Program-made: the position numbers and the translations under genes | Origin: Elusimicrobiaceae bacterium | GTDB lineage: Bacteria > Elusimicrobiota > Elusimicrobia > Elusimicrobiales > Elusimicrobiaceae | NCBI GenBank assembly: GCA_017525025.1 | Contig: JAFXUJ010000001.1 | Coordinates: forward strand, 124,001 to 188,000 | Direction: 5' to 3' | DNA: 64,000 bases | The notes under the pieces: generated by a model | Seen by the model: the letters and a program-made list of their open reading frames with translations, nothing else | Told to the model about the DNA's origin: nothing | The model's database searches: none | Shown: one piece after another, positions 1 through 64,000 of the stretch | How the letters are laid out: each line of letters opens with the position of its first letter | How positions within the stretch are numbered: position 1 is the first letter of the stretch

Positions 1-1
1 G

Positions 2-1165
2 CACAAAGTTCTTAATGCTAAATATCACGAAATGGAAGCTCAAATCATCAGCCAGGCGGGGCGGAAAGGAGCCGTTACCGTGGCTACCAACATGGCCGGT
101 CGCGGAACGGATATTGTATTAGGCGGTAATCCGGCCAGCCCGGAAGAACAAAACGAAGTCATCCGTTTGGGCGGATTGCACGTACTTGGGAGTGAACGCC
201 ACGAATCTCGCCGCATTGATAACCAGTTGCGGGGACGTTGTGCCCGCCAAGGAGACCCGGGTTCCTCACGTTTTTATATTTCGTTGGAAGACGAGCTCAT
301 GCGTTTATTTGCCAATACGGCTAAGATTTCTGCGATTCTGAGCCATATGGGTATGAAGGAAGGAGAGGCCATTGAATCGCGTTTAATGAGCCGCCAAATT
401 GAAGGTGCCCAACGCATGGTAGAGGGGCGCAATTTTGATATCCGCAAACAGTTGCTGGACTATGATAAAGTTATGAATCAACAGCGTACGGCTATTTATG
501 GCTTGCGTAATGCCATTTTAGACGGGGAAAGTATGTCCGAACGCTCGCTGCAAATGATGGAAGAAATTGTGGATGAATTGGTGGAACAATATTATTTGCC
601 CACGCACTTACAGCGCAGTGATTTTGAAACTCTCAACGTCAGTTTGCGTAATTTCTTCCCGTTAGAATTTACCTACGCCGCCGATACTATCGGGCGCAAA
701 TCGCACGACGAGTTGGTAGACGAAATTATGGACCGTGTGAAAGATTTGTATCAAGAGCGGGCGGCCTATTTTGCAGAACAAGGCGTCAACTTTGCCGAGA
801 TAGAACGCATGCTTATGTTACAACTGTTAGACGCTGCTTGGAAGCAGAATTTGTATGAATTGGATCAGTTGCGCAATAACGTCAGCTTGCGCGGGTATGC
901 CCAAAAAGATCCGCTCATTGAATATCAAAAAGAATCGTATAAACTGTATTCTGCGATGTTAAATCGCGTTCGTGATTTGATGGTTAGTTATATTTTCCGC
1001 TTGCAACTGCCACCGCGCCGTACACGCGCCCAACAGGTGCAGCAGGAAGCCGCCGCCAATCAGGCCGGTGGTGATCAGCCGGTATCTAAACATATCGGCC
1101 GCAATGACCCTTGCCCTTGTGGCAGCGGTAAAAAATATAAAAAGTGTTGTGGAGCCAATCTATGA
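2..1165 (+). CDS. secA: Preprotein translocase ATPase SecA (C-terminal part, 5' end outside window)
   Basis: SecA is the cytoplasmic motor ATPase that pushes preproteins through SecYEG. The reading frame is open from the first bases ([13 protein letters not shown], a typical SecA stretch), so the gene begins upstream. Visible parts are the end of nucleotide-binding domain 2 ([18 protein letters not shown]), the conserved helical scaffold ([20 protein letters not shown]), the helical wing region, and a C-terminal zinc-binding SEC-C tail, [13 protein letters not shown], which in the family binds SecB or the ribosome. The stop codon overlaps the next start (ATGA), so translation is probably coupled. 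Identification is certain; only the missing 5' part is unknown. Confidence 0.97.
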
Positions 1166-1596
1166 AAAAAACATTAAAAAACTTAATTTTATGTGTTTGT
1201 ACCGGATGTGTGCTTTTGCTCATTCCGATACTTTACTCTAAAGATGCGCCGATAGAAGTTTCTGTTCCGCATTTAAACTTGCAAGAGTTGGAAGCGCAAG
1301 AAAAGCAGCAACAAGAAGAGCAGGCACGTGCTTTAGAAGCTACGCGTTGGCACCGGGTTAGCAGCTGCAAACGCAATGACGATTGTATTATTGTAGACTT
1401 GGATCCGTGCGGTTGTTTGGTTGGCCCACAAGGGGTTACCGCCATCAACGCTCTTTACACGCCGGATTTTGTTCTCTTGCAATCTAAAAAGAACACCACC
1501 AAAGCGTGCCCGAACAAGGCCCCCAGCAAAGTGCGGGAGTGTTCGTCTACTGCTCGTGCTGTATGCTTGAAGAATAAATGTAAAATTGCGTATTAA
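1162..1596 (+). CDS. Small exported Cys-rich protein of unknown function
   Basis: 144 residues. The ATG at 1162 overlaps the secA stop and is preferred over an upstream in-frame GTG (1144) because it puts the MKKTLKN start directly before a hydrophobic segment (about residues 7-25, [18 protein letters not shown]), a membrane anchor or uncleaved signal. A short Gln/Glu-rich coiled-coil-like linker follows, then a C-terminal domain with at least seven cysteines (C..NDDC, CGC, KAC, REC, AVC, NKC), likely disulfide-bonded in the periplasm. The pattern C-x4-DC-x7-CGC followed by an AIN segment resembles small uncharacterised exported domains in other Gram-negatives; this is from memory and gives no function. 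The next gene, lnt, starts 6 bp later. Confidence 0.7.
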
Positions 1597-1602
1597 ACCG
1601 CT

Positions 1603-3222
1603 ATGAGTTTGTTGCGTCGCATACCTATTTCCGCCAAACCGCCTGCTACCCGTTCTTGGGTGAAAGGCGGTTTGTTTGCGTGTGGAAAAGGAATGTTTTT
1701 GATGGGGGCGATGCTTGCAACGGCGGGGTTGGTATTTGTCAGTTTCCCGCGAGTTTCTCACTCCGGTTTGGCCTGGATAGCATGGGTGCCGTTTTTGTGG
1801 GCCATTACTAAAATACGCGGGTTTTGGGCTTCTTTTTTCTTTGGTTGGTTAACCGCATTTTTATTCCATGCCGGGCTTTTGTATTGGGTGTATTATACGT
1901 GTTTGCACGGCGGTGGGCTATCCGTAGGATTATCCTTGTCGGCGTGGTTGGGGTTATGTGCGATCCTATCGTTTCAATATGCTTGTTTTGGCGGAAGTTG
2001 TTATTTCTTTAAAAAGGCCGGATATTTCTTTGCTCCGTTGGCGGCTTGCGCCTTTGTTACTTTTGAGTGGCTCCACCAGTTGCTTGCTTTTTACGGGTTG
2101 GGTTTCCCGTGGCTCATATGGGGATACAGCCAATGGAACGTTCCCGCTATCTTGCAAGTGGCTTCTTACACCGGTGTATATGGGATCAGTTTTATTTTAA
2201 TGTTAGTAAACGGCTGGCTCGGTTGGGCTTGTTCTAAAGGAATTTGCAAAAAAAGTATGATAAGCGTGTTCAGCGCGGCCGTGTGTTTTTTCGGGGCGTT
2301 TGTTTGGGGGGCGCGGCAAATTCCTTCCGTAGATATTAACAAGACAGATGCTCAACCGTTATTGAGTGTTCGCGCCACCCTCATGCAGCCGAATATTGAC
2401 CAATATAAAAAGTGGGATGAATCTTTTGAACAGGAAATTGTGGATACGTTGCGGCAAATGGGGAGCGAATTGGAAGGTCAGGATACACTGCTTACGGTCT
2501 GGCCGGAAAGTGCCTTGCCGGGCAAATTGTTGGAAGAAAGATATGCCCGGTTGATGGCAGATATTACCCAGCGTAGCGGTGCGTATCAAGTGCTCGGTTC
2601 CGCCATTGATGAAGCGGACCAACAGTTTGTAGGGGCTTATTTAATTGAGCCGTCCGGAGTTTTACAAGCGTATAAAAAAATCAAATTAGTTCCGTTTGGA
2701 GAATATTTCCCGGCGGAGAAATGGGTGCGGAAAATTTTTCCGCAAGCAGATGTGTTGGGGTTGGTCGGCACATTTATTCCCGGCGATTTGAGGCAGCCTT
2801 TGTTAAATGCGGGCGGGGTATTGTTAGGCACCACTATTTGTTACGAAGCGATTTTTCCGCAAGTGTGGAGATGGCAAAATAAACAAGGTGCTAAATTATT
2901 TGTTAACCTTACCAACGATGCGTGGTTTTTTGACACGGCTGCCCCTTATCAACATTTAGCAGCTAATGTATTACGGGCTGCGGAAACGCGCCGTTTTGTA
3001 TTACGAGCCGCAAACACAGGCTTTTCGGCCGTGATAGATCCTTTCGGGCGGATTTTGCAACGGACGGATTTGTTTGTTCGTACCTCCTTGTCGGCGCAAG
3101 TCCCGTTGCAAGTTTCCGATAAACAAACCTTATATACCCGGTGGGGAGATTGGTTTGCCGCGTTGTGCGCCGTTCTCTTTTTTACGAGTATTATTCCGTT
3201 TATGGTGTTTGCTTATGATTAA
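1603..3222 (+). CDS. lnt: Apolipoprotein N-acyltransferase
   Basis: Lnt adds the third acyl chain to the N-terminal Cys of lipoproteins in the inner membrane, from phospholipid. The 539-residue protein has an N-terminal multi-spanning region (about residues 30-235) and a periplasmic nitrilase-type domain. The catalytic triad is visible as E302 (VWPESA), K359 ([14 protein letters not shown]) and C413 ([10 protein letters not shown]). Its presence argues for a diderm envelope with triacylated lipoproteins. No Shine-Dalgarno sequence precedes ATG 1603; the ATG at 1693 (MFLMGAM) is an alternative start. The last 8 bases overlap prfB. The family assignment is firm. Confidence 0.95.
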
Positions 3223-4336
3223 CATTGAATTTAAAGATGTAGAACAAAAACTGGAAGAATTATCCGCACGGGTCGTTAAGATAGAGACCATTGATAATAT
3301 CGCGGCCAAGCGTCAGGAGTTAAGCGCCTTGGAAGCGCAGGCGGCGGATCCTTCTTTTTGGAACGATACTAAAAAAGCAAAAGAAATCAGTCGGCAAATT
3401 GATTTTTTGAAAAACGCAATTGAAACTTTTGGCGCCTTGCGTAAAAAAATAGAAGACGACCGGGCCCTTTTTGATTTGTGTAAAGAAATGCAAGACGAAA
3501 AAGAGCTCTCTTCTTTGGCAACGTCCTTACAGGAAACAGAAAAACAAGTTGCCCAAAAGGAAGGGGAAATTCGCCTCTCCGAGCCGAATGATAAATTAAA
3601 TGCTATTTTAACCATCCATGCTGGAGCCGGCGGAACGGAATCGTGCGATTGGGCACAAATGTTGGCGCGCATGTATACGCGTTGGGCTGAGCAACACGGT
3701 TTTAAATTTTCGGTTTTAGATGCCCAGCCCGGTGATGAGGCCGGTATAAAGACGCTTAGTGCCATGGTGGAAGGCCCGTTTGCTTATGGGTATTTAAAAG
3801 GGGAAAACGGCGTACACCGGTTGGTGCGGATTTCCCCATTTGATGCTAACGCTCGGCGACATACCTCTTTTGCTTCGTGTGATGTGCTGCCGGATATTGA
3901 TGAAGATATCAATATTGAAATTCCGGAAAAAGATATTGAGCTGGAAACGTCCCGCGCCGGTGGCCACGGCGGCCAAAATGTTAACAAAGTAGAATCAGCG
4001 GTGCGTTTATTGCATATTCCTACAGGGATCGTAGTTTCGTGCCGCATAGAGCGTAGCCAGTTGCAGAACCGCCAGACCGCTATGAAGATGTTAAAGGCCA
4101 AACTGTATGAATTGGAAATGGATAAAAAACGTAGTGAAGCCGAAAAACGTTATGGCCAAAAAGGTGAAATTGCGTGGGGACATCAAATCCGTTCTTATGT
4201 ATTCATGCCATACCAATTAGTAAAAGATTTACGTAGCGGATATGAAACGTCCCAAATCACGGCGGTTATGGACGGCGATTTGGACCCGTTTATTTTGGCC
4301 TATTTAAATTACGAAGCCGAAAAGAAAAAAGAATGA
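3215..4336 (+). CDS. prfB: Peptide chain release factor 2
   Basis: RF2 releases nascent chains at UGA and UAA codons. 373 residues from ATG 3215 ([16 protein letters not shown]), which lies inside the end of lnt; the longer frame upstream is a shadow of lnt. Key motifs: the stop-codon-reading SPF tripeptide ([16 protein letters not shown]) and the peptidyl-transferase GGQ loop ([17 protein letters not shown]). The N-terminal coding sequence is continuous: there is no in-frame UGA or CUU-UGA programmed +1 frameshift site such as controls RF2 in most bacteria. The gene overlaps hemW by 4 bp. Assignment to RF2 rather than RF1 rests on SPF instead of PxT. Confidence 0.96.
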
Positions 4337-5436
4337 TCCCCGGCCTTTACATCCACCTTCCTTTTTGCAAACGCAAGTGCAATTATTGCGATTTTGCCTC
4401 CTTTTGCGGTAAAGAAAACCGAATAGATGATTACTTACGTGCTTTGTTTTTAGAGGCCGCTTCCGGCCCGGTTTCTCAATTTCATACGTTGTATGTAGGT
4501 GGGGGAACGCCCAGTTTGCTTTCCTGCCAGCAGTTGGAAGTATTATGTCGTGGAATTACCGATTGGGCGGGCGAAATCCGTTTGTTGGAAGAGAGCACCT
4601 TTGAAGCAAATCCGGAAAGTCTAACGCGTGAAAAAATAGAACTGCTTAAAGCGGCCGGATTCAACCGTTTTAGCGTGGGATTACAAAGTTTCTGTGATAA
4701 GGAATTAAAAATTTTGGGGCGTGTACACAATGTGGCAGATTTTTTGCGTACGTGGAAAGATTTGCGTGTCGCCGGAGTGCAAAACATCAACGTAGACCTT
4801 ATTGCCGGTGTGCCGGAACAAACGTTGGAGTCTTTTGTAACGGGGTTAGATCAATTAATATCACTCAGGCCGGAACATATTTCGGTATATGGATTACAGA
4901 TAGAGGAAGGCACTCCGTTTTTTGAAAAAGGGGTGTTACCCGACCAATTGCTTATGCGGACCTTGCTGGAGCAGGCACGCGCCAAATTGTTAGCGGCGGG
5001 ATATCATCATTATGAAATTTCCAATTTTGCGCTGCCCGGTTTTGAATCAAAACACAACACGCGTTACTGGCAATATGCCGATTATGTGGGCCTTGGCAGT
5101 GCCGCGGCCTCTTTTATCGGGGGCCAACGAAGGCAAAATGTACCGGACATGGAAACCTATATTGGCCGGGTAAATGCGGGGCAAAGCCCTGTTGATTTTA
5201 CGGAACACCTTACCGGCAAAACGCTAGAGGGCGAAAAACTAATGGTGGGTTTGCGCCAACTGGACGGAGTAGAGCTGACGTCTATACAACAGGAATTTTT
5301 CGGGCCGGATATTGCCCGCCATATAGAGCAAGGACTTCTCTTGCGAGATGGGAAAAAGGTAAAATTAAGCGAAGAAGGATTATATGTAGCCAATGAAGTT
5401 TTCTGCAGTTTTGTGGCTCCTTTTGAGGAAATATGA
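4333..5436 (+). CDS. hemW: HemW-like radical SAM coproporphyrinogen III oxidase-related protein
   Basis: 367 residues. The radical SAM cluster site is C12-x3-C16-x2-C19 ([11 protein letters not shown]), followed by VGGGTPSLL. The HNxxYW motif typical of HemW ([16 protein letters not shown]) is present, which points to HemW (a heme-binding chaperone) rather than true HemN. HemW genes are common in bacteria that lack heme synthesis, so this alone does not prove a heme pathway. ATG overlaps the prfB stop (ATGA), and its own stop overlaps the next gene the same way, so this is part of a translationally coupled operon. Confidence 0.9.
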
Positions 5437-6149
5437 AAATAACCGCTATAGAAACCGCTATCTTTTCAGCTCGCGAGGATTTGCCGTCTTTTGTTTTGCA
5501 TCATTTACCCACAGTAGCAGAGGGTAGTGTCGTGGCGGTAGCTTCTAAACTTTTGGCTCTTTGGAAAGGTAAAATTCTACCTTATCAAAATCCGGAACAA
5601 AAAGAAAAACTGATTAAGGAAGAAAGTTCTTGGGCGTTGCAAACTCCGCTTTGCTGGTTGACGGTTAAAGAGGGTATGGTCATGACCAATGCCGGGATTG
5701 ATGAGTCAAACGGAGATGGTAAATTGCTGTTTTTGCCGTCTAATTGTTATCAGGTGGCGGAAGAATTGCGCCAATGTTTAAAAGAAGCCTGGGGCATTAA
5801 AAAATTAGGGCTGGTGGTAACGGATAGTATGATTTTGCCCCTTCGGGCGGGTGTCATTGCGGCGGCGGTAGCTTATAGCGGTTTTAAAGGCGTGCGCGAT
5901 TTACGCGGCGAGGCGGATTTATTTGGCCGTCCGCTGAAAATGACACTGGTAAATGTAGCGGATTCGCTAGCTACGGCGGCAGCGTTTTGTATGGGGGAAG
6001 GGAAAGAGTGTAGCCCGCTAGCGCTTTTAGAAGAGACGGGTGTAGAATTTGTGGACGAAGTCAACGCAAATGAAATAAAATATTCAGTGGAGGATGATTT
6101 ATATACCCCGCTGTTTCACGCAGCGGGATATAGTGCAAAAGGAGAATAA
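5433..6149 (+). CDS. CofE-like gamma-glutamyl ligase family protein
   Basis: 238 residues resembling the coenzyme F420-0:gamma-glutamyl ligase fold (CofE/FbiB N-terminal domain): SVVAVASKLLALWKGK near the start, GMVMTNAGIDESN, VVTDSMILPLRAGVIAAAVA, and SGFKGVRDLRGEADLFGRPL. CofE adds glutamate to F420-0, but no other F420 gene is visible here. Stand-alone relatives in bacteria without F420 are often annotated as putative folate gamma-glutamate ligases, so an alternative amide-ligase role is likely. ATG overlaps the hemW stop. The fold assignment is good; the substrate is unknown. Confidence 0.75.
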   Translation: MKITAIETAIFSAREDLPSFVLHHLPTVAEGSVVAVASKLLALWKGKILPYQNPEQKEKLIKEESSWALQTPLCWLTVKEGMVMTNAGIDESNGDGKLLFLPSNCYQVAEELRQCLKEAWGIKKLGLVVTDSMILPLRAGVIAAAVAYSGFKGVRDLRGEADLFGRPLKMTLVNVADSLATAAAFCMGEGKECSPLALLEETGVEFVDEVNANEIKYSVEDDLYTPLFHAAGYSAKGE

Positions 6150-6150
6150 C

Positions 6151-6615
6151 ATGATTAAAGATATGTTCAGCGAATTTAAAAAATTCGTGATGCGTGGTAA
6201 TGTAATAGATATGGCTGTCGGTATTATTATCGGCGGTGCATTTACGAAAATTGTAAACTCCATGGTTGCGGATATCATGATGCCGCCGCTGGGGTTGTTG
6301 TTGGGTAAAGTGGATTTCAGCAACTGGTTTGTGGTAATTAAACAAGGCACCACGGCCGGCCCGTATGCGACGATGGCTGAAGCCCAATCCGCCGGTGCTA
6401 CCACCATGAATTTGGGGCTTTTTCTCAATGCGATTATTAGCTTTTTAATCGTAGCTTTTTGTATTTTCTTGTTAATTAAAGCGATTAACAAATTGAACTC
6501 CCCCAAAGAGCAAGCTGCTATACAAGTTACAACGAAAAAATGCCCGTACTGCTGCAGCGATGTCCCCTTGGAAGCAACTCGCTGCCCGCATTGTACTTCG
6601 GAACTTAAAAAATAA
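6151..6615 (+). CDS. mscL: Large-conductance mechanosensitive channel with C-terminal zinc ribbon
   Basis: MscL is the homopentameric membrane valve that opens under hypo-osmotic stress. 154 residues from ATG 6151, preceded by GGAGAA. The N-terminal amphipathic helix and TM1 are canonical (FKKFVMRGNVIDMAVGIIIG), as is TM2 (AIISFLIVAFCIFLLIKAIN). Instead of ending in the usual charged helix, the protein continues into CPYCCSDVPLEATRCPHC, two CxxC knuckles forming a zinc ribbon in the cytoplasm. A strong terminator follows, ending the secA-mscL unit. Confidence 0.95.
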   Translation: MIKDMFSEFKKFVMRGNVIDMAVGIIIGGAFTKIVNSMVADIMMPPLGLLLGKVDFSNWFVVIKQGTTAGPYATMAEAQSAGATTMNLGLFLNAIISFLIVAFCIFLLIKAINKLNSPKEQAAIQVTTKKCPYCCSDVPLEATRCPHCTSELKK

Positions 6616-6636
6616 AAATTACGTTAAATTTAAAAG

Positions 6637-6665
6637 GGCAGAGCCGTTATGGGCTCTGCCTTTTT
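6637..6665 (+). terminator. Intrinsic terminator after mscL
   Basis: A perfect 9-bp stem (GGCAGAGCC / GGCTCTGCC) with a 6-nt loop is followed directly by five Ts. It closes the secA-lnt-prfB-hemW-mscL operon. Confidence 0.9.
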
Positions 6666-6674
6666 AATGTAAAC

Positions 6675-6703
6675 TTGCCACCGAAGTATCTTCTTGTTAC
6701 AAT
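6675..6703 (+). promoter_or_regulatory. Sigma70-type promoter of the 6.7-kb protease gene
   Basis: TTGCCA (6675-6680), a 17-bp spacer, and TACAAT (6698-6703). The -10 box ends only 5 nt before the ATG at 6709 and there is no ribosome-binding site, so transcription should begin at or next to the start codon, giving a leaderless mRNA. Confidence 0.7.
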
Positions 6704-6708
6704 AAATT

Positions 6709-7695
6709 ATGACCTTTGTGAAAATTATTTTATGTATATGTTTTCTCGGTTTGTTATCTTTCGGCCGGGCGGAAGTGAGCGTGCTTTCCGTGACGGACGA
6801 AAATAAACATGCCGTTAAGGAAGATTTCAACCATACTTTTGAATACTATATCGTGCCGCAAGGTGCAGCCGCCGGAGGCAGCAAATGCCAAGCTACGCGC
6901 ATTTCCCGCCGCTGGTTTGTAACGGCAGCCCATTGTGTAACCTCTTGCCAAAACGGTTGCCAAATCCAAATGGACTTATTGGAAGCACAAGTTTCTGCCT
7001 TAGCCGGTGTTCAACATGCCTCTAAAAAACCGGCGGTATTTCCCATGCCGGGGTATTCTTCCAACACGTTTGTTAAAAATGATTTTGCCCTCATCCGGCT
7101 TGATTTGGATAATACCCCGCTAATTTTCTACGAACGAGGGAAAGATGTGAACCTTCAAATTTCCAAGGCGCGGTTTGATAAATTTTTGGGTACGCATCCG
7201 GCGGCCCGTCGGGCCTTTTACCGAGTGCAACATCCGGAATTTCCATCGTTAGTATTGTTTGATAAGGCTAATTATATACTGGATAGGAAACTTTCGGTTA
7301 TTAGTATTTTTGACGGGAAACGCACCGTTAAGAAAAATCCGTACACCGTTCATTACGTAAAAGATTTGGGTTTTGCTTACACGCAAGATTTCGGCATTGT
7401 TAAAGGTATGAGCGGTTCGGGTGTGATGACTAACACCGGAGAGCTAATAGGGCTGATTAGTGGGGTTTTCCAAACAATCAAAATTCCACGAGAACAACCC
7501 AAGGCGGCCAAGGTGGAGCAAGAGCAGTTTATGTTTTTTGTGTTTAATAAAGAAGCCGAAGAATTTATGAAAGAAGTGATGGGGAGTGATTTTTCTAAGT
7601 TGGATTGGAAAGATGCCTTCCCCTCGTTTGTGCGCAAATCCCGCCGGGATTATAGTGCGGTAATAAACCGAGTGAAAAAAGCCAAAACCCGATGA
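6709..7695 (+). CDS. Exported trypsin-like serine protease
   Basis: 328 residues with an N-terminal signal peptide (hydrophobic residues about 5-19, ending near GRA). The chymotrypsin-fold triad is readable: H75 in FVTAAHCV, D125 in VKNDFALIRL, and S235 in KGMSGSGVM. Cys60/Cys76 and Cys80/Cys84 could form disulfides. The substrate is unknown; it probably acts in the periplasm or outside the cell. The gene stands alone between a terminator and the convergent obgE (10 bp between stops). Expression appears leaderless (see promoter). Confidence 0.85.
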   Translation: MTFVKIILCICFLGLLSFGRAEVSVLSVTDENKHAVKEDFNHTFEYYIVPQGAAAGGSKCQATRISRRWFVTAAHCVTSCQNGCQIQMDLLEAQVSALAGVQHASKKPAVFPMPGYSSNTFVKNDFALIRLDLDNTPLIFYERGKDVNLQISKARFDKFLGTHPAARRAFYRVQHPEFPSLVLFDKANYILDRKLSVISIFDGKRTVKKNPYTVHYVKDLGFAYTQDFGIVKGMSGSGVMTNTGELIGLISGVFQTIKIPREQPKAAKVEQEQFMFFVFNKEAEEFMKEVMGSDFSKLDWKDAFPSFVRKSRRDYSAVINRVKKAKTR

Positions 7696-7705
7696 AAATC
7701 TGGGG

Positions 7706-9091
7706 CTAATCGGTATTTTTTTTGCCTTGCCGGCGCGCGGCGCGTTTAGCCAGACGTTCGGCCTTGGTAGCGCGACGTTTATATCCTTCGTGCTCGGGCT
7801 GGGTGGGAGCTTCTTCATCCAAGTCCCCGTTCCATTCAAATTCGCGCCCACCAACTATCAGTGTATCTCCGTCTTGTATCCCTTGCTTATTAAGGGCTTT
7901 TTCTAAACCAATCTTTTTGAAGATTCCGCGCAAGCGTGCGACGGCTTCCGGTTGGGCGAAATTAGTCATGGCAATAAATTCTTCTATTTTTTTACCTTTG
8001 ATATAAATAACATCGTCTTCGCCGCGTTCAATAGTAAAAATGGGTTCTACTTTATGAACTACACTTTTCTTCGCGGTCGGCGCGATAATTTCTACCGGGG
8101 TGGACGCTAAAATTTTTACGATTTCGTCTAATACGGCTTGTATGCCTTCCCCGGTGGCGGCCGACATTAAAAACACTTTTTGCTTTTTAAATTTCTTTTT
8201 AAGGGTTTCGTATACTTTTTTGGCGGAAGGAAGATCCATTTTGTTGACGGCTAAAATCCGAGGTTTTGCGGCCAATTTTTTGTCAAAAGTTTTGAGTTCT
8301 TTTTCAATAACTTTAACCGATTCTTCTGCGCTCATGGTATCAAAGCCCTCGGGGTCAACTAGGTGTAATAAAACGCGCGTGCGTTCAATGTGTTTTAAGA
8401 ATTGGTGCCCCAGCCCCTTTCCTTCACTGGCGCCTTCAATAATGCCGGGGATATCAGCCGTAGCAAAACTGATTCCCTTGTGAAGGGTAACCCCTAAATT
8501 GGGGTTCAGCGTGGTAAACGGATAATCGGCAATGCGCGGACGTGCGGCGGAAATACGACTCAGAAAAGTGCTTTTTCCGGCGTTCGGGAAGCCGACAAGC
8601 CCCAAATCGGCCAAGACTTTAAGTTCTAAAATTAAGGTGGCTTCTTCGCCGGGTTGCCCGTTTTCGGCAATGTGCGGGGCTGTATTGTTGCGGGTTTTAA
8701 ACGATTGATTCCCGCGGCCGCCCATGCCGCCTTTGGCGGCTAAAAATTGTTGCCCCGGTTGGGTTAAATCCACCAAAATTTCGCCGTCCCGGCGCACAAT
8801 TGTACCGCAGGGAACACGAACAATGCGGTCTTCTCCGGCACGGCCGGTTTTGTTATAGGTCCCGCCCTTTTCGCCGTTTTGGGCTTCAATGTGCGGATTG
8901 TAAGCCAGTTCCAATAGAGTAGTTAAATTCGGGTCGGCCTGTAAGATAATATCGCCGCCTTTGCCGCCGCAACCGCCGTTGGGGCCACCGAACTCGATAA
9001 ATTTTTCGCGGCGGAAAGACAAACAACCGTCCCCGCCTTTTCCGGCGGTAATATAAATTTTAACGCGATCTAAAAAGCTACCCGATTGCAT
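7706..9091 (-). CDS. obgE: Obg-family GTPase ObgE/CgtA
   Basis: A ribosome-associated GTPase required for 50S maturation and stress control. 461 residues: glycine-rich Obg domain (about 1-158, GGPNGGCGGKGGDI), G domain with G1 GFPNAGKS, G3 DIPGIIEGASEGKGLG and G4 NKMD, then a C-terminal OCT domain (about 340-425) and a basic tail (KRRATKAERLAKRAARR). The gene order rplU-rpmA-(small ORF)-obgE is the classic arrangement. ATG 9091 comes 1 nt after the stop of the small ORF, suggesting translational coupling. Confidence 0.96.
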   Translation of the reverse strand: MQSGSFLDRVKIYITAGKGGDGCLSFRREKFIEFGGPNGGCGGKGGDIILQADPNLTTLLELAYNPHIEAQNGEKGGTYNKTGRAGEDRIVRVPCGTIVRRDGEILVDLTQPGQQFLAAKGGMGGRGNQSFKTRNNTAPHIAENGQPGEEATLILELKVLADLGLVGFPNAGKSTFLSRISAARPRIADYPFTTLNPNLGVTLHKGISFATADIPGIIEGASEGKGLGHQFLKHIERTRVLLHLVDPEGFDTMSAEESVKVIEKELKTFDKKLAAKPRILAVNKMDLPSAKKVYETLKKKFKKQKVFLMSAATGEGIQAVLDEIVKILASTPVEIIAPTAKKSVVHKVEPIFTIERGEDDVIYIKGKKIEEFIAMTNFAQPEAVARLRGIFKKIGLEKALNKQGIQDGDTLIVGGREFEWNGDLDEEAPTQPEHEGYKRRATKAERLAKRAARRQGKKNTD

Positions 9092-9092
9092 A

Positions 9093-9251
9093 TTATAAAT
9101 CCGTTTCTTCCAATGGAGTTTGCGCCAATAATTTCTTAGTTAATTGCCGTTTGGCTTTAGCGCGTGCACGTTTAGCTTTTTTGCGGGCGGAGGTTTTAGT
9201 TAATGTATAAACCCATTCGTCCTGAGCTACGTGCAATTCATCTTTTTTCAT
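9093..9251 (-). CDS. Small basic ORF between rpmA and obgE (52 aa)
   Basis: An intact 52-codon frame from ATG 9251 to TAA, ending 1 nt before the obgE start. The product begins MKKDELHVAQDEWVYTLTKT and has a highly basic middle (ARKKAKRARAKAKRQ). Support: tight packing against obgE, consistent codon use, and its position just after the rpmA terminator. A TAGAAT hexamer lies immediately before the ATG, too close to be its own -10 box. Lys/Arg richness suggests binding to RNA or the ribosome, but I do not recognise a family. Confidence 0.55.
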   Translation of the reverse strand: MKKDELHVAQDEWVYTLTKTSARKKAKRARAKAKRQLTKKLLAQTPLEETDL

Positions 9252-9258
9252 ATTCTAA

Positions 9259-9290
9259 CAAAAAAAAGCGGCAGGATATTCCTGCCGCTT
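9259..9290 (-). terminator. Intrinsic terminator after rpmA
   Basis: On the minus strand an AAGCGGCAGGA / TCCTGCCGCTT hairpin with a tiny loop is followed by eight Ts. It should end or attenuate the rplU-rpmA transcript before the small ORF and obgE, so ribosomal-protein and GTPase levels can differ. Confidence 0.85.
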
Positions 9291-9305
9291 TATACTGCCA
9301 AAAAC

Positions 9306-9680
9306 TTATTTGGCCGCTTTTTTAGTAGCCGGTTTGGCTGCTTTTTTAGCGGGAGCCTTTTTAGCGGCTACTTTCGGGGCCGCGGCTTTTTTAGCAGGCT
9401 CTTTTTTGGCTTCGGTTTTTTCCGCAACTTTGGGGTACACGGAAATTTGTTGTTTGCCTCTGCGGACCCATTCAAAGGTCACAATGCCGCTGACGCGGGC
9501 GAAGAGGCTGTCATCACTGCTGCGGGTTACGTTGGTACCGGGCAAGAATTTGGTACCGCGTTGGCGCACAATGATTTCCCCAGCGTTTACAAACTGGGAG
9601 CCATAACGTTTAATACCTAAACGTTGGCCGTGGCTGTCTCTTCCGTTAGAGGAAGAACCTTGAGCTTTTGTATGTGCCAT
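9306..9680 (-). CDS. rpmA: Ribosomal protein L27 with long Lys/Ala-rich tail
   Basis: Large-subunit protein L27, whose N-terminus reaches the peptidyl-transferase centre. 124 residues; the canonical part ([20 protein letters not shown] ... [17 protein letters not shown]) covers about the first 84. A ~40-residue tail of [10 protein letters not shown] repeats resembling histone H1 tails is extra; typical L27 is about 85 residues. The gene follows rplU by 15 bp and has a GGGAGA ribosome-binding site. Confidence 0.95.
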
Positions 9681-9695
9681 AGTTTAGTCTCCCAA

Positions 9696-10004
9696 TTAAA
9701 GCTGGATATCCGTGATTTTAATTTGCGTTAAGTATTGTCTGTGCCCTTGGGTACGTTCGTATCCTTTTTTCGGGCGGCGTTTATAGACAATGACTTTTTG
9801 ACCTCTCAAGTGTTTAACCACCTGAGCGGTGACCTTGGCTGCTTGCGCAGCTTTGGTATCTGCTGAGGTACCTTCTTCGTTGGCGGCCCAGAGAACTTTA
9901 AGTTCTACATTATCGCCGACCTTCGCATCCAGTTTTTCAACCTGCAGATCTTGACCGGGTTTTACCCAGTACTGTTTTCCACCAGTTTCAATGATTGCGT
10001 ACAT
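9696..10004 (-). CDS. rplU: Ribosomal protein L21
   Basis: 102 residues (MYAIIETGGKQYWVKPGQ ... KGYERTQGHRQYLTQIKITDI), a 23S rRNA-binding 50S protein. The ATG at 10004 is chosen because the family starts MYAIIETGGKQ; the upstream extension is an artefact. No Shine-Dalgarno sequence: TATAAT lies exactly 6 nt upstream. The operon continues to rpmA. Confidence 0.95.
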   Translation of the reverse strand: MYAIIETGGKQYWVKPGQDLQVEKLDAKVGDNVELKVLWAANEEGTSADTKAAQAAKVTAQVVKHLRGQKVIVYKRRPKKGYERTQGHRQYLTQIKITDIQL

Positions 10005-10010
10005 AATATT

Positions 10011-10019
10011 ATTATACCA
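10011..10019 (-). promoter_or_regulatory. Extended -10 promoter adjacent to rplU start
   Basis: TGGTATAAT on the minus strand (10019-10011) is an extended -10 element. It ends 6 nt before the rplU ATG, so the transcript would start on the A of the start codon. A second candidate promoter lies farther upstream. Confidence 0.6.
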
Positions 10020-10040
10020 AATAAAGAGAAAACACCCCAC

Positions 10041-10187
10041 GCCCAGTCCGTATTCGGTTTAGGCGGGAAGCATAACTCTCCCTTAATTTGTATATATATT
10101 ATAGCATAAAAAAACCGGTTACGGGTGGCCTAGCCAGGGCGGCGCAAAATTTCATAAAATATAATTAATTAGATTTTATCAGGAATT
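10041..10187. promoter_or_regulatory. rplU-dnaJ divergent intergenic region
   Basis: Minus strand: a second extended -10 (TGC TATAAT, 10106-10098) could drive rplU with a ~90-nt leader that can fold into GGGA...TCCC and GCC...GGC hairpins, as in autoregulated L21 leaders. Plus strand: TATAAT (10160-10165) suits dnaJ, with AGGA 5 nt before its ATG. I see no CIRCE heat-shock inverted repeat. Confidence 0.45.
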
Positions 10188-11302
10188 ATGCCCACAAAAA
10201 TGAAAGAAGATTACTATCAAGTCCTCGGCATTGAACGCAATGCCTCCGAGGCGGAAATTAAATCCGCCTTCCGCAAACAAGCGATGAAATACCACCCGGA
10301 TCGCAACCCCGGCAACAAAGAGGCGGAAGAACAATTTAAGAAGGTAAATGAGGCCTTTTCGGTCCTGTCCGATCCGCAAAAAAAGCAAATGTATGACCAA
10401 TACGGCCACGAGGGGCTTAAAGGTCCGGCGGTTTTGGCGGTTTTAATGCCAACGGCTTTGGAGATATTAACGATATTTTCGGCTCTATGTTCGGGGATAT
10501 CTTCGGCGGGGGCTTTGGCGGCGGACGGCGTGGGGGTGCCCCACGGGCCCGGCGCGGGGAAGATTTAAAATTAGATGTAACCTTAACGCTGGAAGAAGCA
10601 TTTAGCGGCAAAGAGATTCCGGTTGATTATACGCGGCTGGATAACTGTTCCGCTTGCGACGGCTCCGGCGCAGCCCCGGGCAGCGCCCGCAAAACGTGCC
10701 GCTCGTGCGGAGGATCCGGAACGGTTACATATTCGCAAGGGTTTTTCAGCATGCGCCAAGTTTGCCCCGATTGCGGCGGTAAAGGTACCGTAGTGGAAAA
10801 ACCGTGTACTTCCTGCCGGGGTAGTGGGACAAAACGTGTAAAGGAGAATATTACAGTTAAAGTGCCCTCCGGTGTGCGTAGCGGAATCACCTTGCGCGTA
10901 TCTAACGGGGGAGACATTGGTACAAACGGTGGCGGTTTTGGCGATTTATATGTAGAAGTGCACGTCAAAGAACATAAAATTTTCCGCCGCGAAGGAGACG
11001 ATTTGGTATTAGACGCGCCCATTACATATCCGCAAGCCGTGCTGGGCGGCAGTATTAAGGTGCCGACCATTGAAGGCAAAGAAGTAGAAGTGAAAATCCC
11101 CGGCGGCACGCAATTTGGCGCGGTGCTTAAAGTGCAAGGAAACGGAATGCCGAAATTGGGCAAAAAAGGGTTTGGCGATTTGCTGATTAACGTAAAAATT
11201 GAAGTGCCCAAAAGACCCACCGCCCGCCAAAAAGAATTATTGGAAGAACTGGCCAACGAAACGGGCGGTAAAAAGAGTTTCTTTAAAGAACTGTTCGGGT
11301 AA
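10188..11302 (+). pseudogene. dnaJ: dnaJ chaperone gene with a single-base frameshift
   Basis: DnaJ delivers clients to DnaK. The N-terminal frame (from ATG 10188, AGGA site) encodes an intact J-domain ([21 protein letters not shown] in KYHPDRNP) up to YGHEGLKG. Around 10421-10424 the frame breaks: continuing in frame gives nonsense ending at 10568. The other frame carries on with [20 protein letters not shown], the Gly/Phe linker, then four CxxCxGxG zinc repeats (CSACDGSG, CRSCGGSG, CPDCGGKG, CTSCRGSG) and both C-terminal substrate domains to 11302. One base is missing between AAAGG and TCC. This is a true mutation, an assembly error, or a -1 recoding event; no classical slippery heptamer is in frame. 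Confidence 0.85.
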
Positions 11303-11312
11303 GGATAACCAG

Positions 11313-11768
11313 ATGACAAAAAACATAGGCGGAGCGGTTTTATTTTATCGCGGCGGGCGCGTATGGAGTTTGGTAGGGGCCGTGGTTTTGGTAATCTCTA
11401 TTTTCTTGTTTTTTTGCTGTTTGGGGAAAACAAGCGATGCACGGATCGGCCTATTTTTTGCGACACTCCCCTTATGGGTAATGGCCGTCATGTTAGGAAA
11501 ACATTTTTTCCGCCCGGTGCCTGTGTTAATGGCCGAGCCGGAACGTATTATGTTTTGCTCCACCCAAGTATTTGGTAGTCCCACAGTAGAAATGCTTTGG
11601 GGAGATATTGCCGAAATAAAATATAAGTCGGGCAAGTACGAAGGATTGATATTTCAGTTAAAAAACGGGACTTCCTATGAGTTTAGTTTACTCGGTTTTG
11701 AACATGAAGATGAAGATTTATTATCACAGATTTTCCGTGAACACGGTTTAACAGTTAAGCAAAACTAA
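11313..11768 (+). CDS. Small membrane protein with C-terminal PH-like domain, unknown function
   Basis: 151 residues from ATG 11313, with an AAGGATAA site just after dnaJ (10 bp gap). Two predicted transmembrane helices (about 19-38 VGAVVLVISIFLFFCCL and 44-62 IGLFFATLPLWVMAVML) precede a soluble segment (VEMLWGDIAEIKYKSGKYEG, LIFQLKNGTSYEFSLLGF) that looks like a bacterial PH-type beta sandwich. I do not recognise a named family. It is cotranscribed with dnaJ and ends at a terminator. Confidence 0.6.
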   Translation: MTKNIGGAVLFYRGGRVWSLVGAVVLVISIFLFFCCLGKTSDARIGLFFATLPLWVMAVMLGKHFFRPVPVLMAEPERIMFCSTQVFGSPTVEMLWGDIAEIKYKSGKYEGLIFQLKNGTSYEFSLLGFEHEDEDLLSQIFREHGLTVKQN

Positions 11769-11796
11769 TAGAGAAATAAGAATTTTCTAAACATAA

Positions 11797-11825
11797 CCCC
11801 CGGCATTAACCGGGGGATTTTTTAT
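11797..11825 (+). terminator. Terminator of the dnaJ unit
   Basis: CCCCCGG / CCGGGGG stem with a 6-nt loop followed by ATTTTTTATT. It overlaps the last codons of convergent mnmA. Confidence 0.85.
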
Positions 11826-12901
11826 TCAATCATTCCGCCACCGAGGACGACATCTCCCTGGTACATTACCGCACTTTGCCCGGCGGTAATGGAAAGTTGC
11901 GGCTCGTCAAATTTCGCATGAATACGTCCGTTTTCTAACACGCGCACGTGGGCCTTGGCGGGCAGGTGTAAATTGCGGATTTTAATTTCACAATCAAACT
12001 CTTGCGCCGGCGACGCACCCGCTATCCAGCTGACGTTTTGTGCGGTCAGCTCGTCGTGATATAGAGCCGCTTTCGGGCCGATAATTACTTGGTTTTTCTC
12101 GGCATTTATGCCAACTACATACATGGGTTCGGCAAATCCGCTAAGGCCCAAGCCCTTGCGTTTGCCGATAGTATAATTCCAAATACCTTCGTGGCGGCCA
12201 ATCACTTTGCCGTCCAACGTTACCATCTCGCCCGGCTTATTGGGAAAGTTTAACAGGTCGTTATAATCACCGCAATAAAAATCTTGGCTGTCTTCTTTAT
12301 CGGCTACTTCTAAACCGGCTTGGCGGGCTACTTCGCGGATTTCCGGTTTTGTTTTTTCGCCTAAAGGGAACAATACATTGGATAATTGTGTTTGGCCCAA
12401 GCGATGCAAAAAATAACTTTGGTCACGCGACAAATCTACCGCTTTTTTAAGTTGATATTTGCCGGAAACTTCGTCGTAGCAGACGCGCGCGTAATGTCCG
12501 GTAGCAAATTTATCAAAGGCAATACCTTGCGCCCGCGCCGCGCTTGGGAGCACTCCAAATTTGATAAAACTGTTGCAGAGCACACACGGATTGGGAGTGC
12601 GTCCACACGCATATTCCAGGCGGAAATTATCGAGCACCACTTGGCGGTATTTCTCGCGGCAGTCCACAACCAGGTGTTCAATGCCCAGTTTGTCCGCGAT
12701 GTTTTTTACTTCTTCCAAATCTTCTTTTTCCGGGGACAAACACGCATTTTTTTGATATTCGCCTTTGGGAACGGGCAGCGAAGGATCCCACACTAACATG
12801 GTTGCCCCGATAACGTGATATCCTTGCTCTTTCAGTAGCACGGCCGTGGCAGCGGAATCTACCCCGCCGCTCAGACCAACGAGCACAGTCTCTTTTTCCA
12901 T
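11822..12901 (-). CDS. mnmA: tRNA-specific 2-thiouridylase
   Basis: MnmA thiolates U34 of Lys, Glu and Gln tRNAs. 359 residues from ATG 12901, with GTGAGG 5 nt upstream; an in-frame TTG at 12904 is less likely. Motifs: PP-loop LVGLSGGVDSAATAVLL, the first catalytic Cys in GRTPNPCVLCN, and the second in DSQDFYCGDY. The C-terminal half has the expected beta-barrel (GLGLSGFAEPMYVVGIN). It stands as a single-gene unit. Confidence 0.95.
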   Translation of the reverse strand: MEKETVLVGLSGGVDSAATAVLLKEQGYHVIGATMLVWDPSLPVPKGEYQKNACLSPEKEDLEEVKNIADKLGIEHLVVDCREKYRQVVLDNFRLEYACGRTPNPCVLCNSFIKFGVLPSAARAQGIAFDKFATGHYARVCYDEVSGKYQLKKAVDLSRDQSYFLHRLGQTQLSNVLFPLGEKTKPEIREVARQAGLEVADKEDSQDFYCGDYNDLLNFPNKPGEMVTLDGKVIGRHEGIWNYTIGKRKGLGLSGFAEPMYVVGINAEKNQVIIGPKAALYHDELTAQNVSWIAGASPAQEFDCEIKIRNLHLPAKAHVRVLENGRIHAKFDEPQLSITAGQSAVMYQGDVVLGGGMIE

Positions 12902-12993
12902 CAAAACCTCACTTGCTATATAAATTCGTACTTAAGGTTGAAAGCCAAAAGGACACTTACATTGTAGTATTTTTAAGCGCAATTAGCAGACAT

Positions 12994-13018
12994 AAAAAAT
13001 CCCCCGCCAGCGGGGGAT
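12994..13018 (-). terminator. Terminator after the HD-GYP gene
   Basis: On the minus strand, ATCCCCCGC / GCGGGGGAT forms a hairpin with a short loop followed by TTTTTT, 20 bp past the HD-GYP stop codon. Confidence 0.85.
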
Positions 13019-13037
13019 CGTTGAGAAAAAAGAAAAA

Positions 13038-14222
13038 TTAGGAAACTTCTTTTTCAACGGAGGCGTCTTTGTGCGCCGGTTGATTTACGGATACATGCGC
13101 ATAAAGGCGTTTTACCGACGGATAAATCTTTTTAAAAGCCGCTACTACGCGCGGATCAAATGACTTGCCCGATTCTTCTATGATGTAATTAAGGGCTTCT
13201 TCCGTTTTCCATGCTTTTTTGTACACGCGAAACACACACAGCGCATCAAACACATCTGCCACCGTAACAATGCGCGCTTCTAACGGGATTTCTTCTTCTT
13301 TGAGCCCTTTGGGATAGCCGCTTCCGTTCCATTTTTCATGGTGGTACAAGCTCATTTTATGGGCCATTTGGAGCACTTTGGAATGGGCCCCTTCCAAAAT
13401 TTTCCCGCCGTAGATGGTGTGAGATTTCATAATCTCAAATTCTTCCGGTGTCAGTTTGCCGGGCTTGAGTAAAATATTATCGGCCAGGGCCACTTTGCCA
13501 ATATCGTGGAGCGGACTGGCATTTTTAATAAGTTCCGCTTCGGTTTTGCTCATGCCGAGCGCCAATGCCAGCAAATAGGCAATAATGCTGATGTTTTTTA
13601 AGTGTTGGCGGGTATCTTGTTGATCGCGGTATTCGGCCGTGACGGCCAAACGGTAAATGGTTTCCAATTGCGCCACCCGAATTTCTTGGTACAATTGGGC
13701 AATTTCAATGGAACCTGAAGCCAATGTGGCCAACAAGCGCAACAATCCTTCATCATTTTTATCAAAAGGAGTTCCGTTTGATTTATTAGAGGCTTGCACG
13801 ACGCCCAGCACTTCATCCGAATTATTTTTAAGCGGTACGGCAATAGTTGCATGGGTGCGGAAAGCCGTTACCATATCCACGTCCACGGAAAAACGCGGAT
13901 CGTCATAAGCGTTGGGTAGGTTGATGGTTTGACCGTAGCGAGCTACCAAAGCGATAAAGCCATCGCTATTTAACGGAATGCGGATTTCGGTATGCTCTAA
14001 GCCTTTGCCTTGTGCGATTTTAGACCACAACTCGTTTTTAGCTTCGTCTTTTAGGTAAATGGTACAACGGCCGACATCCAACATTTGGGTAATTTGTTGG
14101 GCGATGATGTCCAGCAATTTATCCAAGTGGAGCTCTGAAGAAATGCGCGTGCCGAAATCTACCAGCAAGCGTAATTTTTCTTCTGCGGTTAACCGATCCG
14201 ATCCATGCGTAAGGTCAGCCAT
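13038..14222 (-). CDS. GAF/HD-GYP domain protein, probable cyclic-di-GMP phosphodiesterase
   Basis: 394 residues. An N-terminal GAF sensor domain (about 15-175, ATIAVPLKNNSDEVLGVVQA) is followed by an HD-GYP domain (about 200-375) with SPLHDIGKVALADNILLKPG, the IYGGK helix, HHEKWNGSGYPKGL and ARIVTVADVFDAL. In the family these residues bind two or three metals and hydrolyse cyclic-di-GMP. No DNA-binding or receiver domain is present. The start has an AGGTAG site. The upstream gene (GlcF-like) ends 8 bp away, so they may share a transcript. No GGDEF cyclase is seen in this window. Confidence 0.85.
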   Translation of the reverse strand: MADLTHGSDRLTAEEKLRLLVDFGTRISSELHLDKLLDIIAQQITQMLDVGRCTIYLKDEAKNELWSKIAQGKGLEHTEIRIPLNSDGFIALVARYGQTINLPNAYDDPRFSVDVDMVTAFRTHATIAVPLKNNSDEVLGVVQASNKSNGTPFDKNDEGLLRLLATLASGSIEIAQLYQEIRVAQLETIYRLAVTAEYRDQQDTRQHLKNISIIAYLLALALGMSKTEAELIKNASPLHDIGKVALADNILLKPGKLTPEEFEIMKSHTIYGGKILEGAHSKVLQMAHKMSLYHHEKWNGSGYPKGLKEEEIPLEARIVTVADVFDALCVFRVYKKAWKTEEALNYIIEESGKSFDPRVVAAFKKIYPSVKRLYAHVSVNQPAHKDASVEKEVS

Positions 14223-14230
14223 AACACTAC

Positions 14231-15523
14231 CTATATGATGTCCGCGAGATGTTGCACTCGCACTGCCGGACTAACATGCTTGAATAAATAGGCCAATTCC
14301 AAAGCAGTCAAACCCGACAGGGTAAAAACGGTTTTTATTTGTGCGCGCTGTATTTTTTCTATGGTTTTTAAACCGATCTGATCCGCGCGGTTGCCCTTTG
14401 CAAAGGCATATCCGAACGCGGGCGCGCCCGCATCTGTATACAAACACTCTACAAAATTTTTGCCAAAAAGGGTATATAAAATTGCTTCCGCTTGCTTAAC
14501 CGGGGGGGATTGCCGGTCCAATATCGTGCCGTATTCCAGCAGGGCCGGGTTATTCTGCTGCGGGGGAAGAGTAAGTTTTTTAGGGAAAATGTCCGTTACA
14601 AATTGCACGCTATCGGCCAGTTGCCTGGCTTGTTCTTCCCAGTGAGGGTTTCCGGCGAATAGTTGCGGAGCCCGCTTTAAAAAATTATACACATCCAAAC
14701 TGTCTGTCAGGAGAGAAAGATGGCCGTTTGCCAGGCGAGCATGACGCTTTATAAGTCGGCGCAGCGTGCGGCGGCTCTGGCGCAAGTCTCCGTATACGTA
14801 CGAAAAGAGGCCCGTGGCCGTGTTGGACCAGGTAATAACGGAAGCCTTTTTTTGTGCGGTTTTTAAAATTTTTAGAGCCAAGTGCGGTAACAAAAATTCT
14901 GTCTCTAGAGAAGGCAGATAAATGAGGGTTGGATTTTTAGCGGTTGTGCTTACTTTTTCTTTGCGTAATAATCGTTGTAAATTCGGGGTTCGTTTCGGTA
15001 AAATACAATCCAGGTGATTTAACCACCTAAGTCCCGGGAAAAGCGTTAAACCGCTAAAACGCAAAAATTTTAATGCGTATATGCGACGCAGAAACAAAGA
15101 AACGTGCGCGAGTTTTTTAAATAACCGCGGACGGGTTTCGCGCCATTGTAAAAAAGAAAAAAGAATTTTTGGCAAGACCTGTAAATTTAAAGCCCGGCGC
15201 ATTTCCAACACGTGTTCGGCCGTGGGAACGCGGCCCGGACAGACCTGTGTACAACGGCCGCACAAGGTACACGTTTGCAACAATTCAAGCAAAACGGGAT
15301 CTTGGGCATTTGGGTTTATTTTTTGTTCCAGGGCCAACCGCAATAACTGATTGCGTCCACGCGGAGAATACGTTTCTTGCGGGATCAGTTGATAGAGCGG
15401 GCAAGCCTGCATGCAACTGCCGCAACGGGTACAGTATGCGGCTGAGTTATACAAAGTACGCGGACCAAAGGGCGTGTATAATCTGTCCAAACGTCGGCGA
15501 GAAAAACGTAAAAAAGGATTCAT
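14231..15523 (-). CDS. GlcF-like iron-sulfur subunit of a glycolate/2-hydroxyacid oxidase, degenerate C-terminus
   Basis: 430 residues from ATG 15523 (AGGAG site), overlapping the end of the GlcDE-like gene (ATGA). Two ferredoxin-type 4Fe-4S motifs are intact: CTRCGSCMQACP and CTLCGRCTQVCP. The C-terminal region aligns in position with the two Cys-rich CCG domains of GlcF but the CCG motifs themselves are missing; the expected spot reads TDAGAPAFGYAF. The protein could still pass electrons through its ferredoxin part. Paired with the fused FAD subunit, it suggests oxidation of glycolate, lactate or a related acid. Confidence 0.75.
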   Translation of the reverse strand: MNPFLRFSRRRLDRLYTPFGPRTLYNSAAYCTRCGSCMQACPLYQLIPQETYSPRGRNQLLRLALEQKINPNAQDPVLLELLQTCTLCGRCTQVCPGRVPTAEHVLEMRRALNLQVLPKILFSFLQWRETRPRLFKKLAHVSLFLRRIYALKFLRFSGLTLFPGLRWLNHLDCILPKRTPNLQRLLRKEKVSTTAKNPTLIYLPSLETEFLLPHLALKILKTAQKKASVITWSNTATGLFSYVYGDLRQSRRTLRRLIKRHARLANGHLSLLTDSLDVYNFLKRAPQLFAGNPHWEEQARQLADSVQFVTDIFPKKLTLPPQQNNPALLEYGTILDRQSPPVKQAEAILYTLFGKNFVECLYTDAGAPAFGYAFAKGNRADQIGLKTIEKIQRAQIKTVFTLSGLTALELAYLFKHVSPAVRVQHLADII

Positions 15524-17511
15524 TTGTTTTTCTCCTTTGCGGGGGTATTCCATAAGCCTTGCGGATCTAATTTTTCTTTAAGACGTTTCCACAGGCTATT
15601 GGGTTGAAGCGGCTGCCACGGTTTGGGAGGGAGAGCTTTTTGCTCTCCGGCTTTGATTTTAAAAGTAAGTTCGGTTACGAGGCCCAACGTGCCTTGCGCA
15701 CCGGCGAACAAACGTATTAAATTATATCCGGCTGCGTTTTTTGTTAGTTTTCCGCCGTAACGAACGCAGGATCCGTCCGCTAACAAGGCTTGTAATCCGG
15801 TTACCTGTGTATAAAATCCGGGGAATCGCCCGGAAGAAAAAGCTCCTCCTAGGGTTCCTTTTCCTGTCGGTAAAGAGCAGCTGACGTGTTTGGCTTTCAG
15901 CGCACGGTGCAATTGCGCCAACGTTACGCCCGCTTGGGCTGTAACGGTATAGTTGGCTAAATCAATATCTAAAATTCGGTTAAGAAGGCGCGTGGATAGT
16001 TGGGACGATTTTGTTTGCAGAGTGGAATTGGCCCCCGTTACAAAGAAGGAATTTGTGGCGGCGCGGGCGACGTTAAGTTGATCGCAAAGTGTTTGTATTT
16101 CCGGCGAAAGCGGCCCGAAATCGCGCGATTCTTCCTCGTAATTAAGCGGAATAATTTTAAGCGGATTAGCCAATTGTTGCGGATCCAACGCTTGTTTGAT
16201 TTGAGCAAATAAACGCAAGGTGTTTTTATCATACGCATAGGACATCAACCCGCGTTTTTCCACTCCGATTCCATGTTCTCCCGATAAGGTCCCTCCCGCA
16301 TCTACGCACGTTTGTAAAATTTGCTTAATGGCTTGGTGGACGCGTTTGGTTTCTAATTTGTTGCGCTCGTCAAAAATAAGTTGCGGATGGAAGTTGCCGT
16401 CTCCGGCATGGAAGAGTAAACTGGCCCGCGTTTGGGTGTCTTGCAAAATCTGTCTTACCCGCCGTAAGGTAGAAGGGAGTGCGCTACGGGGAACAGTGCC
16501 GTCGCACACTTGTATGTTGGGCGCAAGCCGAGCCATTGCCGCATAAGCGGCTCGCCGTCCGGACCAAATCCGTTGACGTTCTGTTTCGTTTTTGGCGGTG
16601 ATAAATTGTTCAGCCCGGTGATCGCGGCAGATTTGTTCCAGTTTTTCTTTTTCCCGGTTTAAACGGGGCAATTCTCCGTCCAGTTCCAAAATTAACAAAG
16701 CCGGCGCATGAAGGGGATAACCGGCATGAGCAAATTTTTCAATGCTTTCGGCCGTTAATTGATCCATGGCTTCTACGCATCTTGGAACGATTCCCCGGGC
16801 AATTAAATCAGTTACGGTCTGTACGCATTCTTCCAAGGAGGGGAAGGTAACCAAAAAGGTTTGAATATGTTTGGGCTTGGGCAGTATTTTTACTTTGAGT
16901 TGCGTAATAAGCCCAAAAGTGCCTTCGCTCCCGGTAAGAAATCCTACCCAATCGGGGCCGGCTTCCCGGCGGGAAACGGTCAAGGTTTCCCCGTCCGGTA
17001 AAACAAAAGAAATCTCTAACACATGGTCCAGCGTTCCGCCGTATTTTAAACAACGTGAACCACTGGCGTTTTGAGCCACATTCCCACCTAAGGTGCAAAC
17101 TTGTTGACTGGCGGGATCCGGCGCATAAAAAAATCCATAGGGAGCCAGGGCTTGTTGTAATTGTTCCGTAACGACGCCCGGCTCTACCAAGGCGTATCCC
17201 TCTTTTATATTGATTTCCAAAATATGATTAAGCCCGGCTAAATTTAAAATAGCCCCTCCCTTTAAGGCGGCACAACTGCCGGCGTGATTGGTTGCGGCGG
17301 CCCGTGCCACGAAAGGAATACGGTAACGGCTTAAGATTTTTACGAGGGGCGCCAGTTGGTTTGCCTGTTGGACGTGGATGACCAAATCCGGCCGTACGCG
17401 AGAGAGGGAACAGTCGTAAGCATGAAGTAAGCAAGAAATATCATCGTAACGGACATTCTCTTTCCCTACTTGTTTTTGTAGTGTGCGCCGGGCGGCGGCA
17501 GGAATATGCAT
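15520..17511 (-). CDS. Fused GlcD-GlcE-like FAD-linked oxidase
   Basis: 663 residues, longer than GlcD (~480). The first ~455 residues form a GlcD-type FAD oxidase: PCMH domain (GGAILNLAGLNHILEI, GVVTEQLQQALAPYGFFYAPDP, LGGNVAQNASGSRCLKYGGT), cap domain, and the signature GTLSGEHGIGVEKRGLM. Residues about 475-640 are a second FAD-binding PCMH half (AQAGVTLAQLHRALKAKHVS, LPTGKGTLGGAFSSGRFPG) matching GlcE. So GlcD, GlcE (this gene) and GlcF (next gene) make up a whole glycolate-oxidase-like complex. The substrate may be glycolate, D-lactate or another 2-hydroxyacid. Confidence 0.85.
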   Translation of the reverse strand: MHIPAAARRTLQKQVGKENVRYDDISCLLHAYDCSLSRVRPDLVIHVQQANQLAPLVKILSRYRIPFVARAAATNHAGSCAALKGGAILNLAGLNHILEINIKEGYALVEPGVVTEQLQQALAPYGFFYAPDPASQQVCTLGGNVAQNASGSRCLKYGGTLDHVLEISFVLPDGETLTVSRREAGPDWVGFLTGSEGTFGLITQLKVKILPKPKHIQTFLVTFPSLEECVQTVTDLIARGIVPRCVEAMDQLTAESIEKFAHAGYPLHAPALLILELDGELPRLNREKEKLEQICRDHRAEQFITAKNETERQRIWSGRRAAYAAMARLAPNIQVCDGTVPRSALPSTLRRVRQILQDTQTRASLLFHAGDGNFHPQLIFDERNKLETKRVHQAIKQILQTCVDAGGTLSGEHGIGVEKRGLMSYAYDKNTLRLFAQIKQALDPQQLANPLKIIPLNYEEESRDFGPLSPEIQTLCDQLNVARAATNSFFVTGANSTLQTKSSQLSTRLLNRILDIDLANYTVTAQAGVTLAQLHRALKAKHVSCSLPTGKGTLGGAFSSGRFPGFYTQVTGLQALLADGSCVRYGGKLTKNAAGYNLIRLFAGAQGTLGLVTELTFKIKAGEQKALPPKPWQPLQPNSLWKRLKEKLDPQGLWNTPAKEKNK

Positions 17512-17573
17512 AAATCGTACTCTTTTATAAGTTTTGTATACTATATATTATATTATTTGTGGTGGCTAAATTG

Positions 17574-18362
17574 ATGCTAGAAGAAAGACGCGGAAGACGT
17601 TTAGTGGTGGTAGGCGATGTGCACGGGCAATTGGAGCCGTTTGTCAAAATTTTGCAACATGCCGGTTTAATTGACAAACAGTGCAACTGGACGGGCTCGC
17701 GGGACCGACTGCTGCAAATGGGGGATATTTTTGACAGAGGCCCCTCTGCCAAAGAGGCGGACTTGTTATTGGATAAAATTCAAAAACAAGCCGCACAAGC
17801 AGGTTCGGAAGTTATCCGCTTGGCCGGCAACCACGAGCTGGAAATTATTCTTTCTAATTTTCTTATGTCCGGGTTGGACGGAGTGGAAGCAATCCACTTG
17901 CGGGATAAGATAACGGCACAAGTTTTATCCGGCGACGTGCGCGGTGCGTATGCCTATAAGGGTTTCTTGTTTACGCATGCGGGCGTAAACAGTAAACTAT
18001 ATAGGATCTTTCAGATGCAACTGGAAGACGCCAGTGCCTACAATATCGCCACACTTATCAATTTAATTTTTAAAGAATCTATTAAACACCAATTTTTTAA
18101 ACATCCCATTTTTAATATCAGTTTAAGCCGTAACGGTTCCAATAAATTCGGCGGTATCTTTTGGGAAGATTTGGTTGATTTGGCCCATTCGTTTAGGCAA
18201 AGCCCGTTGTGGCAAGTGATAGGGCATACCCAAGTAAACCGCATTATCATTGACCCCATTTTACAACTTATTCCCGTAGATGTGGGATTGCACCGCAGAA
18301 TGCAGTATTTGGTTATTAACGAAAACAATCAGCCTGTCGTCTGCGAAGTCCCCGAATCATAA
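17574..18362 (+). CDS. PPP-type calcineurin-like phosphoesterase
   Basis: 262 residues. Metal-site motifs follow the order of serine/threonine-phosphatase-like metallophosphoesterases: VVGDVHGQLEPF, MGDIFDRGPS, LAGNHELEI, FTHAGVNS and VIGHTQVN. It could be a protein phosphatase or a diadenosine-tetraphosphatase relative; the sequence does not decide. I prefer ATG 17574 because GGTGG lies 8 nt upstream; an in-frame GTG at 17559 would add five residues. TATACT/TATATT boxes at 17537-17549 can serve as -10. It is divergent from the GlcDE gene and followed by queH. Confidence 0.8.
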   Translation: MLEERRGRRLVVVGDVHGQLEPFVKILQHAGLIDKQCNWTGSRDRLLQMGDIFDRGPSAKEADLLLDKIQKQAAQAGSEVIRLAGNHELEIILSNFLMSGLDGVEAIHLRDKITAQVLSGDVRGAYAYKGFLFTHAGVNSKLYRIFQMQLEDASAYNIATLINLIFKESIKHQFFKHPIFNISLSRNGSNKFGGIFWEDLVDLAHSFRQSPLWQVIGHTQVNRIIIDPILQLIPVDVGLHRRMQYLVINENNQPVVCEVPES

Positions 18363-18377
18363 ACGTTTCCAAAGTAT

Positions 18378-18950
18378 ATGGGCTACAAAAAAATAGCAGT
18401 ACTTTCCTGTTGCGCGCCGTGTTCGTGTGCGGCTATTAAGCACCTGGTGGCAAGCGGGGTGGATGTTACCGTTTTGTTTTATAATCCCAATATTTTCCCC
18501 TTGGAAGAATATGAAAAACGCCGCGACGAACAAGCGCGTGTTTGCCGCTTGCTGGGGGCGCATTTTGTAGAGCTTGCTTATGAGCCGGAATGTTGGGAAA
18601 AGGCTGTGCGTGGTTTAGAAAATGAACCGGAGCGCGGCAAGCGTTGTGGCGTCTGCTTTTTTATGCGTCTAAAAAAGGCGCAAGAATATGCATTGCGCCA
18701 TAAATTTGAAGTATTAACTTCGGTATTAGGCGTGTCGCGCTACAAGGATTTAAATCAAGTCAATGAGGCCGCACGCAAGGCGTGGATGTATGTAGGGAAA
18801 CCCTATTGGGCCAAAGATTGGCGTAAAGAGGGACTGGAAGAATTACGCCGGGCCCTTATAGAAGAAATGAATTTATATAAACAAACATATTGCGGTTGCA
18901 AATACAGTTTAACAACCGGGAAACAAGACAGGTGTAAAAATGATGCGTAA
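18378..18950 (+). CDS. queH: Epoxyqueuosine reductase QueH
   Basis: QueH performs the last step of queuosine formation in tRNA, the non-homologous replacement of QueG. 190 residues with the family Cys motifs: LSCCAPCSCAA near residue 10, YNPNIFPLEEYEKRRDEQ, RCGVCFFMRL, and YCGCKYSLT at the C-terminus; these bind a 4Fe-4S cluster and an adjacent iron. No clear ribosome-binding site lies before ATG 18378, which is 15 bp after the phosphoesterase stop. It overlaps the AsmA-like gene by 11 bp. Confidence 0.92.
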   Translation: MGYKKIAVLSCCAPCSCAAIKHLVASGVDVTVLFYNPNIFPLEEYEKRRDEQARVCRLLGAHFVELAYEPECWEKAVRGLENEPERGKRCGVCFFMRLKKAQEYALRHKFEVLTSVLGVSRYKDLNQVNEAARKAWMYVGKPYWAKDWRKEGLEELRRALIEEMNLYKQTYCGCKYSLTTGKQDRCKNDA

Positions 18951-21210
18951 ATGGATGAAAAGGATAGTTGTATTTATATTGGCGGGATCGGTTTGTTTAG
19001 TGCTTTTACATTTCGCCTTACAGGCTTTGTCCGGCTCGGAAAAAGTCCGTCATTTAATTACTGAAAAACTGGCTGTAGCTACCGGGCGAGATGTGCGTAT
19101 GGGAAACTTATCGTTGGGGGTAAACCGCTTGTTGATGGAAGAATTTTCATTAGCCAAGGAGGGCGGTTTTGAGAGGGGAACCGATTTGCACATACGCCAT
19201 TTGTATTTAAAGGTATCCTGGTTACATTTGTTGCGCGGACAGGTCAAAATAGTAGCGGCACGGATAGACGGATTGGCGCTGCGGGTAGTGCGTGATCCGC
19301 AAGGAAAATTAAATTGGGGTGTGGAAGAAACGGAAAATTCCGCGGAGAAAGAAGATTCTGATTCGGACGGAAAAATAAACTTACCGCTGGGCCTTTCCAT
19401 GGGGGAAGTTTCGTTGCGTAATATGCAGTTATCTTATACGGACCAAGTAGAAAAATTAGCATTAGAGTTGCAAGATACAGATTTGCTGGTGCGTAATTTT
19501 TCGTTAGAAGATCCGTTTGATTTGCGTTTAAATACTTCCGTTCGTTTTCAGTCTGGCGGAAAAGAGCAGGTCTTTCCGTTGGGCATAGCGCTTCATCTTA
19601 AGTTGGCAGATTTGGATTTATCCAAAGCAGAAGCGGTTATTAAAGATTTGTCTGTACGGAACGGTTCTGCGCGAATGCATATTTCCGGACAAGTCAATAA
19701 CTTTGTAGATCCCGTTTTCTCGCTCAAGGGCTCCGGCAAAGATCTTTCTCAACAATTTTTAGAAGGATTGGTAAAAGATCCGATTGTGTTTTCTATACCG
19801 GAAATCAACTTGTCTGCTCAAGGGGCTGTGGCACCGGAAGCGCATATGTGGCGGGTAGATAAAACGGAGCTCGCTTTGCAAGGATTAAAAATTTCCGGTG
19901 AAGGGAAAGGTAATTGGGCGCATCATACGTATTCTTTTTCAGCTGTGGGGCAAGCAACTTTGGATGAGTGGGGCAAGCAACTGGCGTTGTTACAACCTTA
20001 TAAATTGCGGGGACAGTTGGATGCCCAAGTCAAAGGTTCGGAAAAAGAGATTTCCGGACAAATTGATTTAAAAAAAGCAGAGGCCGTTTTTGCCCAAACG
20101 GGTAAATTTACCGACGTTGCCGGAAACTTTAAAGGGCAAGGCCGCCTGGATGGTAAACAGGGGGAAGGCGCTTTGGAATTTGCGGGAAAGCTCAATGGAG
20201 AACCTTTTGAAACGCATACCGTTTTGGCCCAAACCCCCGCGCGAATTACCGTGGGACTTAAAGCCACGGCCGAGCGGCTTATTTTGCCCACGGCTTTGAC
20301 TTCTTCCGATAAAAAGACATCTCAAGAAACTCAAGCCGCGGCGGGATCGCCTTGGTCGCTTCCGCCCATGGATATTAACGCAGACGTGCAAATCGGTTCG
20401 TTGGATATCCCTTATTTAAACGGGCACGATTTACGTTTTAAAACGGATCTAACGGGTGTGACGCCCCAGTTAAATCAAACCCATGGCAAATTTGACTTTT
20501 CAATCGGCAACGGAACGATCACCGATTTATATCAACTTACAAATTCTAACCCGTTAGCCAAGGTGTTATTTTTATCACTCTCGGTAGTGGGAAAAGTGTT
20601 TAACAGTTTAGATGTTCTTTCTGTTTTGGGCGGGCTTGCCGGTGGCGGAAAAGACTCCGCAACGGGGGAAGAAATCGTTCAGATGATCCCCGGTGAAGAC
20701 GGAGAGTTGGTAGCCATTAAAGTGCCGGCTAAATCGCGTAAGGTGGAAGGTTCGCTGGCGTATGATAAATTTATTACGCGCATTGATTTTGATGAGGGTT
20801 TTGCTACGGTGGAAGAAGGCCATTTTGTGTCTAACATGATGTCCTTTAAATTAAGTGGAACGACTGATTTTAATACGGAAAAAATAGACATGACGGTCAA
20901 AGCCGCTCCCGGCAAACACGAAACGGATGGCATTATGCCGTTGACGCTTAAAATCGGAGGGACGGTGTCAAACCCGAAAGGCAGTATGAGCGTGATGCGT
21001 TCGGTTACTTCCCTTGTAACGCAAGGGGTTGCCAACAATTTTGCTTCACGTGCCGTTAAAAACACGGTAGGCGGCGTTTTTGGGATTTTCAAAAAGAAAG
21101 GAAAAGAAGAAACACAGGAAGCAACACCGCAAACGCAAGAACCCTCTGCGCTCCCGGTTGAAGGAGAGAATATTCCTGCCGAGACAACGGAAGCGGTGGT
21201 AGAGCCGTAA
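18940..21210 (+). CDS. AsmA-family envelope protein
   Basis: 756 residues with one N-terminal membrane anchor (about 8-28) and a long periplasmic beta-rich region. Features typical of AsmA/TamB-like bridge proteins are LITEKLAVATGRDVRMGNLS right after the anchor, ARIDGLALRVVRDPQGKLNW, and a C-terminal AsmA_2-like block (VEEGHFVSNMMSFKLSGTTD, IDMTVKAAPGKHETDGIMPL). Such proteins shuttle phospholipids between membranes or affect outer-membrane assembly. The tail is Glu/Thr/Pro-rich. AGGTG precedes the ATG. The role is inferred from family membership. Confidence 0.8.
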   Translation: MMRKWMKRIVVFILAGSVCLVLLHFALQALSGSEKVRHLITEKLAVATGRDVRMGNLSLGVNRLLMEEFSLAKEGGFERGTDLHIRHLYLKVSWLHLLRGQVKIVAARIDGLALRVVRDPQGKLNWGVEETENSAEKEDSDSDGKINLPLGLSMGEVSLRNMQLSYTDQVEKLALELQDTDLLVRNFSLEDPFDLRLNTSVRFQSGGKEQVFPLGIALHLKLADLDLSKAEAVIKDLSVRNGSARMHISGQVNNFVDPVFSLKGSGKDLSQQFLEGLVKDPIVFSIPEINLSAQGAVAPEAHMWRVDKTELALQGLKISGEGKGNWAHHTYSFSAVGQATLDEWGKQLALLQPYKLRGQLDAQVKGSEKEISGQIDLKKAEAVFAQTGKFTDVAGNFKGQGRLDGKQGEGALEFAGKLNGEPFETHTVLAQTPARITVGLKATAERLILPTALTSSDKKTSQETQAAAGSPWSLPPMDINADVQIGSLDIPYLNGHDLRFKTDLTGVTPQLNQTHGKFDFSIGNGTITDLYQLTNSNPLAKVLFLSLSVVGKVFNSLDVLSVLGGLAGGGKDSATGEEIVQMIPGEDGELVAIKVPAKSRKVEGSLAYDKFITRIDFDEGFATVEEGHFVSNMMSFKLSGTTDFNTEKIDMTVKAAPGKHETDGIMPLTLKIGGTVSNPKGSMSVMRSVTSLVTQGVANNFASRAVKNTVGGVFGIFKKKGKEETQEATPQTQEPSALPVEGENIPAETTEAVVEP

Positions 21211-21219
21211 AATTTATTT

Positions 21220-21225
21220 TATACT
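21220..21225 (+). promoter_or_regulatory. -10 box for the glycerophosphodiesterase gene
   Basis: TATACT ends exactly 6 nt (AAACAT) before ATG 21232; no Shine-Dalgarno sequence. Predicted leaderless start. The -35 region is weak. Confidence 0.55.
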
Positions 21226-21231
21226 AAACAT

Positions 21232-21924
21232 ATGATTTATTTTTCTCACCGCGGAGCTAACACGTTGCGCGTTCAAAATACAGTAGAATCCTTTGCGTTG
21301 GCACACGCGCAAGGCGCGAGGTGTTTTGAATTGGACGTGCACTTGTTAAAAGATGGTAATTTAGCCGTCCATCACGATTATTCTCTCTTGTCTACGGCCG
21401 GGGAGGATGTAAAACTGGCAGACTTAACGGCTGCGGATTTGAAAAAATATCCCCTAAAAAATCCGTTTGCTGATGAGCCTGTTTATGTGCCGTTATTGGA
21501 TGACGTGTTGCCCATTATTGTACCCAGCTTGGAAGTAGTAAACATAGAACTTAAAAACGACGATAACATCTATCCGGAGCTGGAAAAAATCTTACTTAAC
21601 AAGTTGTCTGCGTATCCGGCTTTATTCCCAAAAATTTTATTTTCTGCTTTTGATTACGATAGCTTGGTGCGGTTGCGGGAACTGGCCCCCAATGCGCGTA
21701 TCGGGTTACTGACACGGAAATTTGATGTGAAACAGGCGCTTTTGTTGCGGGCCGAAAGCGTACACATGAACCAAACCCGCTTTACCTCGGCGATTGCCCA
21801 AACGTGTCACGAAAACGGTCTAAAACTTTATTTATATACAGTCAACGAAATTACTGCAGTTAAGCAATTGACCGCGCAAGGTGCCGACGGTTTTTTTACG
21901 GACCGGATAGACCTATTTGTGTAA
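21232..21924 (+). CDS. Glycerophosphoryl diester phosphodiesterase family protein
   Basis: 230 residues with the GDPD signature: HRG at 6-8 (YFSHRGANT), the metal ligands in FELDVHLLKDGNLAVHHD, and VNIELKND. A TIM barrel acting on glycerophosphodiesters to give glycerol-3-phosphate plus an alcohol. No signal peptide, so cytoplasmic. The transcript seems to begin at the start codon. A bidirectional terminator follows. Confidence 0.9.
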   Translation: MIYFSHRGANTLRVQNTVESFALAHAQGARCFELDVHLLKDGNLAVHHDYSLLSTAGEDVKLADLTAADLKKYPLKNPFADEPVYVPLLDDVLPIIVPSLEVVNIELKNDDNIYPELEKILLNKLSAYPALFPKILFSAFDYDSLVRLRELAPNARIGLLTRKFDVKQALLLRAESVHMNQTRFTSAIAQTCHENGLKLYLYTVNEITAVKQLTAQGADGFFTDRIDLFV

Positions 21925-21926
21925 AA

Positions 21927-21954
21927 AACACCCGGGGGAACCCGGGTGTTTTTA
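21927..21954. terminator. Bidirectional terminator
   Basis: AACACCCGGG / CCCGGGTGTT stem with a GGAA loop, T-rich on the plus side and A-rich on the other side (T-rich on minus). It serves the phosphodiesterase gene and the convergent lipoprotein gene. Confidence 0.85.
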
Positions 21955-21964
21955 TTAACAAGTT

Positions 21965-22369
21965 TTAATAATCGTAGCTGGTTTCTTCGGATGAGGAAGA
22001 AGAGCTTTCCCCTTGCATGCCGTAGTACTCATCAGGCGTGTAGCGTTTGGGTTTCGTCCATAGGCGTTTTTCGCGCTTGTAATCCATATCGCTGGGTTGG
22101 CCGGGCACTTTGGGTTGGCGGCGTCTGTCAAAAAAGTAAACGCCTTTGTCTGTTTCCGGAACGGTGTTAAAGATATAGTCAGATTCTACCAACGGTTGCG
22201 CGACGCGCCGGTCTTTAGCTTCTTCGTTGCGGTAATCTTCTAAATAGTCTTCTTCACTCAAATAAATTTTACGGCGGTTGAAATCATCCCGCTCTTTAGT
22301 TAAAGAGGAGCAAGCGGCCAAACAGCTGACGGTTAACAGTAAAGCAATCCCTTTTACAAGTGTTCTCAT
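21965..22369 (-). CDS. Small lipoprotein of unknown function
   Basis: 134 residues. The signal sequence ends in a lipobox (SCLAAC, Cys20), so it should be lipidated by Lgt/Lsp/Lnt. The mature part is very charged (DDFNRRKIYLSEEDYLEDYR) with an acidic Ser-rich C-terminus. AAGGAA precedes the ATG, and folD lies 9 bp upstream, so both are in one transcript. I do not recognise a family. Confidence 0.7.
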   Translation of the reverse strand: MRTLVKGIALLLTVSCLAACSSLTKERDDFNRRKIYLSEEDYLEDYRNEEAKDRRVAQPLVESDYIFNTVPETDKGVYFFDRRRQPKVPGQPSDMDYKREKRLWTKPKRYTPDEYYGMQGESSSSSSEETSYDY

Positions 22370-22378
22370 GAATTTTCC

Positions 22379-23239
22379 TTAAAACTTCCGCTCACCTGAT
22401 AATATAATGTTTTCTAGCAGTAGCGCAAGTGTTACCGGGCCAACTCCGCCGGGAACGGGTGAATACGAAAACCCGCCTTTATCCAATTCTTTGTCCGGTA
22501 CGTCCCCGCAAAGATGATTATTTTTCCAATTGGTGGAAATATCAATGATTACCGCTTCTGGTTTCAGCCAGGCGGTTTTTAACAGTCCCGGGCAACCGGC
22601 TGCGGTGCAAACGATATCGGCTTCTTTTACGGCGCGGGGCAAATCGGTATGTGAATGACAAAGCGTAACGGTTGCATTTTTGCACGTGAGTAAGTGTGCA
22701 AGCGGTCTGCCCACGGTGCAGGAACGCCCGATAACGGTTACCTGTTTACCGTCCAACTCAATATGATGATGTTCCAGTAACCGCATGACTGCCATAGCCG
22801 TGCACGGTACAAAACCGGGTAAAGATTGCACTTCTGGCCACGTTTTGCATAGAAATAGACGGCCCACATTGACGGTGGACATACCGTCAATATCTTGTTG
22901 CGGGTTCAAAAAATCGGTAAATGGGCTATCGGCTAATTGCGGCGGAAGCGGCCGCGGGATTAAAATAGCATCTGTTTGCGGATGTTCGCCCAAGGCTTGC
23001 AAAGATTTGAAAAACCCTTGAGGCGGGGTCTGGTTATCCAAATCAAATAAATGGGTTTCTATGCCCAGTTGTGCGGCGGCTTCTAATTCTTTTGTTAAAT
23101 ACAGGCGTGCGCCGTAGTCTTCCGTAGAGCCAAACGCACATAAACAAATCGGTCTGCCTAATTTTTGGCGTGCTTCATCCGCCCTTTTGGCAAGGGGCTT
23201 ACGGATTTGCTCGGCTAACGTGCGTCCCTCTAAGATCAT
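22379..23239 (-). CDS. folD: FolD-like methylenetetrahydrofolate dehydrogenase/cyclohydrolase, divergent
   Basis: FolD interconverts 5,10-methylene-THF and 10-formyl-THF. 286 residues with clear C-terminal motifs: QDIDGM, VIGRSCTVGRPLAHLL, and YSPVPGGVGPVTLALL. The active-site helix is odd: the usual Y-x3-K reads Y47-L-T-K50-E51, with the Lys one residue early, and the usual VQLPLP is LIPRPLP. Activity may be changed, or the Lys may still reach. TAAAAT lies exactly 6 nt before ATG 23239 with no Shine-Dalgarno site, so the mRNA is probably leaderless. Confidence 0.85.
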   Translation of the reverse strand: MILEGRTLAEQIRKPLAKRADEARQKLGRPICLCAFGSTEDYGARLYLTKELEAAAQLGIETHLFDLDNQTPPQGFFKSLQALGEHPQTDAILIPRPLPPQLADSPFTDFLNPQQDIDGMSTVNVGRLFLCKTWPEVQSLPGFVPCTAMAVMRLLEHHHIELDGKQVTVIGRSCTVGRPLAHLLTCKNATVTLCHSHTDLPRAVKEADIVCTAAGCPGLLKTAWLKPEAVIIDISTNWKNNHLCGDVPDKELDKGGFSYSPVPGGVGPVTLALLLENIILSGERKF

Positions 23240-23245
23240 AAATAT

Positions 23246-23251
23246 ATTTTA
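23246..23251 (-). promoter_or_regulatory. -10 box for folD
   Basis: TAAAAT on the minus strand, separated by 6 nt (ATATTT) from ATG 23239. No convincing -35. Part of the leaderless series. Confidence 0.5.
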
Positions 23252-23346
23252 GCAAATAAGAAAGGTTTTTATCCCGCAATAAAATTTTTTTCGGTTGGGT
23301 TTTATATATAACAGGCTGGATTAGTTCGCTTAAACCAGGAGGAGAT

Positions 23347-24066
23347 ATGAAAAAAATTCTAATGATTTTATTGATGGGTAGTATGATTATGTCTCCTGCT
23401 ATGGGGCAGGCCCAAGGGATTGAAGACGGACAATCCATGTGGAGCATATACGGCGGCTTGGGTACTGCGTTGAAAAAATCAGGTTTGGAGATGGATGGGA
23501 AGAATTTATCCTGGGGAAACTTGGGCGGGGAAGTAGGGCTATCCTATCTGTATTTCCCGTCAGAGTATTTTGGTATAGGAGCGGATTTGCGTTATGCGGG
23601 GTTTAAAGGTAGCGGAAGTACAGAGCCGGCCTATTGGAGTTGGTACTGGGACAGTTTTGATAAGGATTTGGAAATGAACACGCTGCAGCTGATGGCTTCC
23701 GGTCGTATTAACGTGAACCCCGGTTCACGGGTACGGGTATATGTGCCGTTTGGGGCGGGTCTTGTATTATCGGAAGGTGGGATGAGATATACTTTGAGTA
23801 GAGTTTACTATTCTTATTATGACCATACTTACTACGAAGAAACTCATACCAGTTACGACGGAGCTCATGACCATTCGTTTGGTTGGTATGCCGGCTTAGG
23901 ATTGGAGTTTGATGCCGGCGAGCGCACTGCATGGGGGTTGGAAGCGCGGTATAATTCTTTCCGCCATGATTACGGAAGCTGGGCGGAGGAGGTGGGCGGC
24001 CATATAACAGGGAATGATACGAAACGCAATTATATTTCTTTTGTATTGAAACTTAGTTTTAAGTAA
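23347..24066 (+). CDS. Outer-membrane beta-barrel protein
   Basis: 239 residues. A signal peptide (MKKILMILLMGSMIMSPAMG, cleavage near QAQ) precedes alternating aromatic/hydrophobic strands (SIYGGLGTAL, GEVGLSYLYFP, FGIGADLRYAGF, WYAGLGLEFD, WGLEARYNSF) and a C-terminal strand ending in Phe-Lys (SFVLKLSFK). This is an 8-stranded OmpA/OmpW-like small barrel; one long Tyr/His-rich external loop is seen (SYYDHTYYEETHTSYDG). The start has a strong AGGAGGAG site. Function unknown. Confidence 0.75.
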   Translation: MKKILMILLMGSMIMSPAMGQAQGIEDGQSMWSIYGGLGTALKKSGLEMDGKNLSWGNLGGEVGLSYLYFPSEYFGIGADLRYAGFKGSGSTEPAYWSWYWDSFDKDLEMNTLQLMASGRINVNPGSRVRVYVPFGAGLVLSEGGMRYTLSRVYYSYYDHTYYEETHTSYDGAHDHSFGWYAGLGLEFDAGERTAWGLEARYNSFRHDYGSWAEEVGGHITGNDTKRNYISFVLKLSFK

Positions 24067-24092
24067 GGGTTTGTACACGCTCCTATTAACAG

Positions 24093-24122
24093 AGCCCCGG
24101 TTGAAAAACCGGGGCTTCTTTC
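24093..24122 (+). terminator. Terminator after the beta-barrel gene
   Basis: AGCCCCGGTT / AACCGGGGCT 10-bp stem with a GAAA tetraloop, followed by TCTTTC. Confidence 0.8.
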
Positions 24123-24171
24123 ATGTATTAACAACAAAAAAACACTAAAAAATGCCAAGATTTTGTTTTAG

Positions 24172-26001
24172 TTATTCCTCGTCAATTTTTAGCATGGCCA
24201 CAAACGCTTCTTGCGGGATATTCAAACTGCCGATGGATTTCATCCGCTTTTTACCTTCTTTTTGTTTTTCCAACAGCTTGCGTTTGCGGGTAATATCGCC
24301 GCCGTAACATTTGGCAATAACGTCCTTTCTAAATGCGGGGATCGTTTCGCGCGCGATTACTTTGCCGTTTACCGCTGCCTGCACGGCTACCTCAAATTGT
24401 TGGCGGCCGATTAGTTCTTTTAATTTGGCACACAACGCGCGGCCCATGGTTTGGGCTTTGTCTTTATGTACCACGACGGACAAAGCATCCACCGGGGAGC
24501 CGTGGAGTAAAATTTCCATTAAAACTACGTCGGAACTCCTAAAGCCGGCCACTTCGTAATCAAAAGACGCGTATCCCTTGGAAACCGATTTTAATTTGTT
24601 ATAGAAATCAATAACCATTTCTCCCATGGGCATTTCATACTTGATAATGACGCGCTGGTTAGAAAGGTGGTCCATATTCATAAACGTCCCGCGTTTTTCT
24701 TTTAAAAGTGTCATCACGCCATCCATAAATTCCACCGGAGTAACGATGGTAATATGAATGACGGGTTCTTTGATATCAATAATATCGCCGTGCGGCGGGA
24801 AATTGGCCGGGTTATCAATAATTTTATAACCGGGATCGTCCGGCGCGTCCGGCAACGCCGCCAGTTCTTGCGGGTGCGATTTGCGTGACGTAAATTTAAC
24901 GTGATACACCACGTTGGGGCTGGTGGCAATGAGAGACAAATTAAATTCTCTTTCTAACCGCTCTTTTACAATTTCAATGTGTAAAATGCCCATGAACCCG
25001 AGCCGGAAACCGAAGCCCAAAGCCTTGGAAGTTTCACTCTGGTAATGAAAAGAAGAATCGGACAGATTCAGTTTTTCAAGTGCCTTGCGAAGGAGCGGAA
25101 AATCGGTTGTCTCTACCGGGAAAATGCTGGCAAATACCACGGGCTTGGCGTCTGCATACCCGGGCAGGGCCTCCGTTGCCGGGCGTTCGGCCAAGGTAAC
25201 CGTATCGCCCACTTTTACTTGGTGAATATCTTTAATACCGGCTACTAAATAACCTACTTCCCCGGCGGAAAGTTGTTCGCACTTGTGGAGTTGTTTAGGC
25301 GTCATAAAACCGATTTCTTCGGTTTTATAGGTAGCACCGGAAGACATAAATTTAATGGTTTGTCCGGGTTTGATTGTGCCGTCTACCAAGCGGATGTACA
25401 TGACTACTCCGCGGAACGGATCATAATAAGAATCAAAAATAAGCGCGCGCAAGGGGGCCTCTGTCTTGCCTTGCGGGGCAGGAATATCTTGGATGATTCT
25501 GTCTAACAAATGTTCAATGCCCATGCCGGTTTTGGCGCTCACGCGTTCGGCTTCAATCGGTTCGCGCAGAATATCCCACAATTGTTCTTCGGAAGAATCC
25601 GCGTCGGATTGGGACAAATCTACTTTGTTCATTACGGGGATTATTTTTAAACCTAAACTTTGTGCTAAATGCGCATGAGCCACCGTTTGGGCCTCTACCC
25701 CCTGGGACGCATCCACCAGCAACAAAACTCCCTCGCAAGCGCGCAAGGAACGGGCTACTTCATAAGAAAAATCTACGTGGCCGGGAGTATCAATTAAATT
25801 CAAGATGTAATCTTTGTAAGCAATACGTACGGCTTTGGCTTTAATGGTAATACCGCGTTCACGTTCCAAGTCCATACCGTCTAACAGTTGGGCCTGCATT
25901 TTACGTTTCGGTACGGTTCCGGTATCTTCTAAGATCCGGTCCGAAAGCGTGGTCTTGCCGTGGTCAATGTGGGCTACAATGGAAAAATTACGGATTTTCA
26001 T
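24172..26001 (-). CDS. lepA: Elongation factor 4 (LepA)
   Basis: A ribosome-bound GTPase linked to ribosome biogenesis and back-translocation. 609 residues from ATG 26001 (MKIRNFSIVAHIDHGKTTL), which lies 14 bp inside ptsI; an upstream TTG is less likely. G domain motifs: AHIDHGKT, DTPGHVDF, NKVDL. The C-terminal LepA-specific domain is present (RRKRKLLEKQKEGKKRMK equivalent: KRKLLEKQKEGKKRMKSIG). No Shine-Dalgarno site; expression likely depends on coupling with ptsI. Confidence 0.95.
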   Translation of the reverse strand: MKIRNFSIVAHIDHGKTTLSDRILEDTGTVPKRKMQAQLLDGMDLERERGITIKAKAVRIAYKDYILNLIDTPGHVDFSYEVARSLRACEGVLLLVDASQGVEAQTVAHAHLAQSLGLKIIPVMNKVDLSQSDADSSEEQLWDILREPIEAERVSAKTGMGIEHLLDRIIQDIPAPQGKTEAPLRALIFDSYYDPFRGVVMYIRLVDGTIKPGQTIKFMSSGATYKTEEIGFMTPKQLHKCEQLSAGEVGYLVAGIKDIHQVKVGDTVTLAERPATEALPGYADAKPVVFASIFPVETTDFPLLRKALEKLNLSDSSFHYQSETSKALGFGFRLGFMGILHIEIVKERLEREFNLSLIATSPNVVYHVKFTSRKSHPQELAALPDAPDDPGYKIIDNPANFPPHGDIIDIKEPVIHITIVTPVEFMDGVMTLLKEKRGTFMNMDHLSNQRVIIKYEMPMGEMVIDFYNKLKSVSKGYASFDYEVAGFRSSDVVLMEILLHGSPVDALSVVVHKDKAQTMGRALCAKLKELIGRQQFEVAVQAAVNGKVIARETIPAFRKDVIAKCYGGDITRKRKLLEKQKEGKKRMKSIGSLNIPQEAFVAMLKIDEE

Positions 26002-27730
26002 TTTCGTTATTTTGTTCAATTAATTTGCGGATTTCTTCCGAGCTGCCCATCAAAAGAGCTGCTTGGGCCAGATCCGAGCAATGTTCAAAATTTAAATTGC
26101 GAATATTATTTTTAACACGTAAAAACATGCGCGGCGTAACAGACAGAGCCTCTATGTTTAACCCTAATAAAAGCGGAAGCATTTTGGCATCGGAGGCAAT
26201 TTCTCCGCAGATACTAACGGGCTTGCCTCTTTTACGCGCAGTTTGAATAATTAAATTTAGTGTACGGGCTACTGCCGGATGGCAAGGATCGTACATATGG
26301 GCTACATCTTGATTGACGCGGTCCACCGCAATGAGGTATTGTATCAAATCGTTAGTGCCGATAGAAATAAAATCCAATTCCCCAATCATTCCGTCCAGTG
26401 CGATGGCTGCTGCCGGCACTTCGATCATGGCGCCCAACGCAATTTTATTGACGGGATGTTTGCCTTCTCGTGCCAGTTCCGCCAGCGTCTGATCAAAAGC
26501 GCGACGTACATGGCGGACCTCTTCTACCGAGGAAAGCATAGGAATCATAATCCGCATTTGAGCCGGCACTTCACAAGCGGTACGGATTAAAGCACGCAAC
26601 TGGGCGTGTAAAAGATCCGGGTTTTTAAGTAAAAGCCGTATCCCGCGGCACCCCATAAAAGGATTATCGTCTTGGTCTAATTCGTCCAAAGGAAAATCCG
26701 GCATTTTATCGGCCCCCAAATCGGCCAGACGTATCGTAACCGGGCGCATATCAAAGCGTTTGGCTACGGACAAATAGAGATCGTGCTGTTGTTCTTCCGA
26801 CGGAGGAACAGGCGTATTCATGAAAATAAATTCCGTACGCAAAAGGCCAAGCCCATCGGTAATAAGGCGTTTGTTTTCTTTGGTATCGGTGCGCGGATCG
26901 TAATTGACGAAGAGCTTAACCGGGTGCCCGTCTTGCGTAATGATGGGTAAGTGGTTAATAGTTTTTAAAAGGGCTTCCGTCTTTTTAATTTCGCGTTGAA
27001 TTTTGCGGTAATTGGCGAGAGTGTAACGGTCCGGATTGATAACCAGCAGACCATTTTCGCCATCCACAATGAGCATATCCCCGGCATGGACATCTTTACA
27101 CGCAGTGGAGAGCCCTACTACGGCCGGGATGTTCAAGCTTTGCGCCAGGAGGGCTGTGTGACTGGTTTTGCCACCCACATCTGTGCAAAAGCCAATGATT
27201 TGGTTTTCTTGCAAATTGATAGTATCCGAAGGATACAAATTGTGGGCTACCAAAAGGGAAGGCCGTTCAATAGAAGCCAAAAAGCTCTTTTTGTTGTCTT
27301 CCAAATTATTTGCCAAGCGCTTGCCCACGTCATACAGATCGTTGCGGCGTTCCCTAAAAAAAGGATCTTCTATTTTGTTAAACGAGGCCGCCAACTCTTG
27401 CAACGTAGCAAAAATGGCTGCTTGGGCAGATAAATATTCTTCTTGCACTTTCTTAAGGATAGATGTATAAAAAGCCGGATCTTGCAAGATGAGCTTGTGT
27501 GTAGAAATAAGTTGTGCGTATTCCGGCCCCAAAGAACCCAGCACTTTTTGTTCACATTGGTCTAAATCGGCCAAGGTTTTTTGCATGGCAGATTTTACTT
27601 TTTGGATTTCTTTTTGAATTTCCTCTTCACGGATGTATTGGCGGGAAACAGCAAAACTTTCCGTAGGCATCAGTACAGCTGGCCCGATAGAAATGCCCGG
27701 ACTGGCCGCGATTCCTTTTAAAACAAGCAT
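25988..27730 (-). CDS. ptsI: PTS enzyme I (phosphoenolpyruvate-protein phosphotransferase)
   Basis: Transfers phosphate from PEP to HPr. 580 residues: N-terminal HPr-binding/phospho-His domain with the active His in GGKTSHTALLAQSLNIPAVV, and a C-terminal PEP-binding barrel (GLLRTEFIFMN, GCRGIRLLLKNPD, IGTNDLIQYLIAVDR, VSICGEIASD). The start has GAGGAA. It directly follows ptsH in one unit with the mannose-type permease genes. Confidence 0.96.
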   Translation of the reverse strand: MLVLKGIAASPGISIGPAVLMPTESFAVSRQYIREEEIQKEIQKVKSAMQKTLADLDQCEQKVLGSLGPEYAQLISTHKLILQDPAFYTSILKKVQEEYLSAQAAIFATLQELAASFNKIEDPFFRERRNDLYDVGKRLANNLEDNKKSFLASIERPSLLVAHNLYPSDTINLQENQIIGFCTDVGGKTSHTALLAQSLNIPAVVGLSTACKDVHAGDMLIVDGENGLLVINPDRYTLANYRKIQREIKKTEALLKTINHLPIITQDGHPVKLFVNYDPRTDTKENKRLITDGLGLLRTEFIFMNTPVPPSEEQQHDLYLSVAKRFDMRPVTIRLADLGADKMPDFPLDELDQDDNPFMGCRGIRLLLKNPDLLHAQLRALIRTACEVPAQMRIMIPMLSSVEEVRHVRRAFDQTLAELAREGKHPVNKIALGAMIEVPAAAIALDGMIGELDFISIGTNDLIQYLIAVDRVNQDVAHMYDPCHPAVARTLNLIIQTARKRGKPVSICGEIASDAKMLPLLLGLNIEALSVTPRMFLRVKNNIRNLNFEHCSDLAQAALLMGSSEEIRKLIEQNNENENP

Positions 27731-28000
27731 CTAAAATTCCTCATTAAATTTATTTTCAAATAATTGTGCAATGGCAGCGGCGGCTTCTTTTTCATCGGGG
27801 CCTTCAACGGTCAAGTGCAAGGAAGAACCATGTTCCGCGGCTAACATCATCACGCCCATAATGCTTTTGGCGTCCACGCGGACATTATCTTTAGCCAAAT
27901 GGATGGAACTGGTAAAATTGCCTGCCGTTTGTGCTATAAGGGCGGCCGGGCGTGCATGCAAACCCAGTTGGTTAATGATGGTTAAATTTTGTTCTATCAT
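27731..28000 (-). CDS. ptsH: PTS phosphocarrier HPr
   Basis: 89 residues. The phosphorylated His15 (NQLGLHARPAALI) and the regulatory Ser46 (DAKSIMGVMML) are both present, so HPr can be a substrate of enzyme I and of the HPr kinase encoded upstream in the same unit. GGGAG site before ATG. Confidence 0.96.
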   Translation of the reverse strand: MIEQNLTIINQLGLHARPAALIAQTAGNFTSSIHLAKDNVRVDAKSIMGVMMLAAEHGSSLHLTVEGPDEKEAAAAIAQLFENKFNEEF

Positions 28001-28012
28001 GTATTCTCCCGT

Positions 28013-28837
28013 TTAGAAAAAACACGCAATGTTAAATACCAGTACGGCCGCTAAATATAAATACAGGTTGGGAATCCGCAGACGCCGTGTGATAAAACTG
28101 ATACAAACAAAGAACACAACAATCGTGGCGCGGGTAATAAATTGCAAATCGCTGGCACGGGCATCTTTCAAGTAATTGTAAAATCCAAATAAGATCATCG
28201 CTACGGCCAATACAATGCCAATCCGCTTGGCGTTGTAAATGGTGCGGTTCCAGTCAAATTTTGTTAGACCAAAGCAGGCACGTTCGTCTGTTGCGTATCC
28301 GATTTTAATGCCCTGCCATTTGACTAGCAAAGCAATAGCATTAAAAGCAATAAATGCCATGATACAAGCCATAAAAGTATATGCCAGGGGGGGTTGTAAT
28401 TGTTCGGGTTGTATTTCAAATACTTTGATTCCAAGCGTAATCCACATGAAAAGGGCTAATAATAAAGTAAAAGGTTTCAACGTCCCCCAGAAAAGTCTGT
28501 CTCCAATGGATGCCGTGGTAATTGTCAGCCCGCGTTTAATGGAAATCCATTGACTGAATTCCTCATTAAACTGCGGTAATGTTTTAGCTCCCGTGATAAG
28601 TTCCTCTTGTTTGGCTAGCGCGCCGAAACAAAAAGAGGCCATGACCGGTTGTGTGTTAAAGGTAGCCAAATAGCGCGAAAGAACCGAAGGCAAAGCGTCT
28701 TTATCATTTTTGTACAGCCCTTTTAAAAAAGGCCACATTACGAATAAAAAACCTAAGTTTTGGAATTTCATGTAATTCCAACCGGTTTGCAAGAAAAAGG
28801 AACGAATAAAGAAAGTAAAGTGTTGTTTAAAAGTCAT
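28013..28837 (-). CDS. PTS mannose-family IID component
   Basis: 274 residues. Typical IID opening (RSFFLQTGWNYMKFQNLGFL), RYLATFNTQPVMASFCFGAL, and C-terminal membrane segments. Together with IIC it forms the membrane channel of a mannose/fructose/sorbose-type PTS. AGAGGT precedes ATG 28837; the IIC stop is 3 bp upstream. Confidence 0.92.
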   Translation of the reverse strand: MTFKQHFTFFIRSFFLQTGWNYMKFQNLGFLFVMWPFLKGLYKNDKDALPSVLSRYLATFNTQPVMASFCFGALAKQEELITGAKTLPQFNEEFSQWISIKRGLTITTASIGDRLFWGTLKPFTLLLALFMWITLGIKVFEIQPEQLQPPLAYTFMACIMAFIAFNAIALLVKWQGIKIGYATDERACFGLTKFDWNRTIYNAKRIGIVLAVAMILFGFYNYLKDARASDLQFITRATIVVFFVCISFITRRLRIPNLYLYLAAVLVFNIACFF

Positions 28838-28840
28838 ACA

Positions 28841-29446
28841 TTACCTCTTTTTAAGCCGAAATTCCGGAATCAGGGAAGCTAGCCCGATCCACGGTACGGC
28901 CATGTATGCAAAGCGACACGCCATGATGGACTGTATCGACATGTGTGGCATCAACCAAAGCGTTATAGAGCTGCTGATCCATACAAAAGAAGAAATAAGT
29001 GCAAAGTTAATCAACAGATTGGTAAACAGCTCTAATGCGATCACGCGACCAATAGTATCCGGGCGTTGCATGATTTTGTTTTCCCAAACGGGGAGTACAC
29101 CTACGCGGCGTTTGCGCATGTATTGCTCCGCCTGGGCAAATAAGAAAGCGGCTATCACGCCCCAAACAAAAGCAAAACATAGCTCAATCCCCAGCGAGTT
29201 TAAAGCCATGGAGACGGCACAACATACGACGGCGCTGGGCGGCAAGATAGAGCCGAGAGGGTTGATATCGGAAAACAACAATTCGGTAAACACACCTACT
29301 TGAATCCCGGCTAGCCAATTACCTGTAAGGATGGCAAATAAGGGGCCCGCAATAATCCCGCGAGAGAACGTCAACTGGAAAGCGTAGGTTGTATCCAGTT
29401 CCAACAGGGCGGCCAGTGCACAAAACAAAACAAGTTCAGGAGTCAC
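28841..29446 (-). CDS. PTS mannose-family IIC component (short)
   Basis: 201 residues, shorter than the usual ~260. Hydrophobic with several membrane helices; family features include FQLTFSRGIIAGPLFAILTG and VFTELLFSDINPLGSILPPS. Starts with GTG 29446 (TGAGGT site), overlapping the IIB gene by 11 bp. Divergent but consistent in context. Confidence 0.85.
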   Translation of the reverse strand: MTPELVLFCALAALLELDTTYAFQLTFSRGIIAGPLFAILTGNWLAGIQVGVFTELLFSDINPLGSILPPSAVVCCAVSMALNSLGIELCFAFVWGVIAAFLFAQAEQYMRKRRVGVLPVWENKIMQRPDTIGRVIALELFTNLLINFALISSFVWISSSITLWLMPHMSIQSIMACRFAYMAVPWIGLASLIPEFRLKKR

Positions 29447-29909
29447 GTAATACCTCAGTTACTGGGATAGAAGACGCATTGGGTACGGCGCGCGTTTCAA
29501 TGCCGATTCCCAAATCGTATATCAACTTCAAAGCGTGTTTATCCGCTTTATCTAGAAATACATTATCGGCTAATTTTTGCGCCCCTTCTTTAAAATGCAT
29601 CCCACCTATATTAACGGAATTGATTTTTACACCATCCGTCAGCAAATCGGTAAAGTCTTGCAAACTGTCCATCAGCAAAAAAATTCTTCGTTTAGAGGAA
29701 GCGACATAAGCAGCAATTTTGGGAGCTTCCATGATACTAAGTTCATACTCATAAGGTAGGCTGAGGCGTAACAACCCACCGTTAAGCGTATGTTGGTTTC
29801 TTTTCGTACGCGGAATAATGACCTCGTCTACATTTAATTGCGGTAGCCAGGCTTGAACAATTTGACCGTGAATCAATCGGTCGTCCACGCGTGCGAAAAC
29901 AATGGGCAT
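29436..29909 (-). CDS. PTS mannose-family IIB component
   Basis: 157 residues. The phosphorylated His sits in ARVDDRLIHGQIVQAW near the N-terminus, as in ManX-type IIB. Cytoplasmic; passes phosphate from IIA to the sugar. Its ATG overlaps the IIA stop by one base (TAATG), with GGAG upstream. Confidence 0.92.
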   Translation of the reverse strand: MPIVFARVDDRLIHGQIVQAWLPQLNVDEVIIPRTKRNQHTLNGGLLRLSLPYEYELSIMEAPKIAAYVASSKRRIFLLMDSLQDFTDLLTDGVKINSVNIGGMHFKEGAQKLADNVFLDKADKHALKLIYDLGIGIETRAVPNASSIPVTEVLRDS

Positions 29910-30316
29910 TAAATCTCCTTAATCACCAACTCCGTTGCGTTGATAACGGCGCGTTTCCCGTCCGCTTCTAACTTTTGTGCCAACTCTTTGGCGGTCAATT
30001 TTTTCCGTCCGTTCATGGCGGTTAAAAGCATGCTTAAATTAAGCCCGGTAATGACATGGCAACTGGGTAAATCTTTAGTGGCCATGAGTGAAATATTGGT
30101 GGCGCTCCCGCCGAAAATATCCGTTAAAATGATAGCTCCATCTGTGCAAGCGGAAAGTTCTTTTTTTAATTTTTCGGCTTCCTGTTGTACGGAAGCGGTG
30201 GTCGTAACGGCGAAAGTAGCAAAACCGTCATCCGCCGGTTTACCGATAATTTGCGCCGCCGTATTTAACATTTCTTTAGCTAATTGTCCGTGTGTAACTA
30301 AAATAATCTTAAGCAT
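29909..30316 (-). CDS. PTS mannose-family IIA component
   Basis: 135 residues from ATG 30316 (MLKIILVTHGQLAKEML), with the phospho-His in VTHGQLA; DGAIILTDIFGGSATNISLM is the family core. ATG is 2 nt after the rapZ stop, with GGGGTG upstream. An in-frame GTG two codons earlier is possible. Confidence 0.92.
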   Translation of the reverse strand: MLKIILVTHGQLAKEMLNTAAQIIGKPADDGFATFAVTTTASVQQEAEKLKKELSACTDGAIILTDIFGGSATNISLMATKDLPSCHVITGLNLSMLLTAMNGRKKLTAKELAQKLEADGKRAVINATELVIKEI

Positions 30317-30318
30317 AA

Positions 30319-31176
30319 TCACACCCCTATATCTCTATGAAATTCTGAAGCGCTGAGCCTCAGTTTGTTTAAGTATTCCGCTAATTTATGTGCCATGAAT
30401 ACACTGCGGTGTTTGCCGCCCGTGCACCCCATGGCGATAGTAAGATAGCTCTTCCCTTCTTTGATATATTTAGGAATTAAATATTTAATCAAATCTGCAA
30501 ATTTTTGGGCGAAGTCCCGCGTTTCTTTAAATGACATGATATATTTTTGGACTTCGGGGTCCAGCCCGGTTTTTTCTTTCAAGGCGGGCACATAATACGG
30601 ATTGGGTAAAAAGCGTACATCCATGACGATATCACATTCTTTTGGTAAGCCGTATTTAAACCCAAAAGACATGACGGATATCTGCATATCGCCGGCCCGT
30701 TTAAGAGATAAAAGAGACGACAACCGCTCTTTTAATTCACCTAAATTGAAATGCGACGTATCTATAATTTCATCCGCCAGTTTAAGCGTAGGAGCCATTA
30801 CTTCACGTTCGTGCGCGATAGCGGCCACCAACTTCTTATGGATAGGATGTTTATGTTTTGTTTCCGAAAAACGCCGTATTAAACATTCGTCGGAAGCGTT
30901 GAGAAAAATGACTTTTATAGAGAAATCATTTTTGGCTAAAGATTTAAGCAGTTTGGGCATCTCGCGCAAGCGGTCTCCCTCGCGCACATCCACACCCAAG
31001 GCAATATTGCGGGTGGCATCGTTTTGGCGTACGTAGTTAATAAAATTTTCAAACAACGCCAACGGTAAATTGTCTACGCAGTAAAATCCCAAATCGCCGA
31101 ACATTTTGAGGGCTTGCGATTTGCCTGCCCCGCTCATGCCGGTAATAATAAAAATACGCCGTTTTTCATTTTGCAT
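30319..31176 (-). CDS. rapZ: RNase adapter protein / nucleotide-binding RapZ
   Basis: 285 residues. N-terminal P-loop ([27 protein letters not shown]) and C-terminal domain ([20 protein letters not shown]). In E. coli RapZ controls glucosamine-6-phosphate synthesis through small RNAs; elsewhere the role is less clear but it is commonly linked to hprK and PTS genes as here. ATG overlaps the hprK end. Confidence 0.94.
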
Positions 31177-32125
31177 GGGATTTCTTGGCTCCTGTTTTCA
31201 TTTGGTCCAAAATTTTTTGGCTAAATTCTTTGGCGGAAAAGATCCCTTGTCCTTTTAATTGTTGGTTGAGTGCCGCTACTTCAATAAGTACAGCCAGGTT
31301 GCGCCCGGGAGTTACCGGCAGACCCAAAGAAGGGATTTCCACCCCCAAAATTTCACTCGTGCGTTGGGCAACCCCCAACCGGTCAATGGGTTGTTGGGAA
31401 TTGGGAGAAGTAAGCACCACTTCCATGTCAATTTTGGCTTCGTCCAACGTGGCACCCACTCCAAACAAAAGAGGTACGTTCAAGATACCCAACCCGCGCA
31501 CTTCCATATAGTGTTTAAGCATGGTCGGGCATGAGCCGATTAGGTAACGCCCGCGGCTTTTTTGAATTTCCACTACGTCATCAGCTACCAAAATATGTCC
31601 GCGTTTGATAAGTTCCAATGCACATTCGCTTTTACCAATGCCGGACTCGCCGCGGATTAAAACGCCCATACCGCTTACGTCAACAAGTACCCCGTGCACA
31701 TGGGTAACGGGGGCTAATTTTTCGTCTAGAAATCGGGAAAATTCAGCCACAAAAGCGGCTGATTCCATCGGTGTTTTTAAAATCGGGACATCTGCCCCGA
31801 GGCACGCTTTGCGTACAGCCGGAACAGGAACTAGATCGGCCGTCATAATCACGCACGGTACGGAACCTTCACTAAGCATTTTTGTTACGTTCGCGCGCAA
31901 GCGGGCTTTATTTTCTTTTTGGCAGAAAGCATGCTCGCCCCGGCCGAATACTTGTACGGAATTGGCCCGGAAATTATCCAAGTGCCCGCCAAGCGCCAAC
32001 CCGGGGCGGTTGACGCTGCCCAGGGTAATTTCACGTTGAATATAGCGCTTGCCGCAGACCAGCTCCAAGTTAAGGCGCTTAACTTGGAGCAGTTCTGCTA
32101 CGGTAATGGACTTGGTAAATTCCAT
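31166..32125 (-). CDS. hprK: HPr kinase/phosphorylase
   Basis: 319 residues from ATG 32125. The N-terminal DRTGG-like domain is followed by the kinase core with Walker [15 protein letters not shown] and the C-terminal signature [13 protein letters not shown]. It phosphorylates HPr at Ser46 in response to metabolites. Found with raiA, rapZ and the PTS in one transcript. No Shine-Dalgarno site; an in-frame TTG lies two codons upstream. Confidence 0.95.
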
Positions 32126-32134
32126 GGTCAAGTG

Positions 32135-32686
32135 TTATTTCTTTTTAATCGGTTTGATCAGCCCGAAAGTGCCGTCAAGCCGTTTGAAAATCAAGTTAAT
32201 TTGTTTGGAATCTTCATCCAAGAAAATCCAAAAGGAATATCCCAACCGTTCCATTTCATAGGCGGCATCTTCCGGATTCATCGGATAGACTTCCACTTGC
32301 TTAATGACGGAAAACTTTACGTCCGTTTGCGGCAAGAGGATGTTGTCAGTATAAGGTTCTACCATTTCTACTTTGGCAGATTTGGAACCGATCTTGCGCG
32401 ATTTAGCTTTATTTTTAATTTTTTTAGCTTGCGCTTCCGCTTTGACGGCAGCGGCATCAATCGCTTTGTAAAGGTTGCTTTCTACGGCGCTGGCGTTAAT
32501 CGTGGTTTTGGCGCCTGTGTGTAAAATGATTTCAGCTTTTTGGTGAATTTTCTTTTCCACGGAAATCAACACTTGGGCGGAAACAATGTTGTCAAAAAAG
32601 TTTTCAACTTTGCTTACGCGCGTGTTAATAAATTCTTTAATGGCCGGAGTTAATTTAATGTTCTTGGCCGTTATTTTAATATCCAT
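32135..32686 (-). CDS. hpf: Long-form ribosome hibernation promoting factor
   Basis: 183 residues: an N-terminal HPF domain (MDIKITAKNIKLTPAIKEFI) and a C-terminal dimerisation tail (MNPEDAAYEMERLGYSFWIF), i.e. the long form that makes 100S ribosome dimers. First gene of the hprK-PTS-lepA unit, with a strong GGAGG site. Often named raiA. Confidence 0.94.
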   Translation of the reverse strand: MDIKITAKNIKLTPAIKEFINTRVSKVENFFDNIVSAQVLISVEKKIHQKAEIILHTGAKTTINASAVESNLYKAIDAAAVKAEAQAKKIKNKAKSRKIGSKSAKVEMVEPYTDNILLPQTDVKFSVIKQVEVYPMNPEDAAYEMERLGYSFWIFLDEDSKQINLIFKRLDGTFGLIKPIKKK

Positions 32687-32730
32687 AAGTCCTCCGTTAA
32701 TAAGTTACGAGAGAATCCCCCGCAAACTAA

Positions 32731-32760
32731 ATTAAATCATTATAAAGGGTTAAATGTCAA
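32731..32760 (-). promoter_or_regulatory. Candidate promoter of the hpf-hprK-PTS unit
   Basis: On the minus strand a perfect -35 TTGACA (32760-32755), an 18-bp spacer and TTTAAT (32736-32731). Unlike the leaderless genes, this leaves a ~40-nt leader with GGAGG. A TATAAT 10 bp after the TTGACA is a less likely -10 unless it is used alone. Confidence 0.5.
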
Positions 32761-32812
32761 TCGTTACGCGCGTACGTAAGGGCCCCGGAGGATCGGCAAA
32801 ATCCCTTATTTG

Positions 32813-32856
32813 CAAAAAAAGCGGGGATTTAGCGGTAAATTTGTTAAGATATAAAA
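32813..32856 (+). promoter_or_regulatory. 44-bp promoter block, copy 1
   Basis: Identical base for base to 34194-34237. It contains GCGGGGATTTAGCGG and an extended -10, TGT-TAAGAT (32842-32850). Transcription is predicted at about 32857, one base before the first RNA helix. Full identity, while the RNA after it has diverged, suggests a shared transcription factor or strong constraint. Confidence 0.65.
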
Positions 32857-33110
32857 AGCCCTGTTTGGTTATATAGGGCCGGTAGCACAGTTGGCTACCC
32901 AATTTATGCTGTTTTGGAACCCTTGCGGAAAGGGGGCACCGTTAGTGACGGTACCATTCACGCCAAAACAGCCGTTTTAGGTGGTTTGCACGCGGCCTAA
33001 TTACCCGCATGCAAACTGCCGAGTGTTCGCGTCGTCTTATGACGGCGCGGGCTACGGCTGTTTGCCTTGGAGTGCGTGAATGGTCTCCGGGCAAATGGCC
33101 GTTTTTGTTT
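32857..33110 (+). ncRNA. Structured leader RNA, copy 1 (candidate attenuator)
   Basis: About 254 nt folding into: P1 32858-62/32875-79; P2 GGTAGC/GCTACC 32881-86/32894-99; P3 10 bp 32908-17/32963-72 enclosing two hairpins (CCCTT/AAGGG and ACCGT/ACGGT); P4 hairpin 32984-95/33005-16 with loop CCTAATTAC; P5 9 bp 33028-36/33041-49; and a 13-bp 3' hairpin 33054-66/33090-102 followed by TTTTTGTTT. The loop of the last hairpin (33074-84) is the exact 11-nt complement of 32953-63, a pseudoknot. Every helix is kept with base changes in copy 2. It precedes the GT2 gene. I cannot assign it to a known RNA family. Confidence 0.8.
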
Positions 33111-33152
33111 GCGGTGATTTCTTTCCTTAGGGTGTCACTTAAGGAGAGAAAC

Positions 33153-34124
33153 ATGTCCCCGAAAATATCTGTTTTAATTCCGGTCTATAATGCCCAAAAA
33201 TATTTGCAAGCGTGCTTAGCGTCTATCCAAAAGCAAACTTTTACAGATTTTGAAATAGTTTGTTTGGATGACGGCTCCACGGATGATTCGCTTGATGAAC
33301 TAAAAAATTTTCAAAAACACGAGTCACGTTTACAGGTGCTGACCCAGGCAAATGCCGGGGTGGCGGCCACACGTAACCGTCTAATGCGCCAAGCGCGCGG
33401 AACGTATATTGCATTTGTGGATGCGGATGATGTAATTGCCCCGGATTATCTGGAAAAATTATATACGGCGGCGCAAGAGAGCGGGGCGGATATTACAAAA
33501 TGTTTTTTTAAAGAAATTAGTGAGGACGGAAAACAAATTTCTTCCGCTCGTTGTAGCCATTTATTTTATAAAACTCCTTCGGATACATTGACTAGTTGTT
33601 TTATCTGTGGTTATCACGACAGTATTGTCTGGGGGAAATTGTTCCGCCGGGCATGGCTGGAAGATATAAACATATTTTTTTTAGAGGAACGCATTTGCGA
33701 AGATTTACCATTTACCACGCAAGCTTTTTTGGAAGCCCGCCAAATTACCATTGTGCCACAACACCTTTATTTTTATCGTAAAGGATTAACCCACTGCGTT
33801 ACCACACAAGATGAGAGGGTGATTATTGATTGGTTAAAAAATTTATTGGATTTGCAACACATTTTACGTTTTCGTTCTTTGTGGAAAGACGAAGTGATTG
33901 CGCAATGGGTTAAGGTGGTTGTGTGGCGGATTTGTGCGTTTCGCAAACTTCCCGCCGCCGAACGTGCCCAATATATCCCCTTACAACAACAAGCGTTCCG
34001 GCAAGCCCGGCAAGCTGTATGGGCCGGAGGGTGGCGGAGCAAATTGCGTTGGGGCGGACTATTTGTTTTAGTGAGGTTATGTGGTTGGCGCAGTGTGTAT
34101 TTTTGGACAAAAATTTTTAGATAA
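33153..34124 (+). CDS. Family 2 glycosyltransferase
   Basis: 323 residues from ATG 33153 (AAGGAG site). GT-A fold: ISVLIPVYNAQKYLQACLAS, CLDDGSTDDSL, and the metal-binding region FVDADDVIAPDYLEKLY. The C-terminal third is basic with amphipathic helices, possibly membrane-associated. Probably adds one sugar to a surface polysaccharide. Expressed from the structured-RNA promoter; the AAGGA of its ribosome site can pair with TCCTTA at 33124-33129, so translation may be masked as well. Followed by a terminator. Confidence 0.88.
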   Translation: MSPKISVLIPVYNAQKYLQACLASIQKQTFTDFEIVCLDDGSTDDSLDELKNFQKHESRLQVLTQANAGVAATRNRLMRQARGTYIAFVDADDVIAPDYLEKLYTAAQESGADITKCFFKEISEDGKQISSARCSHLFYKTPSDTLTSCFICGYHDSIVWGKLFRRAWLEDINIFFLEERICEDLPFTTQAFLEARQITIVPQHLYFYRKGLTHCVTTQDERVIIDWLKNLLDLQHILRFRSLWKDEVIAQWVKVVVWRICAFRKLPAAERAQYIPLQQQAFRQARQAVWAGGWRSKLRWGGLFVLVRLCGWRSVYFWTKIFR

Positions 34125-34189
34125 AAAATACCCCGCATATGCGGGGCATTTTTTATAACCCAAACAACAACTACACATGGAACTCTTTA
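34125..34189. repeat. Left arm of 65-bp inverted repeat
   Basis: Matches the reverse complement of 35445-35509 at 64 of 65 positions. It includes the palindromic terminator core and extends through ATAACCCAAACAACAACTAC to AACTCTTTA. The two arms enclose RNA copy 2 and the pyruvyl-transferase gene (1,255 bp). Confidence 0.9.
34129..34154 (+). terminator. Terminator after the GT2 gene
   Basis: TACCCCGCATATGCGGGGCA palindrome followed by six Ts; same core as the one after the pyruvyl-transferase gene. Confidence 0.85.
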
Positions 34190-34193
34190 TTTT

Positions 34194-34237
34194 CAAAAAA
34201 AGCGGGGATTTAGCGGTAAATTTGTTAAGATATAAAA
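34194..34237 (+). promoter_or_regulatory. 44-bp promoter block, copy 2
   Basis: Identical to 32813-32856, including extended -10 TGT-TAAGAT (34223-34231). The predicted start, about 34238, is the first base of helix P1 of the second RNA. Confidence 0.65.
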
Positions 34238-34492
34238 GACTCTGTGTTTGTTATATGGAGTCCGTAGTGTTGTTGGCTACACGATTTAACTGTTTTTGGA
34301 TTGCCTATTAAGAATAGGTGTCACCGCTTAGGCGGTTTCGTCACTCCAAAAACAGCCGTTTAGGCGCCAAGCAAACGGACTAATTACCCGTTTGTATGGC
34401 GACGAATGCACTTGCCTTGTTTTCAAGGCAGGTGTTACGGCTGTTTGTTTTGGGTTGAGTGACGAGACCCGGGCAAATGGCCGTTTTTGTTT
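34238..34492 (+). ncRNA. Structured leader RNA, copy 2 (candidate attenuator)
   Basis: About 255 nt with the same fold as copy 1 but changed bases: P1 GACTC/GAGTC (34238-42/34258-62); P2 GTAG/CTAC; P3 11 bp (34290-300/34345-55) with an extra T-A pair; inner hairpins CCTATT/AATAGG and ACCGC/GCGGT; P4 CGCCA..CAAACGG/CCGTTTG..TGGCG with loop ACTAATTAC; P5 11 bp (34409-19/34424-34); 3' hairpin from 34437 to 34484, then TTTTGTTT. The apical GAGTGACGA (34457-65) pairs with TCGTCACTC (34338-46), a different sequence from copy 1 but the same contact. Upstream of the pyruvyl-transferase gene. Confidence 0.8.
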
Positions 34493-34527
34493 GCCTTTCT
34501 AAGCACCTTTCACCTTGGGAGGGCAAA

Positions 34528-35463
34528 ATGTTAGCCGCTATTGAAAAATGCTTGTTTGGAGTTAATAGAAATAAAATTATTGTTGATATAGCTACGGGAT
34601 ATGATGAGGGGAACTACGGCGATTTGCTGGCCCGGTACATTGTGGAGCAATTATCCGGCAAACAGATTATCAAGCATACGGGGAACAATTCTTACCATTT
34701 GTGTTCAGTCGGGTCGGTGTTAAACCGAAATAAAATGTGTTCTAATACAGTTGTGTGGGGCAGCGGATTCCTAACCCCACAAACAGCCCGGTACAAAATA
34801 GTATTAACAAAAATTAGGCAATATTTGCGTGGCAAAGTTGGCCAGCCGGTTTATTTGGCTGTACGCGGCCGAAAAACACGTGAGATTTTGTTAAAAGCAG
34901 GCTATGTTTGCCCTGAAATTTATGCGGACCCTGCCCTCATAATGCCTAAACTTTATTTCCCAAAAATTAATACGAAGTTTAAATTAGGAGTAGTACTTCA
35001 CTGGTCGCAAGAGAAATTTGCATCTATGTTTAACAACATAGAGGGTGTAAGGGTAATTAACATCAACCGTAAATATAGCGAAATCAACAGTTTTATTGAT
35101 GAAATTCTTTCATGCAATTATATATTGTCTTCCTCTTTGCATGGTTTAATAATTGCCAATGCGTATAAGATTCCTTGCGTTAGGTTGAAAATAGAAAAGG
35201 TCCCTATCGCTACTAGCGAGGAAAAAGATGATTTCAAGTTTGAAGATTATGTTTCCGGATTAAACTTATGTAAAGAAGATAAAGAAAAGCCGGATTATGT
35301 TTTCCATACGCTAACTTTAAAACCGGGAGTTAAACGACTGGATTTGATGGATTTAGTTAAAGCTCAGGCAACAAACCGAGAGTTTGTTATCAATTTAACG
35401 CCTTTAGTACAGGCCTTTCCTTTTTTGGCCTCAGCATATAAGGGTAAAGAGTTCCATGTGTAG
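34528..35463 (+). CDS. Polysaccharide pyruvyl transferase family protein
   Basis: 311 residues from ATG 34528, with GGGAGGG upstream; the longer frame from GTG 34459 would run through the RNA hairpin and is rejected. Family motifs: GNYGDLLARYIVEQL near the N-terminus, VVWGSGFLTPQ, VRGRKTREILLKAGY, YADPALIMPK, and SSSLHGLIIANAYKIPCVRL. Members attach pyruvyl ketals (or act in related sugar transfers) to capsule or teichuronic-type polymers. AT-richer than flanking core genes. Its last codons (FHV, stop) lie in the right inverted-repeat arm. Confidence 0.85.
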   Translation: MLAAIEKCLFGVNRNKIIVDIATGYDEGNYGDLLARYIVEQLSGKQIIKHTGNNSYHLCSVGSVLNRNKMCSNTVVWGSGFLTPQTARYKIVLTKIRQYLRGKVGQPVYLAVRGRKTREILLKAGYVCPEIYADPALIMPKLYFPKINTKFKLGVVLHWSQEKFASMFNNIEGVRVININRKYSEINSFIDEILSCNYILSSSLHGLIIANAYKIPCVRLKIEKVPIATSEEKDDFKFEDYVSGLNLCKEDKEKPDYVFHTLTLKPGVKRLDLMDLVKAQATNREFVINLTPLVQAFPFLASAYKGKEFHV

Positions 35464-35509
35464 TTGTTGTTTGGGTTATAAAAAATACCCCGCATATGCG
35501 GGGTATTTT
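35445..35509. repeat. Right arm of 65-bp inverted repeat
   Basis: Begins inside the last seven codons of the pyruvyl-transferase gene, runs through its 3' untranslated region and the terminator. One mismatch to the left arm (A35487 against C34147). Confidence 0.9.
35486..35509. terminator. Terminator between pyruvyl-transferase and small repeat-protein gene
   Basis: TACCCCGCATATGCGGGGTA is a perfect palindrome with TTTT on the plus side and six Ts on the minus side, so it works in both directions. Confidence 0.85.
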
Positions 35510-35525
35510 GCAAAAAGTAAACTTA

Positions 35526-35747
35526 TTAGGCGTTTACCATTTTGGCTCTGGAAATATCGCCTTTCTTATCTAAGAAATAGAGATATCCTTTTTCTTTTTT
35601 GATACCGCATTTTTCAACTTTTTTGGCTTTGCCGCCTTTTTTGCCGCCGCGGGCCATCGGTACGCGGGCGATATCACCGTCTTTATCAATGTAGTACAAG
35701 AAACCGTCTTCGCGGCTCACGCCTACTTTCAATACTTTTTCAGCCAT
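35526..35747 (-). CDS. Small two-repeat basic protein of unknown function
   Basis: 73 residues from ATG 35747 (GGAGGAG site; a TTG two codons upstream is not needed). It consists of two copies of a ~28-residue unit: KVGVSREDGFLYYIDKDGDI and KCGIKKEKGYLYFLDKKGDI, each ending R-x-x-M, joined by a GGKKGGKAKK linker. No signal peptide. The strong ribosome site and promoter suggest high expression. I do not recognise a named family; the aromatic Y-x-x-D-K-x-G-D pattern could be a beta-hairpin. Confidence 0.75.
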   Translation of the reverse strand: MAEKVLKVGVSREDGFLYYIDKDGDIARVPMARGGKKGGKAKKVEKCGIKKEKGYLYFLDKKGDISRAKMVNA

Positions 35748-35774
35748 TTTCAAACTCCTCCTTTAAAGGAATAG

Positions 35775-35838
35775 TCGTTAATATTAACGTACATTTAACG
35801 TACCCCCCTAGTGTAGTAAAAAATTTATTTTTTTGCAA
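35775..35838 (-). promoter_or_regulatory. Promoter and 14-bp palindrome of the small repeat-protein gene
   Basis: On the minus strand TTGCAA (35838-35833), 17 bp, TACACT (35815-35810). Downstream in the leader is the perfect palindrome CGTTAATATTAACG (35776-35789) with a nearby partial copy (TTAACGTAC), a likely repressor site just after the transcription start. Confidence 0.6.
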
Positions 35839-35932
35839 GTGTTTTTTTTCGTCTAATGCCCCTCGAGGGTATTTGTATCCGTACGCGTACAATGGCTGAA
35901 ATTGCTTTCTCCTTATATATAGCGGGGCAAAA

Positions 35933-35941
35933 TGGTATAAT
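35933..35941 (+). promoter_or_regulatory. Extended -10 promoter of smc
   Basis: TGGTATAAT, 23 bp before the smc start; the -35 is poor, in keeping with an extended -10 promoter. Here a leader with TAGGAAA is present. Confidence 0.5.
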
Positions 35942-35964
35942 AATAAAACAGTTTAGGAAACCCT

Positions 35965-38900
35965 ATGTATTTAAAAGCAATAGAAATTACAGGCTTCAAA
36001 TCCTTCGCGGATAAATCCCGCTTGGACTTTGAACCCGGCATTACTTGTGTTGTCGGCCCTAACGGCTGCGGCAAATCCAACGTAATTGATTCGGTACGTT
36101 GGACCATCGGTGAAATGAGTTGGAAAGCGCTTCGTTCCGCTTCCATGGTGGACATTATTTTTAACGGTACGGCCAAGCGCGCTCCTTTACACATGGCGCA
36201 AGTAAGCATGATTTTTGATAATGCTTCGCGCCAACTTCCTTTAGATTTTAATGAAATTACCGTTACCCGCAAAATTTTCCGTTCCGGTGAAAGTGAGTAC
36301 TATTTAAATAAGGTACAATGCCGCCTGCGCGACATACGTGATTTGTTTTTAGATACCGGTATCGGCGGGGAAGGATACGCCATTATTGACCAGGGAGGCG
36401 TGGAGAGTGTGCTTTCCGCCTCGGCCGAGCAACGCCGGGAAATGTTTGAAGAAGTAGCCGGGGTTTCCAAATATAAAGCCAAACGCGAAGAATGTGTGCG
36501 CCGCTTGGAACGCGTAGATTTAGATTTGGCCCGCCTGGCCGACACAGTCGCCCTTATCCAAGAACAAATTAAAAAGTTGGATAGCGAAGCTAAAAAAGCG
36601 CGCCTGTATCAAAAATACCGCGAAGAATTAAAAGAAAGCGAAATTGCCATTTCCGTCTGCTCCATTAAGGAAGCCGATGGTTTAATTGCTAAACATACGG
36701 CAGAGTTGGAGCCGATTGTCAGCAAACAAACGGATTTGGAAAACCGCATTTCCGCGCAAGAAGGCGCGACGGCGGCCTTGGATTTAAATTTAACCCACAA
36801 ACAGAAAGAGATGGCGGATTTTAATGAAAAAATTTCTGCCAGCAAGTATCAAGTCGGTTTGTTGGAAGGGGCCATCAAAAATTGCGATAATTTGACGGCC
36901 GAATTAACGGCTCAGATTGCTTCCTCGGGGGCGGAGGCCCAACGCGGCCAAAGCCGGTTGCAAGAATTAACCCCTATGATTGCAAAATTAAAGGAACAGC
37001 TGACGTCCGTAACGGCGCAGTTGGATCCGTTGCAACAAGATTATAATACCCAAACGGCTACTGCCCAAAAGTTGGAGCAAGATTTGCGCCAAGCGGAAAG
37101 TGATTTGCAACGCGCTTCTAATGAGCTGATGTCTTTGGTACAAAAACAAATGGAAGTATCCAACCGCATTTCATTGGAAGAATCTTCCGCCCAGCGGGAA
37201 AATGAAGATTTGATTACGGCTGAGAAAGCCTCTCAAGCCCAAACGGCCGGGCTCGCTGAACAAGAAAAACAATTGAGTGAAATTTCCGCCCGTGTGCAAG
37301 CCGCACAACAGGCCGTCAATAAAGCCCGCGAAGAAATTACCCAGGGGGAAAATTCCTTCCAGCAATTGCAACAAGAAAGGGCTTCGCTTAATGAAAAGTT
37401 ATCGGCTGCTAAATCCTCCGCAGCTGCTTTGCGTGCCAAGTTGGAAATGATCCAAACCCAGGGGAAAAATGATCCGTACTGGGTAGGGGCGCAACTGGTC
37501 AGCAAAAGCGGTTTGTCCGGCGTGAAAGGTACGCTACGCAAAGCATTAAAATATCCGGCCGGTTTAAGTGTGGCGGTAGAAGAGGCCTTTGGAAAATATT
37601 TGGATGCCGTATTGTGTGCCGACGAAGAAACGGTGCAAGAAGCGGTGGCCTTGCTTAAAGAGAAAGGCAAGGCGCGGGCCAAATTTATTATATTGTCCCA
37701 AGTGCCGGCTACCAAAAAGAAAGCCCCACAGAATGCGTTGAAAGAACAACTTACTTATAAAGAAGAATTAGAAGATTTAGTTAACTATATCATCGGCGAT
37801 ACCCGTTACCAAGACGGAACCGTTCACGAAGAATTTTTCGTAGGGGGCGGGGCGGCGGATGTGCGCGCGCCGGAAGCCTATTGGGGAGAAGAAGGCTCCG
37901 TACGTGAAGAAATGGAAGCCAAAGCCGCCGAAGAAGCCGCGTTGTCTTCCCAAATTATTGCCAATTACGATAAACTTAAAAAAGCGGAAGAAGATTTAAA
38001 AACCTTACGCGCCAAATTGCAAGAGGCGGCAGTCGCTTTAAATACCGTTCAAAACGAGCATACCAATAAGGAACGCGAGATTGCCCAAATCAAGCAAGAA
38101 CTCGCCCGTGCCGCGCAACGCAAACAAGAGATTACCTTGCGTGTGGACACCCGGAAGCAAACGGTATCCTCTTTAAAGAAACAATTGGAAGAATTGAAAA
38201 CGGCCCACAGCCAAACACAGCGGCGGGGAGAGGACGTAAAGAAAAAACAGACCGATTTGCGGGCGCAAGCCGAGACGTTAAAAGGCACACTTAATACCCT
38301 TAGTGCGCAACTCTATGACGTGCGCATTAAAAAGAATAACATAGAGTTGGATTTAAAATCCACGGAATACGAATTTAACAGCTTAACCGATACTGAAGGC
38401 AAGCGAAATGAAAAAGTAGCGGCCTCTAATTTACGCTTGAAAAGTTTGGCCGATGAAAAGTTGGCCACGCAAGCCAAGTTATCTTCGGAACGGGATGCAT
38501 TGGCCCAATTGGAATTAACCGAGCATAAAATGCGCGGCGAAGTAGAAGCTTTGAAAAAAGAATTTAACGAGAAGACTTCCTCGCTCAATGCGTGCAAAAA
38601 AGAATATTCCGATTTAACCATTAAAAAGAACGATTTGGAAAATGCCCTTTCCAATGCGCGCCGCCAACGCACAACGGTGGTTAACAACTTGTTTGAAAGT
38701 TGGAACATCACGCCCGAAGAAGCGCAAATGCACTATGGTGAAAAAACGGTGGATTACGAGCGTGTAAAAATGATGCGCAAACGTATTGAAAATATGGGTG
38801 CTGTTAATATGACCGCGCCGGAAGAATACGATGCCCTAACCGAGCGACACAATTTCCTTAAAACCCAAATCGGTGATTTGGATACGGCCAAGAAAGATTT

Positions 38901-39447
38901 GAAGGCAGCTATTAACAAAATTAACCAAACCACACGCGAGAACTTCCGTTATACGTTTGATCAAGTACGGATGCACTTTAAGAATATTTATCAAACGTTG
39001 TTCCGCGGCGGCGAGTGCGATTTGGTGCTTACCCAGCCGGATAACTTGTTGGAAACCGGTATTGAAATTTTTGCCCAACCGCCCGGGAAAAAGCTACTCA
39101 ACATTACGTCTATGTCCGGCGGAGAAAAGACCTTGACGGCCATGTCGCTACTGTTTGCGTTCTTTACGCATAACCCGTCTCCGTTCTGTATTATGGACGA
39201 GGCGGACGCAGCCCTGGACGAAGCAAACGTGGAGCGTTACGTTAATTTGATTAAAGAATTCTCCAAAACCACGCAGTTTATCGTGGTTACCCACAACAAA
39301 CGTACCATGGAGGCCGCCCGTATGCTCTACGGTATTACCATGGAAGAAAGCGGTGTTTCTAAAGTAATGTCTGTAAACTTGTCGGACCGCGCCAGCGCGG
39401 ACGATATCAAGAAAAAAGAAGAGATAGAGGCCATGGCGGCCGCTTAG
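35965..39447 (+). CDS. smc: Chromosome partition protein SMC
   Basis: 1,160 residues. Head domain with Walker A at about 31-38 (VVGPNGCGKSN), two long coiled coils (about 170-495 and 660-990), a hinge (about 500-640, GLSGVKGTLRKALKYPAGLS), and the C-terminal head half with signature TSMSGGEKTLTAMSLLFAFF (about 1049) and Walker B FCIMDEADAALDEANVERY (about 1073). SMC loads at parS with ScpAB to organise and separate chromosomes. No scpA/scpB is next to it. Size and order fit bacterial SMC. Confidence 0.97.
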   Translation: MYLKAIEITGFKSFADKSRLDFEPGITCVVGPNGCGKSNVIDSVRWTIGEMSWKALRSASMVDIIFNGTAKRAPLHMAQVSMIFDNASRQLPLDFNEITVTRKIFRSGESEYYLNKVQCRLRDIRDLFLDTGIGGEGYAIIDQGGVESVLSASAEQRREMFEEVAGVSKYKAKREECVRRLERVDLDLARLADTVALIQEQIKKLDSEAKKARLYQKYREELKESEIAISVCSIKEADGLIAKHTAELEPIVSKQTDLENRISAQEGATAALDLNLTHKQKEMADFNEKISASKYQVGLLEGAIKNCDNLTAELTAQIASSGAEAQRGQSRLQELTPMIAKLKEQLTSVTAQLDPLQQDYNTQTATAQKLEQDLRQAESDLQRASNELMSLVQKQMEVSNRISLEESSAQRENEDLITAEKASQAQTAGLAEQEKQLSEISARVQAAQQAVNKAREEITQGENSFQQLQQERASLNEKLSAAKSSAAALRAKLEMIQTQGKNDPYWVGAQLVSKSGLSGVKGTLRKALKYPAGLSVAVEEAFGKYLDAVLCADEETVQEAVALLKEKGKARAKFIILSQVPATKKKAPQNALKEQLTYKEELEDLVNYIIGDTRYQDGTVHEEFFVGGGAADVRAPEAYWGEEGSVREEMEAKAAEEAALSSQIIANYDKLKKAEEDLKTLRAKLQEAAVALNTVQNEHTNKEREIAQIKQELARAAQRKQEITLRVDTRKQTVSSLKKQLEELKTAHSQTQRRGEDVKKKQTDLRAQAETLKGTLNTLSAQLYDVRIKKNNIELDLKSTEYEFNSLTDTEGKRNEKVAASNLRLKSLADEKLATQAKLSSERDALAQLELTEHKMRGEVEALKKEFNEKTSSLNACKKEYSDLTIKKNDLENALSNARRQRTTVVNNLFESWNITPEEAQMHYGEKTVDYERVKMMRKRIENMGAVNMTAPEEYDALTERHNFLKTQIGDLDTAKKDLKAAINKINQTTRENFRYTFDQVRMHFKNIYQTLFRGGECDLVLTQPDNLLETGIEIFAQPPGKKLLNITSMSGGEKTLTAMSLLFAFFTHNPSPFCIMDEADAALDEANVERYVNLIKEFSKTTQFIVVTHNKRTMEAARMLYGITMEESGVSKVMSVNLSDRASADDIKKKEEIEAMAAA

Positions 39448-39450
39448 CCG

Positions 39451-40794
39451 TTAAGGCAGCGGAATATACTTTTTTCGTTTATGCGGCCAGAAGGCTTTTA
39501 CGGCAATTGCCGCCGTGATGCAAAAAACAAATTCAAACGGTGCACGGAAACGTGCATACGCTCCTAAAAAACTAGACCCAAGTAACCAAAAATACCCGGT
39601 GTAGACCAGTAGAAATACAGTTTGCGCAGGGTATTTTTTTAGATTGATCCATAGCCCGCAGATTCCCAACAAGGCCACGGAGGCTACTTGTATAAGGGCC
39701 AAAGCAAAGAGTAATTTTTCCACGCCGGAGCCTAGCCAGGCATGGGGTAACGCGTCGGTCTGGTTGAGGGCTGTTTCCTGATTTTCTTCCTGCCCCAGCA
39801 GTAAACGCGTCAAATGAGCCTGATTGGTGCCGAACAAGGTTTTACCCGCCCATAGGGGCAGACGGCTTATTTTATACTTCCAACTTTGTTTAAGCAGCGG
39901 TTTGGCCAGCTGTTTGTATGTTTCCACTTGTTGGGCCGCGGAGAAGGAATAAAAATCGGATGGTAAAGCGCGTTCCAATTGTTGGTAAGCTTGCGCGACG
40001 GTAATATTATTTTGCTTGGCTACAAAATCTTCGTTCCAAATATATAAGTTATAGGCTCCTACGGAGGTAAAACCACCATATCCCGTTTGCTTATAATTAC
40101 GCACGTGCCACGCCCCTATAAGTACCACCGCCGGCAATAAGAAACATAAAACGGTTTGCAAGAGCCGGGTGAGCGATTTTTTTAGGGCGGCATATAGCGA
40201 GAATAACAAAAACCCTACCGGAACAAAATAGTACACGGCCGGACGTACGTAAACGGCCGCCGTTAATAAAAGGGCACTGCCCAGCAAATAGTACCAACGC
40301 GGGTGATCCAGCCAGCATAACACTAAGAAAACAAACCATGCCAGCAAAAACACGCATAAGGTTTCCGTAAGTACGGCAAAAGAAAGCGTAAAATACAAAA
40401 CGCTTATAGCACAAAAACCGGCTGCTAAGCGGGCCGTCCCAACGCTGCCCACGCGGCGTGCGGATAAATAAACCGGCAAGAGTAAACAAAAAGAGAGTAT
40501 GTTTTGGGCAGCTACTACGGCCCACGTCATATTCCCGCCGACCAGTTGCACCAAAGCTAAAAATACGGGATATCCCGGGGTACGCAGTAACATGGGGGAG
40601 GAGGAAATCGCTTCCCACAAGCTCCCATGTGCGAGTAGCGTTTGTGCCGGGAAAACGTAACCGAGGGAATCAGGGAAAACAAGAACCTGATTGCCTAGGG
40701 GGCCCGCCACAACCAACCACAAAAAAACCGTTAATTTAGTGATTGCGGCGGCTATTAAAATACCCCAAAAAATTTTATCTTTATACCATGCCAT
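39451..40794 (-). CDS. GT-C fold membrane glycosyltransferase (GT39/ArnT-like)
   Basis: 447 residues with about ten membrane helices. After the first helix comes an acidic periplasmic loop typical of GT-C enzymes (VFPDSLGYVFPAQTLLAHG, SSPMLLRTPGYPVFLALVQL). Such enzymes use polyprenyl-phosphate sugars to glycosylate lipids or proteins outside the inner membrane. Convergent with smc (3 bp apart). TACAAT lies exactly 6 nt before ATG 40794 with no ribosome site. Substrate unknown. Confidence 0.78.
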   Translation of the reverse strand: MAWYKDKIFWGILIAAAITKLTVFLWLVVAGPLGNQVLVFPDSLGYVFPAQTLLAHGSLWEAISSSPMLLRTPGYPVFLALVQLVGGNMTWAVVAAQNILSFCLLLPVYLSARRVGSVGTARLAAGFCAISVLYFTLSFAVLTETLCVFLLAWFVFLVLCWLDHPRWYYLLGSALLLTAAVYVRPAVYYFVPVGFLLFSLYAALKKSLTRLLQTVLCFLLPAVVLIGAWHVRNYKQTGYGGFTSVGAYNLYIWNEDFVAKQNNITVAQAYQQLERALPSDFYSFSAAQQVETYKQLAKPLLKQSWKYKISRLPLWAGKTLFGTNQAHLTRLLLGQEENQETALNQTDALPHAWLGSGVEKLLFALALIQVASVALLGICGLWINLKKYPAQTVFLLVYTGYFWLLGSSFLGAYARFRAPFEFVFCITAAIAVKAFWPHKRKKYIPLP

Positions 40795-40800
40795 AAATTT

Positions 40801-40806
40801 ATTGTA
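40801..40806 (-). promoter_or_regulatory. -10 box for the GT-C gene
   Basis: TACAAT on the minus strand, then AAATTT, then ATG 40794. TTCAAA at 40829-40824 gives a 17-bp spaced weak -35. Predicted leaderless. Confidence 0.55.
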
Positions 40807-40870
40807 TGAAATTGTTATAAATTTTTGAATTTAATGAAGATTCAAATTTTAATCTATTGGGTAGAAATAA

Positions 40871-40899
40871 AAACTCCACACTTTCGTGCAGAGTTTTAA
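40871..40899 (-). terminator. Terminator after tRNA-Ala
   Basis: AAAACTCTGCAC / GTGTGGAGTTTT on the minus strand with a GAAA loop, followed by Ts, just past the tRNA 3' end. Confidence 0.75.
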
Positions 40900-40903
40900 A
40901 TTT

Positions 40904-40976
40904 TGGACCTGACAAGGATCGAACTTGCGACCTCCTGCATGCCATGCAGGCGCTCTCCCAGCTGAGCTACAGGCCC
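40904..40976 (-). tRNA. tRNA-Ala (anticodon GGC)
   Basis: 73 nt on the minus strand with a full cloverleaf: acceptor GGGCCTG/CAGGTCC, D stem GCTC/GAGC, anticodon stem CCTGC/GCAGG with loop ATGGCAT, T stem GCAAG/CTTGT with TTCGATC. The G3-U70 pair is the alanine identity element. CCA is not encoded. Confidence 0.97.
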
Positions 40977-41037
40977 GTTATATATTTATTATAACAGTTT
41001 TTCCCTAAATATGCAATGTGCCCCTGGCGCAATAAAG

Positions 41038-41043
41038 TATAAT
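41038..41043 (+). promoter_or_regulatory. -10 box for the methyltransferase gene
   Basis: Consensus TATAAT ending 6 nt (ATCCCT) before ATG 41050. No Shine-Dalgarno site. Predicted leaderless. Confidence 0.6.
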
Positions 41044-41049
41044 ATCCCT

Positions 41050-41778
41050 ATGGAAAACCGCTATACGGACGGCACCTATTTCTCTCAAAATCCTTCTTGG
41101 CATGAAGAAGATGCTCCGTGGAAACTTGCCCATATTTTACGCGCCTTGCAAGAGGCGCATCTTACCGGGTTTTCCAATGTGTTGGACGCCGGTTGCGGGA
41201 GTGGGGGAATTATAAAACATTGGGCTTCCAAGGCACCGCACATCCGCTTTACCGGATGGGATATTTCCCCGCAAGCTCACGCGCTGGCGCTGCGCAATGC
41301 TCCGTCAAACGTCCGGTTTATCCAAAGCCCCAACCCGCCCCAAGGTTTTTTTGATTTGGCCCTAGCCGTTGATGTAATAGAACATTTGGAAGAGCCTGCT
41401 ATGTGGCTCACTCGCGTGGGAGCGACGGCCCCTTATCTTGTATTGCACGTGCCGTTGGATTTATCGCTACGGTCTCGGTTAAATCCGCAATTATTGGAAG
41501 ATGAAAAAAAGGCGGTTGGGCATATTCAATTTTTTACGTCGAGCAGTTTGAAAAAAATTTTGCGCGCGCAGAATTTTCAGCTTCTTTGCGCGCACTATAC
41601 CAATAAATATGTGGAACGCCCCCCAAAATTAACGCGTTTTAAAAGCCGCGTGGGGATGTGTATTCGTCAAGCGGCACATCATTTGTTGCCGCATGCATGG
41701 GCGGCTTATCTTATCGGCGGATATAGTTTAATGTTGGTGGTAAAAACTAATCTTGATACAAACCGCGTAAAAGTTTGA
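41050..41778 (+). CDS. Class I SAM-dependent methyltransferase
   Basis: 242 residues from ATG 41050 ([20 protein letters not shown]); an upstream ATG at 41011 would lie before the -10 box and is rejected. SAM-binding motif I is [15 protein letters not shown], followed by [15 protein letters not shown] and [15 protein letters not shown]. The pattern fits methyltransferases of sugar or lipid metabolism; substrate unknown. The 3' end overlaps convergent nfo by 32 bp. Confidence 0.82.
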
Positions 41779-42577
41779 TTTCTTTGGCGTATCCGTCCAA
41801 ATCGTTCGGGGTTTCCAAACAAAAAGGTAAGTGTTTTAAGGCCGGATGGTTGATAACGGTAGCTAAGGTGTCGGTGCCGATAGTTCCTCCGCCGATAACG
41901 GCATGGCGGTCTTTATGGGCACCAACAGGGTTCAAACTGTCGTTTAGATGCACGGCTTTTAAAAGAGGCAGGCCGATTTGTTTATCAAATTTATTTAATA
42001 CCTCATCCAAATGTGTCAGGTCGTATCCGGCATCGCTGACGTGGCAGGTGTCCAGACAAATGCCCATTTTCTCACTCAATGTGACGCCGTCTAAAATTCT
42101 TTTCAATTCATCAAAACTCCGGCCGATTTCGCTTCCTTTGCCGGCCATAGTTTCCAATAAAACAGTTGTGGTTTGTTTGGCAGTTAAAATTTTATTTAAC
42201 AAATCTATAATAAATTTCGTGCCCATTTCTACCCCCTGACCGACGTGGCTGCCCGGGTGGAAATTGTATAAATTGCCCGGTACGTATTCCATGCGTTGCA
42301 GGTCATCTTGCATGGTAAGCAGGGCAAATTCGCGTGTTTTGGGATCGGCCGAAGCAGGGTTGAGCGTGTAGGGAGCATGGGCGATAATCGGAGCGAAGTG
42401 ATGTTCTCTTAATAAAGCACATAGGGCGGCGGCGTCTTGCGGGTCAATGACTTTGGCTTGGCTGCCGCGCGGATTGCGGGTAAAAAATTGGAAAGTGTCC
42501 GCGCCGATAGATAGGGCTGTTTTGCCCATGGCTTCAAATCCGGCGGAAGAAGATAAATGACACCCGATATGTAACAT
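41747..42577 (-). CDS. nfo: Deoxyribonuclease IV (AP endonuclease)
   Basis: 276 residues; cuts DNA 5' of abasic sites in base excision repair. The TIM barrel and metal ligands are typical: [70 protein letters not shown], and LETPND. GGGAAA precedes the ATG; the next gene upstream ends 1 bp before it. Confidence 0.96.
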
Positions 42578-42578
42578 A

Positions 42579-43622
42579 TTATTTCCCGCAGAGGCGTTTG
42601 ATATCCGTGATCAGTTGGCGTACATCTTCTTCGCGCGTGGCCCAGCTGGTACAAATGCGAATAGCCATTTGATCGCGCGCGATAGGCCGAATATGTGAAA
42701 ACGCATACAACTGTTCTAATTTTTTAAGTAGCGTTTTAGGCAAAATGGGGAATTGCTGGTTGGTGGGAGAATCACATAAGAAAGCAAACCCGGCATCTTT
42801 GCACGCCTGGCGGATAAGCCCGGCCATATCATTGGCGTGTTTCCCCAGTTGCAGATATAAATCGTCCGTAAATAACGTTAAAAATTGAATGCCCAAAATG
42901 CGCCCCTTAGCCAGTAAGGCCCCGTGTTGTTTCATAAAATAGCGGAAGTCCTTTTGGAGTTTTGGGTTTACAATTACGACGGCTTCCCCGATCAGTGCTC
43001 CCAATTTGGTGCCACCGATATAAAAAACATCGCAGCATGCGGCCAATTCCGGCAGGGTTAAATCATTCCCGGGAGCGGTCAAACCGTATCCCAACCGGGC
43101 TCCGTCTATAAATAGGTACAAATTGTTTTCATCACAGGCGCGGCGAATGGCGGATAGTTCCTTTTTGGAATACAGGGTCCCCAGTTCGGTGGGAAAAGAG
43201 AGATATACTACTTTGGGTTGCGGGGCAAATTCCGGGTTGTCATCGTGCCAGTGCTCTTGGCAAAGAACTGAAATTTGTTCCGCAGTTATTTTCCCCTCTT
43301 GATTTGGTACGGTTAATACCCGGTGTCCGGTGCGTTCAATAGCGCCGGTTTCGTGTACATTGATATGGCCGGAATCGGCCGAGATCACACATTGATAAGG
43401 GCGCAATAACGCAGCCAGTACGGTTAAATTGGTCTGGGTACCGCCGGATAAAAAGTGAACGGCTGCGTCCGGTGTATGGCACGCTTGTTGGATCAGTTTG
43501 GCAGCCTGGGCACAATAAGGATCTTGCCCGTATCCCGGTAATTGTTCCAAATTGGTTTGGGCCAGTTTTCCCAAAATTAGCGGATGAGCGCCCTCGCTGT
43601 AATCGCAATTAAAACGAATCAT
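42579..43622 (-). CDS. Low-specificity threonine aldolase-like PLP enzyme
   Basis: 347 residues of the beta-eliminating lyase/threonine aldolase family: [20 protein letters not shown], the cofactor-stacking HxxxHE region ([13 protein letters not shown]), [12 protein letters not shown], and the Schiff-base Lys in [15 protein letters not shown]. It probably splits threonine or allo-threonine into glycine and acetaldehyde. TATAAT ends 7 nt before ATG 43622 with no ribosome site; nfo follows in the same unit. Confidence 0.9.
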
Positions 43623-43681
43623 ATTTGTTATTATACTTTTTTTGTCAACAGAGATAGAATTCCATCCCGGTTATAGCGAAT

Positions 43682-44755
43682 CTATTTTTTTAATGTGCGG
43701 TACAATTCGTTCATTTTATCAATGGATAATTCAAGAGTAAAGTTTTCTTTTATACGTTTGTGTCCAGCCGCAGAAAAGTATTGATATTTTTCTTCGTCAG
43801 TTGCCAATAGTGCTATTTGTTTGGCGAGGGCAGTTGCATTGTTTGGTTCTATCAAGAGTTCGTTCTCATGCCCGAGGATTTCGGGTTGTGCTCCGTTGTT
43901 AGTGGAAATAACGGGAAGCCCGCTATACATGGCTTCGCAGAGCACAAAGCCAAAGGATTCTTTTACCAAAGAAGGTAAAACAAAAAGGTCTATCCTTTCA
44001 TAAAAGGTGGAAATATCCTCCACAAATTGCAAAAAATGGCAACAGGTTTCTAATTTATTGGCGGTTATAAAATTCATACATTTTTCTTTAAATACGGGAT
44101 CCGCGGTGCCGGCCAAATGCAATTCGCAGGGGATTTTATATTGGTCGGTAAGGATTTTGACGGCTTGCAGTAAAACAAGGATTCCCTTATCTTGAACCAG
44201 GCGACCCGCATAACCGATTCTTATAGGTTGGTGTGATTTATGAGGCAAATAGTGTAGACGGGTGGTATCTATTCCGTTATAAATCAGATGGAATTTCGAC
44301 TTATAGGCTTCATAGGCTGTTTCATATTGCAAATCATAAACCAATTTTGATACACAAACGAAAGCATCCGTTTTCTTTTGTAAGTAGCGGTGGTACCAGT
44401 CTTTTCGATTGGGGGTAGTATTATGCCTGTATATTACTAACTTTAAATGAGGGCGCAGAAGTTTTAGAGCAATGCACAAAGGGGCCATAGTACCACTGTG
44501 GCAGTTCAATATGTTCACGTGATGTTCATCAACGAGTTGGAGGGCGGTTTTCAAGGAGAACCATTTTCTAATTCCATGCAAATTGATTGAATGGGTAATA
44601 GCTGTTTCTTTAAATTTGTCTGCGGCCTTGGGTTGCTGTATATCAGCCATGATTATATTATGATATCCACGGCGTTTTTCTTCTTTACAAAAGTTATATA
44701 CATATTGCTCAGCTCCGCCCCAAAGCTTAGCGTATACAATGTGCATGATGTTCAT
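43682..44755 (-). CDS. Family 4 glycosyltransferase
   Basis: 357 residues. GT-B fold with IVYAKLWGGAEQYVYNF at the N-terminus, YRHNTTPNRKDWYH, GYAGRLVQDKGI, and the nucleotide-sugar site LVKESFGFVLCEAMYSGLP (E-x7-E). Probably acts in surface-glycan synthesis. AT-rich compared with neighbours, which may mean recent transfer. ATG 44755 fits the family start (MNIMHIVY); a second ATG at 44746 sits 7 nt after TATTAT and would suit a leaderless start. Confidence 0.85.
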   Translation of the reverse strand: MNIMHIVYAKLWGGAEQYVYNFCKEEKRRGYHNIIMADIQQPKAADKFKETAITHSINLHGIRKWFSLKTALQLVDEHHVNILNCHSGTMAPLCIALKLLRPHLKLVIYRHNTTPNRKDWYHRYLQKKTDAFVCVSKLVYDLQYETAYEAYKSKFHLIYNGIDTTRLHYLPHKSHQPIRIGYAGRLVQDKGILVLLQAVKILTDQYKIPCELHLAGTADPVFKEKCMNFITANKLETCCHFLQFVEDISTFYERIDLFVLPSLVKESFGFVLCEAMYSGLPVISTNNGAQPEILGHENELLIEPNNATALAKQIALLATDEEKYQYFSAAGHKRIKENFTLELSIDKMNELYRTLKK

Positions 44756-44985
44756 AATATGGGGGATCCTTTGGAAACAAAGATCTTTGTCTTATTATTA
44801 GTTTATATTTTAATAAGTCGATAAGCAATAAGAGTTCTCGGACAAGGTAACAAAAGACCTATTCGTGTTCTAGGTCCAAGGACCCTTTCGCTAGATTAGC
44901 GGCTAATTATAAAATAAAAAAGAGAGAGCTATTGTTAAATCTCTTTTTGTTACATTGTTCCCTATATTAAAAGGAGACAAAACAC
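44756..44985. other. 230-bp intergenic region between GT4 and exported-protein pair
   Basis: No convincing gene. It is AT-rich and holds several possible hairpins on the plus strand: GACCTA/TAGGTC (about 44857-44878) and AAAAAGAGA/TCTCTTTTT (about 44920-44950), the latter with a T run like a terminator. TATATT at about 44962 and AAAGGAGA before ATG 44986 provide promoter and ribosome site for the following gene. Confidence 0.35.
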
Positions 44986-46062
44986 ATGAACAAATGGATA
45001 CAAACCGTTGTGGTTTGTTTGGAAGTATTAATTTTTGGCTTGCTTGGTTTTTCTTGTTATGCCTTCAATCCGGACTCGGAACCTATAGGCGGGTTTGGTT
45101 TATCGCAAGCCCAACAAGAATTTAATACGCACGTTTATAGTTTGCTGCAAGAAGATAAATTAGATGAATTGCAACAATTCATGGGGCAAGTGCCCAATTG
45201 CCCGGTCTTAAATGAGCAAGGAGAAAAAGAAGTTTGTACGATGGACCGTACAGACGGTCTAAGATATATTTTGCATGTGCGTAAGAAATTTTTTGCTAAT
45301 CCCTCACGTCCGGAAATTATTTCTATTGACCGGGGTTTCTATGATGCTTTATCTGCGTGGTATAGAACCTTATATAATCAGGATCCGCGTAAATTGGATG
45401 CGGAAAAATACCGCCATTTTTATCGCCGATATAGCAAAACCGCATTGGCTACCAAGGTGGAAGAAATCATGATACAGGCGTGGCAGCCGGGACAAGCATT
45501 TGATGGAACTACTTGGGCCGGTATCACGTACGGAAAAGAAAACTATACAGCTTTATATGTATCATGGTTGACTCAATTTGATGATATATATAAACACGTT
45601 AGCCCGCGTTTATATCTTTATAAGTATCGGGCGGGTGCCAGTTTTGTTTATTTAGTGGGAGTGTTTAAAGAAATGGAAAAACTCAGCCAGGAAACGAATA
45701 CTCCCTGGTTGTGGAATTCCATTAAAAGCAGATGGTTAGATTCGTTGTTAGAGCCGGAAAGCTATCACGATTCCAATTATTATGAAGGCCGTAAACAAAA
45801 GTTGATTATTGAGTTTTTTAATAAAGAAGGGTGGAGGTTGTTCATGTCCGGCGGTTATCAGCCGACTAAATGGCAGCGTCATACCGCTACTTTATATGGT
45901 CGCGCTTGTGAACGTATGACGAATTTAGAACCACTCGCGTGTGAACGGTACCGGGAAGGTATTAACCTGTACGGCATTAACGAGGATCTTGAAAAACAGC
46001 AAGAAATCCGGGAAACGATTTCGCGGGATGTCCTGTTTGCCTGGCAGAATCAAGAGCAATAA
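44986..46062 (+). CDS. Exported protein of unknown function, paralogue 1
   Basis: 358 residues with a signal peptide (hydrophobic about 8-25, ending near CYA). Strong AAAGGAGA site. The next gene encodes a paralogue of the same length; shared landmarks are VPNCP, CTMDRTDGLRY, ISIDRGFYDALSAWYR, YRHFYRRY, AWQPGQ, TALYVSW, YYEGRKQKLI, and the C-terminal ACERM...ACERYREG. Mostly helical, with a few conserved cysteines (probably disulfides). I recognise no domain; a periplasmic or secreted role is likely. Confidence 0.7.
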   Translation: MNKWIQTVVVCLEVLIFGLLGFSCYAFNPDSEPIGGFGLSQAQQEFNTHVYSLLQEDKLDELQQFMGQVPNCPVLNEQGEKEVCTMDRTDGLRYILHVRKKFFANPSRPEIISIDRGFYDALSAWYRTLYNQDPRKLDAEKYRHFYRRYSKTALATKVEEIMIQAWQPGQAFDGTTWAGITYGKENYTALYVSWLTQFDDIYKHVSPRLYLYKYRAGASFVYLVGVFKEMEKLSQETNTPWLWNSIKSRWLDSLLEPESYHDSNYYEGRKQKLIIEFFNKEGWRLFMSGGYQPTKWQRHTATLYGRACERMTNLEPLACERYREGINLYGINEDLEKQQEIRETISRDVLFAWQNQEQ

Positions 46063-46076
46063 TAGAGGTTAAGCGC

Positions 46077-47141
46077 ATGAAGAAAGAAAAATTTGTTCAA
46101 AAAGGATGTTGGTTATTAGTTGGACTATTAGTTTGTTCTTCCGTGTTTGCCAGCCCGGAAGGATCTCGCTCCGCCCAGAAAAAGTTTAACGAGCAGCTCG
46201 TTGGATTATTGAAGAATAATGACTTGGCACAAGCACAGGCCCTTATGCAAAGCGTGCCCGATTGCCCGAAGGATGATTCGCAAGAATCGGCCCCGGCCTT
46301 TTGCACGCATGACCGCGCCGACGGCTTTGGTTTTGTCCATCATGTGCTAAAGCGTCACGCAATAACCGACAAAATCAAATTTGACGTGGTAAGTGTGGAC
46401 GCCGGCTTATACGAGGCACTAAACGCTTTATACCGTCAATATTATCAGGTTTATCCAAAAGAATATAATAAAGAAAATTACCGCCGTTTTTACGGCAAAT
46501 ACCGGGGTACTTGGATGGCCCCCTATGTGGAACAAGCAGAAGCGTTTTTGTGGCAGCCGGGTATGACGTACGATATTCAAAACGGATTTTCCGCCCGGAA
46601 CGGACAAAGTATATATACTACTTTATACATATCTTTCCAAAGCGGTTTTGATAACTTATATCAATATGTCAGTCCGGTAGTGCGGTTGGACAAGTATACC
46701 AGAAGCTGCGGCAGATTACGCTTGCAGACAATTTTAGCGGAAATGAAAAAGCGCAGTGAAGAAACTAATTCGCCGGATCTGTTGCTCGTGCTCAAAAATG
46801 CATGGTTAAATTCTATTCTAAAATCGGAGTGGGGAAACGCGGATGAATCGGCCTTTTACCAAGGGCAAAAGCAGGAACTGATGTATAGAATGCTCAATGA
46901 AGACGGCTGGGCCTTGTTTGCCGATTTGAGCAAAGGCCTGTCCAAAGTACAAAGGCATAATATCAGTTTGTATGTTCGTGCTTGCCCGCGTTCGCATGAT
47001 CCGGAAACATGCGAAGCTTTTGAGCAGGGAGCCACTAAATATGGTTTTTATATACCGCCTATTAAACATGTGGAACCCACGAAAAAAGAAATGATACAAG
47101 AAATTAAAAACCAATTGAACGAAAAATTAATGGGGATTTGA
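46077..47141 (+). CDS. Exported protein of unknown function, paralogue 2
   Basis: 354 residues; signal peptide ends near SSVFA. Located 14 bp after paralogue 1 and alike over its whole length: VPDCP, CTHDRADGFGF, VSVDAGLYEALNALYR, YRRFYGKYRG, LWQPGM, TTLYISF, FYQGQKQELM, ACPRSHDPETCEAFEQG. Conserved D-R-x-D-G and W-Q-P-G motifs could mark a functional site. The pair is one operon, ended by a terminator at 47161. No known family. Confidence 0.7.
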   Translation: MKKEKFVQKGCWLLVGLLVCSSVFASPEGSRSAQKKFNEQLVGLLKNNDLAQAQALMQSVPDCPKDDSQESAPAFCTHDRADGFGFVHHVLKRHAITDKIKFDVVSVDAGLYEALNALYRQYYQVYPKEYNKENYRRFYGKYRGTWMAPYVEQAEAFLWQPGMTYDIQNGFSARNGQSIYTTLYISFQSGFDNLYQYVSPVVRLDKYTRSCGRLRLQTILAEMKKRSEETNSPDLLLVLKNAWLNSILKSEWGNADESAFYQGQKQELMYRMLNEDGWALFADLSKGLSKVQRHNISLYVRACPRSHDPETCEAFEQGATKYGFYIPPIKHVEPTKKEMIQEIKNQLNEKLMGI

Positions 47142-47160
47142 ACAAAAAATATCCGTTCCA

Positions 47161-47187
47161 ATCCCCCTGAGAAAGGGGGATTTTTTA
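47161..47187 (+). terminator. Terminator of the paralogue operon
   Basis: ATCCCCCT / AGGGGGAT hairpin with a short loop followed by TTTTTT. Confidence 0.85.
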
Positions 47188-47276
47188 TGAGAAAAATTTT
47201 TTATTGGCAGGACCTGAAATAAAATATACAATTATTAAGTTGTGTAAATAAAAGAAAGTGAGGAGAAAAAAAGAAA

Positions 47277-47951
47277 ATGAAAAAAGTGCTGTGGATACTG
47301 ACGGCTGTGTTATTACCGTCTCTATCATTCGCCCAGTCCAGAGGGGATATGCTCCCTTTCCAAGGACCTACGGGTGCTATGTCTACGTTGGCAGGTAAGA
47401 ACCAACGCCCAACTGCCGAAGAAGAGCAGACCGCGTTGGCCAAAGTGTTAGGCAACTTATCCGATGAAGGCAAGGCCTTCAAACAAGTCATGGATGGCTT
47501 TAAAACGGTGGTAGGTTCGCTATTGTCCAACGAGCAAGAAAATGACGCCGCGGTGGTTGATCAAGTGGTGTCTGAATTGGTCTCCAAGGGGTATATGGCG
47601 GAGGCTTTCCACTCCTATATTACCATTCAACAAAAACGGGCAGACCTATTAGATAAGGCCTTGGAAGCTTCTAAGGTCCATCCTGAAACGTTGCCGGCCA
47701 AAGAAGTTTCCGGCGCTTACGTAGGGTCGTTGGTGTCTCATATTATTGATTCCAGACACGCGGACTCCAAAAAACAGGAGATGCTCAAAGAACGTCAAGC
47801 CTTATTACGTTATTTAAATCAATTCGACAATATTTCATTGGCGGGTTATTTAGATAACAATTTGGATAACTGCACCTTGTCGCAGGATGTGCTATCACAA
47901 GCCAAACGCTGGCAACAAGAATTGGCGGTTGCTACGTCCGTCCCGTTCTAA
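47277..47951 (+). CDS. Exported helical protein of unknown function
   Basis: 224 residues with a clear signal peptide (MKKVLWILTAVLLPSLSFAQ, cleavage after SFA). The mature part is helical and charged, rich in Gln/Glu/Lys (FHSYITIQQKRADLLDKALE, KQEMLKERQALLRYLNQFDN), with one Cys near the end. GTGAGGAG lies upstream. It follows the paralogue operon with its own terminator and may be functionally linked. No family recognised. Confidence 0.65.
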   Translation: MKKVLWILTAVLLPSLSFAQSRGDMLPFQGPTGAMSTLAGKNQRPTAEEEQTALAKVLGNLSDEGKAFKQVMDGFKTVVGSLLSNEQENDAAVVDQVVSELVSKGYMAEAFHSYITIQQKRADLLDKALEASKVHPETLPAKEVSGAYVGSLVSHIIDSRHADSKKQEMLKERQALLRYLNQFDNISLAGYLDNNLDNCTLSQDVLSQAKRWQQELAVATSVPF

Positions 47952-47958
47952 AATACCA

Positions 47959-47986
47959 AACCCCAGCCTTAGCGCTGGGGTTTTTT
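47959..47986 (+). terminator. Terminator after the exported helical protein
   Basis: CCCCAGC / GCTGGGG stem followed by TTTTTT. Confidence 0.85.
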
Positions 47987-47998
47987 ACATGCAAAAAA

Positions 47999-48033
47999 GA
48001 AAAGCCCGTTTCGTTAGGAACGCGGCTTTTTTA
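47999..48033 (+). terminator. Second hairpin downstream, possible back-up terminator
   Basis: AAAAGCC-CGTTTC / GGAACG-CGGCTTTT hairpin with a GTTA loop and a T run. It sits between the first terminator and the galE promoter. Confidence 0.6.
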
Positions 48034-48042
48034 AACTTCAAA

Positions 48043-48071
48043 TTGAGTCCCGGCGGGATATTTACTAGAAT
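48043..48071 (+). promoter_or_regulatory. Promoter of galE
   Basis: TTGAGT (48043-48048), 17-bp spacer, TAGAAT (48066-48071). A ~38-nt leader with TTAGGAG follows, so this gene is not leaderless. Confidence 0.65.
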
Positions 48072-48114
48072 AAATTAAGCTTGCTGCGACATGCATTGAG
48101 TTAGGAGACATAAC

Positions 48115-49089
48115 ATGCAACGGGTTTTGGTAGTAGGCGGGGCCGGTTATATCGGTTCGCATACGGTTAAACATTTGTTGGATAACAACTATCAAGTAGT
48201 AGTAGCCGATAATTTAATCTATGGCCACCGGGAAGCCGTAGACAAACGGGCCTGTTTTGTGCTGGCAGATTTATTTGATCCTCAGGCATTGATAAAATTG
48301 TTCGCGCAATATCAAATAGATGCGGTCATCCATTTTGCGGCCTTCGCTTCGGTGCCGGAAAGCGTGCAAGATCCGCAAAAATATTATTTTAATAATGTGG
48401 TAGGTACCCTGAATTTGTTAAAAGCTATGTTGGGTGCCGGCGTAAAAGATATCGTATTTTCCAGCACATGTGCTACGTATGGAATCCCACAATATACACC
48501 CATGGATGAGAAACATCCGCAATCTCCCATCAATGCATATGGGCGCACCAAATTGATGATTGAACAAATTTTTGGCGATTATGCCCGCGCGTACGGGTTG
48601 CGTTATATTGCGTTACGGTATTTTAACGCGGCGGGTTGTGCCGGGGATGGCTCTTTGGGGGAAAGCCACCGGCCGGAATCTCATTTAATTCCGCTTGTGT
48701 TGCAAACTATCAAAGGGGAACGGCCCGTACTTAAAGTTTTCGGTACGGATTACGATACGCCGGACGGCACCTGTATCCGCGATTATATTCACGTGGAAGA
48801 TTTGGCTTTGGCGCACCGTTTGGCTCTGGAAAAATTGCCGCAGTACAACGGATATATCAATTTGGGCACCGGGCGCGGGACAAGCGTGAAAGAAATTATC
48901 CGCGCGGCCGAAGAAGTGAGCGGTAAAAAATGCCCGGTAGAATTTGCAGAGCATCGGGCGGGGGATCCGGCTATTTTGTGCTCCGACAATAAACTGGCGA
49001 AGAAAATTTTAGGTTGGGAACCGGCTTATACCGATATTAAAAAAATTATTCAAACCGCTTGGAACTGGGAGTTGAATAGGAAATATTAG
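48115..49089 (+). CDS. galE: UDP-glucose 4-epimerase
   Basis: 324 residues; interconverts UDP-glucose and UDP-galactose with bound NAD. Rossmann motif VVGGAGYIGSHTVKHL, FSSTCATYG, the catalytic Y-x3-K in INAYGRTKLMIEQ, RYFNAAGCAGDGSLGESH and TPDGTCIRDYIHVEDLALAH all match GalE. It supplies galactose units for surface polysaccharide. AGGAG precedes ATG 48115. Confidence 0.95.
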   Translation: MQRVLVVGGAGYIGSHTVKHLLDNNYQVVVADNLIYGHREAVDKRACFVLADLFDPQALIKLFAQYQIDAVIHFAAFASVPESVQDPQKYYFNNVVGTLNLLKAMLGAGVKDIVFSSTCATYGIPQYTPMDEKHPQSPINAYGRTKLMIEQIFGDYARAYGLRYIALRYFNAAGCAGDGSLGESHRPESHLIPLVLQTIKGERPVLKVFGTDYDTPDGTCIRDYIHVEDLALAHRLALEKLPQYNGYINLGTGRGTSVKEIIRAAEEVSGKKCPVEFAEHRAGDPAILCSDNKLAKKILGWEPAYTDIKKIIQTAWNWELNRKY

Positions 49090-49111
49090 TTTGACGGAAC
49101 TTTTGAACATG

Positions 49112-49137
49112 AAAAACCCACCTTTCGGTGGGTTTTT
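49112..49137. terminator. Bidirectional terminator between galE and tRNA-Val
   Basis: ACCCACC / GGTGGGT stem with a TTTC loop, flanked by A and T runs. Confidence 0.8.
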
Positions 49138-49140
49138 AAA

Positions 49141-49215
49141 TGGTGCCCAGTACAGGGATCGAACCTGTGGCCTTTCCCATGTCAAGGGAACGCGCTACCG
49201 CTGCGCCAACTGGGC
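49141..49215 (-). tRNA. tRNA-Val (anticodon GAC)
   Basis: 75 nt on the minus strand including an encoded CCA. Acceptor GCCCAGT/ACTGGGC, D stem GCGC/GCGC, anticodon stem TTCCC/GGGAA with loop TTGACAT, T stem ACAGG/CCTGT with TTCGATC. Confidence 0.96.
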
Positions 49216-49326
49216 GTAAATCTACTCAAATTGTTTTCGTTGGCGCGTTCCCAAGAGCGGGAACGTACTTTGTGTTACAAGCGCTGCGCCAACCAGGCGT
49301 AAAATTACTCAAATTGTTTTCATCGG
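49201..49326. repeat. Degenerate partial duplication of the tRNA-Val 5' part and upstream region
   Basis: 49201-49243 and 49284-49326 match at 37 of 43 positions (CTGCGCCAAC...GGCGTAAA...TACTCAAATTGTTTTC). The unit covers the tRNA 5' arm plus upstream flank. The stretch between also recalls the anticodon arm (GTTCCC...GGGAAC). It looks like an old tandem duplication that has decayed to a tRNA remnant. Confidence 0.65.
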
Positions 49327-49382
49327 CACACCGCCACTGGCGGGAACCTATTATTATTATACCAAATCGTATGGGGTGTGCG

Positions 49383-49817
49383 CTATTGCGGAATTTTTTT
49401 GGCGCAAATTTCTACGGCATCATGTAGTAACCCGGCTTGTTTGCGGAACGCTTTTCCGGTTAGAGCAATAGGATCGGCTAAATCTTTTTCTTCCCCGTAG
49501 GCATAATCTAACAGCAGGTAACATTTGTCGGTGTGTTGAGCAAAAGCATCTAGCACCTGATCTATTTGTTGTTGTTCCATAAGTAAAACAAGATCCGCTG
49601 TTTCCATGTCTGTTGCACTGAGTTGGGTGGATGTATGAGGAAACCGGGGGATTTGGTAATCTGCCAAAAACGAATACACCGTTTCCGGTACCGAGTATCC
49701 CGGGTCCGCATATAACCCACGGGAAAATACTTCCAAGTCCGGCCGCCATTTTTTCAGTAATTCTTGAGCCATAAAACTGCGGCATATGTTGGCATGACAA
49801 ATGAATAAAACTTTCAT
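49383..49817 (-). CDS. Low-molecular-weight protein tyrosine phosphatase
   Basis: 144 residues from ATG 49817 (MKVLFICHANICRSFMAQEL). The P-loop C-x5-R (CHANICRS) is intact; the C-terminal general acid is in the KDLADPIAL region (DP). In capsule loci such enzymes (Wzb-type) dephosphorylate the Wzc kinase, encoded 2.4 kb away in the divergent operon, so a Wzb role is likely. An in-frame GTG three codons earlier would lie inside the promoter. Confidence 0.9.
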   Translation of the reverse strand: MKVLFICHANICRSFMAQELLKKWRPDLEVFSRGLYADPGYSVPETVYSFLADYQIPRFPHTSTQLSATDMETADLVLLMEQQQIDQVLDAFAQHTDKCYLLLDYAYGEEKDLADPIALTGKAFRKQAGLLHDAVEICAKKIPQ

Positions 49818-49824
49818 CGTACTC

Positions 49825-49846
49825 ACTATACCAAATTTTATACAAT
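49825..49846. promoter_or_regulatory. Divergent pair of -10 boxes in a 35-bp intergenic gap
   Basis: Minus strand: TGG-TATAGT, an extended -10 (49833-49825), 7 nt before ATG 49817. Plus strand: TACAAT (49841-49846), 6 nt before ATG 49853. Both genes lack Shine-Dalgarno sites, so both transcripts should be leaderless, and each promoter's -35 region lies in the opposite gene. Confidence 0.6.
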
Positions 49847-49852
49847 TCTCGT

Positions 49853-51505
49853 ATGGATTTATTTTTACGCATTCTGCTCATCATACTCTCTTTTTTTGTC
49901 CCATTTTGTTTTGCCGGAACGGTACCGTGGGCTTTTTCTATCTTGCAAATGGGAGTATGGATATTGTTGGCGGGGATTTTTTTCTCCGGGCGGCAACTGG
50001 TTATCACGCCCCTTCTTAAACCGGTTCTGTACACTTTGGGTGTATTGGTTGCATACAGTTTACTTCAGTGCGTGGCTACTCAAAATTTGCTTATGACAAC
50101 AGCTTTTTATCCCGCCACCTTAATGCGTTTATACACGTTGGAACACGCTTCCTGCTTCATTACTTATTTGGGTTGGGCTTTTGCGGTGGGGCAGTTAGTA
50201 GATAGTTCCGAAAGAGCCGGACGTATGGTAAGATGGCTGGGGGCCTGTGCAGTGGCTATCGCTATTAGCGCGTTGTGTCTGTCCAAGGGAGAATATATTT
50301 ACAAACTCACGGGTATTTGGGGCGGATACGGGCCGTTTTTAAACCGCAATCACGGAGGTATTTTTTTAGCGGCCTGTACGGTATTGTTTTTGGGGTGGAC
50401 ATGCGCTTCTTTCGCTAAGATTCCACGTGATTTAGGGAGCGCACGCCAAACCTTTTGGGCCCGGCAAAGTTGGGGCGTACTGGTAGCATTGGGGGTAGGA
50501 GTTGCGGCGGTGTTTTCCCGCTCTCGCGGGGGGCTGCTTTCCTTGAGCGTAGGGCTATGTTGCCTGGCGGTTTTGTGCGCTTTAATAGTGCCCGCTGTGT
50601 GGGGCAAACGTGCCCGGTGGTTAGTTCTTATTTTGCTTGTATTCGGTAGCGGGACCTATTGGGCCTGTACTCATTTGGAAACGATTAACAGGTTTGCTCA
50701 ACGCCGTCATGTGCATGATGTATCCATAGAGACCCGTCAAATGCTCTATCGGGCCGGGTGGGGAATATTGCAAGATTATCCCGTTTGGGGGATAGGAGTG
50801 GGGGCCTTACCGGTGGTAGTAACCTCTTATTTAGAAAAACCCATTTCTTCCTACGTAGAGCGTTTGCATAGCGATTGGTTAGAAATGGGGGTAGGGCTTG
50901 GCGGAGTCGGTAGTTTACTGGTCTTGGGAGGGCTCATTTGGTTTATATGGGTAATCGGCGGACGTTTTAAGCATTTGGAAATGGTTAAAAAAATCAAATT
51001 AGCCGCCACGCTAAGTGCACTTGTTACAATTTGTACGGGGGCGTTGGCAGATTTCCCTTTTTTCATACCGGCAACCGCTCTTTTATTTTTTGGGGTTTTG
51101 GGATTGGCGTGCGCTCCCAGTTTTTGGAAAGGACGTATTCATACGTATCAGCCGGCGGCGTGGTTACGCGTGTTAATATTGTTGGTGATGGCGGCCGCTT
51201 GCATAGTGCCGTTACAAAAAACATTGGCTTGGCGAATGTTTACGTTCGGGCGCGGCTTAAAGCCGGAGGCCCGCTTCCAATATTACCGGAAAGGTCTGTC
51301 CTATTATCCGGGGCCCCGCTTTGCCCTTCGCTTGGGGAATGATTATTATAGAACCTCCTTGCACGCTACGGATCCGGCCCGGAAGGAGGATTTTCGGAAG
51401 CAAGCGCACCAGCTTGCCGCTGAATACCTGCGAAAATACCCTCGGGAAAAATCCCTCTCCCGCCTATACACCTATACCCGGGATGACGACGAATTGAGCA
51501 GATAA
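49853..51505 (+). CDS. O-antigen ligase / Wzy polymerase family membrane protein
   Basis: 550 residues with about 11 membrane helices and a periplasmic loop. Family landmarks are PFLNRNHGGIFLAACTVLF (the N-H motif), VFSRSRGGLLSLSVGLC, and the large loop IGVGALPVVVTSYLEKPISS...HSDWLEMGVGLGGVG. WaaL ligates and Wzy polymerises undecaprenyl-linked glycans; in this Wza/Wzc locus a polymerase (Wzy-like) role is more likely. The C-terminal ~110 residues add a short soluble region with a TPR-like look. Confidence 0.82.
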   Translation: MDLFLRILLIILSFFVPFCFAGTVPWAFSILQMGVWILLAGIFFSGRQLVITPLLKPVLYTLGVLVAYSLLQCVATQNLLMTTAFYPATLMRLYTLEHASCFITYLGWAFAVGQLVDSSERAGRMVRWLGACAVAIAISALCLSKGEYIYKLTGIWGGYGPFLNRNHGGIFLAACTVLFLGWTCASFAKIPRDLGSARQTFWARQSWGVLVALGVGVAAVFSRSRGGLLSLSVGLCCLAVLCALIVPAVWGKRARWLVLILLVFGSGTYWACTHLETINRFAQRRHVHDVSIETRQMLYRAGWGILQDYPVWGIGVGALPVVVTSYLEKPISSYVERLHSDWLEMGVGLGGVGSLLVLGGLIWFIWVIGGRFKHLEMVKKIKLAATLSALVTICTGALADFPFFIPATALLFFGVLGLACAPSFWKGRIHTYQPAAWLRVLILLVMAAACIVPLQKTLAWRMFTFGRGLKPEARFQYYRKGLSYYPGPRFALRLGNDYYRTSLHATDPARKEDFRKQAHQLAAEYLRKYPREKSLSRLYTYTRDDDELSR

Positions 51506-51534
51506 AACAATTCATATTTGATAAAATATATTGT

Positions 51535-52179
51535 ATGAGCAGATACATACTTCTAATAAGCCTGTTGGGCGTTCTTCCCTGTTTGGGAGGCTGTACGCGA
51601 ACGTCTGTAAAAAATCCGGCGCAAACGGTGGCCGTATCGCAGGAAATCTCACAAGGAATCGCACAGGTGCGCCAATCCAGTTCATACGTGTTGCAACCGG
51701 GAGATTTGGTAGAAATTAAAGTGTTTATGGAAGAAGACATGGACCGCACGTTGCGTATTTCCGGCAACGGGAGCGTAACGTATCCGCTGGTTGGGGCTAT
51801 TAAAATTGCCGGGTACACCATAGAACAAGCCGAGGCCCAAGTACAAGAATCCCTTCGTACGTATTTTAAGAACCCGCAAGTATCCATGCTCATCAAGGAA
51901 TACGGTAACAAAACCGTTTATGTATTGGGACAAGTAGCCAAGCCCGCCTCTATTGAAATTCCACCGGAGAAAACACTTACTATTTTGGAAGCCATCACTT
52001 CTGCCGGTGGATTTACAGATGTAGCGGCCGTATCTAAGGTGCGCGTATTGCGCATGCAAGACGGTAAGCAAAAAACGATTGATGTGGACGTTACCCAAAT
52101 TACCAAACAGGGGAATAAAGCCATGGATATCGCTTTATTGCCGGGAGACGTAGTGTTCGTTCCACAGAGTTTATTCTAA
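51535..52179 (+). CDS. wza: Wza-like polysaccharide export lipoprotein
   Basis: 214 residues. Lipobox LGGC (Cys20) after an 18-residue hydrophobic signal. Poly_export domain (LQPGDLVEIKVFMEEDMD, VTYPLVGAIKIAGYTIEQAE) followed by one SLBB-type domain (VYVLGQVAKPASIEIPPEKT, LTILEAITSAGGFTDVAAVS). Shorter than E. coli Wza (379 residues) and lacking its C-terminal outer-membrane helix, so the outer-membrane pore may instead be the barrel protein at 57.9 kb. TAAAAT 7 nt upstream and no ribosome site: leaderless. Confidence 0.9.
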   Translation: MSRYILLISLLGVLPCLGGCTRTSVKNPAQTVAVSQEISQGIAQVRQSSSYVLQPGDLVEIKVFMEEDMDRTLRISGNGSVTYPLVGAIKIAGYTIEQAEAQVQESLRTYFKNPQVSMLIKEYGNKTVYVLGQVAKPASIEIPPEKTLTILEAITSAGGFTDVAAVSKVRVLRMQDGKQKTIDVDVTQITKQGNKAMDIALLPGDVVFVPQSLF

Positions 52180-52188
52180 AGGAAATCT

Positions 52189-53907
52189 ATGGAAAACCAT
52201 CCATCAGCCCAAGAGGCAGAATTAGATATAAGCCAAATTTTTCGTATCTTATTTAAACGTTTTTGGCTCATCAGCACGTTGGCAGCGGCGGGCGTGGTAA
52301 TTGCTCTTTTGGTTAACGTATTGATGCGCCCGGCCTATCGGGCGACGGCGCTTCTCATGATCAACCAGGAAAATGCCGGCAAAATAGACACCACCCCGTA
52401 TGGCTCCTTCACCGCTGAAGAAGATTATTACCGCACGCAATATAAACTGTTGGAAAGCCGTTCTTTGTTGGAAAAAGTATACCGCCGGATGGAGCTGGAT
52501 CAGTACGATGAATTTGCCAACCCGAACGGGGTGGCCAAATTGCAAAAATCTCTTAAAATAGAACCCATTACCCGCAGCCGATTGGTGGAAGTTTCCGTTA
52601 CTGCGTATGATCCGCAATTGGCGCAAGAAACCGTAAACGCGTTGGCCAGTACGTTTGTGTCCGACAACGTCAGTAACCGCGTTTTTATGGGGCAAGATGT
52701 CATTAAGGCGTTGGAAAGCACCGAGAAAAGCGCCGAGGAACAAGAGCTTCTTAATTCCATGCCGCAAGTGGTAAATAGTGATTTTATTAAAAACCTGAAA
52801 CAACAAGCTTCCCAACTCTCCGGTCAGTTGGCGCGTTTGTCGGCCAAATATACACCGCAACATCCGGAAGTTATATCCGTGGCCAATCAGTTGGCGGCCG
52901 TTAATGCTCAAATCAATACGGAAACCCGCCGTTTGGTGCAAAGCATTAAAATTGAACTTTCCGGACAATTTTCCGGTAATAATATTCGCATTGTGGACCC
53001 GGCTATTACACCCAAAAATCCGGTACGTCCGCGTAAACTAATCAATTTAATTATTGGCCTTTTTGGAGGCGCACTGTTAGGGCTGTTAGCCGCTTTTGGC
53101 ATGGAGTTTTTGGATCAAAGCGTTAAATCTTCCGAAGATTTGGAAACGAAACTAAAACTGGCATATTTGGGTTTTGTGCCGGTGGAAAAAATGAAAAAAA
53201 GAGAAGTGGAATACGCTTCCATGTTGCAAGGGACGCGTTCTCTTATGGCGGAAAACATACGCAATATTCGCACCATGTTGGATTTTGCCCTCATGCAGGA
53301 AAAAGGCGCACCTATCCTCATTACCAGTGCCTTACAGGGGGAAGGGAAAAGCCATTTATCCACCAACTTGCTCGTGGCTTTGGCCCAAACCGGCCGTAAA
53401 GTTTTATTGGTGGACGGCGATTTGCGCCGGGCCCGGCTGCACAAAGCATTTAAGCTTTCTACCGAAAAAGGCCTGAGCCGCATTTGGGATGCGGATCCGC
53501 AAAAAGCCGATTATGCTGCCAATGTGCAAGCGGTAAAAGACGTGCCGAATTTGTTTGTTATGACGGCCGGCCACCGTCCGCCCAATCCGGCTGAATTACT
53601 CAATACTCCCAAATTGGCTGATTTTATTCGTTGGGCGCAAGAAAATTATGACCAAGTAGTCATTGATTGCCCGGCTACGATGCCGGTTTCCGATACGCTC
53701 CTGTGGGGGAAATATATCCCGCGTGCGATTTTTGCGTTGCGCTATGGCAAAACAAATGCCAGCTTGGCGCAAGCGGCTCTGGATAAATTACGCAAGGCAG
53801 ACATAAAAATTTTAGGCGCGGTACTTACCCAGTATAAACCCGAAGGTCTTTCTTACGGTCGTTATGGATATTCCCATTACGGTTATACGTCGGATACTGA
53901 ACAGTAA
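52189..53907 (+). CDS. wzc: Wzc-like chain-length regulator / bacterial tyrosine kinase
   Basis: 572 residues. Wzz domain with two membrane helices (about 26-47 and 285-305) around a periplasmic part containing coiled coil, then a cytoplasmic BY-kinase: Walker A SALQGEGKSHLS (about 383), Walker A' LLVDGDLRRAR (about 406), Walker B VVIDCPAT. The C-terminus is Tyr-rich (YGRYGYSHYGYTSDTEQ), the autophosphorylation cluster. It sets polymer length with Wza. AAGGAAA upstream; 9 bp after wza. Confidence 0.92.
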   Translation: MENHPSAQEAELDISQIFRILFKRFWLISTLAAAGVVIALLVNVLMRPAYRATALLMINQENAGKIDTTPYGSFTAEEDYYRTQYKLLESRSLLEKVYRRMELDQYDEFANPNGVAKLQKSLKIEPITRSRLVEVSVTAYDPQLAQETVNALASTFVSDNVSNRVFMGQDVIKALESTEKSAEEQELLNSMPQVVNSDFIKNLKQQASQLSGQLARLSAKYTPQHPEVISVANQLAAVNAQINTETRRLVQSIKIELSGQFSGNNIRIVDPAITPKNPVRPRKLINLIIGLFGGALLGLLAAFGMEFLDQSVKSSEDLETKLKLAYLGFVPVEKMKKREVEYASMLQGTRSLMAENIRNIRTMLDFALMQEKGAPILITSALQGEGKSHLSTNLLVALAQTGRKVLLVDGDLRRARLHKAFKLSTEKGLSRIWDADPQKADYAANVQAVKDVPNLFVMTAGHRPPNPAELLNTPKLADFIRWAQENYDQVVIDCPATMPVSDTLLWGKYIPRAIFALRYGKTNASLAQAALDKLRKADIKILGAVLTQYKPEGLSYGRYGYSHYGYTSDTEQ

Positions 53908-53930
53908 AAGATACCTCAAAGGGATACATC

Positions 53931-54881
53931 ATGGATTTTAAACAACGGAATCATTGGTTGGTTACGGGAGGGGCCGGATTTATCGGTTCGCACTTGGTGC
54001 GCACGTTGGCTGCTCAAAACCAACAAGTAACCGTGTTGGACAACCTGTCAAACGGGAACATGCAAAACCTGCTTTCCGTACAAGATAAAATCCACTTTAT
54101 AAACGGAGATATTTGTGATTTCAAAACGTGCATTTCGGCAAGTGCGGGAGTAGATTATGTACTGCACCATGCGGCGTTGGTTTCGGTTGCCCAGTCTATG
54201 GAAAATCCGCGCCAAACGTTACAAACCAATGTGCAAGGTACACAAAATATCTTAGAGGCCTCTGTGCAAAATCATATCAAACGGTTTATTTTTGCTTCTT
54301 CCGCAGCCGTATATGGCACCCGCCCGGAACTTCCTTACACGGAACAAACACCTGTAGATTGCAAATCTCCTTATGCATGGAGTAAACAAGCCGCGGCAGA
54401 ACTTTGCCGGCTTTACACCAAATCCTATGGTTTGGAAACCGTAGTGTTGCGTTATTTTAACGTGTACGGACCGGGGCAAAATCCCAATGCGGCTTATGCA
54501 GCTGTGGTGGCTAAATTTATGCAACTGGCCGATGAAAATAAAACGTTGGGGATTGATTGGGACGGGTTGCAACGGCGTGATTTTATCAATGTACAAGACG
54601 TGGTGCAAGCCGTTTTGCTCGCGGTTGCTAAGGGCGTATCGGGTGAAACATACAACGTGGCATCCGGTCGTACGTATACGCTTTTGGAACTGGCCGATAC
54701 GATTGAAAAAATTTTTGGACGTCCGCTAAAGCGCGTTCAGCAGCCTAAGCGTCCCGGAGATGTACACGAATCTTCGGCCGATATAGGCAAGATCCGTGCC
54801 TTAGGTTTTATACCACGGATTACGTTGGAGCAAGGTTTGGCAGAAATGAAAAAGGTTGCCGGCCCGTTAGCAATTAACTAA
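53931..54881 (+). CDS. NAD-dependent sugar-nucleotide epimerase (UDP-hexose 4-epimerase type)
   Basis: 316 residues, extended SDR: VTGGAGFIGSHLVRTLA, FASSAAVYGTRPELPYTEQT, catalytic Y-x3-K in SPYAWSKQAAAE, RYFNVYGPGQNPNAAYAAVV, and RRDFINVQDVVQAV. The style is of TviC/WbpP-type UDP-GlcNAc(A) epimerases rather than GalE, which is encoded separately at 48 kb. It makes a precursor for the exopolysaccharide. Confidence 0.88.
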   Translation: MDFKQRNHWLVTGGAGFIGSHLVRTLAAQNQQVTVLDNLSNGNMQNLLSVQDKIHFINGDICDFKTCISASAGVDYVLHHAALVSVAQSMENPRQTLQTNVQGTQNILEASVQNHIKRFIFASSAAVYGTRPELPYTEQTPVDCKSPYAWSKQAAAELCRLYTKSYGLETVVLRYFNVYGPGQNPNAAYAAVVAKFMQLADENKTLGIDWDGLQRRDFINVQDVVQAVLLAVAKGVSGETYNVASGRTYTLLELADTIEKIFGRPLKRVQQPKRPGDVHESSADIGKIRALGFIPRITLEQGLAEMKKVAGPLAIN

Positions 54882-54890
54882 TACCCGCTT

Positions 54891-56225
54891 ATGAATGGGA
54901 AGCTATTTTTTGCTATAGACACGTTCGTTTTCTTCGTGTTTACTTGGGGAATCTTATACGTGCGCCATGGGGGCCTCTCATGGGTGGAATTCCGTCATCA
55001 ATTATGGGCATTCGTTCCCATATTTCTTTTGGTTAGCTTTGTGTTGTGGTTGTTTTCCTTTTACGATATTAAATTACTGCGTAAGCATGTGATCTCTTAC
55101 AAACGTTTAGCCGTTGCTTTTTTAGTAACCCTTCTCGGTTCAGCCAGCGTTATTTATTTCGTATCCGCTTTGCCGCTGCGAATCCCAACGCCCCGACGTA
55201 TTTTACTGGTTATTTTGTTGTCTTATTTGTCTTATATCTATTTTCTGCGCCGAAATTATTTCAAATTGGATTTTGCCAAAACCAACTTGTTATTTTTTGG
55301 AGAAAGCCCTACGTTAAACGAGCTTTTACGGGAAGTGAAAGATTCCAGCGGTTTTCGGGTAAGTGGGCAAAGTACGGTCCCCGAGCCGGGCAAACATTAT
55401 CAACTGGCTAATTTGGATTTAGTAATTATTGGCAGCCGGTTGTTTAAAGAACATCCGGAAACCTGGGATATTATTTCCAAAGATTTTATTGCCAAAGGCG
55501 CCTACGTAGATACGGATTTTAATGCCTATGAACGTATCTTGCGGCGTGTATCGCGAGAGAGTATAGAAGATAGTACTTGGTTGTTGCGTGGAATCGGTAG
55601 CCGCCACGAACACCTGATGTACAGCATGGTTAAAAGAGTTGCGGATGTAACATTAGCTTTGTGTTTATTGCCTGTTTTGTTTCCGCTGGGTTGTTTAATT
55701 TGGGTGTTTATCCGGGTGGTAGACGGATATCCGCCCTTATTTATTCAAAAACGGGTAGGATATTTGGAAAAACCGATCCATGTGTATAAATTCCGCACAA
55801 TTCGCCCGGGCGGAACGGAAGAACACGTGACGCGGTGCGGCAAAATTTTGAGGCGGTTTCGGCTGGATGAAATTCCGCAATTAATCAATGTGTTGCGCGG
55901 GGATATTTCCTTTGTGGGGCCGCGGCCTATTTGGCATAACGAACACGAATTTTTAAAGAAACATGTACCTAATCATAACTTACGCACGTTAGTGAAACCC
56001 GGCATTACGGGTTGGGCACAATTGAATTTTAAAGCCCCGCCGACTTATTTTAATTTTCGCCGGAATGCTTCGTCCGTGCCGGATACGCAGGCTTTTGAAT
56101 CTGCTTTCGTCCGTTTTTCTTATGATGTGTGGTATGTCAAAAATCGTTCCATTGGGTTGGATTTGGATATTTTAATCAAAACCGGACTGCGCATATTTAT
56201 CAAAGATTCAAAGGTAGAAGTATGA
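54891..56225 (+). CDS. Polyprenyl-phosphate glycosyl-1-phosphate transferase (initiating PGT)
   Basis: 444 residues. Four N-terminal membrane helices (about 5-22, 40-58, 70-90, 100-118), a soluble linker, then a fifth membrane segment (about 245-268) and the catalytic domain of WcaJ/WbaP-type enzymes: VYKFRTIRPGG, RRFRLDEIPQLINVLRGD, FVGPRPIWH, KPGITGWAQLNF. It puts the first sugar-phosphate on undecaprenyl phosphate and so starts each repeat unit. The stop overlaps the next start (ATGA). Confidence 0.92.
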   Translation: MNGKLFFAIDTFVFFVFTWGILYVRHGGLSWVEFRHQLWAFVPIFLLVSFVLWLFSFYDIKLLRKHVISYKRLAVAFLVTLLGSASVIYFVSALPLRIPTPRRILLVILLSYLSYIYFLRRNYFKLDFAKTNLLFFGESPTLNELLREVKDSSGFRVSGQSTVPEPGKHYQLANLDLVIIGSRLFKEHPETWDIISKDFIAKGAYVDTDFNAYERILRRVSRESIEDSTWLLRGIGSRHEHLMYSMVKRVADVTLALCLLPVLFPLGCLIWVFIRVVDGYPPLFIQKRVGYLEKPIHVYKFRTIRPGGTEEHVTRCGKILRRFRLDEIPQLINVLRGDISFVGPRPIWHNEHEFLKKHVPNHNLRTLVKPGITGWAQLNFKAPPTYFNFRRNASSVPDTQAFESAFVRFSYDVWYVKNRSIGLDLDILIKTGLRIFIKDSKVEV

Positions 56226-57274
56226 ATCTTAAATCAATTCTAGGGGCCGTTTTTATATCGGCAGTGGCCGCGAACCCAGCGTTGGCCAGGCCGTTTCCGC
56301 TTTGTCTGTACGGCGTTAATAACCCGTCGGATGTGGCGATAGTTAAACAAGCCGGGTTTAACTGCTTCCAATCTTATCAAAAAGATCCTGAAAAATTAGC
56401 CGCGTTGGCACGTGCTGCCAAAAAACAAGGTATGCAAGTTGTGTTTTATCCCGATGAAATAATCGGTTCGTCGTACGAAAAAAAGGCCCAAAACTGGCCT
56501 GTACTGGCGTGGTATTTGGTAGACGAGCCGGACGTAGCCCGGTGGAGCCGCAAACGGGTAACCGATAAGATAAACCAAACCCGCCAAGTTTTTACGCATC
56601 ACGCGAATGCGCTTGTTATCGGCCAAGGGAAAACCAAAATTACCTACTATGATTTGCCGGATAATTTAATGGTGGATTGGTATCCGGTGCCCCATTTGCC
56701 ACTTACGTCATTCGGCGATAATGTGCGGTGGGCCAAAGAAAGCCAACAAGGGCATGACGCCGCAGGAAACCCGTTATGGGGCGTGGTGCAAATTTTTGAT
56801 TGGAAAGAGTATAAACAACATCGCGCGGATCATGAGCGCATTGGCCGTTTTCCTACGCAAGAAGAGATCCGTTTTATGTCTTATGACGGTATTTTGAATG
56901 GGGCAACGGGCCTTTTTTACTTTATTTTTACCAGTAACGGACATCCTTTGCCAACCGTTCAGCCCGAATGGTGGTCTCGTGTCAAGGCAGTTTCCGGCGA
57001 GCTATCCAAATTGCGCCCGATATTAGAGAAAGGGCGGGAAATAGCTCCTCGGGTAAAAATAGTCGCTCCGTTGGCGGCCAAAACGTGGGCCTATAAGGGG
57101 TACGAATATACTTTACTGCTCAACCGCTCTGCCGGGCCGGTAGAAGTGCCCCCGGTATTTTTAAACAAGCCGTATATTTTGTGGGACGGCTCGTCTAAAA
57201 CTACCCAAATGCCCGCCTATGGCGTTTGGATACTTAAAAAAAGACAAGGTAAGATTTGCACTATGCAAAATTGA
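56222..57274 (+). CDS. Exported TIM-barrel protein, putative glycoside hydrolase
   Basis: 350 residues from ATG 56222; signal peptide with cleavage near NPALA-RPF. The sequence has the look of a (beta/alpha)8 glycosidase: FPLCLYGVNNPSDVAIVKQA, VLAWYLVDEPDVARW (a typical acid/base Glu), DNLMVDWYPVPHLPL, WGVVQIFDWKEY, and EIRFMSYDGILNGATGLFYF, then a small C-terminal beta domain. In exopolysaccharide operons such enzymes trim or release polymer. No CAZy family is certain. Confidence 0.7.
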   Translation: MNLKSILGAVFISAVAANPALARPFPLCLYGVNNPSDVAIVKQAGFNCFQSYQKDPEKLAALARAAKKQGMQVVFYPDEIIGSSYEKKAQNWPVLAWYLVDEPDVARWSRKRVTDKINQTRQVFTHHANALVIGQGKTKITYYDLPDNLMVDWYPVPHLPLTSFGDNVRWAKESQQGHDAAGNPLWGVVQIFDWKEYKQHRADHERIGRFPTQEEIRFMSYDGILNGATGLFYFIFTSNGHPLPTVQPEWWSRVKAVSGELSKLRPILEKGREIAPRVKIVAPLAAKTWAYKGYEYTLLLNRSAGPVEVPPVFLNKPYILWDGSSKTTQMPAYGVWILKKRQGKICTMQN

Positions 57275-57317
57275 TATAATACTAATAGATATTTGCAGAA
57301 ATATAAAGGAGATTATA

Positions 57318-57902
57318 ATGAAGAGAAACCTGTGTTTTGCTATATGTGCCCTATTCGCTTTTACTGCGCTCAACGCGGCAGTTATTGTGAAACAAGGTAC
57401 TAAAACTGCATCTTACAAAAGCGGTTCTACGGTCTATGTGGATGGCTCGGCCAATACCACGGTAGACTATGACGGAATGGAAATTTTTATTCCTAAAGGG
57501 ACTGCTGTACGGTTGGCCCCCAGTAACAATGGGAAGATTTCCATGACCGGTAAAGATTTGCGTGGGATCGGTATGCTGGACATTGTTTACAATACCGTAG
57601 GCCAAACGGTGCTGGTTCTCGATCCGGAAGCCCGTGCCATTTCCGTGCGGGAAGGGACCTTGTATGCCGTTCACCCCAGAACGGGCCAACGGGAAACGGT
57701 TAACCGTGATTATAAAGTGACGGTTCGTAAATTTACGGATGCCGATTTCCAAGATGCGGATGCTTTGTCCGATGATGAAGAAGAATCCGTATTTTCTGTA
57801 ATGGAAGATTTTGTAGCGACGGATTTAGTGGACGTGAACCACCAACAAGCGACGGAAAACTTGTTGGAAAGTACGCTCAGCCCTTCCTCGCCGAACTACT
57901 AA
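57318..57902 (+). CDS. Exported FecR-domain-like protein
   Basis: 194 residues from ATG 57318 (AAAGGAG site; the longer frame overlaps the previous gene). Signal peptide MKRNLCFAICALFAFTALNA. The mature part is beta-rich with repeats like FecR: VIVKQGTKTASYKSGSTVYV, EIFIPKGTAVRLAPSNNGKI, ISVREGTLYAVHPRTGQRET. An acidic C-terminus follows. Here it has no membrane anchor or sigma-factor partner, so a structural or polymer-binding role next to the barrel protein is more likely than signalling. Confidence 0.65.
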   Translation: MKRNLCFAICALFAFTALNAAVIVKQGTKTASYKSGSTVYVDGSANTTVDYDGMEIFIPKGTAVRLAPSNNGKISMTGKDLRGIGMLDIVYNTVGQTVLVLDPEARAISVREGTLYAVHPRTGQRETVNRDYKVTVRKFTDADFQDADALSDDEEESVFSVMEDFVATDLVDVNHQQATENLLESTLSPSSPNY

Positions 57903-57923
57903 TATAAGGAGCTTATTACAGAT

Positions 57924-59036
57924 ATGAAAAAATTAATCGTTTTAATTTTAGCGGCCTTTGTAGCTCTGCCTGCTCTGGCAAAACCGGTTCACTTTATGAT
58001 TAGCGAAGATGTTAGCTACGATGATAACATCTATCTTACGAATAAAGACACCCAAGATTCCGTGATTAGTTCTACCCGTGTGGGGGCCCAATATAAAACC
58101 AACATCCCGGGCAGCGGGTTGAAATTAACGGCGGACGGTATGGTTGGTTATAACGCCTATACGGAAAATGCTTCCAAAAACAATTATTGGGACGGTTTAG
58201 CTCACTTGGATTTAGCCAACGATAACCTTAAATTGGGTGATAAATTTATTTTCACCTCGGATCCGATCAACAATGCCGATACGGAACGTGCTAAACGTTT
58301 GGAAAATACCGGTTATCTTTCGTGGCAAAGCTCCACGGAAAAGACCTTTGGCGTGGGCATCAACCTCAGCGATATTTACAATCATTACATGGATGATGCT
58401 TGGGAAGATTTGAACCGCAACCGTTTCAATGCCGGGGCGCAACTCAACTACAACGTATCGCCGAAAACGAAATTCTTTTTAGAATATATGTTCTCGGACA
58501 TTACGTATGATGACTATACCACCAACAATTCCCGCAGCGATATGTTTGCGCTGGGGGTAAACGGACAATTGACTCCCACGGTAACCGGTACGGCTAAAGC
58601 CACGTATTCCATGCGCCGCTATAACCACGATTTATCCGGTGCGAAAAATTATGCGGATTTAGTTGGTTATTATGCGGAACTCGTTTGGAAACCGACCCGC
58701 AACGATAAAGTCCGCTTGTCCGGCGAACGCCGTTTGGAAGAAACTATCTATGGGCCGAATCGCTACTACGTGGATACGAACGTTTCGTTGTATGCGGGCC
58801 ATAAATTCTGGGATAAATGGACCGCTTCCGTTACCTTGGCATATGATAACATGGCATATCCCAAAGGGGATCAACGAAAAGACGATTACTATTCCGTTCG
58901 CCCGGAATTAGATTACCAGTTTAAAGATTGGTTGTCTGCCGGGGTGTGGTACAACTTTACCACCCGCCACTCTACCATCAGTGATGTAAAATACGACCGC
59001 AATCGCGGGGGCGTGTTTGTTCGCGCGATGTTCTAA
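57924..59036 (+). CDS. Outer-membrane beta-barrel protein (putative exopolysaccharide porin)
   Basis: 370 residues; signal peptide MKKLIVLILAAFVALPALA. Long series of amphipathic strands (LKLTADGMVGYNAYTEN, FGVGINLSDIYNHYMDD, KFFLEYMFSDITYDDY, ASVTLAYDNMAYPKGD, LSAGVWYNFTTRHSTI) ending in a C-terminal Phe (GGVFVRAMF), the outer-membrane assembly signal. It resembles the putative beta-barrel porin 2 group found in exopolysaccharide loci. As last gene of this operon it may let the polymer across the outer membrane. AAGGAG upstream. Confidence 0.78.
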   Translation: MKKLIVLILAAFVALPALAKPVHFMISEDVSYDDNIYLTNKDTQDSVISSTRVGAQYKTNIPGSGLKLTADGMVGYNAYTENASKNNYWDGLAHLDLANDNLKLGDKFIFTSDPINNADTERAKRLENTGYLSWQSSTEKTFGVGINLSDIYNHYMDDAWEDLNRNRFNAGAQLNYNVSPKTKFFLEYMFSDITYDDYTTNNSRSDMFALGVNGQLTPTVTGTAKATYSMRRYNHDLSGAKNYADLVGYYAELVWKPTRNDKVRLSGERRLEETIYGPNRYYVDTNVSLYAGHKFWDKWTASVTLAYDNMAYPKGDQRKDDYYSVRPELDYQFKDWLSAGVWYNFTTRHSTISDVKYDRNRGGVFVRAMF

Positions 59037-59050
59037 TAGCTTATAAGTAA

Positions 59051-59081
59051 AAAAACCCCCGGAAGACTCCGGGGGTTTTTT
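59051..59081. terminator. Bidirectional terminator between the EPS operon and nadE
   Basis: AACCCCCGGA / TCCGGGGGTT hairpin with T runs on both strands. Confidence 0.88.
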
Positions 59082-59091
59082 ATGGGTTGTT

Positions 59092-59829
59092 TTATTTGCT
59101 TGAATACTCAAAAGAAGGCATAGGCAGTTGCTTAAAGCGGTTGGCTTTGTGTAGGGTGTCTATGCGCGCCTTGGCCGTTTCGTCCGGGCAAATACCGGTG
59201 CGGATGTAAGTGTCTAATGCTTGATAAGTAAAACCCAGTTTGTCTTCGTCGCTTTTTCCGCTTAAGCCGTCCGAAGGAGTCTTTTCTACTAAATAGTTCG
59301 GTAAACCCAGCTCGTGGCCGATGGCTTTTACTTCGCTAGCCGTTAAATGTAAAAGAGGGGCGAAATCACCGGCACTATCGCCGTAGCGGGTGGAATAGCC
59401 GACCCATGCTTCCGACAAGTTGGATGTATTAACCACGCGTCCGTTGCAGGATTGGGAAACCGCATATAAAACCGCCATACGCAAGCGCGGGGCCAGGTTA
59501 ATGCGGGTTTGTTCGCTTGGGGTAGTATGGGTGGAAAGTTCTTGCAAAACGGCCTTAAAAGGGGCCTGAATGTTTAACTCGTAACTTTTGATACCCAAAT
59601 GTTTTACCACAGCACGGGAATCTTCAATATCGTTTTGTGTGCCGTTAGGAAGGAGCACCCCAATTACGCGCTCTTTTCCTAAGGCGCGGGTACACAAAGC
59701 GGCAGCCACGGTGCTATCTTTCCCGCCCGAAATTCCCAATACGGCATTACAGCCCGGGCCGTTGGTAGCAAACGTACGTTGCAACCAGGCAATCAAATCG
59801 GTTGTTACTTTTTTGGCATCAAAATCCAT
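59092..59829 (-). CDS. nadE: NAD+ synthetase (ammonia-dependent type)
   Basis: 245 residues from ATG 59829 (AGGAG site); upstream in-frame codons are rejected. Converts deamido-NAD to NAD with ATP. PP-loop LGISGGKDSTVAAALC, NTSNLSEAWVGYSTRYGDSA, and EKTPSDGLSGKSDEDKLGF are family motifs. There is no glutaminase domain, so it uses free ammonia or a partner. Confidence 0.93.
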   Translation of the reverse strand: MDFDAKKVTTDLIAWLQRTFATNGPGCNAVLGISGGKDSTVAAALCTRALGKERVIGVLLPNGTQNDIEDSRAVVKHLGIKSYELNIQAPFKAVLQELSTHTTPSEQTRINLAPRLRMAVLYAVSQSCNGRVVNTSNLSEAWVGYSTRYGDSAGDFAPLLHLTASEVKAIGHELGLPNYLVEKTPSDGLSGKSDEDKLGFTYQALDTYIRTGICPDETAKARIDTLHKANRFKQLPMPSFEYSSK

Positions 59830-59888
59830 ACAAAAACTCCTGCTTTTTAAATGAAAAGCTTTCCTTATATCATACATTATTTGGGGGG

Positions 59889-60848
59889 CTATATCCGGGT
59901 AGGAGAACCTGAATAGACGTGTTCCGTTCCGTCTTCAATTAAGTTCCGGCCCGGACAGAAACTGCGAAAAGTGCGTTTGGTGTGATTTAGGCGATCCAAT
60001 AGGGTAATTAAGCCGTCTATTTCGTCGCAACCAATCGGTTCATAAAGGCGTTTCATGATGCCGTCTCCGGCTTTTTGGGAGGCATAGTTAGTCGGGCGGG
60101 AAGAAATATATTCATCCCCCAAGCCGAAAGCGTGCCCCAGTTCGTGTATGATGATGGCAAAGAGCGTTGGCCCATCGTAAGAAAAGAAACGGTTTGTATT
60201 CCACAGAGATTGTTGCTGCGCCGATGAATAATCTCCGCGGGCGATTTGGTTAAAAAGTTCACGGCGCTCTTGCAAGATTTTTTGAGCTGCGGGAGAAGTC
60301 GCTTGCGGGAGATATTCATTAGCGTAGATCTCTCGCAACGGATTTTCCGCTCCGTTTTCTAACACGCAAATAAAAGGGCCGCGTTTATCAGTGGCAGGAG
60401 AATAAAAAGAAGTGGTTTTTCTAAATTCTTTTTCACAATATTTACCGGATATTACAAAAATAATATCTGCTTGAGCGGAGGGCTGGGCTGGAGTTTCTTG
60501 TATTTTTGCCGGCACGGCACAACCGGGCACGGCTTGCAAGGTGAGCGGTTTTTCAAGAGTGGTAAGAATATCTTTAAAATCTTCCTCCCGCCCGCTTTGG
60601 CGGATTTTCAAAGCAATTCCGTGTGTCCATTCCCGCAGAGCGGCTTGTACAAGGGTATCTATATCGGAAGATGACACAGTGGAGGGATAAGCCGCCACGC
60701 AGTAGCGTATGGAATCAGCCGTTAGTAAACGGTGCGCCAGAAAAGTTTGCGGTTGGGTGGTTACATCTTCCGAATGACTATAAGGCTCCGCTTGCAAATT
60801 AGCAAACGTTCCCCCAAGTAGAAGTAGTAATAAACCGGCTTTTCTCAT
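59889..60848 (-). CDS. Exported zinc metalloprotease-like protein
   Basis: 319 residues from ATG 60848, chosen because the -10 box ends 6 nt before it; an ATG two codons earlier abuts TATACT. Signal peptide MRKAGLLLLLLGGTFANLQA. The zinc-binding motif is IIHELGHAFGLGDEY: H-E-x2-H-x2-G-x2-D-E, with Asp where metzincins have a third His, reminiscent of M64-type peptidases. At least two cysteine pairs in the mature part. Target unknown. Confidence 0.7.
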   Translation of the reverse strand: MRKAGLLLLLLGGTFANLQAEPYSHSEDVTTQPQTFLAHRLLTADSIRYCVAAYPSTVSSSDIDTLVQAALREWTHGIALKIRQSGREEDFKDILTTLEKPLTLQAVPGCAVPAKIQETPAQPSAQADIIFVISGKYCEKEFRKTTSFYSPATDKRGPFICVLENGAENPLREIYANEYLPQATSPAAQKILQERRELFNQIARGDYSSAQQQSLWNTNRFFSYDGPTLFAIIIHELGHAFGLGDEYISSRPTNYASQKAGDGIMKRLYEPIGCDEIDGLITLLDRLNHTKRTFRSFCPGRNLIEDGTEHVYSGSPTRI

Positions 60849-60854
60849 ATACAT

Positions 60855-60883
60855 AGTATAGGTGTAAAGAGGGCAAAATTCAA
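60855..60883 (-). promoter_or_regulatory. Promoter of the zinc-protease gene
   Basis: TTGAAT (60883-60878), 17 bp, TATACT (60860-60855) on the minus strand. Six nt separate it from ATG 60848, with no Shine-Dalgarno site: leaderless. The best-formed promoter of that type in the window. Confidence 0.7.
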
Positions 60884-60896
60884 TACGGGGCGCACG

Positions 60897-63800
60897 TTAT
60901 CGGAAATGCCAGGCATTTCCCCAGGTGTTTTCAATAAATTCCAATAAAGTCTTGTGCAACAGAATAGTTTTATTGAGACGAATGCGGTGTAATTTATTGG
61001 GATTCTCTTTGGATGGAATTTCTAAGAATACCGTTGTTTCGCCGCGGGTTACGTCCAAATAGCTTTTTAATTTTTGGAGTTGTTCTTTGGTATAGTCCGC
61101 CGGTAAACGGATGGTAAATTCTTTGGCAATATTCCCCATTAAATCAATAATACTGCTTACTTCTTGCAGGTTGAGCTCAATGCGGGCACTATCTTCGTCC
61201 GTGCGGACGTCGCCCAAGAAGTTTAAAATGGCATTAGGGGTCAAGAGTGCACCGATATTTTCATAGGTTCGCGGAAATACGTTCACGGGCAGGGCGCCGG
61301 TACAATCTTCAATGATGAGCTGGGCCCAATCTTTTTTAGTTTTCTTATTTTGGCGTCGTTTAAACAAGGTGATAATACCCAACACGTTCAAACGTCCGCT
61401 GGCACGTCCTTCCAAAATATCAATAATGGGGGTGGCGTGTAATTGGGGCAGATTGGCCTGATATTTTTCCAACGGGTGCCCGCTGAAAAAGAGCCCCAAC
61501 ACTTCTTTTTCATATCCAAGCAGTTCATCGCGGGTTAAGGGAGGGGCTTGCACCGGTTTATTTTCCTTAATGCTCAGCAAAGAGGAAAAATCATCCCCAA
61601 ATAAACTGCCGGTATTATTTTTGCGTTCCTTTGCTACTAAATGGGCGGCGTCCAAGATTTGTTCTAAGTTGGCCAATACATACGCGCGCGTTTGCCGCGG
61701 ACTTTTATCTTTATATAGCGAATCGCACGCTCCGGCTTTGGCCAGACTTTCCAATGTTTTTTTGTTGATAACTTCCGATAAACTCGCCCGGTTGCACAAA
61801 TCTTCCAATGAAGTATAAAGGCCGTTTTTGCGTTCTTGCACAATGGCTGCGCAGATTTCTTCGCCGGCGTTTTTCACGGCGTTCAGCGCGTAGCGGATAC
61901 ATTCCTTGCCGTCTTTTTCTTCTACGGAGAAATCCGGTTCGGAAGCGTTTACATCCGGCGGCAAAATTTCAAAGCCCAGTTTGCGGGCTTCGGCCAAATA
62001 GGTAACGATTTTATTTTCTTTATCATCCGCCCCGATGGCATTATGGCCGATTTCGTTGGTTAGGGCGGCACACATAAATTCAATGGGATAATTGGCCTTT
62101 AAATAGGCGGTTTGATAGGATACCAATGCGTAAGCGTACGAGTGCGACTTATTGAACCCGTATCCGGCAAAAGCTTTCATTTGTTCGTAGATATGGTCGG
62201 CTGTTTTTTCGGAAATTTTATGGGTTTTGCAGCCCTCTATAAATTTATGCCCGAATTTTTCCATCACGTCCAATTTCTTTTTCCCCATGGCTTTGCGCAA
62301 GGAATCGGCTTCTCCGGGAGTAAACCCGCCCAAACGTTTGGAAATTTCCATGATTTGCTCTTGGTAAAGCATGCAACCGTAGGTATCCTTGAGAGGTTCT
62401 TCCAATAAGGGTGTTTCGTAGTGGATTTTTTCCTGACCGTTTTTCCGCCGCACATAAGTATCCATCATGCCCGATTCCATAGGGCCGGGGCGATACAAGG
62501 CGACCAAGGCAGACAAATCACTGAACTTGACCGGTTGTAATTTTTTAATTAAATCGCGCATGCCGCCGCTTTCCAGTTGGAAGATCCCCAATGTTTGGCA
62601 ATCGCAAAGCATGTCATAGGTTTTTTTGTCATCCAACGGAATTTTGTTGATGTCAAAATCAGGATTATGGCGGGCGCGTACCATCTTTTCGGCATTATCT
62701 ATGACCGTTAAGGTGCGTAAGCCCAAAAAGTCCATTTTAAGTAACCCTAAATTGGAGCAAGGCTCCCCTTCAAACTGGGTGGTAATTACATCTTTGGCCC
62801 CACGGGCAAGCGGCACATATTCGGATACGGCTTCTTTAGTAATCAATACTCCGGCGGCGTGGATACCGGTATGACGTTTTAATCCTTCTATTTTGCGTGC
62901 CATTTCAAAAAGTTTTTTACTTTGTGGGTTGTTGGTTACTTCGTTGCGCAGTTCATTGATTTCCAATGCTTTTTCCAAGGTCATTTTAGGATCATTGGGG
63001 ATCATTTTGGCAATACGGTTGGCTTCCGCCACCGGAATTTCCATAACCCGGGCCACGTCTTTTAAAGCCAGTTTGGCTTTCATGGTTCCAAAAGTAATAA
63101 TTTGGGAAACCTTATCTTTACCGTATTTTTGGCGTACGTAATCAATGACGCGTTCCCGTCCGGCGTCGGACATATCGATATCCAAATCGGGCATGCTGAT
63201 ACGGTCCGGATTTAAAAACCGTTCAAAGAGTAGTTTGTTTTGGATGGGATCAATACGGGTAATATCCAAGCTGTATGCAACCAAAGACCCTGCCCCGGAA
63301 CCGCGCCCGGGGCCTATCGGAATATCGTGCGCGCGTGCCCAATTGATAAAATCTTGCACGATAAGGAAATAGCAGTCAAAGCCCATGGTAATAATTACAT
63401 TAAATTCAAATTCCAATTGTTTCCAGTAATTATCCGGCACGTTGCCGTTCATTTTTTTGGTTAAACCTTTACGGCAGAGATCTTTAAAATATTCCTGTGA
63501 ATTGGGGTACGGCGCCGGAATATCAAAATTAGGCAAGATAAAACCGTGTTTAGGAAATTCCAAATTGCATTTTTCGGCAATAACGAGGGTGTTTTTGCAA
63601 GCTTCCGGGGTGTGGGAAAAAAGCGCACACATTTCTTCGGGTGATTTGAAATACAACTCATGGGACATTTGCATACGGTGCGGATCATTGAGAGTTTTGC
63701 CCGTGGCAATGCAAACGTGTACATCGTGGGCCTGCCAATCTTCTTTCTTTTCGTAGTGGCAATCGTTCGTGGCCACAAGGGGAATACCGGTGCGTTTGGC

Positions 63801-64000
63801 GACGTCTTTCAACAAAGGCAAGGCTTCCAATTCTTCGCGGATACCATGGTCCATCAGCTCAATATAATAATTGCCCTTGCCAAAGATACTTTCATATTCT
63901 TGGGCGAGCGCACAAGCTTTTTCAAAACCGCCTTCTTCGCGGACGTATTGGGAGAGAAATCCTTTCAAACAACCCGACAAACAAAGTAGGCCCCCGCTAT
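60897..64000 (-). CDS. dnaE: DNA polymerase III alpha subunit (5' end outside window)
   Basis: At least 1,033 residues; the frame stays open to the window edge (GGLLCLSGCLKGFL), so the true start and most of the PHP domain lie outside. Seen here: the end of the PHP domain (VATNDCHYEKKEDW), the polymerase core with the catalytic aspartates in PDLDIDMSDAGRERVIDYV, AGSLVAYSLDITRIDPI, the helix-hairpin-helix part (YGFNKSHSYAYALVSYQTAY), and a C-terminal OB fold (LNVLGIITLFKRRQNKKTKK). It is the replicative polymerase of the DnaE type. Confidence 0.96.
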   Translation of the reverse strand, partial: SGGLLCLSGCLKGFLSQYVREEGGFEKACALAQEYESIFGKGNYYIELMDHGIREELEALPLLKDVAKRTGIPLVATNDCHYEKKEDWQAHDVHVCIATGKTLNDPHRMQMSHELYFKSPEEMCALFSHTPEACKNTLVIAEKCNLEFPKHGFILPNFDIPAPYPNSQEYFKDLCRKGLTKKMNGNVPDNYWKQLEFEFNVIITMGFDCYFLIVQDFINWARAHDIPIGPGRGSGAGSLVAYSLDITRIDPIQNKLLFERFLNPDRISMPDLDIDMSDAGRERVIDYVRQKYGKDKVSQIITFGTMKAKLALKDVARVMEIPVAEANRIAKMIPNDPKMTLEKALEINELRNEVTNNPQSKKLFEMARKIEGLKRHTGIHAAGVLITKEAVSEYVPLARGAKDVITTQFEGEPCSNLGLLKMDFLGLRTLTVIDNAEKMVRARHNPDFDINKIPLDDKKTYDMLCDCQTLGIFQLESGGMRDLIKKLQPVKFSDLSALVALYRPGPMESGMMDTYVRRKNGQEKIHYETPLLEEPLKDTYGCMLYQEQIMEISKRLGGFTPGEADSLRKAMGKKKLDVMEKFGHKFIEGCKTHKISEKTADHIYEQMKAFAGYGFNKSHSYAYALVSYQTAYLKANYPIEFMCAALTNEIGHNAIGADDKENKIVTYLAEARKLGFEILPPDVNASEPDFSVEEKDGKECIRYALNAVKNAGEEICAAIVQERKNGLYTSLEDLCNRASLSEVINKKTLESLAKAGACDSLYKDKSPRQTRAYVLANLEQILDAAHLVAKERKNNTGSLFGDDFSSLLSIKENKPVQAPPLTRDELLGYEKEVLGLFFSGHPLEKYQANLPQLHATPIIDILEGRASGRLNVLGIITLFKRRQNKKTKKDWAQLIIEDCTGALPVNVFPRTYENIGALLTPNAILNFLGDVRTDEDSARIELNLQEVSSIIDLMGNIAKEFTIRLPADYTKEQLQKLKSYLDVTRGETTVFLEIPSKENPNKLHRIRLNKTILLHKTLLEFIENTWGNAWHFR

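What the first reader, a model, noticed from the sequence alone, without database searches (positions are those of the whole stretch)
32813..34527. Two copies of an unrecognised ~255-nt structured RNA in front of two surface-polysaccharide genes
32857-33110 and 34238-34492 share a fold of at least nine helices although their sequences differ widely. Compensatory changes hit nearly every helix: P1 GCCCT/AGGGC against GACTC/GAGTC; inner hairpins CCCTT/AAGGG against CCTATT/AATAGG and ACCGT/ACGGT against ACCGC/GCGGT; P4 GTTTGCA..GCGG against CGCCA..CAAACGG. P3 gained one T-A pair on both sides in copy 2. The 8-nt P4 loop CTAATTAC is kept while its stem changed. This is the pattern of an RNA under selection. 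I can match it to no riboswitch or leader class I know. Its place before a GT2 and a pyruvyl-transferase gene suggests control of surface glycans.
Basis: partly seen in the sequence, partly recalled or inferred. Interest (0 to 1): 0.92.

Follow-up and report, generated by a model that had tools for sequence, protein, structure and literature searches.

The report
New attenuator-like RNA family in Elusimicrobiota
In front of surface-structure genes of gut Elusimicrobiota sits an undescribed folded RNA, present in up to about 50 copies per small genome, that looks like a genetic switch: it can fold in two mutually exclusive ways, one of which should stop transcription before the gene.

Summary
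Both copies belong to a structured RNA family with no Rfam match. A covariance model from 12 copies finds it in 62 of 66 genomes of the genus (12 copies here, 52 and 50 in two other genomes), in a second genus of the family and in one other family of the phylum, but not in about 210 other phylum genomes. Nearly all helices show compensatory changes. Most copies lie shortly upstream of a ribosome-binding site and start codon, mainly of type IV pilin-like genes, also glycosyltransferases, pyruvyl transferases and outer-membrane proteins. Strands A:B plus C:D end in a U-rich terminator, while B:C excludes both. B and C covary, and a copy-specific ~10-bp helix (X:Y; 97% of 180 copies, 161 sequences) favours B:C until D is made. 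A side stem ends in a self-complementary loop (TAATTA, TTATAA, TCATGA, GATC and others; 174 of 180 copies), the layout of the HIV-1 dimer-initiation kissing loop. Best reading: a cis-acting transcription attenuator with a probable kissing-loop dimer module. The signal and all expression steps are unproven.

The parts
32813..32856 (+). copy 1: promoter-like stretch, identical to 34194-34237; -10-like TATAAA at 32850-32855
   Evidence: relatives show TTTGYTATAMT-type boxes at the matching place; function inferred
32857..32899 (+). copy 1: two 5' hairpins (AGCCCT..AGGGC and GGTAGC..GCTACC), not part of the conserved core
32909..32975 (+). copy 1: P1 domain. Strand A 32909-32917, hp1 32920-32934, hp2 32938-32952, X 32953-32963, strand B with linker 32963-32975
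   Evidence: R1 match 32909-33106
32980..33020 (+). copy 1: Pb stem; apical loop 32996-33004 with self-complementary TAATTA at 32998-33003 (probable kissing loop)
33023..33052 (+). copy 1: Pc hairpin
33054..33111 (+). copy 1: Pd/Pe, terminator-like hairpin and U-run. Strand C from 33054, Y 33074-33084, strand D and U-run 33092-33111
   Evidence: termination inferred
33118..33151 (+). copy 1: hairpin that would cover the ribosome-binding site
   Evidence: sequence; the same layout in L018, L022, L029, L033
33153..34124 (+). GT2 glycosyltransferase gene (323 aa) behind copy 1
   Evidence: PF00535 E 2.5e-37
34131..34152 (+). ordinary terminator-like hairpin and T-run between gene 1 and leader 2
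34194..34237 (+). copy 2: promoter-like stretch identical to that of copy 1
   Evidence: function inferred
34238..34283 (+). copy 2: two 5' hairpins, not part of the conserved core
34290..34359 (+). copy 2: P1 domain. Strand A 34290-34299, hp1 34303-34319, hp2 34323-34336, X 34336-34346, strand B with linker 34346-34359
   Evidence: R1 match 34290-34488
34363..34403 (+). copy 2: Pb stem; self-complementary TAATTA at 34381-34386
34407..34435 (+). copy 2: Pc hairpin
34437..34493 (+). copy 2: Pd/Pe, terminator-like hairpin and U-run. Strand C from 34437, Y 34457-34467, strand D and U-run 34474-34493
   Evidence: termination inferred
34490..34527 (+). copy 2: possible hairpin TTTGCC/GGCAAA over the ribosome-binding site
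   Evidence: sequence; inference
34528..35463 (+). polysaccharide pyruvyl transferase gene (311 aa) behind copy 2
   Evidence: PF04230 E 1.1e-13

Best explanation
A family of cis-acting 5' leader RNAs that work as transcription attenuators for envelope and pilin-like genes. Strand A pairs with B (P1, the anti-antiterminator); C then pairs with D, giving a hairpin followed by a U-run, and transcription stops. Alternatively B lets go of A and pairs with C; X, next to B, and Y, just beyond C, extend this into one long antiterminator helix and RNA polymerase reads through. During transcription the B:C fold is predicted to win until D is made; D then makes the terminator fold the more stable one, so the outcome depends on what holds or frees B in time. 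Pb, between B and C, ends in a self-complementary loop that probably lets two leaders kiss and dimerise; its effect on the switch is unknown. Shown from sequence: structure, covariation, the alternative pairing, the U-run, the palindromic loops, the position before genes. Inferred: that termination occurs, that dimers form, the direction of control and the signal.
For: Structure conserved with compensatory changes in five of six helices. X:Y pairs in 175 of 180 copies against 2.1% for mismatched copies (also 35). All 8 copies with a changed C have the matching change in B (Fisher 5e-10, kinship not corrected). The CGGC/GCCG base never varies and is followed by a mean of 6.7 T in 8 nt. B:C fold favoured before D in 169-172 of 175 copies by about 9 kcal/mol, terminator fold favoured in the complete RNA in 161 of 175; swapping Y between copies cuts the B:C advantage from 9.3 to 1.3. 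Divergent L144 keeps both folds with different letters. Ribosome-binding site and start codon follow in 139 copies, median 38 nt after the core. Self-complementary Pb loops in 174 of 180 copies.
Against: No expression or probing data. Energies leave out the pseudoknot that X:Y would form in the terminator fold. Strands A-D vary little, so B:C covariation rests on few changes (two families, three genera). No tree-aware null was run. No sensor is identified, and few unpaired bases are conserved. Hairpins over the ribosome-binding site in some copies could mean translational control instead.
Confidence: 0.68

Rival explanations
1. A ligand-sensing riboswitch: the P1 domain (hp1, hp2) is an aptamer, for instance for a second messenger that controls pili, and the alternative helices are its expression platform. 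This is compatible with attenuation and differs in the signal.
For: Many copies before pilin and surface genes recall c-di-GMP riboswitches; GGDEF proteins are present (2-3 per genome); an expression-platform-like switch exists.
Against: hp1 and hp2 vary in sequence and size and conserved unpaired bases are few; no Rfam riboswitch match.
Confidence: 0.15
2. A leader that acts on translation or mRNA stability and not on termination; the hairpin plus U-run is read through and the folds control ribosome access.
For: Some copies have hairpins over the ribosome-binding site (window 33118-33151; L018 group), and 18% carry a second strand complementary to A just before it.
Against: The U-run after CGGC/GCCG is kept in all 180 copies, although translational control would not need it; the hairpin over the ribosome-binding site is not general.
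Confidence: 0.15
3. An independent small RNA made from its own promoter and ended by its own terminator; the gene behind it is incidental.
For: Own promoter-like stretch and terminator; strong fold.
Against: Fixed orientation and a median of 38 nt to a start codon; targets are mostly surface genes; no Hfq match in four genomes.
Confidence: 0.07
4. A dispersed mobile DNA element (MITE- or REP-like) whose hairpins serve transposition, settled in front of genes.
For: Many scattered copies; copy number differs widely between related genomes (1 in G016, 52 in G048).
Against: Orientation and distance to genes are fixed; helices drift with compensation; none of it matches viral contigs; the leader comes with promoter and ribosome-binding site.
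Confidence: 0.04

Closest known systems
pyr operon attenuators of Bacillus (PyrR-controlled)
   Same: Logic of anti-antiterminator, antiterminator and terminator in one leader, ending in a hairpin and U-run
   Different: Other targets, no sequence relation seen, an extra X:Y helix and Pb loop, more copies; partner unknown
c-di-GMP-I riboswitch (GEMM, RF01051)
   Same: Many copies per genome in some bacteria, upstream of pilin and surface genes (own knowledge)
   Different: No Rfam match, other architecture, no compact conserved binding core
HIV-1 dimer initiation site kissing loop
   Same: 9-nt loop made of 2 nt + self-complementary hexamer + 1 nt on a stem; several different palindromes are allowed
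   Different: In a bacterial mRNA leader, A/U-rich hexamers, sometimes a 7-nt loop with a tetramer; dimerisation not shown
T-box leaders
   Same: Large leader with alternative terminator and antiterminator, many copies
   Different: No Rfam match; targets are not amino-acid genes
HEARO / OMEGA RNA of IscB
   Same: About 200-nt structured RNA, multicopy in some genomes
   Different: No Rfam match; no nuclease or transposon gene attached; sits before ribosome-binding sites

Membership tests
Any Rfam 15 family | Score above the family's gathering threshold | tested here: not met
   Only tRNA and rRNA genes reach it in the window and in 14 member loci
Three-helix transcription attenuator (as a mechanism) | Mutually exclusive helices A:B, B:C, C:D with C:D followed by a U-run | tested here: met
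Three-helix transcription attenuator (as a mechanism) | Condition-dependent termination and read-through in vivo | not testable with these tools
   No transcript data in reach
PyrR-controlled pyr attenuator | Lies upstream of pyrimidine genes | tested here: not met
   Targets are pilin-like, glycosyltransferase and envelope genes
PyrR-controlled pyr attenuator | PyrR binds the anti-antiterminator loop | not tested
   No search for PyrR or its site was made
c-di-GMP-I riboswitch (GEMM) | Match to RF01051 | tested here: not met
c-di-GMP-I riboswitch (GEMM) | Binds c-di-GMP | not testable with these tools
   GGDEF proteins exist in the genomes, which is not a binding test
T-box leader | Match to the Rfam T-box model | tested here: not met
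HEARO / OMEGA RNA | Match to the Rfam HEARO model | tested here: not met
DIS-like kissing loop | Stem with a self-complementary loop core, different palindromes tolerated | tested here: met
   174 of 180 copies; 20 of 33 distinct loops hold a hexamer palindrome against 2.5 in shuffles; Pc loop control none
DIS-like kissing loop | Two RNA molecules dimerise through the loop | not testable with these tools
   Needs gels or probing

The most novel reading that the evidence does not exclude
A dimerisation-gated attenuator: leaders of different surface-gene mRNAs recognise each other through palindromic kissing loops, and kissing decides between terminator and antiterminator, so that transcripts of a large pilin-like family sense one another and are expressed together or exclusively.
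Probability: 0.22. Interest if true: 0.93.

Novelty: new variant of a known kind. Interest (0 to 1): 0.82.

Why it matters
A phylum with hardly any known gene regulation appears to use one large undescribed RNA switch dozens of times per 1.5-Mb genome, before genes that make the cell surface. The natural set of hundreds of diverged but paired copies makes alternative folding visible in evolution, including a helix whose letters are nearly free while its pairing is fixed. If the palindromic loops mediate dimers, it would be a bacterial mRNA leader with a retrovirus-like dimer module, of which I know no example.

Tried and rejected
Sub-threshold Rfam hits (Leu_leader, rimP, IBV D-RNA): below the families' cut-offs; the leader hits lie on the ordinary hairpin between the genes, the IBV hit on the long Pb stem. 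Arcicella locus L078 from the pattern scan: no match to the model, chance. X:Y as an active code against cross-talk: cross-pairing between copies of one genome is rare (4 of about 1,630 ordered pairs at 8 bp or more), but by a rough estimate of mine that is what random sequences give, so drift under a pairing rule suffices. The first constrained-energy run had its constraint ignored and was repeated. Model R2 without Pb kept only 28 pairs and added a few genera of the same families plus one marginal genome. The E. minutum genome paper and the 2017 survey of candidate RNAs are not in the library; paper searches found no description of this RNA, which is weak evidence because most journals are missing. 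Hfq-dependent sRNA: no Hfq match.

Full report
WHAT IS THERE. The two copies are real. Their cores are 32909-33106 and 34290-34488, 71.5% identical; each leader folds far below shuffled sequence (z -6.4, -8.1). No Rfam family matches the window or 14 further member loci, apart from tRNA and rRNA genes. The 44 nt in front of both copies are identical and hold a -10-like box; a terminator-like hairpin lies between the first gene and the second leader, so each copy probably heads its own unit. The genes are a GT2 glycosyltransferase and a polysaccharide pyruvyl transferase.

DISTRIBUTION. BLAST found further copies in this genome and its genus. A covariance model of 12 copies (R1) matches 62 of 66 genomes of the genus. 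This genome has 12 strong copies; two other genomes have 52 and 50, one of family f15 has 25. Within the phylum it occurs in two genera of family f1 and in family f15, and in none of about 210 other genomes at the same threshold. Closer searches found divergent copies, lacking the Pb stem, in genera g10 and g13, and a Pb-less model added some f15 genera. An exact-pattern scan of 84,980 species genomes hit Elusimicrobiota records, one unnamed bacterium and one site that the model does not match; viral contigs gave none. That f15 is Endomicrobiaceae and that G105 is Elusimicrobium minutum are guesses of mine.

STRUCTURE. 183 fetched matches give 180 distinct copies. Nested helices: P1 (strands A:B) holding hairpins hp1 and hp2; Pb; Pc; Pd/Pe (strands C:D). 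On 41 and 80 distinct rows, 95.1% and 94.7% of cells pair, 54 and 59 of 69 pairs change on both sides, and no shuffle or slide comes near. These alignments are fitted to the model, but the next three findings were not built into it.

THREE FINDINGS OUTSIDE THE MODEL. (1) X, just before B, pairs with Y, beyond C: at least 7 bp in 175 of 180 copies, mean about 10, against 2.1% for X and Y of different copies; 161 different sequences. (2) B can pair with C. All 8 copies with C = CGGCTATT carry the matching change in B (Fisher 5e-10, kinship not corrected); they come from two families and three genera, and in some of them A or D did not follow. L144 and L145, with quite different letters, keep the logic: cut before D they fold as X-B with C-Y, and complete L144 folds as A:B plus C:D. 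(3) The Pb loop has a self-complementary core in 174 of 180 copies: TAATTA, TTATAA, TCATGA, TTCGAA, TTGCAA, TCTAGA, GATC, AGCT, mostly as 2 nt + core + 1 nt. Of 33 distinct loops 20 contain a hexamer palindrome (2.5 expected, maximum 7 in 300 shuffles); the Pc loop has none. The central two bases cannot pair within one hairpin, so pairing between two molecules is the natural reading.

SWITCH. The base CGGC/GCCG never varies and is followed by a mean of 6.7 T in 8 nt, an intrinsic-terminator layout. Constrained folding: once Y is made but not D, the B:C fold is better in 169-172 of 175 copies by about 9 kcal/mol; with D, A:B plus C:D is better in 161 of 175, on average by 6.6. Exchanging Y between copies cuts the B:C advantage from 9.3 to 1.3, so X:Y is what lets the antiterminator compete. 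This explains why A-D hardly vary (B and C must each fit two partners) while X:Y drifts. It is the logic of a three-helix attenuator. The energies leave out the pseudoknot that X:Y would form in the terminator fold.

TARGETS. A ribosome-binding site and start codon follow in 139 copies, median 38 nt after the core; 88 of 160 testable copies precede pilin-like genes and 14 GT2-like genes. In this genome: four pilin-like genes, two outer-membrane barrels, GT2, pyruvyl transferase, an exported nuclease-like protein, a DNA-methylase-like gene, a glycosyltransferase-like gene further downstream, and a small unknown protein. A second pyruvyl transferase with the leader occurs in another species (L017). 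These genomes hold 60 to 114 pilin-like genes, only part of them with the leader.

LIMITS. Nothing here measures RNA. The signal, the direction of control, dimerisation and actual termination are inferences. Covariation statistics lack a tree-aware null. Five copies have X and Y that do not match, possibly chimeric contigs or recombined copies. The literature search was limited to open papers.

Noticed in passing
genomes G000, G016, G048, G090, G150: Very large families of N_methyl pilin-like genes (60 to 114 per 1.4-1.5 Mb genome); only part carry the leader, and G016 has 104 pilin-like genes but a single leader copy.
   Followed up: partly
L020, L035, L043, L050 and others, just after the U-run: About 18% of copies (1.7% in shuffles) carry a second B-like strand (TTCCAAAAACAG) right before the ribosome-binding site, complementary to strand A; another 14% (5.4%) a TTTGAGCC strand complementary to Pe.
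   Followed up: partly
L025, L187, L194, L196, L216: Five copies whose X and Y do not pair; the odd half of two of them matches the partner of other copies (L025 Y, L187 X), as if halves had been exchanged.
   Followed up: partly
L018, L028, L046, L089 and others, upstream of P1: An AGGAG-like motif near the presumed 5' end of many leaders, followed by a small variable hairpin, but no conserved leader peptide seen.
   Followed up: no
window 32813-32856 and 34194-34237: The promoter-like stretches are 100% identical over 44 nt while the RNA cores behind them are 71.5% identical.
   Followed up: no
L144 1440-1700: In a divergent member without Pb an additional helix (ACAAGAA with TTCTTGT) encloses P1.
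   Followed up: no
window 32135-32686, minus strand: A gene resembling the ribosome hibernation factor HPF/RaiA lies divergently upstream of copy 1 (by my reading of the translation; not searched).
   Followed up: no

What the first reader, a model, noticed from the sequence alone, without database searches (positions are those of the whole stretch)
32953..33084. Long-range pseudoknot from the terminator loop back into the RNA core, conserved with different bases
In copy 1 the apical loop of the 3' hairpin (33074-33084, GCGTGAATGGT) is the perfect complement of 32953-32963 (ACCATTCACGC), 11 bp. In copy 2 the matching positions pair as GAGTGACGA (34457-34465) with TCGTCACTC (34338-34346), 9 bp of unrelated sequence. 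The same tertiary contact with wholly changed bases is hard to explain by chance and ties the terminator hairpin to the folding of the upstream domain.
Basis: seen in the sequence. Interest (0 to 1): 0.78.

Follow-up and report, generated by a model that had tools for sequence, protein, structure and literature searches.

The report
Pseudoknotted leader RNA of surface genes
Gut bacteria of the phylum Elusimicrobiota carry a previously uncatalogued structured RNA, about 200 letters long and present in up to about 128 copies per genome, just in front of pilin and other surface genes, and in nearly every copy the loop of its final stop-signal hairpin pairs perfectly with an upstream strand using a different sequence each time.

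Summary
In detail: both pairings exist at the stated coordinates, and they extend to a whole RNA family. A covariance model from 14 homologues finds the RNA in 62 of 66 congeneric genomes, in a sister genus, and in a distant family of the phylum. There are 12 copies in this genome and up to 128 in a relative; nothing in Rfam matches. Among 170 distinct copies, 163 keep the contact: 94.9% standard pairs over 10 bp against 44% when partner strands are shuffled, and 143 different 9-mers. The contact lies flush against helix P3 on one side and the terminator stem on the other, as expected of a stacked pseudoknot. G-U far outnumbers A-C, so the + strand RNA is the functional form. The RNA ends in a U-rich terminator-like hairpin, usually 33-90 nt before a start codon: mostly prepilins, then glycosyltransferases, lipoproteins, outer-membrane proteins and DNA methyltransferases. 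Best reading: a new cis-acting attenuator leader whose pseudoknot couples the terminator hairpin to the RNA core. Signal and direction of control are unknown. An antiterminator using the same contact is possible but not supported by covariation.

The parts
32845..32850 (+). copy 1: -10-like hexamer TAAGAT within a 59-nt stretch shared with copy 2 (presumed promoter)
   Evidence: direct repeat D1, 93% between copies while the RNA itself is about 70%; promoter role inferred, no peak of -10 boxes found family-wide
32857..33112 (+). copy 1 leader RNA; variable 5' hairpins, then conserved core 32909-33107
   Evidence: CM R1 170.5 bits; folding z-score -6.9
32909..32917 (+). copy 1 P3 5' strand CTGTTTTGG
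32953..32963 (+). copy 1 PK 5' strand ACCATTCACGC
32963..32971 (+). copy 1 P3 3' strand CCAAAACAG; CCG follows, unpaired in the P3/P4 fold but complementary to the P6 5' strand
32979..33020 (+). copy 1 P4 hairpin with 9-nt loop CCUAAUUAC (32996-33004) carrying the palindrome UAAUUA
   Evidence: covarying helix; loop classes
33024..33053 (+). copy 1 P5 hairpin, strongly covarying
33054..33102 (+). copy 1 P6 terminator-like hairpin, followed by U tract 33102-33110
   Evidence: at least 7 T in 10 nt after P6 in 155 of 170 copies
33074..33084 (+). copy 1 PK 3' strand in the P6 apical loop, GCGTGAATGGT
33153..34124 (+). gene led by copy 1: family 2 glycosyltransferase (323 aa)
   Evidence: PF00535 E 2.5e-37; starts 47 nt after the RNA
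34226..34231 (+). copy 2: -10-like hexamer TAAGAT
   Evidence: shared stretch D1
34238..34494 (+). copy 2 leader RNA; conserved core 34290-34489
   Evidence: CM R1 171.7 bits; folding z-score -7.5
34338..34346 (+). copy 2 PK 5' strand TCGTCACTC
34457..34465 (+). copy 2 PK 3' strand GAGTGACGA in the P6 apical loop
34437..34485 (+). copy 2 P6 terminator-like hairpin, U tract follows
34528..35463 (+). gene led by copy 2: reads as a polysaccharide pyruvyl transferase (311 aa)
   Evidence: starts 40 nt after the RNA; PF04230 hit by 2 of 42 scanned led proteins, this one presumed to be among them; the call does not list members

Best explanation
The feature is the tertiary hinge of a new family of cis-acting leader RNAs (attenuators). 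An RNA of about 200-250 nt is transcribed ahead of a surface gene and folds into P3 (with two sub-hairpins), P4, P5 and P6. P6 followed by a U tract acts as an intrinsic terminator just upstream of the gene's ribosome binding site. The P6 loop pairs over about 10 bp with the strand immediately 5' of the P3 3' strand, stacking P3, pseudoknot and P6. This links the state of the core to whether the terminator holds, so an unknown signal can set the fraction of transcripts that read into the pilin or glycosyltransferase gene. Shown: the RNA family, the pseudoknot, its flush geometry, RNA-level constraint, the U-rich 3' end and the gene adjacency. Inferred: termination, regulation, the signal and the direction of control.
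For: Family and distribution. Covariation of P3b, P4, P5, upper P6 and PK. Slid-register and shuffle controls. Flush geometry on both sides. G-U over A-C in P3 53:10, P6 162:8, PK 48:15. At least 7 T in the 10 nt after P6 in 155 of 170. Same-strand gene with a ribosome binding site found for 146 of 170, median distance 53.5 nt, middle half 38-90; most of the 24 without one are cut by contig ends. Led genes are surface or accessory genes.
Against: No expression data, so termination and regulation are untested. Many prepilin genes of the same genome have short leaders without the RNA. In family f15 the gene is often 100-300 nt away. Some copies in the own genome look orphaned or decayed (L060, L062). 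At least one RNA (L010) lacks a good U tract. A 10-bp helix inside a 12-nt hairpin loop is geometrically tight.
Confidence: 0.68

Rival explanations
1. Antiterminator reading: the PK strands are the outer part of a nested antiterminator hairpin whose inner part is the P3 3' strand plus YCG paired with the P6 5' strand; it encloses P4 and P5 and excludes P3 and the terminator. The pairing is then not a pseudoknot in the functional ON state.
For: P3 3' strand and P6 5' strand are complementary over 7 bp or more in 148 of 170 RNAs. YCG after P3, unpaired in the other fold, stays complementary to P6. The outer P3 pair is A.G in 48 RNAs while the same G keeps its antiterminator partner in 97%. This form is favoured in 97% of truncated transcripts and disfavoured in 89% of full ones. 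The copy 2 centroid shows it.
Against: The inner helix pairs equally well between different RNAs (8.56 vs 8.37 bp) and 9 RNAs keep the PK with an inner helix of 5 bp or less. The energy test ignores the P3-plus-PK pseudoknot; without PK the two forms are isoenergetic. It does not explain why PK is flush with both P3 and the P6 upper stem.
Confidence: 0.22
2. An independent small RNA with its own terminator that acts in trans and is only linked to surface genes by cassette-like spread.
For: Complete terminator-like end; some copies without an intact gene behind (L060, L062); wide spread before unrelated genes.
Against: Start codon with ribosome binding site usually 33-90 nt behind the RNA on the same strand, as in a leader; hypervariable PK in every copy argues against one shared trans target.
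Confidence: 0.12
3. A DNA-level element (recombination or cassette end, attC-like) whose single strand folds.
For: Many copies, palindromic helices, a 65-nt inverted repeat around the copy 2 cassette.
Against: G-U far exceeds A-C in every helix, as for a transcript of this strand; the inverted repeat occurs only here in the genome; U tract and downstream ribosome binding sites fit transcription; recombinase not looked for systematically.
Confidence: 0.03
4. Chance complementarity in two paralogous hairpins.
For: Only the two window copies considered alone leave a small chance.
Against: 163 of 170 homologues and all controls.
Confidence: 0.01

Closest known systems
Corrinoid (cobalamin) riboswitches with the L5-L13 kissing loop
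   Same: A loop of the expression-platform hairpin pairs back into the core and thereby sets formation of the terminator or RBS hairpin (PMC10653944).
   Different: There 3-5 bp with a conserved L5 consensus and a known ligand; here about 10 bp of freely changing sequence from the terminator's own loop to a multiloop strand. No Rfam match.
c-di-GMP riboswitches (GEMM-I/II), known to precede pilin genes (own knowledge)
   Same: Leader RNA with terminator in front of pilin-type genes; GGDEF proteins exist in this genome.
   Different: No Rfam match to GEMM or any family; different helices, size and conserved loop.
LoaP / RfaH / UpxY antitermination elements of polysaccharide operons (own knowledge)
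   Same: RNA element ahead of polysaccharide and surface genes.
   Different: The own genome has a single NusG-domain gene, and the cassettes appear to hold one gene each.

Membership tests
Any Rfam 15 family | covariance-model score above gathering cut-off | tested here: not met
   Only two tRNAs in the window; the relaxed search gave no hit to either RNA core beyond an insignificant Pistol match (18.1 bits, E 3.7)
Cis-acting leader RNA (attenuator) | conserved structure just 5' of genes on the same strand | tested here: met
   146 of 170 with gene and RBS, median 53.5 nt
Cis-acting leader RNA (attenuator) | intrinsic terminator (hairpin plus U tract) before the gene | tested here: met
   P6 conserved, at least 7 T of 10 after it in 155 of 170; activity not tested
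Cis-acting leader RNA (attenuator) | alternative antiterminator fold | tested here: inconclusive
   complementarity and energies fit, covariation does not add support
Riboswitch | direct small-molecule binding that changes expression | not testable with these tools
   no ligand known
Corrinoid riboswitch | Rfam cobalamin models (conserved core with L5 consensus) | tested here: not met
   no match
c-di-GMP riboswitch | GEMM aptamer models | tested here: not met
   no match
LoaP/RfaH-type processive antitermination | dedicated NusG paralogue | tested here: not met
   one NusG only

The most novel reading that the evidence does not exclude
A dimer- or address-based switchboard for surface antigens: tens to more than a hundred leader RNAs per genome, each with its own pseudoknot sequence (113 of 113 distinct within eleven genomes), sharing a P4 loop that is mostly a self-complementary palindrome like the HIV-1 DIS kissing loop. 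Leaders could sense one another or a common partner to decide which pilin or glycosyltransferase is expressed.
Probability: 0.12. Interest if true: 0.93.

Novelty: new variant of a known kind. Interest (0 to 1): 0.76.

Why it matters
If it works as proposed, this is an unusually abundant cis-regulatory RNA (128 copies in a 1.7-Mb genome) controlling the surface of a little-studied gut phylum. It is also a clean natural experiment in pseudoknot covariation: about 10 bp rewritten in nearly every paralogue. It makes testable how a terminator hairpin is coupled to an RNA core, and offers a route to the signal that sets expression of large prepilin repertoires.

Tried and rejected
Rfam at gathering and relaxed thresholds: nothing relevant. 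Processive antitermination by a NusG paralogue: only one NusG. Selection for orthogonal pseudoknots within a genome: complementarity within genomes equals that between genomes in family f1 and is only slightly lower in f15, so drift suffices. Antiterminator covariation: not beyond conservation. Promoter peak by -10 hexamers: no clear family-wide peak. Literature for Elusimicrobiota leader RNAs or riboswitches: none found in the library searched; Endomicrobia papers mention pilins but no RNA.

Full report
What was checked. Both complementary pairs are at the stated coordinates and exact: 11 bp in copy 1, 9 bp in copy 2 (up to 13 counting G-U). The two RNAs fold far better than dinucleotide shuffles (z -6.9 and -7.5) and align at about 70% identity, with a better conserved 59-nt stretch just upstream. 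Chance alone gives 9-nt matches of a loop to upstream sequence in about 0.2% of shuffles.

What it is. Blastn found relatives in 13 of 61 genomes searched, all of one genus; 14 of these RNAs gave an alignment in which 30 of 57 predicted pairs have two-sided changes. The covariance model R1 finds the RNA in 62 of 66 genomes of the genus, 12 times in this genome, in a second genus of the family and in another family, f15, of the same phylum, but not in the listed genomes of family f2 of the same order (191 further genomes without a match are not listed there). Full scoring gives 128 copies in G070, 92 in G026, 53 in G256, 48 in G071, 45 in G102 and 44 in G066, with 1.1-1.7 Mb per genome. Named GTDB records with the pattern are gut Elusimicrobiota metagenome assemblies. 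The name of family f15 is not given by the tools. Rfam has no match; phage, plasmid and viral collections none.

The pseudoknot. In 170 distinct RNAs, 163 keep it with a pairing score of at least 8 (Watson-Crick pair 1, G-U 0.3). In a fixed 10-bp register 92.1% of cells are Watson-Crick, 2.8% G-U and 5.1% mismatched; shuffling partner strands among RNAs gives 44.1% standard pairs (maximum 47.6% of 500), sliding the register 33-45%. Nine of the ten positions use several Watson-Crick types frequently; position -3 prefers A-U. There are 143 different 9-mers among 170, and within each of eleven genomes all copies differ (113 of 113). Among copies with similar PK strands, differences are two-sided with pairing kept in 988 cells, one-sided through G-U in 61, and pairing is lost in one member in 243; L035 is a plain one-sided loss. 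The PK 5' strand abuts P3 (gap -1 to +1 in 155 of 166) and the PK 3' strand abuts the 3' side of the upper P6 stem (0 nt in 151 of 166), leaving 1-3 nt on the 5' side in most. That is the geometry of a helix stacked between P3 and P6.

RNA rather than DNA. Wobble pairs on the + strand exceed A-C mismatches in P3 (53:10), P6 (162:8) and PK (48:15), so the transcript of this strand is under selection.

Context. For 146 of 170 copies a same-strand gene with a ribosome binding site follows, median 53.5 nt, middle half 38-90; most of the rest are cut by contig ends. At least 86 encode prepilins (N-methylation motif) and a few more were seen among the remainder. Others include GT2, GT8 and DUF4422 glycosyltransferases, polysaccharide pyruvyl transferase, UDP-sugar enzymes, outer-membrane beta-barrels, lipoproteins, EcoRI-type and N6/N4 DNA methyltransferases. 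In this genome only 4 of about 58 prepilin genes carry the RNA; the others read have short unstructured leaders. At least 7 of the 10 nt after P6 are T in 155 of 170.

How it may work. Best reading: an attenuator leader, the terminator hairpin P6 being held to the core by the pseudoknot. The nearest working analogue is the corrinoid riboswitch, where a kissing loop between core and expression platform sets terminator formation (PMC10653944). A rival uses the same PK strands as the outer part of an antiterminator: the P3 3' strand plus YCG is complementary to the P6 5' strand in nearly all copies. Energy models favour that form in 97% of transcripts ending at the PK strand and the terminator form in 89% of full-length ones, a profile expected of an attenuator intermediate. 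However, that comparison omits the P3-plus-PK pseudoknot, the inner helix shows no covariation beyond conservation (8.56 vs 8.37 bp), and nine RNAs keep PK while nearly losing it. I therefore give it 0.22.

Limits. No expression or probing data were available; promoter, termination, signal and direction of control are inference. The alignments were fitted to a model built on the first 14 sequences, but the PK was not part of that model, so the PK statistics are independent of it. Copies are related by descent, so counts are not independent events; the within-genome diversity and the slid controls make descent alone an insufficient explanation.

Novelty. A new RNA family by the catalogues and papers searched, of a known kind (cis-acting leader), with an unusual feature (a terminator-loop pseudoknot of about 10 bp rewritten in nearly every copy) and an unusual copy number.

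Noticed in passing
P4 loop, window 32996-33004 and homologues: The 9-nt P4 loop carries a palindrome (UAAUUA; other classes UUAUAA, GAUC, AGCU, UCAUGA, GUAC), laid out as in the HIV-1 DIS kissing loop (2 nt before, 6-nt palindrome, 1 nt after; own knowledge). 38 of 48 distinct P4 loop contexts hold a 4-nt palindrome against 30 of 118 for P5. Exceptions exist (UCGCUA, GGCUAU).
   Followed up: partly
L230-L259 (other prepilin genes of the same genome): Many prepilin genes without the RNA have T9-T14 runs just before a GATACACT-like -10 box: candidate phase-variable promoters through spacer length.
   Followed up: no
window 34125-34189 and 35445-35509: A 65-nt inverted repeat (98%) brackets the copy 2 cassette (RNA plus pyruvyl transferase gene); its unique part occurs nowhere else in the genome. 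Possibly an invertible or recently inserted segment.
   Followed up: partly
L186-L203, L213-L221 (genomes G212, G161): A divergent subfamily with a conserved P4 loop GCUAUGU and shorter P6 that still keeps the pseudoknot, in front of prepilins.
   Followed up: partly
genomes G066, G070, G071, G026, G000: Very large prepilin repertoires: about 58 in G000 and 82 to at least 150 N-methylation motifs in 1.1-1.7 Mb relatives.
   Followed up: no
L147 (G193:C15): Two RNA copies in tandem before an EcoRI-type methyltransferase gene; the nearer one has lost the PK but changed P3 3' strand, P6 5' strand and P6 3' strand together (UAGUCA, UGGCUA, UAGCCA).
   Followed up: partly

Follow-up and report, generated by a model that had tools for sequence, protein, structure and literature searches.

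Related systems

Invertons are invertible DNA segments with phase-variable promoters or genes. Template-switch events, described as FoSTeS/MMBIR-like or quasipalindrome events, yield templated insertions and short inverted duplications. Riboswitch or protein-dependent leaders act by transcription attenuation. Here, we describe a locus with likenesses to all of these systems, located in a window of 64,000 nucleotides (the whole stretch of DNA analyzed) from the 1.55-Mb draft genome of an Elusimicrobiaceae bacterium (G000:C15; 17 contigs). As in invertons, inverted repeats surround a surface-polysaccharide gene; unlike in invertons, there is no adjacent recombinase, the promoter lies inside the repeats and would flip with its gene, terminators stand on both sides, and relatives carry the gene in the same orientation. 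With FoSTeS/MMBIR-like templated insertions and quasipalindrome events, the locus shares patches of nearby origin in both orientations, microhomology, a palindrome at the switch point, and a recent date. It differs in that the patches happen to be a terminator and a promoter, so that the scar would make a working gene boundary, and in that the mechanism is deduced from its product. With riboswitch and attenuation leaders, the locus shares a covarying fold, an intrinsic terminator just before the ribosome-binding site, and an antiterminator helix, but the RNA belongs to no Rfam family and is found many times per genome, ahead of prepilin, glycosyltransferase, outer-membrane, and other genes.

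Organization of the locus

The locus occupies a variable slot between two conserved borders. The left border is the gene for the ribosome hibernation factor hpf/raiA (32135-32686, minus strand; Pfam PF02482 and PF16321). The structured leader RNA-1 (32899-33121, plus strand) follows, and an intrinsic terminator forms its end, where 33054-33064 pairs with 33092-33102 ahead of TTTTGTTT. RNA-1 leads a family-2 glycosyltransferase gene (GT2; 33153-34124, plus strand; Pfam PF00535, E 2.5e-37). After the left repeat arm comes a second structured leader, RNA-2 (34280-34503, plus strand), with its own terminal intrinsic terminator (34437-34447 paired with 34474-34484), and then the RNA-2-led gene for a polysaccharide pyruvyl transferase (34528-35463, plus strand; Pfam PF04230, E 1.1e-13), which runs into the right arm. 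The right border is a gene on the minus strand (35526-35750) for a small lysine-rich protein that we label H1-like; a Pfam search with this protein matched no family, and the gene was found in 91 of 101 related genomes. Beyond the slot lies the gene for the SMC chromosome-segregation protein (35965-39447, plus strand; Pfam PF02463). We use 'promoter region' for the stretch directly upstream of an RNA; the designation is putative and follows from position, and no sigma-70 consensus was scored in that stretch.

The inverted repeat

The two arms of the repeat, 34125-34189 and 35445-35509, are 65 nt each, lie 1255 nt apart, and match at 64 of 65 positions (98% complementary). The sole mismatch is at 34147, a C where the right arm predicts a T. 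No other inverted repeat of such quality exists in the 64-kb window, the runner-up being 38 nt at 71%, and a genome-wide search for further copies of the whole arm found none beyond this pair. Chance expectation for an exact inverted match of 40 nt or more is ~1e-14, and a chance origin of the 65-nt repeat is excluded. Each arm contains a palindromic terminator hairpin, the 3' untranslated region, and the last pyruvyl-transferase codons. The hairpin after GT2 (34131-34146, plus strand) consists of CCCCGCATATGCGGGG followed by CATTTTTT and folds at -18.3 kcal/mol; its counterpart in the right arm (35488-35503) is common to the convergent pyruvyl-transferase and H1-like genes. Both the degree of complementarity and the content of the arms agree with the initial annotation. 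A transposon or MITE with terminal inverted repeats was considered and rejected: the arms occur at a single site across this genome and its relatives, and comparison of the outer flanks (34115-34124 versus 35510-35519) revealed no common target-site duplication.

Polarity of the arms

Comparison with relatives tells which arm is original. Pyruvyl-transferase orthologs are present in G003 (68% identity) and G031 (65%), with a remnant in G028. In all three genomes, the gene adjoins the H1-like gene in the same orientation as here, with no repeat. The C-termini of the orthologs are similar to the codons contained in the right arm, and the 3' end of the gene together with the H1-like side can be aligned to G003 and G031. 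The right arm, comprising the last codons and stop of the pyruvyl transferase, its 3' untranslated region, and a bidirectional terminator, is thus ancestral and the source of the copy. The nearest pyruvyl-transferase orthologs have no RNA leader.

The closest glycosyltransferases, in G038 and G048 (69%), end in ATTTTTAGATAAAAAT, much as GT2 does here. In both of these genomes, ATTTTTAGATAAAAAT is followed by about 160 nt of other sequence that has no hairpin and no counterpart of the left arm. The left arm is therefore the derived element, copied in inverted form from the 3' end of the pyruvyl-transferase gene with its terminator. As scans of the genome contigs turned up no strain of this species and G038 and G048 are other species, the ancestral arrangement that they suggest for this lineage before the event is a probable one.

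A patchwork joint

Reading from left to right after the GT2 stop, the joint consists of the native GT2 end, the hairpin region, a copy of the RNA-1 promoter region, and RNA-2. The segment 34121-34146 is a direct 26/26 match to the right terminator, and 34125-34189 is the inverted match to the right arm described above. The promoter region of RNA-1 (32806-32857, plus strand) recurs at 34187-34238 (plus strand) with 50 of 52 positions matched (96%). The left join to the native GT2 end shows 5-7 nt of microhomology, and the right join, between arm and promoter copy, is the TTA at 34187-34189. The joint is thus composed of patches derived from nearby, with microhomology where they meet.

The age and nature of the promoter copy follow from two comparisons. 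In other RNA leaders, at most 31 of the 52 positions of 34187-34238 are matched, which argues that the 50/52 match does not reflect functional conservation. In addition, the bodies of RNA-1 and RNA-2 are only ~61% identical and group with the leaders of different relatives in different subclades, so the promoter stretch was copied after the two RNAs had diverged. The same contrast (RNA bodies 61% identical, promoters 96%) led us to reject a tandem duplication of RNA-1 with its promoter.

These features point to template switching near the palindromic terminator as the origin of the patchwork. We consider the repeat to be a scar left by a recent templated insertion, joined through microhomology, between adjacent RNA-led cassettes in a hypervariable slot, with a probability of about 0.7. 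In the proposed replication mechanism, strand synthesis at the GT2 end would jump to the palindromic terminator that closes the pyruvyl-transferase gene downstream, where the palindrome would be a natural turning point, and 65 bp would then be copied in inverted orientation. A second switch, at the TTA, would lead onto the RNA-1 promoter, of which about 52 bp would be copied before synthesis rejoined RNA-2. Because the hairpin is identical to its reverse complement, more than one order of switches would be possible. The initial annotation had already offered, as one of two readings, an inverted duplication with the palindromic terminator as its nucleation point; that idea fits well and is extended here by the adjoining copy of the RNA-1 promoter. 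The product would be a terminator (the left arm) followed by a promoter (the copy), making RNA-1/GT2 and RNA-2/pyruvyl transferase separate transcription units.

Alternative explanations

The initial annotation also suggested an invertible, phase-variable segment, in which homologous or site-specific recombination between the arms would, in a fraction of the cells, flip the 1.25-kb RNA-2/pyruvyl-transferase unit. The flanking inverted repeats of such a segment are present, near-perfect 65-bp arms 1.25 kb apart could support rare RecA-type inversion, and the genome encodes tyrosine and serine recombinases. These recombinases lie elsewhere, however: no Phage_integrase or Resolvase match is found beside the repeat, the nearest ones on the contig being about 100 kb away. 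The relatives all show one orientation: the orthologous gene keeps its direction in G003, G031, and G028, and slot genes at large point one way (31 of 31 in 23 relatives). Inversion would indeed leave the end of the protein intact, judging from the sequence, and would flip promoter, RNA, and gene together, the promoter copy being located between the arms. For this very reason no on/off effect is expected: the whole unit, with its own promoter, would turn between two terminators, and expression would probably not depend on orientation given this anatomy. Repeats of this kind are also no general property of the cassettes, since just one of 126 other RNA cassettes checked in this and related genomes is flanked by inverted repeats of at least 22 nt, and in that case the repeat is a terminator hairpin in the same genome. 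An invertible segment is, on balance, improbable.

The single further case belongs to the RNA cassette of an outer-membrane beta-barrel protein (L165:1414-1442 and 2526-2554; G000:C14, about 264 kb). The 29-nt terminator hairpins that flank it have the same stem and reverse-complementary 4-nt loops. It is a weak case, as the hairpin alone matches and orientation is visible only in the 4-nt loop.

The main alternative to template switching is a decayed inverted gene copy, that is, the relic of a second pyruvyl-transferase cassette that was inverted, convergent with GT2, and mostly deleted. The left arm is exactly the 3' end that such a copy would have, sharing its terminator with GT2, and a decayed second copy would leave much the same remains. 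The relic is nonetheless unlikely: three changes would be needed, namely a duplication, an inversion, and a large deletion with its end exactly at the promoter copy, and the similar age of the two patches (64/65 and 50/52) is better explained by a single event. A joint misbuilt by the assembler from repeated pieces might come to mind for a draft genome of 17 contigs and a junction made of copied segments, but the copies differ from their sources (at 34147 and at two sites in the promoter copy), so the same k-mers were not reused, and the joint lies on a 280 kb contig. We regard an assembly artefact as very improbable. With the templated insertion as the best reading, the plausible phase switch gives way to a copying scar, each piece of which is traceable at the level of single bases.

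The RNA leader

The RNA enclosed by the repeat is about 230 nt long and ends in a terminator. RNA-1 and RNA-2 fold much better than shuffled sequences, with z-scores of -6.2 and -7.0, respectively. The consensus structure from 24 sequences has 57 pairs, with standard pairs in 91% of cells; 37 of the 57 pairs show changes on both sides, and none of 500 shuffles was as good. A long-range helix, named helix X (columns 87-95 with 220-228 of alignment A2), has both-side changes in all nine of its pairs. After the last helix comes a U run, located a few tens of bases 5' of the start codon and usually separated from it by a ribosome-binding site, and CUAAUUACCC forms a loop of the leader. A near-invariant strand, AACAG(C/U)CG, has two alternative pairing partners, the upstream CUGUUUUUGG and the 5' side of the terminator, and the alternative helix is kept. 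In a rough computation that omits helix X and in which enforced pairing was apparently ineffective in some sequences, the two states mostly differ in energy by no more than a few kcal/mol.

Thus, the leader combines a covarying, conserved structure with an intrinsic terminator ahead of its gene and an alternative helix that excludes this terminator, and we read it, from the modeled folds, as a putative attenuator with an antiterminator state. Each transcription unit would open with this structured leader, which would form either the intrinsic terminator before the start codon or the long antiterminator helix, and so each gene is probably under attenuation. An Rfam search at the gathering score returned just two tRNAs in the window and no match to RNA-1 or RNA-2; permissive matches were weak and located on terminator arms, except for a 68-nt pistol-like match at 18 bits (gathering score 34.5). 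A literature search on pilin leaders and structured RNAs in Elusimicrobia-type bacteria found nothing relevant.

A covariance model finds 12 copies of the RNA in this genome and at least one in 57 of the 61 genomes of the genus. Beyond the genus, the RNA occurs in a second genus of the family and in a more distant family of the phylum, but the other family of the same order gave only marginal matches. Few candidates were scored in the genus, family, and phylum scans, and the per-genome counts are lower bounds. The patchy spread (G088, G069, and family f15) may reflect loss or horizontal transfer. Prepilin-like genes account for about 78 of the genes led by 127 RNA copies and family-2 glycosyltransferases for about 12; among the others are outer-membrane proteins (PF13505), lipoproteins, the pyruvyl transferase of this locus, and an EcoRI-type methylase. 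In that last case, one RNA copy (L215:4120-4349, L281:1520-1749) leads a gene whose product has an EcoRI-type adenine methylase domain, so genes for DNA modification are also among those that follow the RNA.

The variable slot

To survey the slot, we collected same-genus relatives in which the H1-like gene was found and counted the 40 in which a single stretch spans both borders. In 17 of these, the interval from hpf to the H1-like gene has little or no content (about 280-610 bp). In the other 23, it carries one to three genes, encoding glycosyltransferases, prepilin-like proteins, and others. All 31 coding-side slot genes of at least 150 aa in these 23 relatives share the same direction; the one open frame on the minus strand (L121, 156 aa) is probably spurious. 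Varied content and a single gene direction mark the slot as a hypervariable site for cassettes that are read in one fixed direction.

Besides gaining genes, the slot also shows their decay. G031 has the remnant of a prepilin gene between its pyruvyl transferase and the terminator, and the pyruvyl transferase of G028 is truncated (L156:1130-1500; L041:1435-1647). In roughly 15 genomes, the slot contains a conserved element that starts GAGGCGCAAAACGCnGAGGCA, just before the H1-side terminator (for example, L108:6261-6281, L118:1021-1041, L120:6331-6351, L124:6310-6330, and other slot loci). This element, which is absent from the window, could be an attachment-like site or a small RNA.

Biological significance

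The templated insertion illustrates how a single step could create a functional terminator-promoter boundary when one cassette comes to lie next to another. The RNA-led cassette system is more interesting than the repeat itself. We propose tentatively, at odds somewhat short of even, that the RNA is a new two-state cis-regulatory class by which these bacteria coordinate a large and exchangeable set of surface proteins and glycan enzymes (prepilins, glycosyltransferases, and outer-membrane proteins). Cassettes would be exchanged at fixed chromosomal slots, and template-switch joints such as this repeat would form the gene borders. An RNA outside Rfam that leads mostly prepilin genes and is widespread in the genus makes control of surface variation directly testable.
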